In this document: positions 1 to 36,842 of the stretch, one piece after another
Position numbering within the stretch: the stretch's first letter is position 1
How the letters are laid out: each line of letters starts with the position of its first letter
IMG/VR virus record: IMGVR_UViG_3300044765_000010
Coordinates: 1-36,842 of that record
DNA: 36,842 nt
Source: a virus
Reading direction: 5' to 3' (one strand)
Made by a program: the position numbers and the translations under genes
Notes under the pieces: generated by a model
The model's database searches: none
Told to the model about the DNA's origin: nothing
What the model saw: the letters and a program-made list of their open reading frames with translations, nothing else

Positions 1-127
1 TAAGATAGAGCGCGCCGCCGGCGCGAGCAGCCCAGCCGAGCGCGGGCATGTGCCGTGCCCATTCTGCGGCGGTGAGGTGGACCCGAGAGGCTGGCTCAGC
101 AATGCCGGCGTTCGCGGCCCGGAATGC
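1..127. repeat. Terminal direct repeat, left copy (contig overlap)
   Basis: Bases 1-127 are identical to 36716-36842. A reading frame entering from the right end continues in frame after the repeat, so the two ends join. The length of 127 equals a commonly used assembler k-mer, which suggests an assembly overlap on a circular or permuted molecule and not a biological terminal repeat. Confidence 0.95.
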
Positions 128-652
128 GTTAGTTGCGGCGCGACAGCTCCGTCGATGTTGGTGTGGAACCGGCGCGCCACTTTGAACCAGCCGAGCGGGG
201 AGCGGCGGGCGGCGTTTGAGGCCGCTTTCGAGGCGCGTGAAGGGTATAAACCGTGCTGGGATGGGATGGGCGAATATAGTTTTCGTATGGAGCAGGTTGC
301 CTGGGAAATGTGGCAAGCCGCCATCGCCAGCCAGGGCCGGGAGCCGGTGGCATTTTCATTGCAGTGGCCAGATGATGTGATCGGCAACAAGATAAATCCC
401 AATGCGGTCTTTCCCACAAAACAGCTTGCGGCGGAATATGCAAAAGACTGCCTCTCGCCAAAACCGATTATTGCGCCTCTCTACACCTGCCCGCAGCCGA
501 CCGCACAGGGCGTGCCGGATGGGTGGCAGTTGGTGCCGAAGGAGCCGACAGAGGAAATGCGGCAAGCAGGGTTGCGGCATACTGGGGCAGTTCACGCAAC
601 GTGGCGGGATATGTTAGCCGCCGCGCCGGATGGGGAGGGGAAGAATGGATAA
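2..652 (+). CDS. Lar-like zinc-ribbon phage protein (3' part; gene starts at 36288)
   Basis: This is the downstream part of a gene that begins at 36288. Joined across the overlap (36288-36842 plus 128-652) it encodes about 359 residues. The segment near bases 53-175 has the pattern of Lar-family restriction-alleviation proteins: PCPFCGG, then C-x2-CGA, then a WNRR end, giving two CxxC-type pairs that would bind one zinc. Lar proteins are small and relieve host type I restriction. Here the domain is embedded in a much larger protein whose C-terminal part (a DGWQLVPKEPTEEM motif) resembles a tail common in phage hypothetical proteins. The zinc ribbon is visible; the anti-restriction role is inferred. 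GC content is clearly higher here than in most of the genome. Confidence 0.75.
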   Translation, partial: KIERAAGASSPAERGHVPCPFCGGEVDPRGWLSNAGVRGPECVSCGATAPSMLVWNRRATLNQPSGERRAAFEAAFEAREGYKPCWDGMGEYSFRMEQVAWEMWQAAIASQGREPVAFSLQWPDDVIGNKINPNAVFPTKQLAAEYAKDCLSPKPIIAPLYTCPQPTAQGVPDGWQLVPKEPTEEMRQAGLRHTGAVHATWRDMLAAAPDGEGKNG

Positions 653-815
653 GCCGGATTGGGAGGACGCGCCAGGTTGGGCGACGCACCTCGTTTATCA
701 CGATGCGTGGTATTGGGCCATCATCTTGACCAACGGCAACATAACCGCATCGAAGAAAATCGAATGCGACGCAGAGCCACCGGTCATCCCATATGTTGAG
801 GTACGCCATGACTGA
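645..815 (+). CDS. Small phage protein, unknown function
   Basis: A 56-residue acidic protein rich in Trp and Tyr (WEDAPGWATHLVYHDAWYW near the N terminus). Small phage proteins with a WxDAPxWA start are common next to early genes, but no function is known to me. I chose the ATG at 645 because a GGGGAGGGG stretch lies just upstream; an in-frame GTG upstream at 630 is less likely. The gene overlaps the end of the previous gene by 8 bp and the start of the next by 8 bp, so it belongs to the rightward operon. Confidence 0.65.
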   Translation: MDKPDWEDAPGWATHLVYHDAWYWAIILTNGNITASKKIECDAEPPVIPYVEVRHD

Positions 816-1323
816 GCCTATGCGTTTTGATTTCAAGTGCGCGCCGGCCAGGATTGTGCGACATGAGGACGGGGCTTATGTGCGCTACGCCGACTGGCAG
901 CGCACCGAGGCGGCGCGGGTGGCGGCGGAACGAGCGTATGAAAGGCATATAGATGTTGCCATCGAAGTTTTGAAGGAGCGCGACCAACTCCGCGCCCAGA
1001 TGGATCGGCTACAAGCATCGTTCGACCGCGTCAACGCCGACTGGCTGCGGCAGGATAAAGAGATTGGCGAGCTACAGCGGCAGCTAGCCGAGTCGCAGAA
1101 GGATGCGGAGCGGTATCGGTGGCTGCGCAGAGACGATATTAAAGTGCTGCCAGGGCAGGACGACATATACGTTTCTAGGCAGCAATCGATATTTTTTCGG
1201 CACATTGATGTACTTGTTGATAGCGAGCTGGACGCAGCCATTGATGCCGAGATGGCCGCTAGTCCTATGCCCCAATGGCCGCACCCTGATGGCTTCGGCG
1301 GCGGGTTGATGGGGGAGAAATGA
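808..1323 (+). CDS. Coiled-coil phage protein
   Basis: Encodes 171 residues. The middle (about residues 50-105) is a strong heptad-like coiled coil rich in Arg, Glu, Gln and Leu, followed by a DAERYRWLR motif that recurs in phage hypothetical proteins of unknown role. The C terminus is Gly/Pro rich. The ATG at 808 overlaps the stop of the upstream gene, and its own stop overlaps the ATG of the J-domain gene. No enzymatic motif is visible. Base composition resembles the GC-rich Lar-like gene more than the genes downstream of 1320, so a mosaic boundary may lie near its end. Confidence 0.7.
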   Translation: MTEPMRFDFKCAPARIVRHEDGAYVRYADWQRTEAARVAAERAYERHIDVAIEVLKERDQLRAQMDRLQASFDRVNADWLRQDKEIGELQRQLAESQKDAERYRWLRRDDIKVLPGQDDIYVSRQQSIFFRHIDVLVDSELDAAIDAEMAASPMPQWPHPDGFGGGLMGEK

Positions 1324-1970
1324 TGAATCTTTATGACGTGCTAGAAATCCCCGACAACGCCACACCCGAGGTGATCAAGGCTGCGTACCGCCGTCTGGCG
1401 TCAAAGTGGCACCCAGACCGCAATGATGCGCCGGAGGCGACTGCCAAGTTCCAAGAGATCGAGCGTGCTTATTCGGTGCTGAGCAACCCGGAACTAAAAC
1501 AGAAGTATGACGAGACAGGTAGCTATCCAGGATCTGGCCCAAGCAAGGAAGAGCAATTGCATGCTGGCGCTGTGCGTGTTCTACGTGACGTGCTTCAGGC
1601 ATGCAATGATCCGCTGATTGTCGATCTAGTTTCTCAGATGGTATGTGCTGTACAAAACCATCAGAAACGTATTGAGCAGGAGAAGCAGCAGATCAAAGGC
1701 AATATGGAGAAACTGAAGAAACTTATCGTCAAGTTCAGCCGTGGCGAAAAGGAAAATCTGCTTTCCGCGCACCTATCTGCGGAAGTTGAGAACTTAGAAC
1801 GACAGATGCAGATGGCTGAAAATGCCATTGCAGAAGCGAAGGAGCTGGAAGAGTACATAAAGACTTACACTTTCACGCCTGATGTTAGTCAGCCTGCGCC
1901 AATAAATAGGTATGCTGATCAGCTGTCTATGCAGCAACAAGGATTTCTTCGTGATTTGTTTGGTTTCTAA
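1320..1970 (+). CDS. J-domain (DnaJ-like) protein
   Basis: The first 70 of 216 residues form a clear J domain: LYDVLEIPDNATPEVIKAAYRRL, then the invariant HPD at 31-33, then FQEIERAYSVLSNPELKQKYD. J domains stimulate the ATPase of Hsp70 (DnaK). There is no Gly/Phe region, zinc-finger domain or client-binding domain of a full DnaJ. Instead residues about 110-165 form a Lys/Glu-rich coiled coil. The protein would probably recruit host DnaK to a phage target, perhaps in replication or assembly; that part is inference. The start is the first of two consecutive ATG codons, overlapping the preceding stop. Confidence 0.9.
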   Translation: MMNLYDVLEIPDNATPEVIKAAYRRLASKWHPDRNDAPEATAKFQEIERAYSVLSNPELKQKYDETGSYPGSGPSKEEQLHAGAVRVLRDVLQACNDPLIVDLVSQMVCAVQNHQKRIEQEKQQIKGNMEKLKKLIVKFSRGEKENLLSAHLSAEVENLERQMQMAENAIAEAKELEEYIKTYTFTPDVSQPAPINRYADQLSMQQQGFLRDLFGF

Positions 1971-1992
1971 CAATGAATAAGGATTACCAGCA

Positions 1993-2187
1993 ATGAACAA
2001 CAGCGAAAGATTCGTTCCTCATTCAGAGGCTTCGATTATCCTAGGATTGAATCCACGCGACCTCTACAAGATAGTAATGCAAGAGATTTCCTTATATGGA
2101 ATCCGTAGCCGCGTTTACGATGGGCGGCGCTTCTGGTCGCTAGCTGACATCATGAACTACATAACGCCAACAGGCAGTATGAACTGA
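1993..2187 (+). CDS. Small protein, possible DNA-binding fold
   Basis: Encodes 64 residues. The pattern SEASIILGLNPRDLYKIV followed by YDGRRFWSLADI resembles the arrangement of small winged-helix, excisionase-like proteins (helix, turn, helix, then a wing with Arg residues). This is a resemblance in pattern only. AAGGAT lies 10 nt before the ATG. No integrase is present, so an excisionase role is not supported; a small regulator is as likely. Confidence 0.55.
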   Translation: MNNSERFVPHSEASIILGLNPRDLYKIVMQEISLYGIRSRVYDGRRFWSLADIMNYITPTGSMN

Positions 2188-2196
2188 TTGGAAATC

Positions 2197-2427
2197 ATGC
2201 GGAAAGTCTACCGACAACTTATCATCTTCGTTGAGCTTGAGCTTTGCGTATTTGCTGCCGCTATCATAGGGCTGCAGGTAAAGATTTTCCTTAAGCTCAA
2301 CGGTGATGAATTTTGGTATCACGAATATACAGGATGGTTGTTCATCCTTGGACTATTCATTGTTCCTGTGTATAGCTTGATCCGTGTTCTGAAGGCGCTA
2401 GCCGGTTACTACGACAAGGAGGCATGA
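2197..2427 (+). CDS. Two-span inner-membrane protein
   Basis: Encodes 76 residues with two hydrophobic stretches (about 9-30, LIIFVELELCVFAAAIIGLQV, and about 48-68, WLFILGLFIVPVYSLIRVL) separated by a short polar loop containing GDEFWYHEYTG. The N terminus is basic. I use the ATG at 2197 preceded by GGAAA; a TTG immediately after the previous stop would add three residues. It overlaps the next gene by ATGA. Small phage membrane proteins in early operons often affect superinfection or host membrane processes, but nothing specific can be said here. Confidence 0.6.
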   Translation: MRKVYRQLIIFVELELCVFAAAIIGLQVKIFLKLNGDEFWYHEYTGWLFILGLFIVPVYSLIRVLKALAGYYDKEA

Positions 2428-2639
2428 TGCGTAACGAAAAATTGCTTAACAAGGCTCTGGCGGATGACCTAGAAACACAAGACCGTCGCGCCGCATTGGA
2501 AGCACTGCGTACTTCCTTCTGGCTTGGATCGAAACGCAATCGTGCGAAGACTCTTCTTGAAGGCGCTGAGTTTTCAATGCACCCTACCGTTCTTGTAAGC
2601 TCGCAAATCGGCCTACCTGGAATTTCAGTATTGGTATGA
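2424..2639 (+). CDS. Small hypothetical protein
   Basis: Encodes 71 residues, basic in the first two thirds (RNEKLLNKALADDLETQDRRAALEALR, likely helical) with a hydrophobic C terminus ending GLPGISVLV. A very good ribosome-binding site (AAGGAGG) precedes a double ATG, and the start overlaps the previous stop. I recognise no family. It is the last short gene before the hairpin-controlled protease gene. Confidence 0.6.
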   Translation: MMRNEKLLNKALADDLETQDRRAALEALRTSFWLGSKRNRAKTLLEGAEFSMHPTVLVSSQIGLPGISVLV

Positions 2640-2647
2640 GTACATGA

Positions 2648-2695
2648 TTGACATGATATGCTCCGGAATGGGTAAAACTCATTTCGGAGTATTGT
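2648..2695 (+). promoter_or_regulatory. Hairpin burying the ribosome-binding site of the protease gene
   Basis: CTCCGGAATG at 2661-2670 pairs completely (one G-U pair) with CATTTCGGAG at 2680-2689, leaving a 9-nt loop. The 3' arm contains the Shine-Dalgarno GGAG (2686-2689), 7 nt before the ATG at 2697. In RNA this 10-bp stem would hide the ribosome-binding site. A TTGACA at 2648-2653 could be a -35 box, but no good -10 follows at 16-18 bp. If transcription did start here, the dyad would act as an operator instead. Confidence 0.6.
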
Positions 2696-2696
2696 C

Positions 2697-3890
2697 ATGC
2701 CTATCGCTTCATATGCTTTGATCGATGATATTAACAATTCATCGAATGAGAATCATGCACCAGCAGTAGAAGCCACATTTTCTGCATATGCGTCAATGCT
2801 GGGATATTCGGCGAACATTGATGCATCGCTTCAGATGCCGACTGATGCTAGCACGTTCGGCCCTACTATGCTGAACGCTGCGCAGCATACCAACGCGCTC
2901 GTAATCAACAATAGCTGGGACGCGCCGTACACACTTGATCACGCCTACGGCCTACCAACTGAGAACAATGCCGCCTATCAAGCGAGCCTGCAGATTTTCC
3001 AGTCTGGAAAAACAATGGTTTTTGCTGCTGGAAATTACGGGGCACCGTTCCTGGTTGTCAATGAGCCTGCTGCAAGCCCGTTCAATATTGTCGTCAGTGC
3101 AGGTGATACAAACGCGCCGGGAAACCAGTGGGAATTGACCAGCTATACGAGCGAACATCCAGGAATTACCAACTACGTGACGTATGGCGGTTCGCTGGAT
3201 GGTTCAGGAATGGTGGGAACATCGTTCGCCGCGCCTCGCGTATCGGCGCTGGTTTCGTGCCTGCAGGCCAAGTTCGGCAACACGCTGACCCAATCCGATA
3301 TTCGTACGGCGCTCGATATGGGCGCGAACCATCTGAATTTGCCGATTGCTAACCAGAACACACCATATGGTAATCCCGGCAACTTCGTCTACAACGTGCT
3401 AGACGACGCTTCGATGCAGGGTATCGTTAATGGCGGCTACACTCCGGGTCAGAACACCATTGGCATGCAGGTAGACGCCCTATACAAGCTATTGCTGGAT
3501 CGTAATCCGGACCAAGGCGGCTTGAACGCTTGGACTACCTACGCACAACAGCACGGGCTTGCTAGCGTCGCAACAGCGTTCATGCAAAGCAGCGAGTATC
3601 AGCAGGATTTGGCCACGCCACACACCTTCGAGCAAACGCCATTGTTGGACAAGGTGCAGGCGATGTATCACCTATTCTTCAATCGGGAATCAGATGATGG
3701 CGGCCTAGCGGCTTGGACTAATTGGGTTATTCAGAGCTATCCGGCTAGTAGCCAGCAATATGGAAATACAGGGCAGTTCTACAGCGACTGGAACCATATT
3801 GCGGCAACATTCACTAGCGGAGTGATTGGAGCCGATGCAATTGCTCTAACCGGATCAGTATATGGACAAATCGCTGGCCATATGACTTAA
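2697..3890 (+). CDS. Subtilisin-like (S8) serine protease with DUF4214-like repeats
   Basis: Encodes 397 residues. Residues 1-230 carry the subtilase signature in order: ALIDD (Asp10, probable catalytic Asp), ENH (His20), NNSWD (71-75), FAAGN (oxyanion Asn113) and GTSFAAP with Ser176. Asp and His are only ten residues apart, so the domain is unusually compact. Residues about 255-305 and 316-350 are two DUF4214-like repeats (VDALYKLLLDRNPDQGGLNAWT and VQAMYHLFFNRESDDGGLAAWT), modules known from large exported bacterial proteins. There is no signal peptide and no obvious propeptide. It closes the rightward unit and converges on the late leftward unit. Domain calls are from motifs; a virion-associated or host-directed protease is inference. 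An alternative is an inactive S8-like fold. Confidence 0.85.
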   Translation: MPIASYALIDDINNSSNENHAPAVEATFSAYASMLGYSANIDASLQMPTDASTFGPTMLNAAQHTNALVINNSWDAPYTLDHAYGLPTENNAAYQASLQIFQSGKTMVFAAGNYGAPFLVVNEPAASPFNIVVSAGDTNAPGNQWELTSYTSEHPGITNYVTYGGSLDGSGMVGTSFAAPRVSALVSCLQAKFGNTLTQSDIRTALDMGANHLNLPIANQNTPYGNPGNFVYNVLDDASMQGIVNGGYTPGQNTIGMQVDALYKLLLDRNPDQGGLNAWTTYAQQHGLASVATAFMQSSEYQQDLATPHTFEQTPLLDKVQAMYHLFFNRESDDGGLAAWTNWVIQSYPASSQQYGNTGQFYSDWNHIAATFTSGVIGADAIALTGSVYGQIAGHMT

Positions 3891-3939
3891 AAGTCACTTG
3901 CCTTTTTTGGTCTTGCCAAGGATTTTGTTTGCCTTGGCA
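3883..3939. terminator. Possible bidirectional terminator between convergent units
   Basis: Two small inverted repeats lie where rightward and leftward transcription meet: TGACTT-AA-AAGTCA (3883-3896) followed by CTTGCCTTTTTT, and TGCCAAGG/CCTTGGCA (3914-3921 and 3932-3939, 10-nt loop) followed by a T-rich stretch. The second lies inside the 3' end of the leftward gene. Both are only moderate hairpins. Confidence 0.35.
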
Positions 3940-4112
3940 TCAATCTTTTCCTTTGAGCTTTCGGAAAGCTTGCCTTTCTTCTCCATCTGCGATGCTCTGG
4001 CCTTTGCATTTGCCGCATGGCTTCGATCAGGCATCGGATATTTTTCACTGCCAGGCAATCCGAAGTCTTTCTTAGGAAGGTCTTTGCGAGATTTGGTTGT
4101 AAGTTTTGCCAT
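3894..4112 (-). CDS. Small basic phage protein
   Basis: Encodes 72 residues, rich in Lys and Ala, starting MAKLTTKSRKDLPKKDFGLPG and continuing YPMPDRSHAANAKARASQ. This pattern (TTKxRKxLPxxDFxxP followed by YPxxDxxHAxNAKARASQ) is widespread in phages, often close to structural genes, and resembles DUF6582-type proteins. The function is unknown. GAGGGTAATC lies before the ATG. It is the last gene of the late leftward operon, just after the holin gene. Confidence 0.75.
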   Translation of the reverse strand: MAKLTTKSRKDLPKKDFGLPGSEKYPMPDRSHAANAKARASQMEKKGKLSESSKEKIDAKANKILGKTKKGK

Positions 4113-4114
4113 GA

Positions 4115-4645
4115 TTACCCTCGATTGTCAGATGGAACACGCGGATCAGCCTGCATCTTTCCACGAAAGAATGACGCGACACCTAGTATCCCGCCAACGG
4201 TTAGCGTCAAGTCGGGCGAGAGCGCTACAGGTTGAACATGAAATAGCGGGAGAATCCACATTGCAGCGACATACAGTCCGAACATAAATCCGATGAATGG
4301 CCTCCAGCTATAAGATGGCCAATGGTCCTTGGCGGCCTCAATCTGCATAGTCTGGTTGACAGACTGAACTTGAGCGATATCTGCCTGCAGTTCAGCCATG
4401 GTTTCATCGTGCGCGAGCTGAGCAAGTTGCAGGTGTTGAGACAATACGGCCTCTTGGAACTTCTCCGCCATCGCTGGGTCATTCTGTATGGCGGCAACAG
4501 CCTGGTCGGGATTGCTGGTATTGGTGACAGCCTGAGCAATCCCGACTACTTTTTGTGCTACGTCTTGCGCTTTGCTTCCACCTAGCCAGCCTGCGATTGT
4601 AGGCGCGAATTGGGCGAGCGCCATGCATATGGTAATCGGGTCCAT
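4115..4645 (-). CDS. Holin, 3TM (gene-transfer-agent release) type
   Basis: Encodes 176 residues. The N-terminal APTIAGWLGG segment, a long helical stretch (about 40-105) and a WRPFIGFMFGLYVAAMWILPLF membrane segment with a second hydrophobic span (LTVGGILGVASFF) match the arrangement of the 3TM holin family (Holin_3TMs). Holins permeabilise the inner membrane to trigger lysis. Its ATG overlaps the stop of the lysozyme gene (TAATG), which supports a lysis cassette. The order endolysin then holin is reversed relative to lambda. A second holin-like membrane gene lies at 25199-25516. Confidence 0.75.
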   Translation of the reverse strand: MDPITICMALAQFAPTIAGWLGGSKAQDVAQKVVGIAQAVTNTSNPDQAVAAIQNDPAMAEKFQEAVLSQHLQLAQLAHDETMAELQADIAQVQSVNQTMQIEAAKDHWPSYSWRPFIGFMFGLYVAAMWILPLFHVQPVALSPDLTLTVGGILGVASFFRGKMQADPRVPSDNRG

Positions 4646-5127
4646 TATTCAACCGCCTTCAATAGATTACGAGCATCCCGCCGACTCCAGCCACGGCCAA
4701 ATGTTGACCATGTCCGGCAAGCTGTCTGATAAAGAATTCGATAAGCGGTGAACGCCATAACGAAGCGTAGCGGATCGGCAGCGCGAAGGGCCGACATTGT
4801 AGCCGGCCCTAGCTTACCATCTGCTTTAACGCCGACAGCCTGCTGTGCCCATAGCACAACATGGCCGCCGTTGTAATTAGCGTCCAGCATGGCAAAGCTC
4901 ATCCTGTCATCAAACTCATCTAGCCTGAGTGAATCCCAATAAAGCTTTTTAGCCACAGAACGAGCCGAATCAATCGGGTAGTCCCGCATGTCGCCTTGGT
5001 ATCCATTGGCACGGGCGACGCGCTGAGTAATCCCCCAGCGTGTTTCGCCTCCTGGATCGGCTGGATTATCGACATAGCCGCCCTCGTTTCCGACAAGAGC
5101 GGCCCATGCCTTGTTGAAATCTGCCAC
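4645..5127 (-). CDS. Endolysin, GH108 lysozyme with peptidoglycan-binding domain
   Basis: Encodes 160 residues. NEGGYVDNPADPGGETRWGIT at 14-34 is the active-site signature of the glycosyl hydrolase 108 (N-acetylmuramidase) family, with Glu15 as the expected catalytic residue. The C-terminal half (about 95-158, AVGVKADGKLGPATMSAL) matches the PG_binding_3 module. There is no signal peptide or SAR-like N terminus, so export should need a holin, encoded next door. The start is GTG at 5127 (GTG GCA GAT TTC), with only a weak ribosome-binding site, so translation is probably coupled to the preceding gene three bases away. Confidence 0.92.
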   Translation of the reverse strand: MADFNKAWAALVGNEGGYVDNPADPGGETRWGITQRVARANGYQGDMRDYPIDSARSVAKKLYWDSLRLDEFDDRMSFAMLDANYNGGHVVLWAQQAVGVKADGKLGPATMSALRAADPLRFVMAFTAYRILYQTACRTWSTFGRGWSRRDARNLLKAVE

Positions 5128-5130
5128 AGC

Positions 5131-5328
5131 TTAGAGGCTTTTCGAGCCGAGAACGAAGGCTTCCTTCACCTTCTCTTCCACGCTACGTGCATCGTTGATG
5201 ATTGCATCAAGCGCATGGTGCATAGCGCCAAGATTGAATGCAGCCTCGATACGCTCTTCGACAGAGCGGCCATCTTGCTTCAGCGCTTCGATTTCAGCAC
5301 TGGCGCGAATCTTGATATTGTCGAACAT
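5131..5328 (-). CDS. Small hypothetical protein
   Basis: Encodes 65 residues. It holds two similar halves: GRSVEERIEAAFNLGAMHHALDAI and ARSVEEKVKEAFVLGSKSL, so it may be an internal duplication of a short amphipathic helix. I recognise no family. The ATG at 5328 is chosen because a strong GGAGGAAAG site precedes it; an upstream in-frame ATG at 5433 would overlap the preceding gene by about 90 bp. It lies between the tail-fibre-associated gene and the endolysin. Confidence 0.65.
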   Translation of the reverse strand: MFDNIKIRASAEIEALKQDGRSVEERIEAAFNLGAMHHALDAIINDARSVEEKVKEAFVLGSKSL

Positions 5329-5342
5329 TGTTCTTTCCTCCG

Positions 5343-5723
5343 TTAAGTTCCAGCCGGATATGCCGGCAATGCAGGGAATGAGCTTGACGTTCCTTGGATG
5401 ATAGCACGCAAAGCAGAACGATATGCCTGCCACGCTGCCGGAACCGGAACACCGTGTTCATAGCATCGAACGATTACCACATCGGATGCATCAAGAAGCG
5501 TTTTAGCCTGCTGAGCATTTATATCGTTTTGCGATACTTGCTGCAATGATTGGGGAGTAATGGCAGAAAGAACAGATTGCGCAGCTTGCTGCTGTACATC
5601 TGTGGCAGATGGCGCATAGGCAATCGACCATGTTGACGGATCGTTCTGATTGCCTATTGAAACACCATCAATAGGACAAACTTCAGAAATTTTTTTATGA
5701 ACGTAAGAGGCAATATCGATCAT
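5343..5723 (-). CDS. Tail-fibre-associated protein, possible assembly factor
   Basis: Encodes 126 residues directly downstream of the tail fibre gene. The segment KTLLDASD followed by PVPAAWQAYRSALRAI is reminiscent of tail fibre assembly proteins of phages, which typically carry LLxxSDWxxxxD then WxxYRxxLRxI. The N-terminal half is Gln/Ser rich. Such proteins help fibres fold or trimerise. The position and the YRxxLRxI motif support the call, but the first half matches nothing I know. Confidence 0.5.
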   Translation of the reverse strand: MIDIASYVHKKISEVCPIDGVSIGNQNDPSTWSIAYAPSATDVQQQAAQSVLSAITPQSLQQVSQNDINAQQAKTLLDASDVVIVRCYEHGVPVPAAWQAYRSALRAIIQGTSSSFPALPAYPAGT

Positions 5724-5724
5724 C

Positions 5725-7857
5725 TTACATATCCAAAGAAACGTTAAGCTGCATAGAGAGCGTGGTCACATCGGATTGACTAAGCCCCAAGAAAGTTGCT
5801 GTGGCAGATGCCGCATATTCAAGCGCTTGGATGAAATGGAATCCAAGCTTAGGAGGGATGAATACCAATGGAGTTGACTCAAGGTTATCGTTAGTCTGTG
5901 ATGCCTGGTTATATGTAAAACCGACAGGAGGAGTAACAGTGCTAGTGCTGTCTAAGCCAATACCAATTTGCGGGATACCAGCGCCAGACGCGCCAGCCTT
6001 ACAACCAACTGAATATTGAGCCATGATTTGAGACTGCTGAAGACCATCCACGAAAGAAACACGGTTCGAAGTGCTATTATCAGCGGAACGCCATGTCGCA
6101 GTTCCATAAGTCCATGATTGCGTATTGTCCTGGCTTACGCTTGTGGTTCGAACTTTGTTGTATGCATTGAACAAGCCAAGAAATGGATTGCCGCCTCCAG
6201 CAGCCGCCGCTGGAGAAAATTGCATGCTTGTCTGTCCATTGGCAGTTGCATACATGGTTCCAACATAAGTCGCCTGATTCACAGGAACACTTAGCGTTGA
6301 AGCGGTATTGTCATACTTCAATGTCAGTGCGTTCGCATTCGTCCAGATTCCGTTCAGCAATTGAAGCTGCGTGGTTCCAGCCCCAGTGCCACGGGCCGTG
6401 CTAGAAGTCCATGCCGGCCCAGTACCAAGGACAAGCGTTGATCCGTTCAATGCGCAGAACAGATCGAATAGTTTTCCGGACTGCTGGTACCCCGTATGGG
6501 CAGCATTGCTATCGAGTGTCAATGATAGTTGCGTATATTGCTGCTGGATGTAAGTGGTACCGTTATATACTGGAACGGAATTACCTATGTATGGTGCGTA
6601 ATAGACTGTGCCCTGAGCAGATGCATCAGCGGTCATTACTGGAGTATTGGATGTAAGCGTCAATCTTCCTTGTGGCGGCAACGTTCCAGAAGAATTTGAA
6701 ACACCGAGATGGATAATGATGGAATAAAGTGCAGTGCCATCACAAAAGACCATACGCGCTTCACCAGGCAACATCGTCGCGCTGGAGCTACCATCAATGG
6801 TTTCGCCTCCATTTGGTTGCAACGTTGCATTGCTGGCGCTGCTATTCCTGATATAGACACACCAACCGTTATAAAGCGTCGCGCTAGCATTGAATGTCTG
6901 CGTATAAGCAGCAGTCATATCAATCAGCGTGGAGTCATCGGAATACGCGAGTGCAGTATTAGATGCGCGTGCACTACGAGGTACATTCAAAACCAATCCA
7001 GGCTGAAGAACTATCGTGTAGAGGTTGGAACCATTGCTGACGACTAAGCGAACCTCGCCTGGAATCATCGTGACACTTGATGCGCCGTCGATGGTTTCTA
7101 CGCCATTAGGCTGAAGAACAAGGCTGCCCGTGCTGCTATTACGAACATAGACAAACCATCCATTGAACAAGCTAGAACTTGCGGAGAAAGTCTGTGTATA
7201 GGCTGCTGTTGCATCGATCAGCGAAGATTCATCCGCATACGCAAGAACGGTGTTAGACGAACGAGTCACGCGTTTGATGGTCGAAGCTAGTCCAAGATGG
7301 ATGATCGTCGTGTAGAGCGCGGTTCCGTCACACACAACAAGGCGTTCTTCAGTAGGAAGCAGGCTTACCGAGCTAGCGCCATCGATCGTTTCTACGCCGT
7401 TAGGCTGTAGAGTGATGGCACTTGACGTGTCATTGCGGATGTAGACGAACCATCCATTACCAAGCGTCGCACTAGCCGAGAAAGTCTGTGTAAAAACTGC
7501 ATTGATCTCGATTAGTGTGGAATTGTCGTTTACTCCAAGAACGGTGTTGGAGTTGCGAACGCTGCGAACGATGGTTGAACCAGATGTTCCGTTGCCAGTC
7601 GAAGTCGTTTGATCCCAGATCAAATTTCCATTGGAATCATAGACTTGCTGCCGATAGTCTCCAGTTCCCCAAATAGAAGCGCGACCAGAAGAATCGAGAA
7701 CTACCGGGTTCGTATTCAGGATTGTCTGGGCTTCATCCTGATAAGTGTTCTTGAAAGTGGTAGTGTTAGGGATGTAGAAATAGACCTTTCCGCCATTGAG
7801 CGGTACGCCGTTGTTATCCGTAAACTGTTGTTTGCCATTCGGCAGCAGCAAAGACAT
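5725..7857 (-). CDS. Tail fibre / tailspike-type receptor-binding protein
   Basis: Encodes 710 residues. Residues 7-85 form an N-terminal virion-attachment module common to many phage fibres (QFTDNNGVPLNGGKVYFYIP, TYQDEAQTILNTNPVVLD, GTGDYRQQVYDSNGNLIWDQ). Residues about 97-387 are three tandem copies of a roughly 97-residue repeat (SNTVL, FNGWFVYIRN, LQPNGVETIDGASS). The rest (about 390-710) is a Ser/Thr/Asn-rich receptor-binding part with no catalytic motif visible. AAGGA lies before the ATG. It would attach to the tail and bind the host surface. No chaperone domain is seen at the C terminus. Confidence 0.85.
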   Translation of the reverse strand: MSLLLPNGKQQFTDNNGVPLNGGKVYFYIPNTTTFKNTYQDEAQTILNTNPVVLDSSGRASIWGTGDYRQQVYDSNGNLIWDQTTSTGNGTSGSTIVRSVRNSNTVLGVNDNSTLIEINAVFTQTFSASATLGNGWFVYIRNDTSSAITLQPNGVETIDGASSVSLLPTEERLVVCDGTALYTTIIHLGLASTIKRVTRSSNTVLAYADESSLIDATAAYTQTFSASSSLFNGWFVYVRNSSTGSLVLQPNGVETIDGASSVTMIPGEVRLVVSNGSNLYTIVLQPGLVLNVPRSARASNTALAYSDDSTLIDMTAAYTQTFNASATLYNGWCVYIRNSSASNATLQPNGGETIDGSSSATMLPGEARMVFCDGTALYSIIIHLGVSNSSGTLPPQGRLTLTSNTPVMTADASAQGTVYYAPYIGNSVPVYNGTTYIQQQYTQLSLTLDSNAAHTGYQQSGKLFDLFCALNGSTLVLGTGPAWTSSTARGTGAGTTQLQLLNGIWTNANALTLKYDNTASTLSVPVNQATYVGTMYATANGQTSMQFSPAAAAGGGNPFLGLFNAYNKVRTTSVSQDNTQSWTYGTATWRSADNSTSNRVSFVDGLQQSQIMAQYSVGCKAGASGAGIPQIGIGLDSTSTVTPPVGFTYNQASQTNDNLESTPLVFIPPKLGFHFIQALEYAASATATFLGLSQSDVTTLSMQLNVSLDM
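6697..7569 (-). repeat. Three tandem 97-codon repeats in the tail fibre gene
   Basis: The translated repeats each hold SNTVL/SNTAL, a YTQTFSAS-type strand, NGWFVYIRN-like and LQPNG-ETIDG-SS segments, then a LYTTIIHLG-like end. Copies begin near 7569, 7278 and 6987 on the minus strand. DNA identity is only partial, so the duplication is not recent. Confidence 0.8.
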
Positions 7858-7871
7858 GGGGAATCCTTCTT

Positions 7872-8069
7872 ATGGATGCTAATCAGTTACAGCATGCGCA
7901 TTTTATCGAAAACGCTGCTAGGCTCATCGGTTCTTCTATCGGATTATGCCTTATTGCTTGGTATTGCCAAAAGCGTGACGAGGCAGGCGATTCACACTGG
8001 ACGCGTCGCGCTGATCGATGGATGCATTCAAAGTTCCGCGCAATCATTGGGAAGCAGCCGAAGGCGTAA
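7872..8069 (+). CDS. Orphan plus-strand small membrane protein (tentative)
   Basis: Encodes 65 residues on the strand opposite to all neighbours, filling the only sizeable gap (7858-8043) in the late block and overlapping the 3' end of the transglycosylase gene by 26 bp. It holds one hydrophobic stretch (ARLIGSSIGLCLIAWYC) followed by a basic tail (WTRRADRWMHSKFRAIIGKQPKA). GGGGA lies 9 nt before the ATG. No minus-strand gene explains the gap. I recognise no family and no clear promoter, so it may be a moron-type gene or a chance frame. Confidence 0.4.
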   Translation: MDANQLQHAHFIENAARLIGSSIGLCLIAWYCQKRDEAGDSHWTRRADRWMHSKFRAIIGKQPKA

Positions 8070-10167
8070 ACAGTGCTGGAGCTGCCAATGGAGCATATCC
8101 ACCCAAGCGCATAAAAAGGTTGCCAACAGGTGCTGCAGCTGCAGGGCGAGCCGTAAGCAATGCGCCAGCCAATTTCTGCCCTGGCTGGCTATAGCCAAAA
8201 TTAGCCAACAGCCCAGGGAAAAGAGAAAGACCTTTTGTTGGGATGGCTGCGGCCAATGACGCACCAGATAGCAAACGCCCGGCCGTTCCTGAGTCCGGAT
8301 ATTTTTGACCAAGAACGTCCTGAGCAGCCTGTGCGAAATCTGTATTAAGTCCATTGCCAGTAGCGCGCTGGCTGAGCGTAGAGCCAGAACGTACAGCATT
8401 CAGGTATTGAGCAGGCGTAAACACATTGTCTCGGCCCATAGCGCCAACCATACCAGCCGCTCTCTCAATCTGTTTGTATTGCGCCCATGCGGCATTGGCC
8501 TTTTGAAGTTGAGCCGTAACTTCTGCCGGACTGGATCGAGCAACGCTAGAATTCACTGCGTCATTCAGATCACCAAGAGCAGAGGCCAATGCACGATCAT
8601 CCGGCGTCGCATTGCCAAGCATTCGATTGCGAGCCAGTCCAGCAATGGAAGAACGCGTATCTCCCCATTGCTTGCCTGTCATGATGCCTTCTGGAGTGAG
8701 CTTATCAGTGATCTGGTTCTTGACGATGTTATCGAATGTTTGGACGGCAGCCGGAGACTCTTGCGCAAGAGTGCTACGGATAGCATTTACATCGTTCATG
8801 AATGGCTGGTCTTCTTGGAAGCTGGCCAATGGCTCAATCGACTTATATACCTTCCCGATAGCCTGCTGGACGTGCTCCACGCCTGCCGATCCAGTTTCAA
8901 CCGATGTAGGCAGCGTTTCGCCAATCGGATCAAGCGCACGTTGATAGACAGCACGATTGAACTGACCAACGGCACGGGCCTGCGCATCTGTGATTGCGCT
9001 TCCTCCAGGCAGACTAGTAAGACGACCCTCTGTTTGAGCTGCGGCACCACCAAGAATCTGGCCTGGGGTCGGCTGAACGCCGGCATCCTGCAGCATTTGA
9101 ACTTCAGGACGCACAGAAGGACTAATGGCACGGCCAAGAGCAGTAATAGACGGCGCTAGCACAGCGCCTGCAGCGCCACCTTCTAGCATGTGAGCGGTGC
9201 GACTGTCGTTGACGCCGACAGGCGCTATAGCGCCAGCCGCTGAGCCTTGGCCAGCTCCAGTAGCAGCAAGACGCAATAGACTTGCTCCACGCGCTGGAGC
9301 GGCCACCATTCCAAGCGGAGCAGTAGCGGCAATGTTGCCAGCTATATTTCCAGCGAACCCAGCTCCAGTAGCCATAAGCGGTGCATCACGCTGTGCCGTT
9401 TCATCAGATTGCTGGCGTAGTTGCTGAACCGCCTGATTACTTACCAGATTCGGACTCAGATAATTCAGCCCTTCAGCGCCAAGCTGCTTGGCCCCATGGA
9501 ACGTATCCATGAATGCCTTACCCATCCCCGCAAGGAATTTTTCGCCTCCACTCATTCCTTCGGTTGGATCATAGATCTGCTGAGCGTTCTGCAGACTTTG
9601 CTGAGTTGGTGCGGCCATTGCACGCGAGAACGCGTCATTGGCGTTTCCAGCTGCAGCCGGCGCACTTCCCATAGCGCGAGAGAATGCGTCGCCGCCTTGT
9701 GCTGCCGGTGCTGCATTCAACGTTGGAATGCCAGGCATCATCCCGGCGCTAGAATTTTGCTGCTGCTGTGGCTTGATCCGTTCCATGACTTGCTGGGCGT
9801 ATGGATTCAATGCTTGCTGCTGTGCTGCGCCGCCATCGCCAAGGTTATAGGCCATCGCTGCTTTAGCCGGATCACCCCATTTGTTCAGGCGCTCATTCAG
9901 ATACCACGTTCCGACCTGAATCCCCTTGTTCGGGTCTTTCATGTCTTGCAACGTAAGCTTTGTGCCGTTTGCCGCGTTGAAGTCATCAAGAGCCGGCTGA
10001 CGCACCTGCATAGCACCCCATGCACCTGTATCAGTAGGCTTTGCCTTATTAACAGCATTCGGATCACCGTGTGATTCCTGAGTGACAATGGAATTCACAT
10101 AGGCCGGATCAAGATTAAAGGCTCCGGCCCACTGATTGATGATTGGAGACAGATCAGGCTTTGCCAT
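8044..10167 (-). CDS. Ejection (internal virion) protein with lytic transglycosylase domain
   Basis: Encodes 707 residues. The first 130 form an SLT-type soluble lytic transglycosylase domain: VTQESHGDPNA with catalytic Glu31, GAMQV at 51-55, and AYNLGDGG near 107-114. The remainder is Ala/Gly/Gln rich with hydrophobic stretches (about 260-330), typical of podovirus proteins ejected with the DNA. The enzyme would cut peptidoglycan locally so that the genome can cross the wall. It is the third of three consecutive putative ejection genes, in the position of gp16 in P22-like phages. A good ribosome-binding site (AGGAG) precedes the ATG. Confidence 0.85.
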   Translation of the reverse strand: MAKPDLSPIINQWAGAFNLDPAYVNSIVTQESHGDPNAVNKAKPTDTGAWGAMQVRQPALDDFNAANGTKLTLQDMKDPNKGIQVGTWYLNERLNKWGDPAKAAMAYNLGDGGAAQQQALNPYAQQVMERIKPQQQQNSSAGMMPGIPTLNAAPAAQGGDAFSRAMGSAPAAAGNANDAFSRAMAAPTQQSLQNAQQIYDPTEGMSGGEKFLAGMGKAFMDTFHGAKQLGAEGLNYLSPNLVSNQAVQQLRQQSDETAQRDAPLMATGAGFAGNIAGNIAATAPLGMVAAPARGASLLRLAATGAGQGSAAGAIAPVGVNDSRTAHMLEGGAAGAVLAPSITALGRAISPSVRPEVQMLQDAGVQPTPGQILGGAAAQTEGRLTSLPGGSAITDAQARAVGQFNRAVYQRALDPIGETLPTSVETGSAGVEHVQQAIGKVYKSIEPLASFQEDQPFMNDVNAIRSTLAQESPAAVQTFDNIVKNQITDKLTPEGIMTGKQWGDTRSSIAGLARNRMLGNATPDDRALASALGDLNDAVNSSVARSSPAEVTAQLQKANAAWAQYKQIERAAGMVGAMGRDNVFTPAQYLNAVRSGSTLSQRATGNGLNTDFAQAAQDVLGQKYPDSGTAGRLLSGASLAAAIPTKGLSLFPGLLANFGYSQPGQKLAGALLTARPAAAAPVGNLFMRLGGYAPLAAPALFTPSAASQ

Positions 10168-10169
10168 GG

Positions 10170-11627
10170 CTACTCCTGAATCAATCCTTGTGCTACTGCG
10201 TTATTGTATTGACCACGGAACGTGTTCAACTGCGTAGGATTCATACGCTTAACAAATACTTGGCGCTGTGCAGGAGACATCGAGTTGAACACAAACAGAT
10301 TCGGGTCAACTGCCTTGTTCCATTGGCTTTGCCATTTGTTGAATTTGTCCGTCGTCAGTCCAGATTGCTGGAACGCATAGTCCTGAGCGGCACGCATTTT
10401 CTCAGCGGCAATCGTCTTAGCCAAAATATCTTCGTTCGCCAGCTTCGAAATGTTCGGGTTGGCATTGCCAGTTACAGCAGCGTTCAGACGGGCATCCGTA
10501 CCGGTTCCTAGCGAGCCGGACACGCTTGATGCGTAGTTCGTCAGAATCTTCTTGAACTCATCGTAATTGGCGATCTGGCGTGGATCAGAGCCAAGAAAGC
10601 TTGGGCCGAAGTTGTTAAGCCAGGACTTGATATGGTTCCATTGATCTGTAGATGGTCCTGTAGCCGCAATGCCTTGCAGCACATCACGCGCCTGATTCAG
10701 AAGATTGATGCGCATCGGAGCGTCAGATGCAGCATTGTGCAGTGTCTGTGCCGCTGCATTGGACGTAGACCCCATGCCAGTCAATGCAGACTGCTCGGAC
10801 GGTCCAAGGCCGGTCAAGAGTCCAGAAGGCTGGCCAGCGCTACCGGGACGGCCCGTATAGCCATTCACCCCGCCCTGGCCAACTCCTTCAAGTTGCTGTT
10901 TCTTGGTGATCGTATATTGCCGCCCAGTCGTCGGATCTGTGTACGTCACATTGGACGAAGCTTCACCTGGCGTAAGCGTCTTGCCAATCACACCGGTTAC
11001 ATTCGTTTCACCGCTCATCGGATTGGTATTCAGCACATTGACTTGACCACCAGTATCGACCGTCTGCACCTTCGGCAACAGCGCCTGCATCTTCGCTTCA
11101 CCAGATAGCGAGTTCAGGAAGTGCTGTTTGATGTACATGGCCTGTTGCTTAGGATCACTCGGCACATTCTGAATTTCTTGCAAAGCCCGATCCATTGGAA
11201 GAACGCCATTGCGCACCAGTTCAGACATATTGCTGATAATCTGGCTGCTCATATCGTTCTTGCCCATGTCTGGATCATTCATCAAGCTTCCCAGCGCGCC
11301 ACGAATCTGCTGCAGTTTCTTAATGTTCATATCCAGCACGCTGGTATCGTACTGCTGCTGCTGATTGCGCTGCGCCGCGATCTTTCCCATGAATTCCGGC
11401 AAAAACGCCCCGGCTCCGTTCTGAGCGGCAATCGTCTGGAGTTTGCCAAAGTCAACAGAACCATCCGGATTTACAGATTGCTGGTAGGCGTTTGCCAATG
11501 CCTGATTCGCGCCAATCTGCATCTGTTGGCCACGTAGCTGCATGATCGTACTAGCTTGCTGTAATGGCTGCAGAAAGTTGTTCTGCGGCATCTGCCCTTG
11601 TAGTGGGATTGATGGATCGAGCGGCAT
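10170..11627 (-). CDS. Putative ejection / internal virion protein
   Basis: Encodes 485 residues, Gln/Asn rich and without a catalytic motif. The N-terminal half is predicted helical (QQASTIMQLRGQQMQIGANQALANAY) and the middle has Gly/Thr-rich segments such as YTDPTTGRQYTITKKQ. Its place between two other ejection-type genes suggests that it is carried inside the capsid and delivered with DNA. I place the start at the ATG of a TAATG overlap with the upstream gene (11627), with GGGGA upstream; a GTG at 11642 would add five residues. Confidence 0.65.
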   Translation of the reverse strand: MPLDPSIPLQGQMPQNNFLQPLQQASTIMQLRGQQMQIGANQALANAYQQSVNPDGSVDFGKLQTIAAQNGAGAFLPEFMGKIAAQRNQQQQYDTSVLDMNIKKLQQIRGALGSLMNDPDMGKNDMSSQIISNMSELVRNGVLPMDRALQEIQNVPSDPKQQAMYIKQHFLNSLSGEAKMQALLPKVQTVDTGGQVNVLNTNPMSGETNVTGVIGKTLTPGEASSNVTYTDPTTGRQYTITKKQQLEGVGQGGVNGYTGRPGSAGQPSGLLTGLGPSEQSALTGMGSTSNAAAQTLHNAASDAPMRINLLNQARDVLQGIAATGPSTDQWNHIKSWLNNFGPSFLGSDPRQIANYDEFKKILTNYASSVSGSLGTGTDARLNAAVTGNANPNISKLANEDILAKTIAAEKMRAAQDYAFQQSGLTTDKFNKWQSQWNKAVDPNLFVFNSMSPAQRQVFVKRMNPTQLNTFRGQYNNAVAQGLIQE

Positions 11628-13042
11628 TATGGAGTTCCCCACATCGATGTGTAATTCGGGTTAGCTTCATAGCTTGCAGGATATGAACCACCCCCCGTCA
11701 TTCCACCATTACCATTTAGCAAAGAGTACAGCATGGCGCTATTGCTGATTCCACCAAGCGCATTACTCACCGCATTTGCACTGCCTATCTGGCCTGCAGC
11801 TTGCGCATTAGCGCCACTCATCATGGCATTGCCCATGTTTGCAGCCGTCTGGATTCCTGCATTTCCAACACCAGCCGCAGAGTTCTGGCCAAGGCTAACC
11901 AAACCAGCCAAGCGGTTGTAGTTGTTTGCCGCAATACCATAGTTGGTATTAAAAGCATTCAACGCGCTGTTGTAGTTCGTATTGAAAGAACTAAGGCCAG
12001 TATTGAAGTTAGTGTTATATGCATTCAAGCCATTGTTAAAGCTTGAATTATATGCATTTAGCTGGTTGCCAGTGCTAGCGATGTATCCTTCAAGATTGTT
12101 CTTGTACTGATCATTATATGCATTGAGCTGATTGTTGAAATTCGAATTCCACGCATTCAGCTGGTTGCCAAAATTGGAATTGTACGCACCAAGCTGATTG
12201 CTGAAGTTGGAGTTGTATGCTCCCAACTGATTGGCAAAGTTGGAGTTGTACGTGTTATAGGAATTGTTGAAATTGGTCTGATAGCCTTGCAATGCATTTC
12301 CGAACTGCTGCTGATAGGTTTGATCAGCAAGGCCAGTCGTATAGTCCTGCATTCCTTTTAGCTGAGCACCAGACAGATTAAGCCCCTTAGCTGCCATCTG
12401 ATTATCAAGATTCTTCAGACCTTGGCTAAGAGTGAACTGATATCCAGGTGTCTGCTCAAGTTGTTGCTCAGTCGGGTTAAAGCTGAACTTTTCACCATAA
12501 TCAAACGGCGCAGGAGCATTAAAAGGATCGGGCGCTTGGAATGGTGCTGGCGTATTAAAGTTGCCAGGATTATTGAAGCTGATGCCGTTATAAGAAGGTA
12601 GCGAAATGCCATTACCGCCATTGAACGGCTGCGGCGCATTGAACGGAATATAGCCAAACGTCTGATTGATCTGCGCATTTGGATTCTGAACCCAAGATTG
12701 AGGCGCAGGCGATCCAGATGGCGTGTTTTCTGATTGTCCACCAGAGAAAGGAGCAGGTGCGGTCATCGGCGTACCAACTGGCGTATAGCCACCGTTGGCA
12801 GATTGCCCAGGACCACGCTGATAACCAAGTGCAGACATCAGCAATGGAATCGATGATGCCCCAAGCTGCATGTATGGCTGCTGATTGGCTTGGAGTTGCT
12901 GAAACTGCTTGTATTGAAGCTGCGAGGCATTGTTAGCTGCGCTTGCCTGAGTGTCGGCAGCGCTCTGCGCGGCATCAGCCTGATTAGATGATCCAATAAG
13001 ACCGACTGCCGCACTACCGGCAATTGCAGCAGCTACACACAT
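11627..13042 (-). CDS. Putative ejection protein with hendecad repeats
   Basis: Encodes 471 residues. The N terminus is hydrophobic and Ala/Gly rich (VAAAIAGSAAVGLIGSSNQADAA), as in many phage DNA-injection proteins. Residues about 130-182 are Pro/Phe/Asn rich with FNAPxPF repeats. Residues about 245-378 are a long run of 11-residue repeats with consensus N-x-F-x-NQLNAYN. An 11-residue period suits a right-handed coiled coil or a helical rod. A fine AGGGAGG site precedes the ATG. It is the first of three ejection-type genes. A role in forming a channel across the periplasm is plausible but inferred. Confidence 0.65.
   Translation of the reverse strand: MCVAAAIAGSAAVGLIGSSNQADAAQSAADTQASAANNASQLQYKQFQQLQANQQPYMQLGASSIPLLMSALGYQRGPGQSANGGYTPVGTPMTAPAPFSGGQSENTPSGSPAPQSWVQNPNAQINQTFGYIPFNAPQPFNGGNGISLPSYNGISFNNPGNFNTPAPFQAPDPFNAPAPFDYGEKFSFNPTEQQLEQTPGYQFTLSQGLKNLDNQMAAKGLNLSGAQLKGMQDYTTGLADQTYQQQFGNALQGYQTNFNNSYNTYNSNFANQLGAYNSNFSNQLGAYNSNFGNQLNAWNSNFNNQLNAYNDQYKNNLEGYIASTGNQLNAYNSSFNNGLNAYNTNFNTGLSSFNTNYNSALNAFNTNYGIAANNYNRLAGLVSLGQNSAAGVGNAGIQTAANMGNAMMSGANAQAAGQIGSANAVSNALGGISNSAMLYSLLNGNGGMTGGGSYPASYEANPNYTSMWGTP
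11910..12310 (-). repeat. 33-bp coding repeats (11-residue units)
   Basis: About twelve degenerate 33-bp units encode N-x-F-x-NQLNAYN-type hendecads in the ejection protein. Individual copies differ by several bases and stay in frame throughout, so selection is on the protein and not on the DNA. Confidence 0.75.
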
Positions 13043-13043
13043 A

Positions 13044-13535
13044 TTAACCTCCCTTAAGGTCTTTTAGTTTTAGCTCCATCACAACGTCATCTGCTATATA
13101 TCCACGGCGTTGTAGTATGCCAAATAGTTTCCCTGTCGCCGTTACTGGCCAACCAATAATGCTGACGCTACGATTACGAAGTTCATCTTCTATTTTAGAC
13201 ATGAAACGTGGCATGAACATACGGTGACTTGGCTGAACATAGAAAGTGTCTACATTCCCACACAATTCTGTCTTCAAATGCATACTTTTATAGAGAATCA
13301 ATAATGCATACCCTCGCAAAATATTCTCTTCGTCCCTCATAGTCATTGCAATTAAAGAGTTAAGCGCCGCTATATGCAGATACTGGTCTATATCTGGATC
13401 AATTGCCAAACCGCGTTGCCCATGATAGGCGCACGTATCTTTCTTTATCTCCGAACATTCGTCCCAGCTTTGCTGACCAAGCGGGATAATCTCGTCCGCA
13501 AGTTCGCGCGTGAACGGTTCAATGGCAATCCTCAT
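13044..13535 (-). CDS. GNAT-like acetyltransferase-fold phage protein
   Basis: Encodes 163 residues. The layout is GNAT-like: an N-terminal FTRELADEIIPLGQQSWDE helix, a central strand with GYALLILYKSMH, a TFYVQPSHRMFMPRFMSKIEDEL segment in the position of the acetyl-CoA loop and helix, and a terminal RRGYIADDVVMELKL strand. The canonical Q/RxxGxG/A loop is not preserved, so catalysis is doubtful. Similar proteins occur among structural genes of several podoviruses. A strong AGGTGG site precedes the start. Confidence 0.55.
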   Translation of the reverse strand: MRIAIEPFTRELADEIIPLGQQSWDECSEIKKDTCAYHGQRGLAIDPDIDQYLHIAALNSLIAMTMRDEENILRGYALLILYKSMHLKTELCGNVDTFYVQPSHRMFMPRFMSKIEDELRNRSVSIIGWPVTATGKLFGILQRRGYIADDVVMELKLKDLKGG

Positions 13536-13544
13536 TAGGCCACC

Positions 13545-14138
13545 TCAGTTATTGAACGCCACATCAAAGAGCTGACCAACAACATCATTCGCCGCACCGC
13601 TAGTCGAGCTAGATCCGGTAATCGCGATGTTGATAATGCCGCTTTCATTAGCCGTAAGCGCAACAGGTGCAGTCGTACCGGTATGCGAAGCGCCAGCAAC
13701 TACGGCGGAATTGCTGGAAAGCTGAGTATTGGAGCCTGCTGCGCCATATTTGGTGACTTGAACGCCAGCAGACCAGCCACCGCCATTGGTAGTTACCACG
13801 CCAGAATCAGCGATCAGCGTGCCACCAGCAACGGCAGAGCCAACAGTTTGCGTGGTAGTGCCCCACCAGATCTTTATCCGCTTGTTGTTGCCATTGGCAG
13901 CAAACTTACCTGCTGCGGTAATCGTTACCTGGCGATTAGCAACATCCAATGCACTTGCCGGGAGTGCATACGTGAACAGCACATCATCCGTGGTATCGGC
14001 AGCATTGCCTTTACCGGTTGCGCTTACCTGAACATTCAGATTGCCGCCAATGTTCGAACCAGCGCCAGATTGGCCCGCCTGCATGGTCATGGTGGACGGG
14101 CGCATTGCGTCGGAATCAACGCCTAGATAATTTGACAT
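13545..14138 (-). CDS. Putative virion structural protein
   Basis: Encodes 197 residues, rich in Gly, Ala, Thr, Ser and Asn and strongly predicted beta (QVSATGKGNAADTTDDVLFTYALP, KRIKIWWGTTTQTVG). This composition is typical of phage capsid decoration or tail-surface proteins, but I recognise no specific family. GAGGAATAAATC precedes the ATG. Its neighbours are structural genes on both sides. Confidence 0.55.
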   Translation of the reverse strand: MSNYLGVDSDAMRPSTMTMQAGQSGAGSNIGGNLNVQVSATGKGNAADTTDDVLFTYALPASALDVANRQVTITAAGKFAANGNNKRIKIWWGTTTQTVGSAVAGGTLIADSGVVTTNGGGWSAGVQVTKYGAAGSNTQLSSNSAVVAGASHTGTTAPVALTANESGIINIAITGSSSTSGAANDVVGQLFDVAFNN

Positions 14139-14152
14139 GATTTATTCCTCTA

Positions 14153-14494
14153 TCAAGAACCGCTAGTTTCGTAGACACCGCCCTGGATGTTCACTACGGC
14201 ACCAGTTGCAGCCAATGCCTGAAGCGTTCCACCAGCTCCAATATGCAACCCAATCGCAGCCGGTGGTACATAGGTCTGGCCGCCAGCAATGATAAAAGCT
14301 GCCATGAGTTCGTTGGAGGTTCCAGCCGTACCGCCATTAGGAACATTATACAGTGTAACTGCTACGGGGTTTGCCGAAGTATTGGTTAGGGACAGGTTAT
14401 TGATTGTCGCAGTTACGCCAGTACCGGCCGTGTAATATGCTACGGCAGACGTAGTAAGCGCCGCAGCGGCAATAGGCTTTGGAATACGTTGCAT
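14153..14494 (-). CDS. Small putative structural protein
   Basis: Encodes 113 residues of beta-type, Thr/Ala/Gly-rich sequence (ATINNLSLTNTSANPVAVTLYNVPNGG). It ends with YETSGS. The pattern of alternating hydrophobic residues with VTLYN suggests a jelly-roll or immunoglobulin-like strand set, such as in head or tail decoration proteins. The family is unknown to me. GAGGTAG precedes the ATG. Confidence 0.5.
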   Translation of the reverse strand: MQRIPKPIAAAALTTSAVAYYTAGTGVTATINNLSLTNTSANPVAVTLYNVPNGGTAGTSNELMAAFIIAGGQTYVPPAAIGLHIGAGGTLQALAATGAVVNIQGGVYETSGS

Positions 14495-14496
14495 AT

Positions 14497-15180
14497 CTAC
14501 CTCGGCAAAATGGTGACCGTAGGTGCGGTCGAATAGGTAATGGTCATCTGATCGCCTGGACTCATCTCAATCAACTGGCTGAGCTGAGCTGTTAATGGCA
14601 GTGTAGTACTGCCTCGCTTATAGCTGATTGCCGTATATGCGCCGCCAGTTATGTGAAATCCCTGTCTTCCTGTCGCAGTATACGTTGCCGGCGATGCACC
14701 AAGCGTTACTGTATATGGAGCTTGCGCATAGTCGGTCTGAACCTGTGGCGCGAATGTCTGCTCATTCCCCACCGCCAGCGCGATGATATCTGGGAGCGCC
14801 TGTACTATAGTCACTTCATTGGCGAACTGCATTGTTGCCAAATCTGCGAATGGCTGTGGTGCTAAAGTCATTTCATTGGCTATGGCCAATGCTGAGACAT
14901 CCTGTCCGATGGGCGGCAAAGTTACTTCACCCCCCATCACGATTGCCGTACTAGATGCTGATCCTAGATCTACCGGAAATGCAGGTTCATACGTCGTTTC
15001 TACCGAGAGAACATCAGCGATCGTCAGTGATGTAGCAGTTCCGGGGGAAAGTGCCCCACCAGTGCGCCGCCACAACTGGACCAAGAAGATGAACCATATA
15101 TCTGATATGCGGCCATCCTCTCCTACAAACGGCTCATTAACCAGTGGTACGTTTGTGGTTAGCCCTGGATTGTTCGGCAT
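14497..15180 (-). CDS. Putative tail/virion protein
   Basis: Encodes 227 residues. The N-terminal part (PLVNEPFVGEDGRISDIWFIFLVQLWRRTGG) contains a W-x2-F-x3-LWxRTGG motif that I associate with podovirus tail-region proteins. The middle holds four similar short segments of the type LAxxNExTxAPQ (about 85-145), a small internal repeat. The C terminus is beta-rich. Its position after the gp10-like gene would fit a tail needle or tail-tip component, but the sequence does not prove this. Its ATG overlaps the stop of the upstream gene (TAATG). Confidence 0.5.
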   Translation of the reverse strand: MPNNPGLTTNVPLVNEPFVGEDGRISDIWFIFLVQLWRRTGGALSPGTATSLTIADVLSVETTYEPAFPVDLGSASSTAIVMGGEVTLPPIGQDVSALAIANEMTLAPQPFADLATMQFANEVTIVQALPDIIALAVGNEQTFAPQVQTDYAQAPYTVTLGASPATYTATGRQGFHITGGAYTAISYKRGSTTLPLTAQLSQLIEMSPGDQMTITYSTAPTVTILPR

Positions 15181-16616
15181 TATTGATTGTTCGAGTGGGC
15201 GTCAACCCACGCGCCTAGCAATGCCGTCTTACATGGCGCAGACCAGCTCAATTCAAAAACGCGATCACGTGCCATGCCAAGGCGACGCCATTGAACAGAG
15301 GTGAGATATTCACCTTCTTTTCCAAGCGACCGCATTACAGGATTTCCCCAGCTTTTCCCGCGTGTATCACTCCAGCGCAAGGAAACAGGATTGTCCGTAT
15401 TGCTACCGTTCCCGTCGCCAACTTCCATGCTTGCTATGAATTCAACGTAATGGATACGGCTTGAGCTGTCATCAACTCCATGCGGAAATGAACGAATGCG
15501 CGTAATTGGCGCACCATTGTCCGTATAGTTGTTAATGTCCCACATGTATAGATTGCCGTTCTGCCAATCGCCAACTACTGGAGTATTATAGGCATTCGCA
15601 TAGCACCCAGCGCGATGGCGATGAAACTGGCCATTGCTGTCCAGCCATGCCAGCTCGTTCCATTGATTATTAGAAAGATCGTATTGCCACGTTTTGTCAG
15701 TTACCGGGAAAGTCAGCACATAGAACATGTGACCTTCAATCTGGTAAGTGAACCCAATGGCTTGGTTCAGGTCCGTATATTGCTGGATTGCATCATCAAC
15801 TGCATAGGTAGAAATCTGCAGCGCGTTAAACTGCTCGCTGCGCATGACCATGGCCTTACCATGAGGATTCTGCCCAAGCCAATAAATATCACCATCCATC
15901 TGAGACACGCTAGCGGCGCTCATGCAGCCGTGCTGCATAAATACCCCGGGGAGGCGATCATAAGGGAATGGCGTATCGCCAGCGTCAAACCAAACCTCTA
16001 TCGTCTGCTGACCAAGCAAATAGACATAGCGCTTTGCCACCGCAGCAGCGACAAGCAAATCTTGTGCTCCGCTCTTGCTAGCAAAGAAAGTCGGATCGAA
16101 CGTAAGCTGATTGTTAAGCGAGATGTACCATTGCTGTGTGTTAGGGCTGTTGAAGATGAGCCAACCATCGGCAAAATTAGCTGATGTGCTTCCAACGAAT
16201 GCAGCCTGTGCAATAGCAGCAAACGCATTATTGGCAAGATGGATGCTCCATCCATTCGCAGATCCGTCAACAAGAACTAGATCTGTGTGATTGTCCGTCA
16301 TCCAGCATTGGCCAGACGATGATGAAATCGTCCCAAGCTGTGTTAGCGCCCATGTATTGGAAATGGCATAGACGATGTTTGCGAATACGCCATACAGCTG
16401 ATTGTTAGATGCGTAGTACAAACAGCGCCAGCCAGCTGCGCCGACTGCTGGAGTTCCAGCATTGGCCAGTAGCGTCAAGCCAGGTGTCGGATAGTACGTA
16501 AACGGGAATGGAGAATCGTCTGGGTTTTTCTCCCCATATAGATTTACACAGCGCTGAGCATTCGCCACAAGCGAACGCGCTGTATATGCACCGGAAGTCA
16601 ATGGCATCTTAGCCAT
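15180..16616 (-). CDS. Packaged-DNA stabilisation protein, P22 gp10-like
   Basis: Encodes 478 residues, close to the 472 of P22 gp10. The N terminus (SGAYTARSLVANAQRCVNLYGEKNPDD) is the hallmark of this head-completion family: the protein picks up the nearly filled head through gp4 and closes the portal, and tail proteins dock onto it. Further features include a WLIFNSPNTQQWYIS region and an AVGDG-like acidic segment near the C terminus. Overlapping TAATG junctions link it with the gp4-like gene upstream and the next gene downstream. Confidence 0.85.
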   Translation of the reverse strand: MAKMPLTSGAYTARSLVANAQRCVNLYGEKNPDDSPFPFTYYPTPGLTLLANAGTPAVGAAGWRCLYYASNNQLYGVFANIVYAISNTWALTQLGTISSSSGQCWMTDNHTDLVLVDGSANGWSIHLANNAFAAIAQAAFVGSTSANFADGWLIFNSPNTQQWYISLNNQLTFDPTFFASKSGAQDLLVAAAVAKRYVYLLGQQTIEVWFDAGDTPFPYDRLPGVFMQHGCMSAASVSQMDGDIYWLGQNPHGKAMVMRSEQFNALQISTYAVDDAIQQYTDLNQAIGFTYQIEGHMFYVLTFPVTDKTWQYDLSNNQWNELAWLDSNGQFHRHRAGCYANAYNTPVVGDWQNGNLYMWDINNYTDNGAPITRIRSFPHGVDDSSSRIHYVEFIASMEVGDGNGSNTDNPVSLRWSDTRGKSWGNPVMRSLGKEGEYLTSVQWRRLGMARDRVFELSWSAPCKTALLGAWVDAHSNNQ

Positions 16617-17377
16617 TACGGTGTGCTCCCGATATACATGTCTCCATAGATATTGTATGTCCCGCCACCATTGCCACGAATAGCAGGCGGCAACTGCAAT
16701 TGCGGAATCTGAGCGTTGGCTTCCTCGATAATGCGCAATGTTGCCTCCGCCTTCTTGGTCACGCGATCTGTCGTAGCAGGGTCAGCCATGATTCCGTAGA
16801 AGGTATACAACTCAGGCACAAGATTCCACAGCAGCGCTGCCTTGTACTCAGGCGGCAACGCAATCGTATCAGCCACAGTCTGGAACTGCTGAAGCTGCAG
16901 CATCGTGCTGATATGGAGCGTGTATGTGGAATTCGGCAGCGGCCATACGTACAGATTGCCAAGCGGATACGCCGGCTCATAATACGCATAACGCGGGAAC
17001 GCATTCAGATTCTTGATACTAATCCGGTTGTAATCCTCGCGTGACTTGAGGATTTCAAGCGGATAGTCAACTGGAAGCGGCGTGTTGATGTTCTGGCTAA
17101 AGTAGGCACTTTCAATCTTCGGCACCCATGTAGGCAAATTAAATTGCCCACCAGCACCAACCGTATAGCTCAGCGAGCCATTGGCCTGAAGATTGGTCGT
17201 TACAAGCTGATAGATGAAATAGCGACGGCGCTGGAGCTGCGCCATCAACATATTCAGCAGATTGAACGCATCGTTCATGTCCTCTGCAGCCGGAGTCTGC
17301 CCCACCCCTACCACGTTTGCAGCCTTCAGCGCCAGCGTAATGATGTCACCTGGCGTGGTCGGGAGTGGAGTAGTCAT
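16616..17377 (-). CDS. Head-to-tail adaptor, P22 gp4-like
   Basis: Encodes 253 residues. The start, TPGDIITLALKAANVVGVGQTPAAEDMNDAFNLLNMLMAQLQRR, matches the tail accessory/head-completion family (P22 gp4-like) that binds the portal ring. P22 gp4 is shorter (about 166 residues), so this belongs to a longer version with a C-terminal extension ending in TYNIYGDMYIGSTP. It sits directly before the gp10-like gene, the order found in P22-type genomes. GGAG lies 8 nt before the start. Confidence 0.8.
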   Translation of the reverse strand: MTTPLPTTPGDIITLALKAANVVGVGQTPAAEDMNDAFNLLNMLMAQLQRRRYFIYQLVTTNLQANGSLSYTVGAGGQFNLPTWVPKIESAYFSQNINTPLPVDYPLEILKSREDYNRISIKNLNAFPRYAYYEPAYPLGNLYVWPLPNSTYTLHISTMLQLQQFQTVADTIALPPEYKAALLWNLVPELYTFYGIMADPATTDRVTKKAEATLRIIEEANAQIPQLQLPPAIRGNGGGTYNIYGDMYIGSTP

Positions 17378-17380
17378 CTG

Positions 17381-17776
17381 TTATGCTCCGGTATTTCTTG
17401 CTTCTGCAATCATGGCGCGGATGGAATCTGGACTAAAACGGCGATTGGCGTTGAGTCCGAGAGATTTGGCTTCTTCTATGAGCTGTTGCAGCTCGTCCAT
17501 TTCTTCAACTGCTGGCGAATAGCAGCCAGTCGAAGTAATGCCAAGTTCCGCATCGATTTCGGCCAGTCGTGCCATCAGTTGTTCACGCTCCTGCATAAGA
17601 TCATTGCGATATGCTTCAGGATCAGGCTCGCCGATGGCTGCGATTTCCTCATCGGCGTTGTGCACAAGGATCGGCGTACCATCGGCCAAGTTCACCCACT
17701 TCGGGTATTCCTCAAACTTGTAATCCGCCGTGAAATTACGCCAATTTCGGCTTTTCAGGTCTTCAGTTACTTGCAT
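17381..17776 (-). CDS. Hypothetical protein in head module
   Basis: Encodes 131 residues, acidic, with a predicted coiled coil (EAYRNDLMQEREQLMARLAEIDAELG, about 55-80). The first part contains DYKFEEYPKWVNLADGTPILVHNADEE. The KYPKWV-like motif is common in phage hypothetical proteins near coat genes. No function is known to me. GGAGAG precedes the ATG. Confidence 0.6.
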   Translation of the reverse strand: MQVTEDLKSRNWRNFTADYKFEEYPKWVNLADGTPILVHNADEEIAAIGEPDPEAYRNDLMQEREQLMARLAEIDAELGITSTGCYSPAVEEMDELQQLIEEAKSLGLNANRRFSPDSIRAMIAEARNTGA

Positions 17777-17800
17777 AGTTCTCTCCGCGTGTTTTATTTA

Positions 17801-18535
17801 TTAACCAAGATATTCAAGGCGGATATGAAGAGCATATTTCATAGCACCAGCCGTCCCAGAAGCATAGTTTGTGGTTTGGTAATTGATGTTCGTGGATGCT
17901 TTTGCATAGAAAACTTCGATGCCTTGGCCAAAAGCACCAGCAGCATTAGCCGTATTGGTAGGCGTTACAGTACCAGCCACCAATGCAACGCCAGAATCGG
18001 AATCTGTCCAGCCAATTCCAGTATTTGGCAAGGTGGATGATGCGCCATCTGCAGTTGTTTCTACTGCATAGCAGATTGCCCGATACATACCGGCACCATT
18101 TGCAGGAACTGCATATAGGAGCGTGCTGCCGATATTTGCATTTTGGTTTGTTAGGTTGATTTGTGCGACTTCTGCAGCGATACCGTTAGCTACGGTAGAA
18201 ATACCGTTGTAACTGGATATTCCACCAGTAAGGGTAGACGCACCAGTAACAGCCAGGGTACTGCTAAGCGTAGCTGCGCCAGATGCGCTGAGGGTTGTAG
18301 AGCTTACTGCAGCTGGAGTTGTACCACCGATTACAACACCGTCAATCGTCCCGCCAGTGAACGAAACTGCACTTGGAGATTGATCGGCCATTGGGGTCGA
18401 ACCAGCAGAAGGCTGTGAAGTACCAAGATCAGCAAATGGCGTAAAGGAATTGAAGTAATGGCCGCCCTGAAAATAATACACTCCAGAAGCCAGAGTTACG
18501 ATGGAATACGAACCGCCTTGATTGAACGTTGCCAT
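17801..18535 (-). CDS. Putative virion surface protein
   Basis: Encodes 244 residues, Ser/Thr/Ala/Gly rich and beta-type. The early part YYFQGGHYFNSFTPFADLG is followed by a low-complexity region with TLSASGAATLSSTLAVTGASTLTGG, a pattern of short repeats typical of trimeric beta-helical or fibre-like stalks, and ends in a more ordered domain (about 120-244). Decoration or head-fibre protein is a reasonable guess. It lies right after a terminator behind the coat gene and has its own GGGAG site. Confidence 0.5.
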   Translation of the reverse strand: MATFNQGGSYSIVTLASGVYYFQGGHYFNSFTPFADLGTSQPSAGSTPMADQSPSAVSFTGGTIDGVVIGGTTPAAVSSTTLSASGAATLSSTLAVTGASTLTGGISSYNGISTVANGIAAEVAQINLTNQNANIGSTLLYAVPANGAGMYRAICYAVETTADGASSTLPNTGIGWTDSDSGVALVAGTVTPTNTANAAGAFGQGIEVFYAKASTNINYQTTNYASGTAGAMKYALHIRLEYLG

Positions 18536-18547
18536 GATGCAACTCCC

Positions 18548-18577
18548 AAAAAGCCCACCCCCGAAGGGGCGGGGAAA
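18548..18577 (-). terminator. Rho-independent terminator after the coat gene
   Basis: On the minus strand a C-rich arm, a TTCG tetraloop and a G-rich arm are followed by CTTTTTGG. The stem has one bulge. It sits between the coat gene stop (18600) and the next start (18535). Confidence 0.8.
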
Positions 18578-18599
18578 TTACCACGCGGAGGAAATGGAG

Positions 18600-19793
18600 T
18601 TACAGCACGTCGGCCACGATCACGGACCATTCCGGACGGATGGCGGCATAGCCATACAGGATGTCCAGACGAGTGATCAGGTTATCGCCCATGATGTCGT
18701 AACCGGTGATCATACGCATCGCCACGCCATCGAATTCGGCGCGGGCCGATTCAACCACACCAGAAGTTGGCATCACCAGATCAGCGGTTGCCAACGTGAA
18801 CGCTTCAGGGTAGAAGGCGAGGTTTTGGCGATATTTGGTGCTGGCCGGAATCACCAGGCTGATGGCAGCACTATTGGCCGGAGTCGCGGTCACAGTGTTA
18901 AAAGCTGCCGGTGCAGCAACGATTGCCGGATAGATCGGGATCGAGGTTGCGCCGTTTGCCACGTTCGCAGTCACAACAAACTGCTGCAGCGTACCGTAAT
19001 CCTGTCCGGTCAAACGGTTAATGGCATTCACGCCGGCAATCGTGATGATGTCGCCTTTGTTCAATGTGCCGGTGATTGCATTGACGGTCAGCGTATTGCC
19101 GGTCTGGCCTGCGCCGTTCACGGTGCCAGCACTGAAGGTGCCGACAGTGTGAACCTGCGTGGTTTGATCCATCATCCAATCGAAACCAAGGGTATCGGTG
19201 GTAATGAGGCCGGTTTCATACTGATCGCTGATCTTGCGCTGAGGATTGAACAATCCAGCGAGCGAGCTGACAGTACGCGCTTGGGTCAGCGGGTCCATCA
19301 TGATTTTGCGATCCATGCGCGGAGCAAGAGTCTGGTCCAGAATCGCACCAGCGGTTAGCCAGGTAGAGGCGTCAGGCGATACAGTGGCATTCGACTTTGC
19401 CACGATGTTCGAGCTGGATGCCGCAACGTTCATCAGGTCATTGGCCACATATGCGGCAAGACGATTCACAGCCGGTGCAAGAATGCGCTCAGAGTAGTCG
19501 TCCAAGCTCATGGTACGTTCTTGCGTTCCGAAGCTCACAGGAACGTTTGCTTGGGTCGCCACGGTAAGCGTGGTGTTTTGTTCGCTGGTGCCCTGCGGCG
19601 TGATGGCCGGACCAGTCGAAACGGTGTAATCGTTCGGCAGGCGGACGCGCAGCGTATTACCGATCTTCGCACCATCGCGGGCGAATTGGTCATCGTACTG
19701 GCGGTCAACGTTTCGAAGGAAGGCATTCGTCTGAGTGAACAGACGTACCGCCTCATTGGTGATCTGATTGATCGTAAGAAGGCTGTTAGCCAT
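18600..19793 (-). CDS. Major capsid (coat) protein, P22 gp5-like
   Basis: Encodes 397 residues. The start (NSLLTINQITNEAVRLFTQTNAFLRNVDRQYDDQF) and the RVRLPNDYTVSTGPAI and TIPVSFGTQERTMSLDDYSERILAPA-type segments match the P22 coat protein family, which uses an HK97-type fold with an inserted domain. Residues about 215-300 (Gly/Thr/Asn rich with TLTVNAITGTLNKGDIITIAGV) correspond to the beta-rich inserted domain. GGAG lies 8 nt before the ATG. It has its own promoter and is flanked by terminators. Confidence 0.92.
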   Translation of the reverse strand: MANSLLTINQITNEAVRLFTQTNAFLRNVDRQYDDQFARDGAKIGNTLRVRLPNDYTVSTGPAITPQGTSEQNTTLTVATQANVPVSFGTQERTMSLDDYSERILAPAVNRLAAYVANDLMNVAASSSNIVAKSNATVSPDASTWLTAGAILDQTLAPRMDRKIMMDPLTQARTVSSLAGLFNPQRKISDQYETGLITTDTLGFDWMMDQTTQVHTVGTFSAGTVNGAGQTGNTLTVNAITGTLNKGDIITIAGVNAINRLTGQDYGTLQQFVVTANVANGATSIPIYPAIVAAPAAFNTVTATPANSAAISLVIPASTKYRQNLAFYPEAFTLATADLVMPTSGVVESARAEFDGVAMRMITGYDIMGDNLITRLDILYGYAAIRPEWSVIVADVL

Positions 19794-19906
19794 GATGAAA
19801 CTCCAAAAACAGTAGATGAAGGATTTACTCTTCGTCTTCCTGCCCTACGGAGACATATGGTTAACGGGCCGTGCGTCGTTTAACGGTACGACTAAACCTG
19901 ATACAG

Positions 19907-19934
19907 ATTATACATATGACTTTGATAAATGCAA
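19907..19934 (-). promoter_or_regulatory. Leftward promoter of the coat gene
   Basis: TTGCAT (19934-19929), 16 bp, then TATAAT (19912-19907). The -10 region reads ATGTATAATC, the same 10-mer as the promoter upstream of the Cro-like gene. Transcription would start near 19900, giving a leader of about 105 nt with a small GTCGT/ACGAC hairpin. Confidence 0.65.
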
Positions 19935-19956
19935 AAGCCGCCATATTTAGGCGGCT
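19933..19956 (-). terminator. Terminator/attenuator between scaffold and coat genes
   Basis: On the minus strand AGCCGCC-TAAATAT-GGCGGCT is followed by TTTTGC: a 7-bp GC-rich stem with a short U tract. Its T run overlaps the -35 of the coat promoter. It would reduce read-through from the scaffold gene and separate coat expression. The remaining spacer 19794-19906 holds only the coat leader. Confidence 0.7.
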
Positions 19957-19974
19957 CTTACAATCACTGATTAT

Positions 19975-20718
19975 TTAACGTCCTTGTCGTCTTGCTGCAA
20001 CTTGTTTCTGACGCCATTTGAACCACTCTGGAGAATTGGCAGGCGGCTCATCGCCACCGCCCGTAGCGCTTCCCTTATCGATAGGATCGATTGGTGGTGG
20101 CGCTTTGCTAACCGGCTTGCTGAGCGCCTGAGCGGCCTTCGTGTTCAGCTTCATCATCTCAATTCCCATTGCTACAGGGTCAAGAGAAACAAGCCGCATG
20201 GCATCGTTCAGGTTCTCGGGCTTACCAAGCCATGTAATCAGCCGCTCAGCTTCAGGAATGCTCGTCACAGCACGCAAGAACTCGGGGCTACCGATGCCAG
20301 CCTGCTGAAGGTTTTGGATAGATGCATCAAAATCCTGTCCAAATGCCTTGCGCCCAGCTTCCTCGATGGCAATTGCCTTCGAATTAAGATCAGCCTGCTG
20401 ACTTTGCTGGCTGATCATGCGCTGAGCGGCGGCTTGGACTAGGGCATCAAAATCTTGATGTTGGCGCTGGCCAGTTCCGTTATCGGTTCCTTGGCCTTGA
20501 GATTGCAAGCGTGCTTGCAGCTCGGCATTCTCCCGCGCTAACTGTTCCGCCCTTGCTTCGGCTGCTCGTCTTGCTGCGGTGATTTCCCCGATTCGCTTTG
20601 GCACCCAGGACGTATCTGCTGAAGTTGTTCCTTGATCTTCTGCAGTCGTTCCTTGAACGGATTCGGGAGCAGTGTTTGTTCCTGCTGATTGCTCTTCGGC
20701 ATTTTGTTCCTCAGCCAT
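19975..20718 (-). CDS. Scaffolding protein
   Basis: Encodes 247 residues, shorter than the 303 of P22. The sequence is acidic and Gln/Glu/Ala rich, with a coiled-coil stretch (AARRAAEARAEQLARENAELQARLQ, about 48-75), and ends in a short basic segment (SPEWFKWRQKQVAARRQGR). In scaffolding proteins of this type a small basic C-terminal helix-turn-helix binds the coat protein. Position between portal and coat genes is the standard one. GGAGTAACAA precedes the ATG. No protease domain is present, so scaffold is probably released intact. Confidence 0.8.
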   Translation of the reverse strand: MAEEQNAEEQSAGTNTAPESVQGTTAEDQGTTSADTSWVPKRIGEITAARRAAEARAEQLARENAELQARLQSQGQGTDNGTGQRQHQDFDALVQAAAQRMISQQSQQADLNSKAIAIEEAGRKAFGQDFDASIQNLQQAGIGSPEFLRAVTSIPEAERLITWLGKPENLNDAMRLVSLDPVAMGIEMMKLNTKAAQALSKPVSKAPPPIDPIDKGSATGGGDEPPANSPEWFKWRQKQVAARRQGR

Positions 20719-20733
20719 TTGTTACTCCGGTGG

Positions 20734-22926
20734 TTATGCGCTCTGCGGCGCTGATTCTGCTTGTGGTTGCGGCATCGGCTCGATGGTCGGCAACCCACTG
20801 GCAAGTGTAGCAGATGGGTCCATTGTTGCGCGATTCAGATCCTCGCCAGGTGCGCGAGCGGTCATGATTTCGCCAAGCTGGCGCTTCACGATTTCTTCAA
20901 ACTGTTCTGGCGTCATGGCCGGCGCGGTAAGCTTCAGACGCTCAGTTTCAGCCTTGAACGCATTCACCATGTCTTGCCGTTCATTCTCCATGCGCAAGGC
21001 CAAATGGTTAAGCGCATCCATATCCAGACGCTGTTTCTCAAGCTGCTGTTGCACGCTCTTATCAGCCAGCTCCATTTGCAGCTTCTGGATAAACTGCGTG
21101 GCCTGCTGCAATTGCTGCTGCATCTGCTGTTCTTGCGGCGTCGGGCCTTCGCCAAGCACGCCAGGATTAGTGATCTTGATCCAATTGCGCATGCGTTCTT
21201 GCAGCTCATCGGACACAGGGAAATCAGCATTACCCATGAATAGATCGCCAATTACCTGAGCCAGCGCGGGATTCTCCTTCAGCATCCCAGTCATAGCAGC
21301 AAACGCTTCCTTGCGCCGCGTCTGGAAGTTCGGACCAGAATCAGCGGTCACATCGTAGTTGCCAACAGACGGATTGAAGATAGAGGCTACTTGCGCTTGG
21401 CTTTGGCTCTCTTGCTTCTGCAATGCCTGTTTCTGCTGCGGATCAATGGTTATAAGGTGCTCTTTCCCACCTTCCGCCATGATGCGTAGCACGCGCTTGG
21501 TATCGTAGACCTTGGGAATCAAGTCAATTAGCTGAATACCTGTGTATTGCACGGCATCAGCCAGCGAATCGAGATAATGGAATGTGACGCGCTCGCCCTG
21601 CTCTTGGCGCTGCTGGATGCTAATTCCGCTGATCTCATTGCCCTGATCGCTGAATGTAGCCTCATACTGGCCACTGGCCATCATCATTTCATGTTCAGCA
21701 GTCTGCATGCCTTCCATGAAAACCGTTGCGCCTACGGGCGGTTGCTGACGCTGAGGGATAGGAATTTCATTTCCTGATTCATCGCGGTGGTTATAAGGCA
21801 AATAGGAATGGTTCTGCGTATTGGCGGTCGCCCAGTAGTTCTCAAAACCTTCGATTGCCTCAGCAGGTGCGAGATAGGGACTTTTGCTCTGGAGCGCACC
21901 GAACTCAATAGCGGCGCTAGCGTTGTAGTTATAGGAGCGCTGTGCATCCTTCAGATAGCGCACAAGGCCCTTTCGGTCCAAGCGGCCTTCGATTACGACT
22001 TCCTCTCCAGCCACGCGGACAATCGGAATGTACTTGCCAGCCCATACGCCCTTATCAACGATCTCATTGCCAACGAGCTTATACCACCGCACGGTATGCT
22101 TCTTCACGCGGCGGCGCTGTGCATCTCCACGGTCATAGGCTTCACGTAACGCTGCCTTCATATCGGCGGCGCCATCCGGCAACTCAGACTCACGGACAAA
22201 ATGCGTGCTTCCGTCATCGCGCTGGATGGCATAGAGCCATTCGTATCCTTCTTCACGCTCGAAATACTCAGCTATGCGCAGTGAGTTCTTGCGATACCAA
22301 CTCAATGCATCTTGGCCGAATACCTGAGACTTAAGGATATTACCATATTTCTTCTCAGCCTCTTCTTTGTCCAGTTCCTCGAAGATGAAGCCGAACTTTG
22401 CATCCGATCCGTCTTTTTCCTTGATATTTGGATCAAGGTAGACGGTGAGCGGATCTGGAATAGGCTGGATATAAATCTCTTGATCAAACGAATTCTCGTC
22501 CGTGTATTGCGTGATGATGCGCCAATATCCGATGCCTCCACCAACCATAAACTCGGCAGCCTTCATATAGGCTTGCACGGCTTTGGATTGGTCTTCAATG
22601 CGCTTGATTACCTGCGCATAGACCTGGGCGCTTTCGAATGTTGCTTCATCACCAGTCGGGCTTACCTTGATGGCTGGCTTGTTCATCTTGGCCTGGTTGA
22701 CCACATGCAGCCAGTGCGTATGCGTCTTGTTGATGGTTAGCATCGGCTGTCCGTCAAGCTGACGCTGAGCGCGAGTCTGAGCATTCCACTGTTCATGGTT
22801 GTCAGAATCGGCATAGAGGAACCGGATGTCGTCCTTGAACTTGTTTCTCGCCTCTTGTTCCCAAGTGACGCATTCAGCAAAGCGTCTTTGCGCACGTCCA
22901 ACGATGTCTTTATTCTTCTCTGCCAT
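20734..22926 (-). CDS. Portal protein, P22-like
   Basis: Encodes 730 residues, nearly the same as P22 gp1 (725). The N-terminal AECVTWEQEARNKFKDDIRFLYADSDNHEQWN and MLTINKTHTHWLHVVNQAKMNKPAIKVSP segments are typical of this family. The C-terminal 150 residues are Gln/Glu-rich coiled coil (QQEQQMQQQLQQATQFIQKLQMEL), consistent with the barrel that extends into the P22 head. The protein forms the dodecameric DNA entry/exit ring at one vertex. Start overlaps the stop of the small upstream gene (TAATG). Confidence 0.93.
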   Translation of the reverse strand: MAEKNKDIVGRAQRRFAECVTWEQEARNKFKDDIRFLYADSDNHEQWNAQTRAQRQLDGQPMLTINKTHTHWLHVVNQAKMNKPAIKVSPTGDEATFESAQVYAQVIKRIEDQSKAVQAYMKAAEFMVGGGIGYWRIITQYTDENSFDQEIYIQPIPDPLTVYLDPNIKEKDGSDAKFGFIFEELDKEEAEKKYGNILKSQVFGQDALSWYRKNSLRIAEYFEREEGYEWLYAIQRDDGSTHFVRESELPDGAADMKAALREAYDRGDAQRRRVKKHTVRWYKLVGNEIVDKGVWAGKYIPIVRVAGEEVVIEGRLDRKGLVRYLKDAQRSYNYNASAAIEFGALQSKSPYLAPAEAIEGFENYWATANTQNHSYLPYNHRDESGNEIPIPQRQQPPVGATVFMEGMQTAEHEMMMASGQYEATFSDQGNEISGISIQQRQEQGERVTFHYLDSLADAVQYTGIQLIDLIPKVYDTKRVLRIMAEGGKEHLITIDPQQKQALQKQESQSQAQVASIFNPSVGNYDVTADSGPNFQTRRKEAFAAMTGMLKENPALAQVIGDLFMGNADFPVSDELQERMRNWIKITNPGVLGEGPTPQEQQMQQQLQQATQFIQKLQMELADKSVQQQLEKQRLDMDALNHLALRMENERQDMVNAFKAETERLKLTAPAMTPEQFEEIVKRQLGEIMTARAPGEDLNRATMDPSATLASGLPTIEPMPQPQAESAPQSA

Positions 22927-23093
22927 TATTCTTCCTCATCATCAGCCAATGCTTCTTCAATCAACGCCTGCTTCACAATCTCAAGAGCGCCAATGGCAGT
23001 AGCAATGAGCACTTCGCCATCATGCTCATGGATGACGGCTAGCAACTCATTGACAAGACAATCAGTTCTTCGGCCAGCAGGTGTGTTCGACAT
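22926..23093 (-). CDS. Small acidic protein between terminase and portal
   Basis: Encodes 55 residues (starting MSNTPAGRRTDCLVNELL, ending ALADDEEE). It fills the gap between the terminase stop (two bases away) and the portal start, which it overlaps by TAATG. The length, tight junctions and helical character (VLIATAIGALEIVKQALIEEAL) support a real gene. The function is unknown; small genes at this position are frequent in podoviruses. Confidence 0.7.
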   Translation of the reverse strand: MSNTPAGRRTDCLVNELLAVIHEHDGEVLIATAIGALEIVKQALIEEALADDEEE

Positions 23094-23095
23094 AA

Positions 23096-24484
23096 TCACA
23101 TCCAATAGCCCGGCGTGACTTTGCCAGGGGAAACAAGTTGACGGGGCTGAGTCTTCAAATCTTTATTGCGATCTTTCGATCGGTCACGAATAAGCCCAGG
23201 GAATAGCTCTGCCAATGCCCATATTAGCGCATCAGCACGGTTAGGCGAGCGCTCGCCCATATAGCCAACTGTGCTGAATGCAGTCAATTCGTCTTCCAGT
23301 TCATTGAAGCGGCCGACGTGTCGCACTTTGCCATTCTCATAGAGCGCACTGAATGGCTCGGCACGTACATGCTTACCACGGCTGGCAGTAACCTGCTTAA
23401 ACGGCGTTCTAGGCCGCGCAGTGAGTACGACATGCTGCACCATGGCGCCCCCATAGTTCGTTTCGCCAACAACTATATCTGCCGAGTGGCGGTCAAAGGC
23501 CGATGCTGCCACCGCGCCCCATGTCGCCGGGCCTGCCTTAACGGTACAGTCTTCAAGCACATACGCATTGCCGTCCGTTCCCAAGCCCGCGACGATGATT
23601 CCGATTGCGTCCTGGTCCGCATTATCAACATCGCCCGATCCACTAGGATCGACCCCAACCACAATACGGACAAAATCAGGAAGAGGGCCATCGAGATGAC
23701 GCCAAGTTTCCATGCTTTCGTCCGTGAATAGCTGATTGGGTGCTGCGTCACCGAACTCGCCATCAAGAAAACGGCGACGTAGCCGAACACTAAGAGACTG
23801 TAGTGTATCCAAGTATCCATCACTCAGGTTCTCGGCGTTATCGTGCGGGTTGATCTTGAAATAGGCGTAGTCTGATGGATTGGATAGCGCTTCTTTGGTG
23901 TCTGGTGAGCGCCGCTGGATAAATAGCAAATAGGACCAGTGCGCTTTCGTCGGCGGATTGCAGTCGTAGTAGGCGCGAGGCTTGAGCAATGTATCTTCCC
24001 GGCCTTGAATGTGCTGCATGACCTTCTGAGCGAGGCGAGTAATCACGATGCCAACCGATGCCCAGGCGATCTGGCTGCACTCGTTCAGATAGATGGTCAC
24101 GAACTCCATACCGAGGATCTTCTCGATGCGCGGTCCATCATCCAGCCCAGCAAACCAGATTTGGGCGCCGTTATCGAACTCGGCATACCAGCTCGTCTTA
24201 TCCATACGATAGCTGACGCCGGGAAACGCCTTGCGCATGACGGCAAGGAAGGTATCGGCACATATGGAGTTCTTCACGGCATTGAACCGGAAGCGCAAGA
24301 TAGCGTGCCGGCTGTTCGGAGCCTTGAGCGCACGCATGACGATGTTACGCACGGTGAGGAATGTCTTGCCTGAGCGGCTACCGCCAAACAGCATTATATG
24401 CGTGGCATCGCCAGCCATCACATGCTGGGCTTCCTCCTGCTTGACAGTGAGCTTGAAGTGATTGACTTCGCTCAGATTGCTCAC
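23096..24484 (-). CDS. Terminase large subunit
   Basis: Encodes 462 residues. Walker A is GGSRSGKT at 34-41; the Walker B-like FVTIYLNE ends near 136; the RNase H-type nuclease domain starts with VVGVDPSGSGD near 268-280. This enzyme pumps DNA into the prohead through the portal and cuts it at headful or specific sites. The start is GTG at 24484, overlapping the stop of the small-subunit-like gene (GTGA). The order TerS-like, TerL, portal, scaffold, coat is that of P22-type phages. Confidence 0.95.
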   Translation of the reverse strand: MSNLSEVNHFKLTVKQEEAQHVMAGDATHIMLFGGSRSGKTFLTVRNIVMRALKAPNSRHAILRFRFNAVKNSICADTFLAVMRKAFPGVSYRMDKTSWYAEFDNGAQIWFAGLDDGPRIEKILGMEFVTIYLNECSQIAWASVGIVITRLAQKVMQHIQGREDTLLKPRAYYDCNPPTKAHWSYLLFIQRRSPDTKEALSNPSDYAYFKINPHDNAENLSDGYLDTLQSLSVRLRRRFLDGEFGDAAPNQLFTDESMETWRHLDGPLPDFVRIVVGVDPSGSGDVDNADQDAIGIIVAGLGTDGNAYVLEDCTVKAGPATWGAVAASAFDRHSADIVVGETNYGGAMVQHVVLTARPRTPFKQVTASRGKHVRAEPFSALYENGKVRHVGRFNELEDELTAFSTVGYMGERSPNRADALIWALAELFPGLIRDRSKDRNKDLKTQPRQLVSPGKVTPGYWM

Positions 24485-24750
24485 AGTTTCTCATCCAGCG
24501 CTGAAGCCACTACCTGAACCGTCCCAGAATGCTCTACATCGGCCTGTATCTCCCTAGGCACGATCTTTGGATAGAGCTGGGTCCAGAATGCGCGCTCGTT
24601 CAATGGGTCTTCCTTTGCCCATTCCACAATACGCTTATGGCCGCCCAGTGCTTCGGCGGCCATTTCGATAGCTTGTTTGGCGTTCTGCGTGGTCTTGTTC
24701 GGCGTACCTTTCTGCCGACCACCGAACTTTTTACCGGTGGTATTCGCCAT
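24481..24750 (-). CDS. Probable terminase small subunit
   Basis: Encodes 89 residues, starting with the basic FGGRQKGTPNKTT motif that is frequent in small proteins upstream of large terminase genes, followed by a helical region (NAKQAIEMAAEALGGHKRIVEWAKED). The adjacent TerL gene overlaps by four bases. There is no strong ribosome-binding site, and an inverted repeat (TAACTAA/TTAGTTA, 24750-24756 and 24768-24774) covers the start region. The name rests on position and the GGRxxGTPNK motif; it is short for a typical TerS. Confidence 0.6.
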   Translation of the reverse strand: MANTTGKKFGGRQKGTPNKTTQNAKQAIEMAAEALGGHKRIVEWAKEDPLNERAFWTQLYPKIVPREIQADVEHSGTVQVVASALDEKL

Positions 24751-24780
24751 AACTAATGTAATCCAATTTAGTTATTAATT

Positions 24781-24990
24781 TTACTTCTTAGCGGCTGGCT
24801 TCTGCTTTGCTACCTGGCTGAAGCGTTGCGCTTCCTTACTGGCATGAGACTGTGCAGCAGTGAGCCGCGAACGATCAGCCTTGATCTCTTCAGCACGAGC
24901 AAGCGTATCGGCATCGCTTTGAGCACGCCAGCGCTTCTCATCTGCGCTGATAGATTTAAGGCGCGGTGATGCGATTTTCTTCGTTGCCAT
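24781..24990 (-). CDS. Small basic phage protein
   Basis: Encodes 69 residues, Lys/Ala/Arg/Ser rich (ISADEKRWRAQSDADTLARAEEIKADRSRLTAAQSHA) and ending QKPAAKK. Proteins with the pattern ExRWxAxSDADTLAxAEEIKxDxxR are common in phage genomes just before the terminase genes. No function is known to me. Confidence 0.7.
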   Translation of the reverse strand: MATKKIASPRLKSISADEKRWRAQSDADTLARAEEIKADRSRLTAAQSHASKEAQRFSQVAKQKPAAKK

Positions 24991-25020
24991 GTTGAATCCT
25001 TTTCCGCGTGGTTCTACCGC

Positions 25021-25206
25021 TTACTTCTTCAGGCCACTAGTCTTGATCTTCGGGACTCCATCAATGCGCACCGGCTCAGGCTTAGGCCCTTTAGGCGGTT
25101 CAGGGTTCGGATAAGTGGGCGCTGCTACAGTTCGGCATTTATCAGCATACTTGGCAGCATCGCCAAAGCTGGAATTGCCTGCCGGTCCTTCAATACCTTT
25201 AGCCAT
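25021..25206 (-). CDS. Small phage protein, Pro/Lys-rich
   Basis: Encodes 61 residues with a Pro/Lys-rich middle (TYPNPEPPKGPKPEPVRIDG). I place the start at the ATG at 25206, which overlaps the end of the membrane protein gene; the longer open frame upstream is out of register with a ribosome-binding site. GGAACCAATC precedes the ATG. I recognise no family. Confidence 0.6.
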   Translation of the reverse strand: MAKGIEGPAGNSSFGDAAKYADKCRTVAAPTYPNPEPPKGPKPEPVRIDGVPKIKTSGLKK

Positions 25207-25516
25207 GATTGGTTCCTTGCTGTGATACCGATGCGGGCGCATCAGCTTGTGGAATTGTAGCATTGACAGATTGAATTTGAGGCACGGATGGCAAATCAGA
25301 TTCATCGAATGATTGCCTGCGCTTACGGAGAGTGTCACGGAGATTTATCGTGTGTGTCGTTAGCAGCACGAGGGACAGAGCTAGACCGACTATCGCCGCC
25401 AGGAGGCCTACGACGGCCTGCAAGTTCGTCGCGGCTGTTGCCCAATTCCAACTGCCTACCGTCCCTGTGGCAATCGCCACCCCGCTCGCTATTTTCTGCG
25501 ACTCTAGAAAGCTCAT
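25199..25516 (-). CDS. Holin-like membrane protein
   Basis: Encodes 105 residues from the ATG at 25516 (MSFLESQKIASGV). Hydrophobic stretches at about 9-26 and 30-56 (NLQAVVGLLAAIVGLALSLVLLTTHTI) are followed by RDTLRKRRQ and a polar tail. A short soluble N terminus, one or two spans and a basic tail resemble small class II holins. It sits just before the terminase genes, not next to the lysozyme, and a better holin candidate exists at 4115-4645, so either phage uses two or this is another membrane protein. It overlaps the gene at 25335-25616 by 182 bp in a different frame. Confidence 0.55.
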   Translation of the reverse strand: MSFLESQKIASGVAIATGTVGSWNWATAATNLQAVVGLLAAIVGLALSLVLLTTHTINLRDTLRKRRQSFDESDLPSVPQIQSVNATIPQADAPASVSQQGTNHG

Positions 25517-25616
25517 TGCGTCTTGTCCATTCGATGAATTGGCGCAGAGCATAAACGACTAAGGCGAGAAACGACACGGCGGCCGCAATGAGCCTCAGCC
25601 ATAGCTCTAACGTCAT
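25335..25616 (-). CDS. Small membrane-anchored protein overlapping the holin-like gene
   Basis: Encodes 93 residues. Residues 5-29 are one clear membrane span (LWLRLIAAAVSFLALVVYALRQF). The rest is polar and Arg/Ser/Gly rich and lies over the next gene in another frame. AGAGG lies 8 nt before the ATG, a fair site. The unique first 34 codons argue that the gene is real; the C-terminal part may be partly a by-product of the overlap. An Rz-like spanin arrangement comes to mind, but there is no lipobox in the partner frame, so I do not name it so. Confidence 0.5.
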   Translation of the reverse strand: MTLELWLRLIAAAVSFLALVVYALRQFIEWTRRNELSRVAENSERGGDCHRDGRQLELGNSRDELAGRRRPPGGDSRSSSVPRAANDTHDKSP

Positions 25617-25777
25617 TACGGAGACCTCTCATCGTTCTTGCCTCTTAGTATTGGTGAGAAGTTAAACGGGGTGGTATGCGTTGGCGCCCGGCATACCAGC
25701 GAGCCTTGATCAAGGCCCGGATCATCAGAGCTGATCGGGACGTAACCAGCGTAACCGTATGGTCAGCTCTGAGGATT
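25617..25777. other. Structured noncoding spacer between tRNA-Gly and membrane genes
   Basis: No gene is visible in these 161 bases. Three dyads stand close together: GGTATGC/GCATACC (25673-25679 and 25691-25697), the 14-bp palindrome GCCTTGATCAAGGC (25703-25716), and TCAGAGCTGA/TCAGCTCTGA (25725-25734 and 25763-25772, 28-nt loop). All would form hairpins in RNA. No T run follows, so ordinary termination is not supported. It could be a tRNA processing region, a leader RNA or a protein-binding site. Confidence 0.5.
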
Positions 25778-25853
25778 TGGAGCGGACAAGGAGATTCGAA
25801 CTCCTGACATCTAACTTGGAAGGATAGCGCTCTACCGACTGAGCTATGCCCGC
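25778..25853 (-). tRNA. tRNA-Gly (UCC anticodon), CCA encoded
   Basis: On the minus strand, the 76-nt sequence starts GCGGGCATAGCTCAG and ends TGTCCGCTCCA. The acceptor stem GCGGGCA pairs with TGTCCGC (one G-U), the D arm is GCTC-AGTCGGTA-GAGC, the anticodon loop is CTTCCAA with TCC, and the T arm is AGGAG-TTCGAAT-CTCCT. The discriminator base is U and CCA is encoded. It would read GGA and GGG codons. All arms pair, so the gene looks functional. An open frame across it (25645-25926) is spurious. Confidence 0.95.
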
Positions 25854-25919
25854 ATGTAAAAATTATATCTCGTTTATCCAATTGTCGCTGAGATATTGAA
25901 CTAAAATATCCCGAGCTCT

Positions 25920-26234
25920 TTACCATCCGAATGCAACTGCAACAGCATTCCCATGCTTTGACAGAGATTCATGGCAAGCCTTCTGTAATTCGCTCACTCG
26001 CCCGGTCTTTGGACGTTTCAACTCAAGATATAGGCTGTGATAGCCGCAACGTGCCACCGGAAGCACAAGGTCAGGAATGCCAGCCTGAACGCCTTCAGCC
26101 TTGAGCTTGGCGGCTACTACTGCGTTACGCTGCCCACCGTTTGGCACAGCATAGAGCAACGCAAGCTCAGGATAGATACCGCTAGACAGTCTAGCCCACC
26201 GCATGAGCGCAACTTGATGATCATGTTCAGTCAT
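25920..26234 (-). CDS. VRR-NUC domain nuclease
   Basis: Encodes 104 residues. The pattern EHDHQVALMRWARL, PNGG-x-RNAVVAAKLKAEGVQAGIPDLVLPV, YLELKRPKTG and a terminal ALNSK/VAVAFGW-like strand is the VRR-NUC fold, a minimal PD-(D/E)xK nuclease (PD in GIPDL, ExK in LELK). Such proteins cut branched or structured DNA. I set the start at the ATG at 26234 because it overlaps the stop of a short upstream gene (ATGA); a longer start 13 codons upstream has no better site. It neighbours other recombination nucleases. Confidence 0.85.
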   Translation of the reverse strand: MTEHDHQVALMRWARLSSGIYPELALLYAVPNGGQRNAVVAAKLKAEGVQAGIPDLVLPVARCGYHSLYLELKRPKTGRVSELQKACHESLSKHGNAVAVAFGW

Positions 26235-26353
26235 AGTGCGACTATCATGGTCCAAAACAAAATCCATTGCCATCCGTCATGCCCAGATGAAAACACAATG
26301 GCAGTAGCAATAAACCCGCATCCAACAGCTATTCCTTTACCCAATCCTGTCAT
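26231..26353 (-). CDS. 40-residue membrane protein
   Basis: An unlisted small gene: MTGLGKGIAVGCGFIATAIV followed by FSSGHDGWQWILFWTMIVAL. It consists of two hydrophobic segments joined by SSGHDG. A consensus AAGGAGGT lies 6 nt before its ATG, among the best sites in the window, and its stop overlaps the next ATG (ATGA) while its start overlaps the preceding gene by 17 bp. The function is unknown. Confidence 0.75.
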   Translation of the reverse strand: MTGLGKGIAVGCGFIATAIVFSSGHDGWQWILFWTMIVAL

Positions 26354-26636
26354 TTAGCAACCTCCTTGTTTCATCAAGAAGCTGCATTTCGTCTCCGTAA
26401 ATTGCGACAAATGCAGAGCGGTCCAAATGGATGCTAGGAATGATCGGATGCATGGTTCCACGATGATGCGCCGGACAAAGCGGGATTGTCTCAGTATAAT
26501 GCGAGCGCTTCCCCATTCCAGCAGTCTCACGAATGTGATGCACTTCAGCGCTGGTGCCTTTGTGCCCTTGCTTGCGGCAGGCAATGCAGCCCATTGAGGC
26601 AATTCGGTCGTAGTGCTCGCGTTCGGCCTTAGTCAT
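26337..26636 (-). CDS. Ref-like (RecA-dependent) HNH nuclease
   Basis: Encodes 99 residues: MGCIACRKQGHKGTSAEVHHIRE, then LCPAHHRG and IPSIHLDRSAFVAIYGDEMQLLDETRRLL. This order (CxxC pair, VHH, PLCPAHHRG, then SxHxDRxxFxxxYG) is that of the P1 Ref family, HNH-type endonucleases that act on RecA-coated DNA and enhance recombination. The ATG at 26636 overlaps the preceding stop; a start four codons upstream is possible. It sits with NinB and VRR-NUC in a recombination cluster. Confidence 0.85.
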   Translation of the reverse strand: MTKAEREHYDRIASMGCIACRKQGHKGTSAEVHHIRETAGMGKRSHYTETIPLCPAHHRGTMHPIIPSIHLDRSAFVAIYGDEMQLLDETRRLLNDRIG

Positions 26637-27052
26637 TCCTCTCTCCATTCCGGCGCACGGAACTGCACGCCTTTCTCAGCGCCGAACGCTTCCATCAGCA
26701 AGATCAGCTCGCCCATTTCTTTGATGCTCATTTCGCTGGTGCGATTGCCAAGTACCACGAATCCGCCATTGATGCCTGGCACAGCATCTGTACCCTTCAG
26801 CGCGGCAGAAAACACATGCTTCCAGTCATCCGGCTCCAGCATCCGGCCATACCACTCCACTTGCTGCGATATGTCGTTAAGCATGGCCCATAGTCGCCTG
26901 TTCTGGTCCAGCGAGCGAATTGCTGCCGTCTGCACAGTGACCTTAACGCCCTTCTTCTCATCATTGACCAAGGCATTGACCATGTTCCAGACGTTAAGCA
27001 TGTCTTCGCGAAGCGTCTTGTTTGATGCTATGGCGAATACCTGCTTGCTCAT
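26633..27052 (-). CDS. ninB: NinB/Orf-like recombination protein
   Basis: Encodes 139 residues, about the size of lambda NinB (Orf). The motifs RSLDQNRRLWAMLNDISQQVEWYGR and LEPDDWKHVFSAALKG, followed by GNRTSEMSIKEMGELILLMEAFGAEKGV, are typical. NinB acts as a recombination mediator that binds single-strand DNA and can replace RecFOR in phage recombination. It overlaps both neighbours by four bases. The presence of Bet and YqaJ exonuclease on the other strand fits a complete recombination system. Confidence 0.9.
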   Translation of the reverse strand: MSKQVFAIASNKTLREDMLNVWNMVNALVNDEKKGVKVTVQTAAIRSLDQNRRLWAMLNDISQQVEWYGRMLEPDDWKHVFSAALKGTDAVPGINGGFVVLGNRTSEMSIKEMGELILLMEAFGAEKGVQFRAPEWREE

Positions 27053-27318
27053 GATGCGACCTCAATCCGTAGTACGGTGCTGCTCTTACATGCGCCGTCC
27101 ATACCATACAACGTGCCAGTCACGCGATCCACCCATAGTTCCTTGCTGTTGATAGTCTGAATCTTGGCAACAGCACGCGTGCCGCTAGCTTTACCATCGA
27201 TGAAAAGCTTGGCGATCTTGCTTGGCAATTTCTTCACGGCGTTCATGTCCTTCTCCTGCAAACATGCACCTTCGAAGCTGAGCAAAAAACGGCCATTCGT
27301 GATAATTCGTTTTGTCAT
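27049..27318 (-). CDS. Hypothetical protein
   Basis: Encodes 89 residues from the ATG at 27318, preceded by CGGAGGAAG. The sequence is basic and mixed alpha/beta (RFLLSFEGACLQEKDMNAVKKLPSKIAKLFIDGKASGTRAVAKIQTINSKELWVDRVTGTLYG). A longer open frame upstream overlaps the next small gene in another frame and is not used. I do not recognise the family. Confidence 0.6.
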   Translation of the reverse strand: MTKRIITNGRFLLSFEGACLQEKDMNAVKKLPSKIAKLFIDGKASGTRAVAKIQTINSKELWVDRVTGTLYGMDGACKSSTVLRIEVAS

Positions 27319-27491
27319 GATTTTCTTCCTCCGCTGATGATCCACATGGGAAGGCGGAACAGACCTACCAGCATAATGCACATGCCCATCAAGAAACATA
27401 GAGCACCAATGACCGGCAAGACTAGCGCCCCCATAATCATCTGCACAACTGGCGTGTGTTTCTTGTTCTCTTCCCACGTGGCCTTGAGCAT
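27315..27491 (-). CDS. 58-residue membrane protein
   Basis: MLKATWEENKKHTPVVQMIMG followed by a 25-residue hydrophobic stretch (ALVLPVIGALCFLMGMCIMLVGLF) and a basic end (RLPMWIISGGRKS). Too short for a 60-codon cutoff but its stop overlaps the next ATG (ATGA), like its neighbours. AAGG lies before the start. One membrane span, N terminus probably in the cytoplasm. The function is unknown. Confidence 0.65.
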   Translation of the reverse strand: MLKATWEENKKHTPVVQMIMGALVLPVIGALCFLMGMCIMLVGLFRLPMWIISGGRKS

Positions 27492-27513
27492 TTTATTTAC
27501 CTTAGAGATATCA

Positions 27514-27540
27514 GCTATTCGGATTTTCGTATGGAATTAG
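27514..27540 (+). repeat. 27-bp inverted repeat, left copy, flanking the PAPS-reductase-like gene
   Basis: Matches the reverse complement of 28341-28367 at 25 of 27 positions; the first 17 bases (gctattcggattttcgt) are exact. The right copy lies in the 3' end of a 35-codon gene, encoding GYSDFRVEFE; this copy would read YSDFRMEL on the plus strand. The gap 27492-27565 that holds it contains no gene. Confidence 0.85.
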
Positions 27541-27565
27541 TTTTTCATGCAGCAGCGCACCATAA

Positions 27566-28339
27566 TCAAAGACCGCAACCAAAAGGTGATCCGCAGTCGA
27601 TTACAAACAGGTCATCAATGCCAGGTTTGAACTGCCCAGGAGAATACTTGGCCCACTGGATCACTTGTTGAATACCTTGCGCACCGCCATGCTTTGCGGC
27701 TCGGAACATCGGTTGGCCAACCTCCGATTCAAGAGCGGCGAGCCGGCCAATTTGATGACCAGATACCCTGCGCAAGTCATGCCTGTTGGCATTTACACAA
27801 GGACTGCATTCGTCGCTCCTGTGCGGTAGCTTGACAATTCCAGCGCGAGACAGAAGAGCGTCGCGGTCTTCCTCGGAATGCAGGTAGAGCGGATGCCAAA
27901 CTCGCCTATCGCCGTGGTATTCACTGCGCTCAATCCACTCAGGCGTGTCTTTACGGTCCTCGCTCTCCTCGCGGCGTTTACCGATCAACACAACTGCCTG
28001 GCGATCAGGGTCAGCTTCATCAATCCATTGAAGAAAAGGAAGCCCTTTTAGCCACATGGTGCAGAATTGCTGACCGTGCATAGGGAAACCGTGTTTCATT
28101 CGAACCAAGGCTTCCATTCCCATGCTCTGAAGCTGGATAGTCTCATACCCATAGCGCTGAGCAAGAGCTTCCCCAAGTGCCACGCGCTCTCCCCAGCTAG
28201 GCGCAGACCAACCGGTATCGCAATAAGCGACCGTGACATCTTCCAGGCCGTATTCGTGCGCGTACTGAATCAACGCGGCACTGTCATTCCCATAGCTAGC
28301 TGAGATGACAAACTGAAGTCTATTTGTGCTTTGCATCAT
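27566..28339 (-). CDS. PAPS-reductase-like / adenine nucleotide alpha-hydrolase family protein
   Basis: Encodes 257 residues. SASYGNDSAAL at 13-23 is a PP-loop (pattern SxGxDS); FCTMWLKGLPF near 92-102, IGKRREESEDRKDTPEW and the cysteines Cys93, Cys178 and Cys181 (CSPC) resemble the PAPS reductase/DndC-type family. These proteins activate or reduce substrates through an adenylate, in sulfate reduction, nucleic acid thiolation or unknown phage roles. No partner genes for DNA phosphorothioation are present. The gene is enclosed by a 27-bp inverted repeat. Two adjacent ATG codons overlap the preceding stop. Confidence 0.75.
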   Translation of the reverse strand: MMQSTNRLQFVISASYGNDSAALIQYAHEYGLEDVTVAYCDTGWSAPSWGERVALGEALAQRYGYETIQLQSMGMEALVRMKHGFPMHGQQFCTMWLKGLPFLQWIDEADPDRQAVVLIGKRREESEDRKDTPEWIERSEYHGDRRVWHPLYLHSEEDRDALLSRAGIVKLPHRSDECSPCVNANRHDLRRVSGHQIGRLAALESEVGQPMFRAAKHGGAQGIQQVIQWAKYSPGQFKPGIDDLFVIDCGSPFGCGL

Positions 28340-28443
28340 TCAAATTCCACACGAAAATCCGAATAGCCAAAATATCCCCATACGGCACGAAGAACTGGCC
28401 TGCCATCCTGCCGATAGCCGACATGAACCCAATCTACTTTCAT
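28336..28443 (-). CDS. 35-residue protein
   Basis: MKVDWVHVGYRQDGRPVLRA followed by VWGYFGYSDFRVEFE. Its start and stop each overlap neighbours by ATGA, so the reading frame is constrained by the operon. The aromatic, beta-type sequence matches nothing known to me. Its last codons carry the right copy of the 27-bp inverted repeat. Confidence 0.55.
   Translation of the reverse strand: MKVDWVHVGYRQDGRPVLRAVWGYFGYSDFRVEFE
28341..28367 (-). repeat. 27-bp inverted repeat, right copy
   Basis: Reverse complement of 27514-27540, 25 of 27 bases identical. It lies inside the coding end of the 35-codon gene and next to the start of the PAPS-reductase-like gene. Confidence 0.85.
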
Positions 28444-28607
28444 GGATGCCACCATTCGCGCTCGTCTGACGCATCTTGCAACCCAGATGGCCACGGCGAA
28501 TCCTTCATAGCTTCTTGTGACTTTTTGCACTCCCAATCGACGTACCAAGTTAGGAGCCAAACCAGCGCTAGAAGACCGATAATCACCCACAGAATCCAGT
28601 CGTTCAT
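28440..28607 (-). CDS. 55-residue membrane-anchored protein
   Basis: MNDWILWVIIGLLALVWLLT is a single N-terminal membrane span with the soluble tail after WYVDWECKK. The tail is acidic and ends REWWHP. Start and stop overlap the adjacent genes by ATGA. The shape resembles small inner-membrane phage proteins, including spanin-like ones, but is too short for a spanin. Confidence 0.65.
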   Translation of the reverse strand: MNDWILWVIIGLLALVWLLTWYVDWECKKSQEAMKDSPWPSGLQDASDEREWWHP

Positions 28608-28957
28608 TTGATGTTTCTCCCTATTTCAGCGGCAACACGAACTATTGCTCTACGAACTGCTTGATATTCATCTGCATGCCATTCGAAAAGCTGATTATTT
28701 GTAAAATTAAAGTGATTTGCGCTTACGCTATCACAGAAAAGCTCAATGTCGATTCCAAGATTGACAGCCAAACGGAGCGCATCGCCATCATCCTCCAGCG
28801 GATTCCAATAATCGCCGTGATCATTCGATTCAGGGTCGAAAACAAATAGCGCAAATTTAAGCCCGTATCGTAATTCGAGCCATTCCCCATCTTCATAGAT
28901 TCGATGATGATAACCAGCCGCCTTCGCCGCCAGTTCCAGCAACTCGCGGTCGGTCAT
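28604..28957 (-). CDS. Phage hypothetical protein (DRELLELAAKAAGY family)
   Basis: Encodes 117 residues. It opens TDRELLELAAKAAGYHH and contains YWNPLEDDGDALRLAVNLGIDIELF, a pattern widespread in phage accessory regions, especially of temperate and podoviruses. Acidic overall, with no catalytic motif. Overlaps both neighbours by ATGA. Confidence 0.75.
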   Translation of the reverse strand: MTDRELLELAAKAAGYHHRIYEDGEWLELRYGLKFALFVFDPESNDHGDYWNPLEDDGDALRLAVNLGIDIELFCDSVSANHFNFTNNQLFEWHADEYQAVRRAIVRVAAEIGRNIK

Positions 28958-29364
28958 GCTGCACCACCTTTCTCGCGCTGGGCCAGCATGGCGTCAGCCA
29001 TTCGGTATGCCTCATGGGCTAGGGATAGGAAGTCGAAAGGGCCACCTCCATCGGCGAACATACCCTGAAGAACGGCCGCCGCGAAGTAATCCCGCAAGCT
29101 AATTCCTCCGACTGCCTCGGCGCGTGCCTCACCCTCTACAGCCATAACCAAGTCAAGACTGGAAAGCGCACCATCCACGGGTAGATGATAAGAACCAGAT
29201 TCATGCCATGTATGCATTTCCCTACTACCTTCATCATCCGTAATCACGCCGCCTAGGATTTGCTTACCAGTCAAGTCGAAAACGAATAGTTCAACATTGT
29301 AGCCCGATCGCGTTTGCACCTTCGCGCCGGCCTTGGCTGCTTCTAGGTCAAATGGTTTGGTCAT
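28954..29364 (-). CDS. Hypothetical protein
   Basis: Encodes 136 residues. The N-terminal part (DLEAAKAGAKVQTRSGYNVELFVFDLTGKQILGGVI) is a small beta-rich motif seen in phage proteins that repeat elements of the sort AAKAGxxVxTRxG. The C-terminal part is helical with FLSLAHEAYRMADAMLAQREKG. GAGGAAAG precedes the start. The function is unknown. Confidence 0.65.
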   Translation of the reverse strand: MTKPFDLEAAKAGAKVQTRSGYNVELFVFDLTGKQILGGVITDDEGSREMHTWHESGSYHLPVDGALSSLDLVMAVEGEARAEAVGGISLRDYFAAAVLQGMFADGGGPFDFLSLAHEAYRMADAMLAQREKGGAA

Positions 29365-29373
29365 ATACTTTCC

Positions 29374-29751
29374 TCAGTTAACGCCAGTGATATTCGGAAT
29401 GATCGCAGCGGGATTGAAGGTGACGCGATAGTGGTAAGGCGACGCTTTGACGCCATCCACCTGTTCAGCCACGTAAGTCACGTTATCGCTTAGCCCAAGA
29501 AAGTGCTTCTTATAGTCGCTCGGACCGGTCTTGCAGGTAACGGTAAGGCTCTTGGTTTCGCGGCCGCTACCGAGACTGCACAGACCCTCGATCACCAAGA
29601 GCGCGGTTCCAGTAATTCCGTTGTAGAACGTGATCCTGCGTGATAATTCGAAGTTGTCTGCAGCTTCACTAATATTTTTGGAGGCAACATCTGCTGGCTT
29701 AGCACATCCAGCCAATACAGCCACAAAGGGAAAGATAAATGCGATTTTCAT
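29374..29751 (-). CDS. Beta-sandwich lipoprotein
   Basis: Encodes 125 residues. MKIAFIFPFVAVLAGC is a signal peptide with lipobox LAGC; Cys16 would be lipidated. The mature part (ADVASKNISEAADNFELSRRITFYNGITG, VTCKTGPSDYKKHFLGLSDNVTYVAEQVDGVKASPYHYRV) strongly resembles a phage family often annotated as beta-sandwich lipoprotein. Lipoproteins of phages at the cell surface often block superinfection (Cor- or Llp-type), but no function is proven for this family. I use the ATG at 29751, which overlaps the preceding stop, because it places the signal peptide at the start. Confidence 0.85.
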   Translation of the reverse strand: MKIAFIFPFVAVLAGCAKPADVASKNISEAADNFELSRRITFYNGITGTALLVIEGLCSLGSGRETKSLTVTCKTGPSDYKKHFLGLSDNVTYVAEQVDGVKASPYHYRVTFNPAAIIPNITGVN

Positions 29752-29951
29752 TTCATTTTTCCTATCTTGATTTGAAAGAGTTCCCACAGTCCAGGGTGCA
29801 TATTTCTATCTCCAGATTCCCATTGCTGCCACGTCCGTCTCGCACTATGCACGAGCTTTGCGCAATCTAGCGTCGAAAGATGTAGGCGCTCACGAGCTGC
29901 AATAATCTCAGCAGGATCTGGAAAACCTTCATTACGTCTTGCTGCTCCCAT
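29748..29951 (-). CDS. Small HTH (XRE-type) DNA-binding protein
   Basis: Encodes 67 residues. PAEIIAARERLHLSTLDCAKLVHSARRTWQQWESGDRNMHP has the XRE-like helix-turn-helix pattern, with recognition helix near SARRTWQQWESG. It is a likely transcription regulator, possibly for the promoter with the palindromic operator upstream of its operon. AAGGG lies before the ATG. No dimerisation or cleavage domain as in CI is present. Confidence 0.7.
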   Translation of the reverse strand: MGAARRNEGFPDPAEIIAARERLHLSTLDCAKLVHSARRTWQQWESGDRNMHPGLWELFQIKIGKMK

Positions 29952-29961
29952 GATTTACCCT

Positions 29962-30447
29962 TCAGATATTGGGCGCGTCATCGCCGCAAAACACCTCAAT
30001 GAATTTCTGTTTTAGCGCGTCCCTGGCGGCCCAGGCGGCGTCCCAGGCGGCACTGGCGGCGTCCCTGGCGCCCCTGGCGGCGGCCAGTTCTTCGTCTGTT
30101 GCTTCGCCATTGGCGAAGCGCTCTGCCACATTCAGTGCATTGATACTACGCTTGTCGGTCATAAGGTGCTGAACTTGACGGGCGCACCATATGCCATACA
30201 GTCGCGCTGCGCGCTGGAGTTCTTTCGTCTGCTCACATGCACGGAGCGCCCACAGCGCATCATCTGTCCCATTGCTCTCAAGGATGAACGCCAGCGAAAT
30301 CGGTTCTTTGTGCGAGAAGCGGATATACGTTTCGCGCTCTGCATCTTTATCGCTGAATTGCTCTCCTTGAAGTGCTCGAACGACCTTGTTGTAGCCTTCG
30401 ATGCATGCTCCAGCTTCGGGGAGCTGCTTAAGAGTCGTTGTGATCAT
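29962..30447 (-). CDS. Hypothetical protein with Ala-rich repeats
   Basis: Encodes 161 residues from the ATG at 30447, which has an AAGGAAAT site; a longer start at 30498 would overlap the promoter and palindrome. The first part (YNKVVRALQGEQFSDKDAERETYIRF, NGTDDALWALRACEQ) belongs to a common but uncharacterised phage protein type. The C-terminal 45 residues are Ala-rich (AASAAWDAAWAARDALKQ), encoded by short GC-rich near-repeats at about 30017-30086 which may expand or shrink. First gene behind the 30.5-kb promoter. Confidence 0.65.
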   Translation of the reverse strand: MITTTLKQLPEAGACIEGYNKVVRALQGEQFSDKDAERETYIRFSHKEPISLAFILESNGTDDALWALRACEQTKELQRAARLYGIWCARQVQHLMTDKRSINALNVAERFANGEATDEELAAARGARDAASAAWDAAWAARDALKQKFIEVFCGDDAPNI

Positions 30448-30483
30448 TTTTATTTCCTTCATCAGTGTGCTGTCGATGAGTTC

Positions 30484-30512
30484 ATCATACGTGCTCATTG
30501 AGCACTATGCAA
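30484..30512 (-). promoter_or_regulatory. Leftward promoter with 15-bp palindromic operator
   Basis: TTGCAT (30512-30507), 17 bp, then TATGAT (30489-30484). The spacer contains the palindrome GTGCTCATTGAGCAC (30491-30505), with 7-bp arms. A repressor bound there would block RNA polymerase. Transcription would start near 30477, before the 161-residue gene. The spacer 30448-30521 holds nothing else. Confidence 0.65.
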
Positions 30513-30521
30513 GGACTTTTT

Positions 30522-31097
30522 TTATTCCTCTTCAATCGATATGGTTAGGAATGGTCGCAATGCTTCAGGTACATCCTCTCGCGCAGTTTGGATAGCATCA
30601 GCAGCAATACGTTTGCACCAGATGCCGCCGCAATACACACCTCGTTGAACTTCATCGGCAATCTTATAGGCCCAGTCCGTCTTGATGCCGTCCTGCTTGC
30701 GGTCAGAGCTCATTGTGGCTGTAACCTTGCGAACTTCGTCCATGTGCGCGGCGATCTGCTCCACGGTCAGTTTTGGCGCTGGCAATGCCTGGAAACGATT
30801 GTGTGGCATAGCTGCGTAGTTGCGTCCAGTGAGGCACGCAGTCTTGAACTCATCGCTAGACGGCGGACCTTTAAACGTGGCATTCAAACCGTGCTCAATA
30901 TCTGCCTTGGTCAAACCTCGAAGCTCGTGCGCCCAAACCTTCATGGCTTCGTACAAGCCCTTATCCCATCCGGCCCATTCGTGCGGCTCAGGAATAATCT
31001 CATCGGACTTGAACTTGTTCACGAACGAGGAACCGAAGCGGCCACGCATTTGCTTGAATATCCAGCGAACCCAGGTCAGCTCAATAGGGGAGTTCAT
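30522..31097 (-). CDS. Replication protein P-like (helicase loader type)
   Basis: Encodes 191 residues. The N-terminal half (WVRWIFKQMRGRFGSSFVNKF, GLYEAMKVWAHELRGLTKADIEHGL, PPSSDEFKTAC) matches phage replication proteins placed directly after O-like initiators. Lambda P recruits the host helicase DnaB to the origin. The gene overlaps the O-like gene by 17 bp, and the second half is less conserved. Family membership is by pattern; lambda P is longer (233 residues). Confidence 0.7.
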   Translation of the reverse strand: MNSPIELTWVRWIFKQMRGRFGSSFVNKFKSDEIIPEPHEWAGWDKGLYEAMKVWAHELRGLTKADIEHGLNATFKGPPSSDEFKTACLTGRNYAAMPHNRFQALPAPKLTVEQIAAHMDEVRKVTATMSSDRKQDGIKTDWAYKIADEVQRGVYCGGIWCKRIAADAIQTAREDVPEALRPFLTISIEEE

Positions 31098-32025
31098 CGC
31101 ATTCGCCTTCTAGCAAGAGTGGATCAGGAGCGACACGTTGAGAAGGAGGCGCATCCCACTGTTCGCCAACGCCGATGGTTCGATTCGCGGCGCGGTTTAA
31201 TTCCTCTCTTGAGACCCTAGTCATGAACGTCGAGGATCGATATTCCAATACCTTCGTAAAGTTCTTTGGATCAATGATCCAGTTCAGGCTAGCGGTCCAC
31301 TTTCGATCATTGTCCCCAAGCCAGTGCGGATTAAGACGTACTCTACGGAAAAAGTCGGTCCACCAAACCAATCCGCTTTCTTCGTCAAGATAGGCTTTGC
31401 TCTTAAGCATCTCTTTCCAACGTGCAGCGATTGAACGCTTTCTGCTGTCATCAAGCTTGATAGCCTTTGGCAAGCGATCAGAAAGAATCGAGTTGTACAG
31501 TTCAACGATCTGCTCGGTCGGAACATTAACGCGTTTCTGGTCCGGTATCCCGTCTTCGCCGCAAGGCGATGACATGATTGGTTTCTCTCCGGTTTCAGAG
31601 AATCCGGAATCAGGTATCAGAGAATCAGCAGGATTTATACTGTTCGATACTTGTTCTAGAACTGGTTCAGCACTGTTCTCGTACTGTTCTTCTTCGGTAT
31701 TGTAAGGAGGAGGTATGGTGCTCTTTGCTTCCTTAACATGTGGGTTCTGGTGCTTGCAGAAGTTTATAACCTGTATGAAAAGCTTTTCATCACGTTCATA
31801 CCTGATAATAAAACCATGCAACTCTAGTTCTGATAGCAATGAGTCTGCATCACAAGAATCGTAAGGAAGAAGCTCGGCCTTTATGCGTTTAGGACGATCT
31901 TCTAACCGTCCAGAGCGGTCAGCAATGCACCACAGTCCAGCAAATAGAAGACGGGAAAGAGGTGAGCATTCTGCCAATTCTTCATTGGCAAAAAATCCTG
32001 GTTTAATGTTTCTCGCCCTAGCCAT
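31081..32025 (-). CDS. Replication initiator, O-like
   Basis: Encodes 314 residues (lambda O has 299). The N-terminal domain (RNIKPGFFANEELAECSPLSRLLFAGLWCIADRSGRLEDRPKRIKAELLPYD) is typical of phage replication proteins with a winged-helix fold, followed by a disordered acidic middle and a C-terminal domain with WWTDFFRRVRLNPHWLGDNDRKW. The middle contains short direct repeats that may be the origin. AAGGA lies before the ATG. Confidence 0.8.
   Translation of the reverse strand: MARARNIKPGFFANEELAECSPLSRLLFAGLWCIADRSGRLEDRPKRIKAELLPYDSCDADSLLSELELHGFIIRYERDEKLFIQVINFCKHQNPHVKEAKSTIPPPYNTEEEQYENSAEPVLEQVSNSINPADSLIPDSGFSETGEKPIMSSPCGEDGIPDQKRVNVPTEQIVELYNSILSDRLPKAIKLDDSRKRSIAARWKEMLKSKAYLDEESGLVWWTDFFRRVRLNPHWLGDNDRKWTASLNWIIDPKNFTKVLEYRSSTFMTRVSREELNRAANRTIGVGEQWDAPPSQRVAPDPLLLEGECDELPY
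31639..31693. repeat. Candidate origin iterons inside the O-like gene
   Basis: On the minus strand five near-repeats of GAACAGT follow each other with start-to-start spacing of 11, 10, 12 and 11 bp: three exact GAACAGT, plus GAACCAGT and GAACAAGT. The spacing is not a multiple of three, so the repeats are not made by protein repetition. Lambda-like phages keep origin iterons inside gene O. The DNA just beyond is A+T rich (TATAAATCC). Confidence 0.6.
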
Positions 32026-32027
32026 GG

Positions 32028-32474
32028 CTATCGTCCTTCTCTCTGAATAGCTGCGAGAAGTTCATCAAGTTCTTGAAGACTTGGATTTTTCAGGATGATT
32101 GCTCTAGCAATTTTCCCAATGGCAAAAAGCTGTTTACCCATACCTGGGGTAATATATTCACCAGACCATCCTGCAAGAAGTGCTGTAGCTTCTGAAATGC
32201 AGAAAGGACCATCCGCATTCAACCGTGCGATCAGATCATCATGATCTTCTTTGCTCACATGCCAGCAGGAATGACAGCATTCGCATAGAGCAACGAGATC
32301 GTCGTTTTTATACTCCCAAGGATTAGCATTTTTCTTATAGATCTTGTGATGTACATGCAGCATATCTTCACCATTGCCACAGCACTCACAAACCCATTTA
32401 GCACGCTCAAGAATTTCCAAGCGCTTCTTCTGCCATTGTGGCTTCTTTAGAAGCTCGTAATAGTTGCTTTTCAT
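32028..32474 (-). CDS. HNH endonuclease
   Basis: Encodes 148 residues from the ATG at 32474. WVCECCGNGEDMLHVHHKIYKKNANPWEYKNDDLVALCECCH is a complete HNH/zinc motif (two CxxC pairs, HH and the final His region). Length and position, just after a strong terminator-like hairpin and before the O-like gene, allow either a free-standing homing nuclease or a phage DNA-processing enzyme. GGGGATACACA precedes the start. The helical C terminus is unfamiliar. Confidence 0.8.
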   Translation of the reverse strand: MKSNYYELLKKPQWQKKRLEILERAKWVCECCGNGEDMLHVHHKIYKKNANPWEYKNDDLVALCECCHSCWHVSKEDHDDLIARLNADGPFCISEATALLAGWSGEYITPGMGKQLFAIGKIARAIILKNPSLQELDELLAAIQREGR

Positions 32475-32496
32475 TGTGTATCCCCAGAACGCAAAA

Positions 32497-32581
32497 AGCC
32501 CCAAGATTTGTCGCCGGATGGCGTTGCAATCAAGAAGAAAGCGGCATCTTCTATCATGCGCCAGCGACAAATCTTGGGGCT
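32497..32581 (-). terminator. Long hairpin with T tract upstream of the HNH gene
   Basis: AGCCCCAAGATTTGTCGC (32497-32514) and its exact reverse complement (32564-32581) form an 18-bp perfect stem. The 49-nt loop holds further short pairings (TGGCG/CGCCA and AGAAG/CTTCT). On the minus strand the stem is followed by TTTTTGCG, so it looks like a terminator or attenuator just before the HNH start, only 22 nt away. A small inserted element with terminal inverted repeats is an alternative. Confidence 0.7.
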
Positions 32582-32602
32582 ATCACATCTGCCGCCGCTT
32601 AA

Positions 32603-32646
32603 CTATCGATGTATCCCCACGCCACATGGGGTGCTGCACTCGATAG
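32603..32646. other. Second nested hairpin in the 32475-32701 spacer
   Basis: CTATCGA/TCGATAG (32603-32609 and 32640-32646) encloses CCCCA/TGGGG (32615-32619 and 32627-32631). Together with the terminator-like hairpin it makes up most of a 227-bp spacer with no gene. A short direct repeat, GGCTAAGT, occurs at 32646-32653 and 32679-32686. Confidence 0.55.
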
Positions 32647-32701
32647 GCTAAGTCTAACCGACCTCTTCCATGACGTGAGGCTAAGTGATGCCGTGTTGCT
32701 T

Positions 32702-32890
32702 TTATGCTAAACCATTGAATTTATGGATTATTGTCCATGCTTCCCGTGTTGGTTCCGCATAGACAGCCCAGTGTCTATATGCTTCCCATGGCGTATTTCC
32801 ATAACCTTGTATGCCATTGTAATGACATATCCAGTACGAAGGCCGAGCGCGGCTCTTGTAGATCTTCGGCTTAATTCCCATCGTCGCCAT
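32702..32890 (-). CDS. Small phage protein
   Basis: Encodes 62 residues (59 if the ATG at 32881 is used). PKIYKSRARPSYWICHYNGIQGYGNTPWEAYRHW is a pattern seen in short phage proteins with a Trp/Tyr-rich beta hairpin and a WxAYxxW end. The function is unknown. It overlaps the upstream gene and is the last gene before the structured spacer. Confidence 0.6.
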   Translation of the reverse strand: MATMGIKPKIYKSRARPSYWICHYNGIQGYGNTPWEAYRHWAVYAEPTREAWTIIHKFNGLA

Positions 32891-33053
32891 CTTCCTCGCT
32901 GATCTGCATGAGAAGACTCTTCAACTCGGCGCGTGCTTCGTCCTTGTAGTTGTACCCATCATCGTCAATCCTCATGGATTTAAAAATTTCCCGCACCCAA
33001 TCCTCAATAGCGTCAAGCATCACATCGAGTTTCTGTTCGTCCTTGGCGTTCAT
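32871..33053 (-). CDS. Small acidic protein
   Basis: Encodes 60 residues, strongly acidic, ending ISEEDGDDGN, with a helical first half (KDEQKLDVMLDAIEDWVREIFKSM). Start and previous stop overlap by ATGA. Small acidic early phage proteins can be DNA mimics or inhibitors, but nothing specific supports that here. Confidence 0.6.
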   Translation of the reverse strand: MNAKDEQKLDVMLDAIEDWVREIFKSMRIDDDGYNYKDEARAELKSLLMQISEEDGDDGN

Positions 33054-33253
33054 TCGTATCCTCCTTCTTCGATGATATCCGCCAGCTCGCTTGCTGCCCG
33101 GATAGTTAGATAGTCTCCCTCAAGATCGCGCAACCACTCAACGATGGCCGCACGCTCATCAGCCGTGCCCTTGTCGTAGCCTTGCTGCCACTCCTTATCT
33201 AGCACTTCGCGCAAATCATCGCGCATATCGTCTTCGTCGGCGTATTGTTTCAT
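33050..33253 (-). CDS. Small acidic protein
   Basis: Encodes 67 residues, acidic and helical (DEDDMRDDLREVLDKEWQQGYDKGTADERAAIVEWLRDLEGDYLTIRAASELADIIEEGGYE). Its start overlaps by ATGA the stop of the alternative-frame protein at 33250-34074. GGAGGATGAAGC before its ATG is a strong ribosome-binding site. No known family. Confidence 0.65.
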   Translation of the reverse strand: MKQYADEDDMRDDLREVLDKEWQQGYDKGTADERAAIVEWLRDLEGDYLTIRAASELADIIEEGGYE

Positions 33254-34074
33254 GCTTCATCCTCCAGAAAGTAATTTGAATGCTGTAGCTGCCACTCCTG
33301 GAACCTGTCCATTTCCAAGGGCTTTAATTCGGTCCACCCGAGCGGCCACCCCATCAGCCACTCGACCCACGTTGGGTTCAGTTGTCCACCATCTGAAGCC
33401 ATAACGGCATGGTCCAAGCGGTCGTTCTGCCGGCTCTTGCCGTTCTTGCGCGTAAGAGCTCCAATGGATGATCCTTTGCTCGCGCTCGCGCTCGCGGTTG
33501 GAGTTGGATATTTTCGTACTGCTGTTGCCAAACCGTCTCCGCTGTATTTGCTTGCTCCCTTCCTGTTGTAATTCCCGCAAACTGTTATTGTTGGCCACAA
33601 GCCAGATACGGTCACGTTCATGGGGCGCTCCGCAGTCGGATGCTGAAATACATGCCCATTGCGCGTCATACCCCAGCGCGGCAAGGTCACCAATGACCAT
33701 GGCAAGTCCTCGTCCCACAAGCAGAGGTGAGTTCTCCACGAAGACGAAGCGGGGTCGAACTTCACCGATAATTCGTGCCATTTCTCTCCAGAGACCGGAG
33801 CGTTCGCCATCAATACCGGCGCCGTTACCGGCTGCACTGATGTCCTGGCATGGGAACCCTCCAGAAACCACATCAATAAGCCCTCTCCAAGGTCTTCCGT
33901 CAAAGGTCCGAACGTCATCCCAAATCGGGAAGGGCGGGAGAATGCCGTCATTCTGTCTGGCGGCAAGAACGCTTGCGGCGTATGGCTCCCATTCAACAGC
34001 GCAGACTGTGCGCCAGCCGAGCAGGTGGCCGCCGAGTATTCCTCCACCAGCACCCGCGAAAAGAGCCAGCTCAT
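33250..34074 (-). CDS. Alternative-frame protein fully overlapping the methyltransferase
   Basis: Encodes 274 residues in a frame shifted by one relative to the Dcm gene, over its entire length. The N terminus MSWLFSRVLVEEY, the middle SRFGMTFGPL and SGLWPTITVCGNYN, and the C terminus LNPTWVEWLMGWPLGWTELKPLEMDRF match a phage protein type I recognise from other phages, usually unnamed. AGGAG lies 5 nt before its ATG, a better site than for the Dcm start four bases upstream. Its ATG overlaps the stop of the upstream 44-codon gene (ATGA), and its stop overlaps the next ATG, exactly as neighbouring genes do. The function is unknown. Confidence 0.6.
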   Translation of the reverse strand: MSWLFSRVLVEEYSAATCSAGAQSALLNGSHTPQAFLPPDRMTAFSRPSRFGMTFGPLTEDLGEGLLMWFLEGSHARTSVQPVTAPVLMANAPVSGEKWHELSVKFDPASSSWRTHLCLWDEDLPWSLVTLPRWGMTRNGHVFQHPTAERPMNVTVSGLWPTITVCGNYNRKGASKYSGDGLATAVRKYPTPTASASASKGSSIGALTRKNGKSRQNDRLDHAVMASDGGQLNPTWVEWLMGWPLGWTELKPLEMDRFQEWQLQHSNYFLEDEA

Positions 34075-34078
34075 TCAT
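33257..34078 (-). CDS. dcm: DNA cytosine-5 methyltransferase
   Basis: Encodes 273 residues. Motif I is LFAGAGGG (6-13), motif IV GGFPCQDIS with catalytic Cys77, motif VI ENS (115-117), motif VIII GAPHERDRIW (150-159), and the C-terminal TEPNVGRVADGVAARVDRIKALGNGQVP carries motifs IX-X. The target-recognition region (about 165-235) is short. The enzyme would methylate cytosine in phage DNA, perhaps to avoid host restriction. I start at the ATG at 34078, with GGAAG 8 nt upstream; a longer frame to 34126 lacks support. No partner restriction gene is seen. The entire gene is overprinted by the frame at 33250-34074. Confidence 0.88.
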   Translation of the reverse strand: MNELALFAGAGGGILGGHLLGWRTVCAVEWEPYAASVLAARQNDGILPPFPIWDDVRTFDGRPWRGLIDVVSGGFPCQDISAAGNGAGIDGERSGLWREMARIIGEVRPRFVFVENSPLLVGRGLAMVIGDLAALGYDAQWACISASDCGAPHERDRIWLVANNNSLRELQQEGSKQIQRRRFGNSSTKISNSNREREREQRIIHWSSYAQERQEPAERPLGPCRYGFRWWTTEPNVGRVADGVAARVDRIKALGNGQVPGVAATAFKLLSGG

Positions 34079-34205
34079 ACTCCTGTTCTTCCTTCTCCTC
34101 AGCCTGCTCCAGCAGCCGAAGGACATACGTGCGCCAGATTAGCGCGGCTTGTAGTGCCAGGCTCTGGTCTGTGTAGACCTCAGAGCTTTCACATGTGGTT
34201 TCCAT
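34071..34205 (-). CDS. 44-residue protein
   Basis: METTCESSEVYTDQSLALQA then ALIWRTYVLRLLEQAEEKEE and QEYE. Helical with an acidic end. AGGAAAGGAATAACA precedes the start, and its TGA overlaps the ATG at 34074. It overlaps the Dcm start by 8 bp. The function is unknown. Confidence 0.6.
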   Translation of the reverse strand: METTCESSEVYTDQSLALQAALIWRTYVLRLLEQAEEKEEQEYE

Positions 34206-34207
34206 TG

Positions 34208-34408
34208 TTATTCCTTTCCTTGTCGTCTCATCTCATCGCGCACCATGATCCAGAACACATCGCGCTGATACACGAAGATGCGACCGATAGCAGCGAACCC
34301 TAGTTCTTCTTTCATCTTGATAACGTTACGTGGCGTTGTGTGGAGCGCCTTGGCAGTCAGAGCGGTGCTGCCATCGAAGTGCTTCAACAGCTCAGACTTA
34401 CGAAGCAT
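34208..34408 (-). CDS. Cro-like repressor
   Basis: Encodes 66 residues from the ATG at 34408, with an AAGGAGAATCAA site. LRKSELLKHFDGSTALTAKALHTTPRNVIKMKEELGF fits the Cro/lambda-repressor-type helix-turn-helix (recognition helix near TTPRNVIKMKEE), followed by a beta-type tail (FAAIGRIFVYQRDVF). First gene of the leftward early unit, right behind a TATAAT promoter, which is the usual place for Cro. No matching CI gene is found on the other side. Confidence 0.75.
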   Translation of the reverse strand: MLRKSELLKHFDGSTALTAKALHTTPRNVIKMKEELGFAAIGRIFVYQRDVFWIMVRDEMRRQGKE

Positions 34409-34436
34409 TTGATTCTCCTTATGAATGCTTAACTGG

Positions 34437-34464
34437 ATTATACATCGTACCATTGTTCTTGCAA
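34437..34464 (-). promoter_or_regulatory. Leftward early promoter
   Basis: TTGCAA (34464-34459), 16 bp, then TATAAT (34442-34437), preceding the Cro-like gene by about 30 nt. The -10 context is ATGTATAATC, shared with the coat promoter. The dyad GTTC-N10-GAAC (34455-34472) around the -35 is a possible operator. Confidence 0.7.
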
Positions 34465-34480
34465 GGAGGAACTAAAGTGC

Positions 34481-34509
34481 TTGACGGCTAATTTCTGTGT
34501 GTTTATATT
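34481..34509 (+). promoter_or_regulatory. Rightward early promoter
   Basis: TTGACG (34481-34486), 17 bp, then TATATT (34504-34509). Start expected near 34516, giving a 120-nt leader to the Bet gene. The leader contains CTCAGT/ACTGAG (34521-34526 and 34553-34558) and CCCGA/TCGGG (34606-34610 and 34618-34622), the second just before the ribosome-binding site AAAGGA. Together with the leftward promoter it fills the 34409-34635 intergenic region; I see no gene there. Confidence 0.7.
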
Positions 34510-34635
34510 GATTACATCGACTCAGTAAGATGACCGCACAACCACGGAAGGAACTGAGATGGTTAATTTTTCTAACTGATCGAAGAATAGGCATTAAATC
34601 AATGTCCCGACACAGTCTCGGGCGGAAAGGAAATC

Positions 34636-35421
34636 ATGAGCACCGCACTTGTATCGCTTACTAATAAGCTAGCCAGCCGTTTCGATATGGGAGACGGCAC
34701 GGAGCTGATAGCCACGCTCAAGGCGACGGCATTCAAAGGCCAAGTCTCCGATGCGCAGATGACCGCGCTTCTGATTGTGGCGAACCAGTACGGACTAAAC
34801 CCTTGGACCAAGGAAATCTATGCCTTCCCAGACAAGAACAATGGGATCGTGCCAGTGGTCGGCGTGGACGGCTGGAGTCGCATCATCAACGAGCATCCGC
34901 AATTGGATGGGATAGAGTTCGAATACGGGCCGGCCACCGAGGACGGCAAGCATCACGAATGGATCGAATGCCTGATCTACCGTAAAGACCGAAGTCGCCC
35001 CATTCGTGCCCGCGAATTCTGGAGTGAGGTCTATCGCCCAAATACTGGACCGTGGCAGTCGCACGGCAACCGTATGCATCGCCACAAGTCGCTGATTCAG
35101 TGTTCACGCTTGGCCTTTGGATTCGCTGGAATCTATGACCAAGATGAGGCAGAGCGTATTGTGCAGAGTGTGAATGATGCGCAGAAATCAGCGGCTGCTT
35201 ATGCGGAGCGTGCCAGGGTAGAGGGTTCGAATAGCGAAGAGGCACAAAGCCTGATTGCCGATCTTGAAGTTCTTGCAAAAGATGGTGATTGGCCTGGGCT
35301 TGGGAAGACATGGCAATCCATGAGCGATGCACAGAAAACCATGGTCGGGTCGGTCGAGTTCGCACGGCTGAAAGAGCTTTGCAAAGCCAACATGCAAAAT
35401 CTGGAGTCTAGCGATGATTGA
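34636..35421 (+). CDS. bet: Bet/RecT-type single-strand annealing protein
   Basis: Encodes 261 residues, the same length as lambda Bet. Motifs include QMTALLIVANQYGLNPWTKEIYAFP, GIVPVVGVDGWSRIINEHP, DRSRPIRAREFWSEVYR, and HRHKSLIQCSRLAFGFAGIYDQDEAERI. The protein anneals complementary single strands during phage recombination and acts with the exonuclease encoded next. A GGAAAGGAAATC site precedes the ATG. It is the first gene of the rightward unit. Confidence 0.92.
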   Translation: MSTALVSLTNKLASRFDMGDGTELIATLKATAFKGQVSDAQMTALLIVANQYGLNPWTKEIYAFPDKNNGIVPVVGVDGWSRIINEHPQLDGIEFEYGPATEDGKHHEWIECLIYRKDRSRPIRAREFWSEVYRPNTGPWQSHGNRMHRHKSLIQCSRLAFGFAGIYDQDEAERIVQSVNDAQKSAAAYAERARVEGSNSEEAQSLIADLEVLAKDGDWPGLGKTWQSMSDAQKTMVGSVEFARLKELCKANMQNLESSDD

Positions 35422-36040
35422 GCAGCGTACAGATGCATGGCATCAGCAGCGCGCAGGTAAGATCACAGCTAGTCGATTTTCTGACGCTATTGCAATGAAC
35501 AAGCGGCAGCCGGACAAGCCAACCGAAGCACGTAATACCTACCTGCGCGAGCTAGTGGCGGAAATTCTCTCCGGCGAGCCTAAGCCGGAAATAAATAGCT
35601 CATCGTTGCAGTGGGGGAAGGATGTAGAGCAGTACGCCCGCGAGGCCTACGAGTTCAAGACCGGAAACTTGGTTATGGAGTCGGAGTTTGTCATACATAC
35701 CATGCATGATTTCATCGGATGCAGTCCTGACGGTTTGATTGGCCTTTATGGCGGCATGGAGATGAAGTGCCCGAAAGACCCTCAAGTTCACATCAAGACA
35801 TTGATCGATGGCATGCCAGACGATCACATCGATCAAGTACAAGGATGCATGTTCGTCACTGGACGCCAGTGGTGGGACTTCATTAGCTATGATCCGCGCC
35901 AAGCTGAACCGTATCGCCTATACACCCAGCGCATCGAACGCGATGAAGCCTATATCAACCGCGTGCTAGAACCCGGCTTGCTGTCGTTCTGGAGCGATGT
36001 ACAGGCTGTACTTGCAAAACTCAGGGAGCGCGTAGCATGA
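35414..36040 (+). CDS. YqaJ-family (lambda Exo-like) exonuclease
   Basis: Encodes 208 residues (lambda Exo has 226). RTDAWHQQRAGKITASRF is the YqaJ start; catalytic acidic residues lie in GCSPDGLIG and in GGMEMKCPK (ExK), with DHIDQVQGCMFVTGRQWWDFISYDP as the usual QxxxxM/L region. It resects DNA 5' to 3' to give Bet its substrate. It overlaps the Bet gene by 8 bp. Together they form a Red-like pair; no Gam-like gene is seen. Confidence 0.92.
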   Translation: MIEQRTDAWHQQRAGKITASRFSDAIAMNKRQPDKPTEARNTYLRELVAEILSGEPKPEINSSSLQWGKDVEQYAREAYEFKTGNLVMESEFVIHTMHDFIGCSPDGLIGLYGGMEMKCPKDPQVHIKTLIDGMPDDHIDQVQGCMFVTGRQWWDFISYDPRQAEPYRLYTQRIERDEAYINRVLEPGLLSFWSDVQAVLAKLRERVA

Positions 36041-36291
36041 CAGCAAAAACCTGCATCCGCTGCGGAGTGGAGTACAACGGACTGAACTGGGCACGTGCTG
36101 AGCGCATAAACAAGAAAGATGGAACGCACACCGGAAATATATGCTACGACTGCCACAAGAAACAGGTGCATGAGTGGCAGGAGGCTAACAGAGACAGAAT
36201 GCGTGCGAGTGCCAGAAGATACAACGATCGCCATAAAGATGAGATGAAGGCTAAACGCATGGCTAAGAGAGCGAAGGAGAAGGCAGCATGA
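36037..36291 (+). CDS. Small zinc-finger-like basic protein
   Basis: Encodes 84 residues. CIRCGVEYNGL and ICYDCHKK give two CxxC pairs (a zinc ribbon), followed by a long basic helix (RDRMRASARRYNDRHKDEMKAKRMAKRAKEK). This pattern occurs in small phage HNH-associated or DNA-binding proteins, but no nuclease residues are visible. Overlaps the exonuclease gene and the next gene by ATGA. Confidence 0.7.
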   Translation: MTAKTCIRCGVEYNGLNWARAERINKKDGTHTGNICYDCHKKQVHEWQEANRDRMRASARRYNDRHKDEMKAKRMAKRAKEKAA

Positions 36292-36842
36292 ACAACGAAC
36301 GAGATTGCCAGCATGGGCGCCATGAAAGATCTTGTTATATCTGTGATCTGGAAGAGGAAATCGTTGAGTTGACGGAGCGCCACGCCCGTGAGCTGCGCGC
36401 GGTGGCGGAGGCAGTGCGAAACGCCACGATTGTTGGATGGAGGAGCGAAGGTGAATGGCTGGAAGAGAATGAACTTGACGCCATCATCGCCAGCGTGACG
36501 GGGAAGGCAGCCCAGCCTGCAGTGGACCACACGCCGCCGTTCGGCAACTGCCAGTTCAAGCTGTGCGACCTGCCGGGCCAGTGCCGCAGCGAGGGAGCCT
36601 GTCATCATCCGAAGCTGTTGGCGCCAAGCGATGGCCAAATCTACGCCGCTGTGTCGCAGCGCGCCAATCCGGAAGCGCAGGAACAGGCCATGCAAGCGCT
36701 CGTGGGCGCATCGCATAAGATAGAGCGCGCCGCCGGCGCGAGCAGCCCAGCCGAGCGCGGGCATGTGCCGTGCCCATTCTGCGGCGGTGAGGTGGACCCG
36801 AGAGGCTGGCTCAGCAATGCCGGCGTTCGCGGCCCGGAATGC
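36288..36842 (+). CDS. Lar-like zinc protein (5' part; continues at base 128)
   Basis: The first 185 codons of the junction-spanning gene. The start NNERDCQHGRHERSCYICD holds Cys/His pairs that could form a first zinc site. A helical segment (LEEEIVELTERHARELRAVAEAVRNATIVGWRSEGEWLEENELDAIIA) follows, then FGNCQFKLCDLPGQC, a second Cys-rich part. The Lar-like CPFCGG ribbon begins at the right end. GC content is higher than in the Bet and exonuclease genes upstream. Confidence 0.75.
   Translation, partial: MNNERDCQHGRHERSCYICDLEEEIVELTERHARELRAVAEAVRNATIVGWRSEGEWLEENELDAIIASVTGKAAQPAVDHTPPFGNCQFKLCDLPGQCRSEGACHHPKLLAPSDGQIYAAVSQRANPEAQEQAMQALVGASHKIERAAGASSPAERGHVPCPFCGGEVDPRGWLSNAGVRGPEC
36716..36842. 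repeat. Terminal direct repeat, right copy (contig overlap)
   Basis: Exact copy of bases 1-127. Removing one copy gives a circular unit of 36,715 bp and an intact 359-residue gene across the joint. Confidence 0.95.

Follow-up and report, generated by a model that had tools for sequence, protein, structure and literature searches.

A compact phage family of subtilisin-fold proteins with DUF4214 repeats is encoded by accessory genes with a probable hairpin gate over the start site

RESULTS

The locus and the phage that carries it

The window analyzed here corresponds to a 36,842-base virus record in IMG/VR. Because it carries portal, major head, DNA-ejection, terminase, endolysin, and RecT-like genes, we assign it to a P22-like podovirus. 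The only cellular relative found of its portal, 56% identical, is in Achromobacter aloeverae, and on the strength of that relative the host is probably a member of the Burkholderiales. The two ends of the window (1-1104 and 34531-36842) map to one continuous stretch of a related record, L002 (IMGVR 3300044706_000015), in which window positions 36729 and 894 lie about 0.8 kb apart. The window may therefore be a nearly complete, circularly permuted genome. Elsewhere it contains a tRNA-Gly gene (25778-25853, -), a PAPS reductase-like gene (27566-28339, -), and, on the minus strand, two long ORFs that both match DNA methyltransferase families (33257-34126, phrog_363, and 33250-34074, phrog_1008). 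They are read in different frames, share about 820 nt, and are a possible overlapping gene pair at 33250-34126.

The gene under study combines a peptidase S8 domain with two DUF4214 repeats and lies near the lysis genes (Table 1). A gene for a J-domain protein (1320-1970, +; Pfam DnaJ, 1.3e-23) is located upstream in the same gene run.

Table 1. Features of the S8-DUF4214 locus, in window positions
Feature	Position	Strand	Details and basis
71-aa ORF, left neighbor, end of the early-strand gene run	2424..2639	+	Kept beside the empty site of L003
Leader hairpin predicted to pair with Shine-Dalgarno and AUG	2652..2699	+	-29.7 kcal/mol, z -6.1
Extended -10-like motif TGATATGCT in the hairpin 5' arm, putative promoter	2654..2662	+	Sequence only; shared with L003
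Shine-Dalgarno GGAG in the hairpin 3' arm	2686..2689	+	Sequence
S8-DUF4214 protease gene	2697..3890	+	397 aa, ATG start; Pfam, dN/dS, alignment
Compact S8 (subtilisin-fold) domain, residues 1-252	2697..3452	+	AlphaFold model, Z about 20; profile match
Asp10 codon, followed by Asp11	2724-2726	+	
His20 codon	2754-2756	+	
Asn113 codon	3033-3035	+	
Ser176 codon	3222-3224	+	
First DUF4214 repeat, residues 259-303	3471..3605	+	Pfam PF13946
Second DUF4214-like repeat, about residues 316-350 (approximate end)	3642..3746	+	Second Pfam stretch
72-aa gene (phrog_16160), right neighbor, convergent	3894..4112	-	Beside the empty site of L003
Holin-like gene (GTA_holin_3TM)	4115..4645	-	Pfam, 2.8e-7
Endolysin gene	4645..5127	-	phrog_315, 5.5e-37

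The protein has a compact subtilisin fold

Pfam matched residues 59-216 to Peptidase_S8 (PF00082; 8.3e-11, 42.2 bits against a curated cut-off of 21.8) and two further stretches to DUF4214 (PF13946; 1.7e-10, 41.3 bits against a curated cut-off of 23.2). The second DUF4214-like repeat corresponds to helices 316-328 and 334-347 of the AlphaFold model described below and is kept in close relatives.

We modeled the protein with AlphaFold using nine aligned phage sequences, which yielded a pLDDT of 74.5 and a pTM of 0.83; a first model from three sequences (pLDDT 45) was set aside. The modeled elements follow the order seen in subtilisin, with strand 2-10 leading to Asp10, helix 20-34 starting from His20, and helix 175-192 beginning beside Ser176. 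Over residues 1-252, the model aligned with subtilisins at a Z-score of about 20 (204-214 residues aligned, rmsd 2.8-3.5), and Foldseek matched it to subtilisins at 2.6e-6. The profile of the nine phage sequences matched subtilisin BPN' at 2.8e-13, with His20, Asn113, and Ser176 aligned to subtilisin His64, Asn155, and Ser221. Comparing profiles against those of canonical bacterial S8 domains also confirmed the core and left the Asp-His segment unaligned. Asp10 terminates the first strand within an A-L-I-D motif, and motif and position together point to it as the candidate catalytic Asp. The predicted topology and the alignments agree with a catalytic triad.

No signal peptide was seen by eye in the 397-residue protein, and because the frame opens just seven codons before the ATG (a 404-aa frame), no propeptide can precede the protease. 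The signal peptide and inhibitory propeptide of pre-pro-subtilisin are thus both absent, and the S8 fold begins at residue 1. The Asp-His spacing is 10 residues. An earlier note, made from the sequence of the window, had proposed an S8 protease with these four catalytic-site residues, a short Asp-His spacing, no signal peptide or propeptide, and two DUF4214 repeats. The four residues are at the places it gave, and the S8 fold, the short spacing, the missing signal peptide and propeptide, and the two repeats are supported.

Relatives with conserved catalytic residues were sought and found. The His, Asn, and Ser are invariant in all nine aligned sequences, and the Asp is kept in the five closest. 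Three distant relatives (L042, L066, and L036) have Glu at the Asp position (IMETPF) and a His further downstream, perhaps a variant triad. Comparison with the 96% identical copy in L002 gave a dN of 0.017 and a dS of 0.29, and the resulting ratio of 0.056 indicates purifying selection. This ratio and the invariant residues show that the ORF is not a chance reading frame. The same evidence bears on whether the fold is catalytic at all. A subtilisin fold that has lost its activity and is retained as a binding module could account for the very short Asp-His segment and for the Glu in relatives of the L042 and L066 type, but it would leave unexplained the three residues kept throughout, the Asp of the closest members, and such strong selection, and we consider it highly improbable.

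The family recurs in uncultured phages

Relatives of the protease are present on about eight other IMG/VR contigs. In addition to the copy in L002, a 41% identical copy is encoded by 3300045049_000041 (L003). Searching IMG/VR with a DNA pattern that encodes GTSFAAPR brought out further relatives, namely L032/L062 (35% identity), L038/L061 (38% identity), L035/L063, L037/L064, and a group consisting of L042/L065, L066, and L036, the last of which is cut off by the contig end; L033 is a shorter, more doubtful relative. All pattern-drawn relatives that were scanned passed the Pfam S8 cut-off. DUF4214 scored above its Pfam cut-off in L003, L032, L038, and L035, matched weakly (E about 0.04) in L042 and L066, and in L037 became visible only by alignment and with a model made from close members. 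The Asp-His spacing is 10 residues in close members and short by eye in the other relatives. L037 also has a lipobox-like N-terminus (LLLAACGG). Separately, L031 (IMGVR_UViG_3300038393_000580) contains a 1,827-aa open frame with DUF4214-like repeats towards its C-terminal end.

None of the 50,697 deposited phage records gave a match, and no full-length relative of the protease was detected in genome contigs, deposited phages, or plasmids. Searches at the order, class, and phylum levels (about 1,170 genomes) returned S8-only or DUF4214-only matches, and no cellular ORF with both domains was present among the loci fetched, which were short and represented a subset of the matches. PubMed Central holds papers that name DUF4214, none of them on phages, and a phage subtilase of this type was not found there. 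The earlier note's remark that no common phage gene has this pairing therefore holds for deposited phage genomes and fails for uncultured phages, in which the pairing recurs. We conclude that the gene is real and conserved and belongs to a compact phage S8-DUF4214 family.

The gene behaves as an accessory cassette

The location of the gene differs among related phages. In the window and L002, it is the last gene of the early-strand run and faces the convergent lysis genes. The endolysin of L003 is 91% identical to that of the window. About 40 bp separate the 71-aa and 72-aa flanking genes in L003, and the protease gene is absent from this gap; the copy in this phage is instead found between a tail-fibre assembly gene and a 65-aa gene that precedes the endolysin, antisense to both. 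In L061, the gene shares a strand with the tailspike, assembly, endolysin, and holin-like genes and directly follows them, and in L062 it adjoins the terminase genes. L005 carries an integrase beyond the holin-like gene, at the site corresponding to the protease slot. Presence and absence, relocation, and the integrase in the slot together mark the gene as accessory (moron-type) in this P22-like podovirus. It clusters around the lysis end in this phage group, with neither strand nor site fixed.

These arrangements weigh on another option raised in the earlier note, a protease in or on the virion. In L003 and L061, the nearby genes for tail fibres and lysis would suit such a role. However, close relatives have the slot empty or the gene at another site, so the cassette is dispensable, and in the window it stands apart from the head and tail genes; this option has lost support and now appears quite improbable. 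A head-maturation protease was rejected, as the gene lies apart from the head genes and is dispensable.

A predicted hairpin covers the start site

In the window and L002, a predicted 22-pair stem encloses the Shine-Dalgarno sequence and the AUG of the protease gene (-29.0 kcal/mol, z -6.6 in L002). L003 has a hairpin at its different site, before the 41% identical protein, that again covers both elements (z -3.3). The window and L003 share the outer stem, whose 5' side has CATGATATGCTC and whose 3' side has GGAG and TCATG, and they differ in the apical stem. This outer-stem 12-mer occurs once in the window; among the loci compared, it occurs only on protease-carrying records, directly upstream of the gene where checked. 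A strict leader pattern retrieved L002 only from the viral contigs, a search that misses the L003 leader and may miss others. The absolute energy of the hairpin is unexceptional, ranking 49th among the 12,260 overlapping segments of the window, and its weight comes from the z-score, the position over the start site, and the recurrence. The strongest predicted hairpins of the window, at 30013-30086 (-41.9 kcal/mol per 66 nt), fall where a 178-aa ORF (29962-30498, -) encodes Ala/Trp/Asp-rich repeats.

By folding, opening the Shine-Dalgarno and AUG would cost 19 kcal/mol in the long RNA, compared with 5-8 kcal/mol in RNAs starting at 2664-2676. These predictions support a start site that is sequestered in the long RNA and freed when the RNA is shortened. 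The motif in the 5' arm, TGATATGCT, looks like an extended -10 element; it is weak and was not called by a generic promoter scan. The protease leaders of L061 and L062 lack the hairpin (z +0.9), and L062 has a consensus-like TGGTATAAT upstream of the gene. The phages with the hairpin are thus those in which read-through from the early strand could reach the gene, and the late operon of L061 lacks it; in this small sample, the distribution is consistent with gating of read-through. In the three phages that have it, the hairpin appears to hold the protease gene shut until the right moment and is a probable gate over the start site. The hairpin and the cassette behavior are both new relative to the earlier note.

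Promoter-like motifs upstream of an isolated cassette, which is antisense to late genes in L003, are also what lysogenic conversion would predict: a prophage would express the gene from its own promoter and so change the lysogen. The integrase in the corresponding slot of L005 fits as well. On the other hand, no integrase was found in the records of the window, L002, L003, L061, and L062, which are possibly incomplete, and in L061 the gene is part of the late strand run. We therefore view lysogenic conversion as unlikely.

DISCUSSION

We tentatively favor an explanation in which the gene encodes a late or self-promoted accessory protease, of putative activity, that is freed at lysis and acts on envelope or extracellular proteins. 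When the early-strand genes upstream are read through into a long RNA, the hairpin would keep the protease untranslated, and from a short RNA begun within the 5' arm it would be translated, following the logic of T4 gene e. Since the long RNA would be blocked and the short one open, we infer late synthesis of the protease or synthesis from a promoter of its own. The protein would gather in the cytoplasm until lysis frees it, and the DUF4214 repeats may then hold it on envelope or extracellular material, where proteins would be cleaved. DUF4214 typically accompanies exported proteins, and this usual company, the lipobox-like leader of L037, and the lysis neighborhood support a role outside the cell. 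Against this explanation, the window protein has no signal peptide; strand and site vary among relatives, the L062 copy lying beside the terminase genes with TGGTATAAT and no hairpin; and the motif taken as a putative promoter within the 5' arm is weak.

The missing export signal and the position at the end of an early-strand run would also suit an intracellular effector that cleaves, within the cytoplasm, a protein of the host or of a rival phage, for takeover, counter-defense, or superinfection exclusion, with the hairpin limiting toxicity. Subtilases occur in anti-phage defense, and the Ser motif of the protein weakly matches IetS, the subtilase of the IetAS defense system. However, the IetS match (E 0.0012) spans 32 residues and covers the Ser motif only, and no match to the partner ATPase IetA was recognized in the two neighboring small ORFs or the J-domain ORF. 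The exported company of DUF4214 and the L037 N-terminus also argue against an intracellular role, which we find rather doubtful, if still to be taken seriously.

Most subtilisins require a propeptide for folding and intracellular silence. As an extension of the favored explanation, and a doubtful one, the family could consist of "lysis-release" proteases in which translational silence until late makes the propeptide dispensable. Lysis would discharge the enzyme, DUF4214 would retain it on cell-surface or biofilm material, and protein barriers would be cleared for the progeny. If true, the family would represent a minimal subtilisin found in nature, one that begins with the first strand, dispenses with most of the Asp-His segment, and seems to be restrained at the mRNA. 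It would also offer a small, tractable model for DUF4214, a widespread domain for which we know of no assigned function. Little is known of the genes that uncultured phages carry as cargo, and the S8-DUF4214 protease extends their list by one putative enzyme.

Several known systems resemble the protease in part. The phage and giant-virus entries in BFVD (e.g., A0A6J5NRV7) are likewise viral proteins with an S8 domain, but their TM-scores by query length are near 0.4, as expected if the S8 part alone aligns, and no entry in the BFVD list is named as having both S8 and DUF4214. Among exported bacterial DUF4214 proteins, L020 has a trypsin-like protease domain followed by two DUF4214 repeats, so the combination of a protease with DUF4214 is not confined to phages. 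L020 differs in being of the trypsin class rather than S8, and cellular DUF4214 proteins are mostly larger. With the subtilisins (S8/PF00082; BPN' and the mycosin MycP1), the phage protein shares the fold of its first 252 residues, the His, Asn, and Ser motifs, and GTS-x-A-x-P. Unlike them, it has neither signal peptide nor propeptide, a spacing of 10 residues compared with about 32 in BPN' (Asp32-His64), and a C-terminal DUF4214 pair.

The closest parallel to the leader comes from phage T4. Long early transcripts of T4 gene e are blocked and short late ones are translated (PMC3014915), and the leaders of I-TevI, SegB, and MobE have a similar hairpin layout (PMC2988022). In this group, which also includes soc, the Shine-Dalgarno and AUG are sequestered in long transcripts, and a promoter in the 5' arm gives rise to open short ones (PMC3014915, PMC2988022). 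The leader described here resembles those of T4 in its predicted hairpin over the Shine-Dalgarno and AUG and in the -10-like motif of the 5' arm. It differs in having only a sequence motif as promoter, in belonging to a P22-like phage, and in preceding a gene for a putative protease.

Follow-up and report, generated by a model that had tools for sequence, protein, structure and literature searches.

Superimposed reading frames of a phage locus probably encode the two subunits of one C5-cytosine DNA methyltransferase

Described split methyltransferases and the layout of the locus

C5-cytosine methyltransferases made of two polypeptides are an established class that includes M.EcoHK31I and M.AquI, and the two genes of M.EcoHK31I overlap in different frames. 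M.EcoHK31I (YGGCCR) carries motifs I-VIII and X on its large subunit and motif IX alone on its small subunit, with the target-recognition region predicted in the large subunit (PMC3404938). M.AquI has its catalytic motifs on one chain, and the distal variable region and motif IX on another (PMC3404938).

The window that we analysed comprises positions 1 to 36,842 of virus record IMGVR_UViG_3300044765_000010 (36,842 nucleotides), and we consider it very probable, from comparisons of sequences, that one of its loci encodes a single heterodimeric C5-cytosine DNA methyltransferase whose alpha and beta subunits are read from superimposed frames. Similar to M.EcoHK31I, motifs I-VIII and X would lie on one chain (alpha) and motif IX on the other (beta), but the target-recognition region, predicted on the large subunit there, is placed here on beta by selection and by homology, and the overlap, compared by description, is almost total here, with starts 4 nt apart. 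Because the target-recognition region is not on alpha, the pair would work like M.EcoHK31I without being a strict member of that type. M.AquI is similar to the pair in having a catalytic chain and a separate chain with the variable region and motif IX, but its small subunit carries motif X together with motif IX, whereas motif X in the window is on alpha. Actinophage pairs such as that of the Gordonia phage Upyo (L170) have motif X on beta, and the Upyo pair has the M.AquI arrangement. Two phage proteins, RitaG gp71 (Mycobacterium phage) and Spartoi gp40 (Rothia phage), share the domain order of the pair (motifs I-VIII, LPTP-type repeats, EWMMGxPxGW as motif IX and GNGV as motif X) but hold everything in a single reading frame. 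The families PHROG 363, which matches alpha, and PHROG 1008, which matches beta, are both labelled DNA methyltransferase and are catalogued as separate families. We found no description of the phage alpha/beta overlap in the open-access papers that we searched; what is new here is the near-total overlap, target recognition on beta, the phage-wide spread and the frame-switching selection. The out-of-frame HNH of ShiLan (PMC11855218) is a different phenomenon. The features of the locus are as follows.

33257..34078, minus strand: alpha, the Dcm frame, of 273 aa; C5-methyltransferase motifs I-VIII, followed by a middle under weak constraint and by motif X
33250..34074, minus strand: beta, the second frame, of 274 aa, shifted by +1 from alpha; predicted target-recognition region and motif IX
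34080..34084, minus strand: AGGAG, Shine-Dalgarno-like, common to alpha and beta; alpha ATG 1 nt away, beta ATG 5 nt away
33590..34078, minus strand: segment under mainly alpha selection by fourfold third-site divergence; codons 1-163, motifs I-VIII
33385..33603, minus strand: segment under mainly beta selection by fourfold divergence; variable target-recognition region with WPT/PTPTA repeats
33331..33384, minus strand: beta motif IX, QLNPTWVEWLMGWPLGWT, located by hhalign to single-chain methyltransferases
33299..33328, minus strand: alpha motif X, IKALGNGQVP, immediately past beta motif IX on the DNA, located by hhalign
34071..34205, minus strand: upstream 44-aa ORF; its stop overlaps the beta start as ATGA, and it overlaps alpha by 8 nt
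33050..33253, minus strand: downstream 67-aa ORF; its start overlaps the beta stop as ATGA

The two full-length frames start 4 nt apart, at ATGAATGAG, and end 7 nt apart, exactly as the original prediction had described them, and the ATGA overlaps of the second frame with both neighbouring genes are likewise as it reported.

Division of the enzyme between alpha and beta

The match of alpha to PF00145 (E 1.1e-34) covers residues 4-189 and stops at about motif VIII, and the match of the alpha profile to M.HhaI is similarly limited, to residues 15-179. Motifs I, IV (PCQ), VI (ENV/ENS) and VIII are present in alpha, motif X is also found there (hhalign probability 93% against single-chain methyltransferases), and the target-recognition region and motif IX are absent. 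The original prediction had assigned motif IX as well to the Dcm frame; by profile comparison its other motif assignments hold, and motif IX is located in the second frame (hhalign probability 97.6%, E 3e-12 against single-chain methyltransferases). Profile comparison aligns alpha with the first part of single-chain phage methyltransferases at a probability of 100%, and beta with their LPTP region at 97% (E 7.5e-11), so that beta's target-recognition region is assigned by homology to these single-chain relatives. All parts of a complete PF00145 enzyme are therefore present across the pair, with motifs I-VIII and X in alpha and the target-recognition region and motif IX in beta.

Beta has no match to Pfam or NCBIfam models, and it matches PHROG 1008 ('DNA methyltransferase') with an E of 7.3e-19; this family spans the beta proteins of several phages and, in RitaG gp71, the C-terminal half of the protein (E 6e-65). 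This homology identifies the C-terminal half of beta as that part of one and the same C5-methyltransferase which holds the target-recognition region and motif IX, and it gives no support to the separate phage protein first proposed. The structural searches of beta gave no assignment: its profile matched nothing in the PDB, the AlphaFold model of beta alone (pLDDT 56.5) had no PDB match, and with a joined alpha and beta profile (A4) the PDB match still ended at motif VIII. The poor predicted fold of beta alone could be explained by its being an obligate subunit. For a single-chain relative, the AlphaFold model (pLDDT 77.6, pTM 0.79) gave a full-length match to M.HhaI (E 3.5e-15), and the motif IX-X segment of the single-chain profile aligned to HhaI 273-308 with an insignificant score. 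That no structure could be assigned to beta, and that its first half, which contains neither the target-recognition region nor motif IX, also has conserved segments, would agree with a beta protein that is made but serves some other function, for example as an inhibitor or partner, unrelated to DNA recognition by the methyltransferase. We regard this as very unlikely, because single-chain methyltransferases have a C-terminal part homologous to the conserved C-terminal half of beta and because alpha lacks exactly that target-recognition/motif IX part.

Openness of the second frame and selection that changes frame

To assess whether beta is kept open beyond chance, we collected 80 loci from IMG/VR with a beta query and 80 with alpha alone. 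Conservation of beta in the beta-query loci is partly due to the selection of hits, and the 80 alpha-query loci are free of this bias. The expected number of stops was obtained from synonymous codon shuffles that preserve the alpha (Dcm) protein. Counted across related sequences, with no explicit phylogeny model, the beta frame contains 2 in-frame stops against 503 expected in the non-redundant set (108 genes, <90% identical). The beta stop in L006 is the product of a long alpha read-through and no real break, and L150, with a beta stop and an intact alpha, is the one true exception; among the 80 alpha-query loci beta is broken in this one only, and the +4 start geometry is near-universal in the others. 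The third frame shows no such depletion (1019 stops observed against 741 expected in its first half), and in relatives there are about 17 stops per gene in the +2 frame and on average about 4.5-9 in each of the reverse frames, on which ground the antisense ORF at 33468-34142 (plus strand) was dismissed.

The selection acting on the DNA also changes frame along the gene. Four parts of the gene were compared by fourfold third-site divergence, likewise counted over related genes without an explicit phylogeny model: the first part, the middle, the surroundings of motif IX and the tail. In this order the alpha frame gives 0.51, 0.15, 0.10 and 0.41, and the beta frame 0.29, 0.51, 0.44 and 0.39. This crossing over of divergence between frames points to selection on alpha at first, on beta through the target-recognition region and motif IX, and on alpha once more at the end, and variation by codon position agrees with it. 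Judged by these estimates, the constraint falls on alpha over codons 1-160, on beta over the next segment, and again on alpha over the last ~20 codons. Amino-acid conservation of alpha is lost between motifs VIII and X, where it has no consensus. Divergence also dips locally over alpha codons 1-10, 41-50 and 131-140, a sign that beta may matter in parts of its first half as well. In single-chain relatives, third positions are the most variable through the C-terminal part, bar one short stretch further upstream. This stretch lies ~53-93 codons past motif IV in a group of single-chain mycobacteriophage methyltransferases (L381/L384), in which one bin varies more at position 1 than at position 3 (0.218 vs 0.112), as could be seen if another frame were selected there, alignment effects being possible as well; it could relate to the known out-of-frame insertions in these methylases (PMC11855218).

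Similar signs of selection are found at the starts. The beta ATG is retained in 104 of the 108 genes, and Asn codon 2 of alpha, with which the beta start partly coincides, reads AAT in 101/101 cases, as against 109/297 (37%) of the other Asn codons in the first half. A purine block precedes alpha by ~4 nt and beta by ~8 nt across relatives, and in E. coli both frames can be translated at closely spaced starts from one site (PMC9841429).

The original prediction had allowed that the second frame might be a gene-calling echo of conserved Dcm codons; such a frame would be held open by their codon bias without useful translation. The first half of beta does partly mirror such codons, for example with SSSWRT opposite motif VI, but the synonymous shuffles, the AAT bias at the start and the frame-switching selection all speak against this reading, as does the loss of amino-acid conservation in the Dcm frame between motifs VIII and X. 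By these measures the second frame is not an echo of Dcm codons, and we give that explanation almost no credence. The stops and the codon constraint in each frame had been proposed as the check; stops are almost absent from beta and the constraint is strong, which favours two proteins from one region, as had been claimed, with one ribosome-binding site probably feeding both. Programmed ribosomal frameshifting would instead yield one chain (motifs I-VIII, the target-recognition region with motif IX, then motif X), and the functional segments do alternate between frames 0, +1 and 0 in the order of the single-chain enzyme. This would require two shifts, +1 and back, and it predicts openness neither of beta upstream of the shift nor of alpha downstream of it, and yet both are open: beta codons 2-160 contain 0 stops against 250 expected, and the alpha frame of the beta-selected segment contains 0 against 318 expected in shuffles that preserve the beta protein. 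The beta ATG is also conserved more than alpha requires, and we consider frameshifting very unlikely.

Under the preferred reading of two subunits, one Shine-Dalgarno site would recruit the ribosomes for both proteins. Some would initiate at the ATG/GTG of alpha and others at the ATG of beta, which lies 4 nt further downstream, and the two products, equally long, would assemble into a C5-methyltransferase. Alpha would bind AdoMet and provide the catalytic Cys (PCQ), motifs I-VIII and, at its C-terminus, motif X, and beta would recognise DNA through its target-recognition region and supply motif IX. Where one protein overlaps the core of its partner, it would be a passenger under loose constraint, apart from some conserved segments that beta has in its first half. 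Several observations count against two subunits: the poor AlphaFold model of beta alone, the beta stop in L150, the placing of the alpha ATG just 1 nt from AGGAG, and the lack of an alpha start codon at the usual place in 17/107 relatives, in which alpha must therefore begin upstream. We infer that both frames are translated and that their products form an active dimer with a protective role.

Spread, related forms and probable role

Among 379 loci drawn from viral contigs, bacterial genomes, and phage and plasmid records, 377 carry the +1 pair, which bears out the original prediction that the overprint may be general. Among the records are prophages or contigs of Pseudomonadota, Verrucomicrobiota, Planctomycetota, Nitrospirota, Spirochaetota and Acidobacteriota, as well as phages of Mycobacterium, Gordonia, Lacticaseibacillus and Microcystis. 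Classing by the position of the motifs gives 347 two-frame (+1) pairs and 48 single-chain loci; beta opens within ~5 codons of the alpha start in most pairs, and the remainder overlap partly. A series from single-chain through split to fully overlapped forms is plausible from these arrangements. The pair is collinear with the single-chain relatives, which suggests that it originated from an ordinary one-frame gene. The frame would have changed by +1 past motif VIII and reverted ahead of motif X, and both frames would then have stayed open. It is likely that a whole lineage of phage C5-methyltransferases is built in this way, as two superimposed full-length subunit genes behind one ribosome-binding site. 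If so, the choice of start codon would set the subunit ratio and the co-localisation of the subunits, and catalysis and recognition would evolve in different frames of the same DNA. Near-complete overlap of two functional proteins on the same strand, with selection that changes frame, is rare and usually hard to prove, and here hundreds of sequences support it, the relatives with a single chain or a partial overlap serving as natural stages.

Many annotations of phage 'DNA cytosine methyltransferase' would then describe half an enzyme. Public records are at variance on the pair: only alpha is annotated in Acinetobacter phage ABMM1 and in E. coli (PGAP), and only beta, as 'hypothetical', in Pseudomonas phage phPA-G. 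The annotated frame expressed alone should fail, target specificity being expected in the unannotated frame, and the copies in E. coli prophages and in laboratory phages make the system directly testable.

We recognised no restriction enzyme among the adjacent ORFs examined, and genes for RecT (E 1.4e-24) and a YqaJ-type exonuclease (E 1.3e-26) lie near the locus, at 34636-36040 of the window (plus strand). Both observations fit an orphan protective methyltransferase, and the likely role of the enzyme would be to shield phage DNA from host restriction. The RecT/YqaJ recombination pair is divergent from the methyltransferase operon. A small protein encoded at 32028-32570 of the window (minus strand) shows Cys/His spacing, and its match to HNH is sub-threshold (E 0.017).

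Some copies carry a broken frame. Two phage sequences that are ~99% alike (L397 and L384) differ in that one is single-chain and the other is broken or split soon past motif IV, and either a mutation or an error in sequencing may explain this difference in frame. The copy on the Leptospira interrogans plasmid pLiSL34 (L380, 947-1624), publicly annotated as DNA cytosine methyltransferase, was considered as a natural single-chain fusion and dismissed as a degraded overlapping copy; its beta is broken within motif IX, the tail of beta running on in the alpha frame. In the E. coli PCP07014 prophage (L466, 1501-2262), alpha and beta have stops at the same place, both frames are otherwise conserved, and alpha is flagged as a pseudogene by PGAP.
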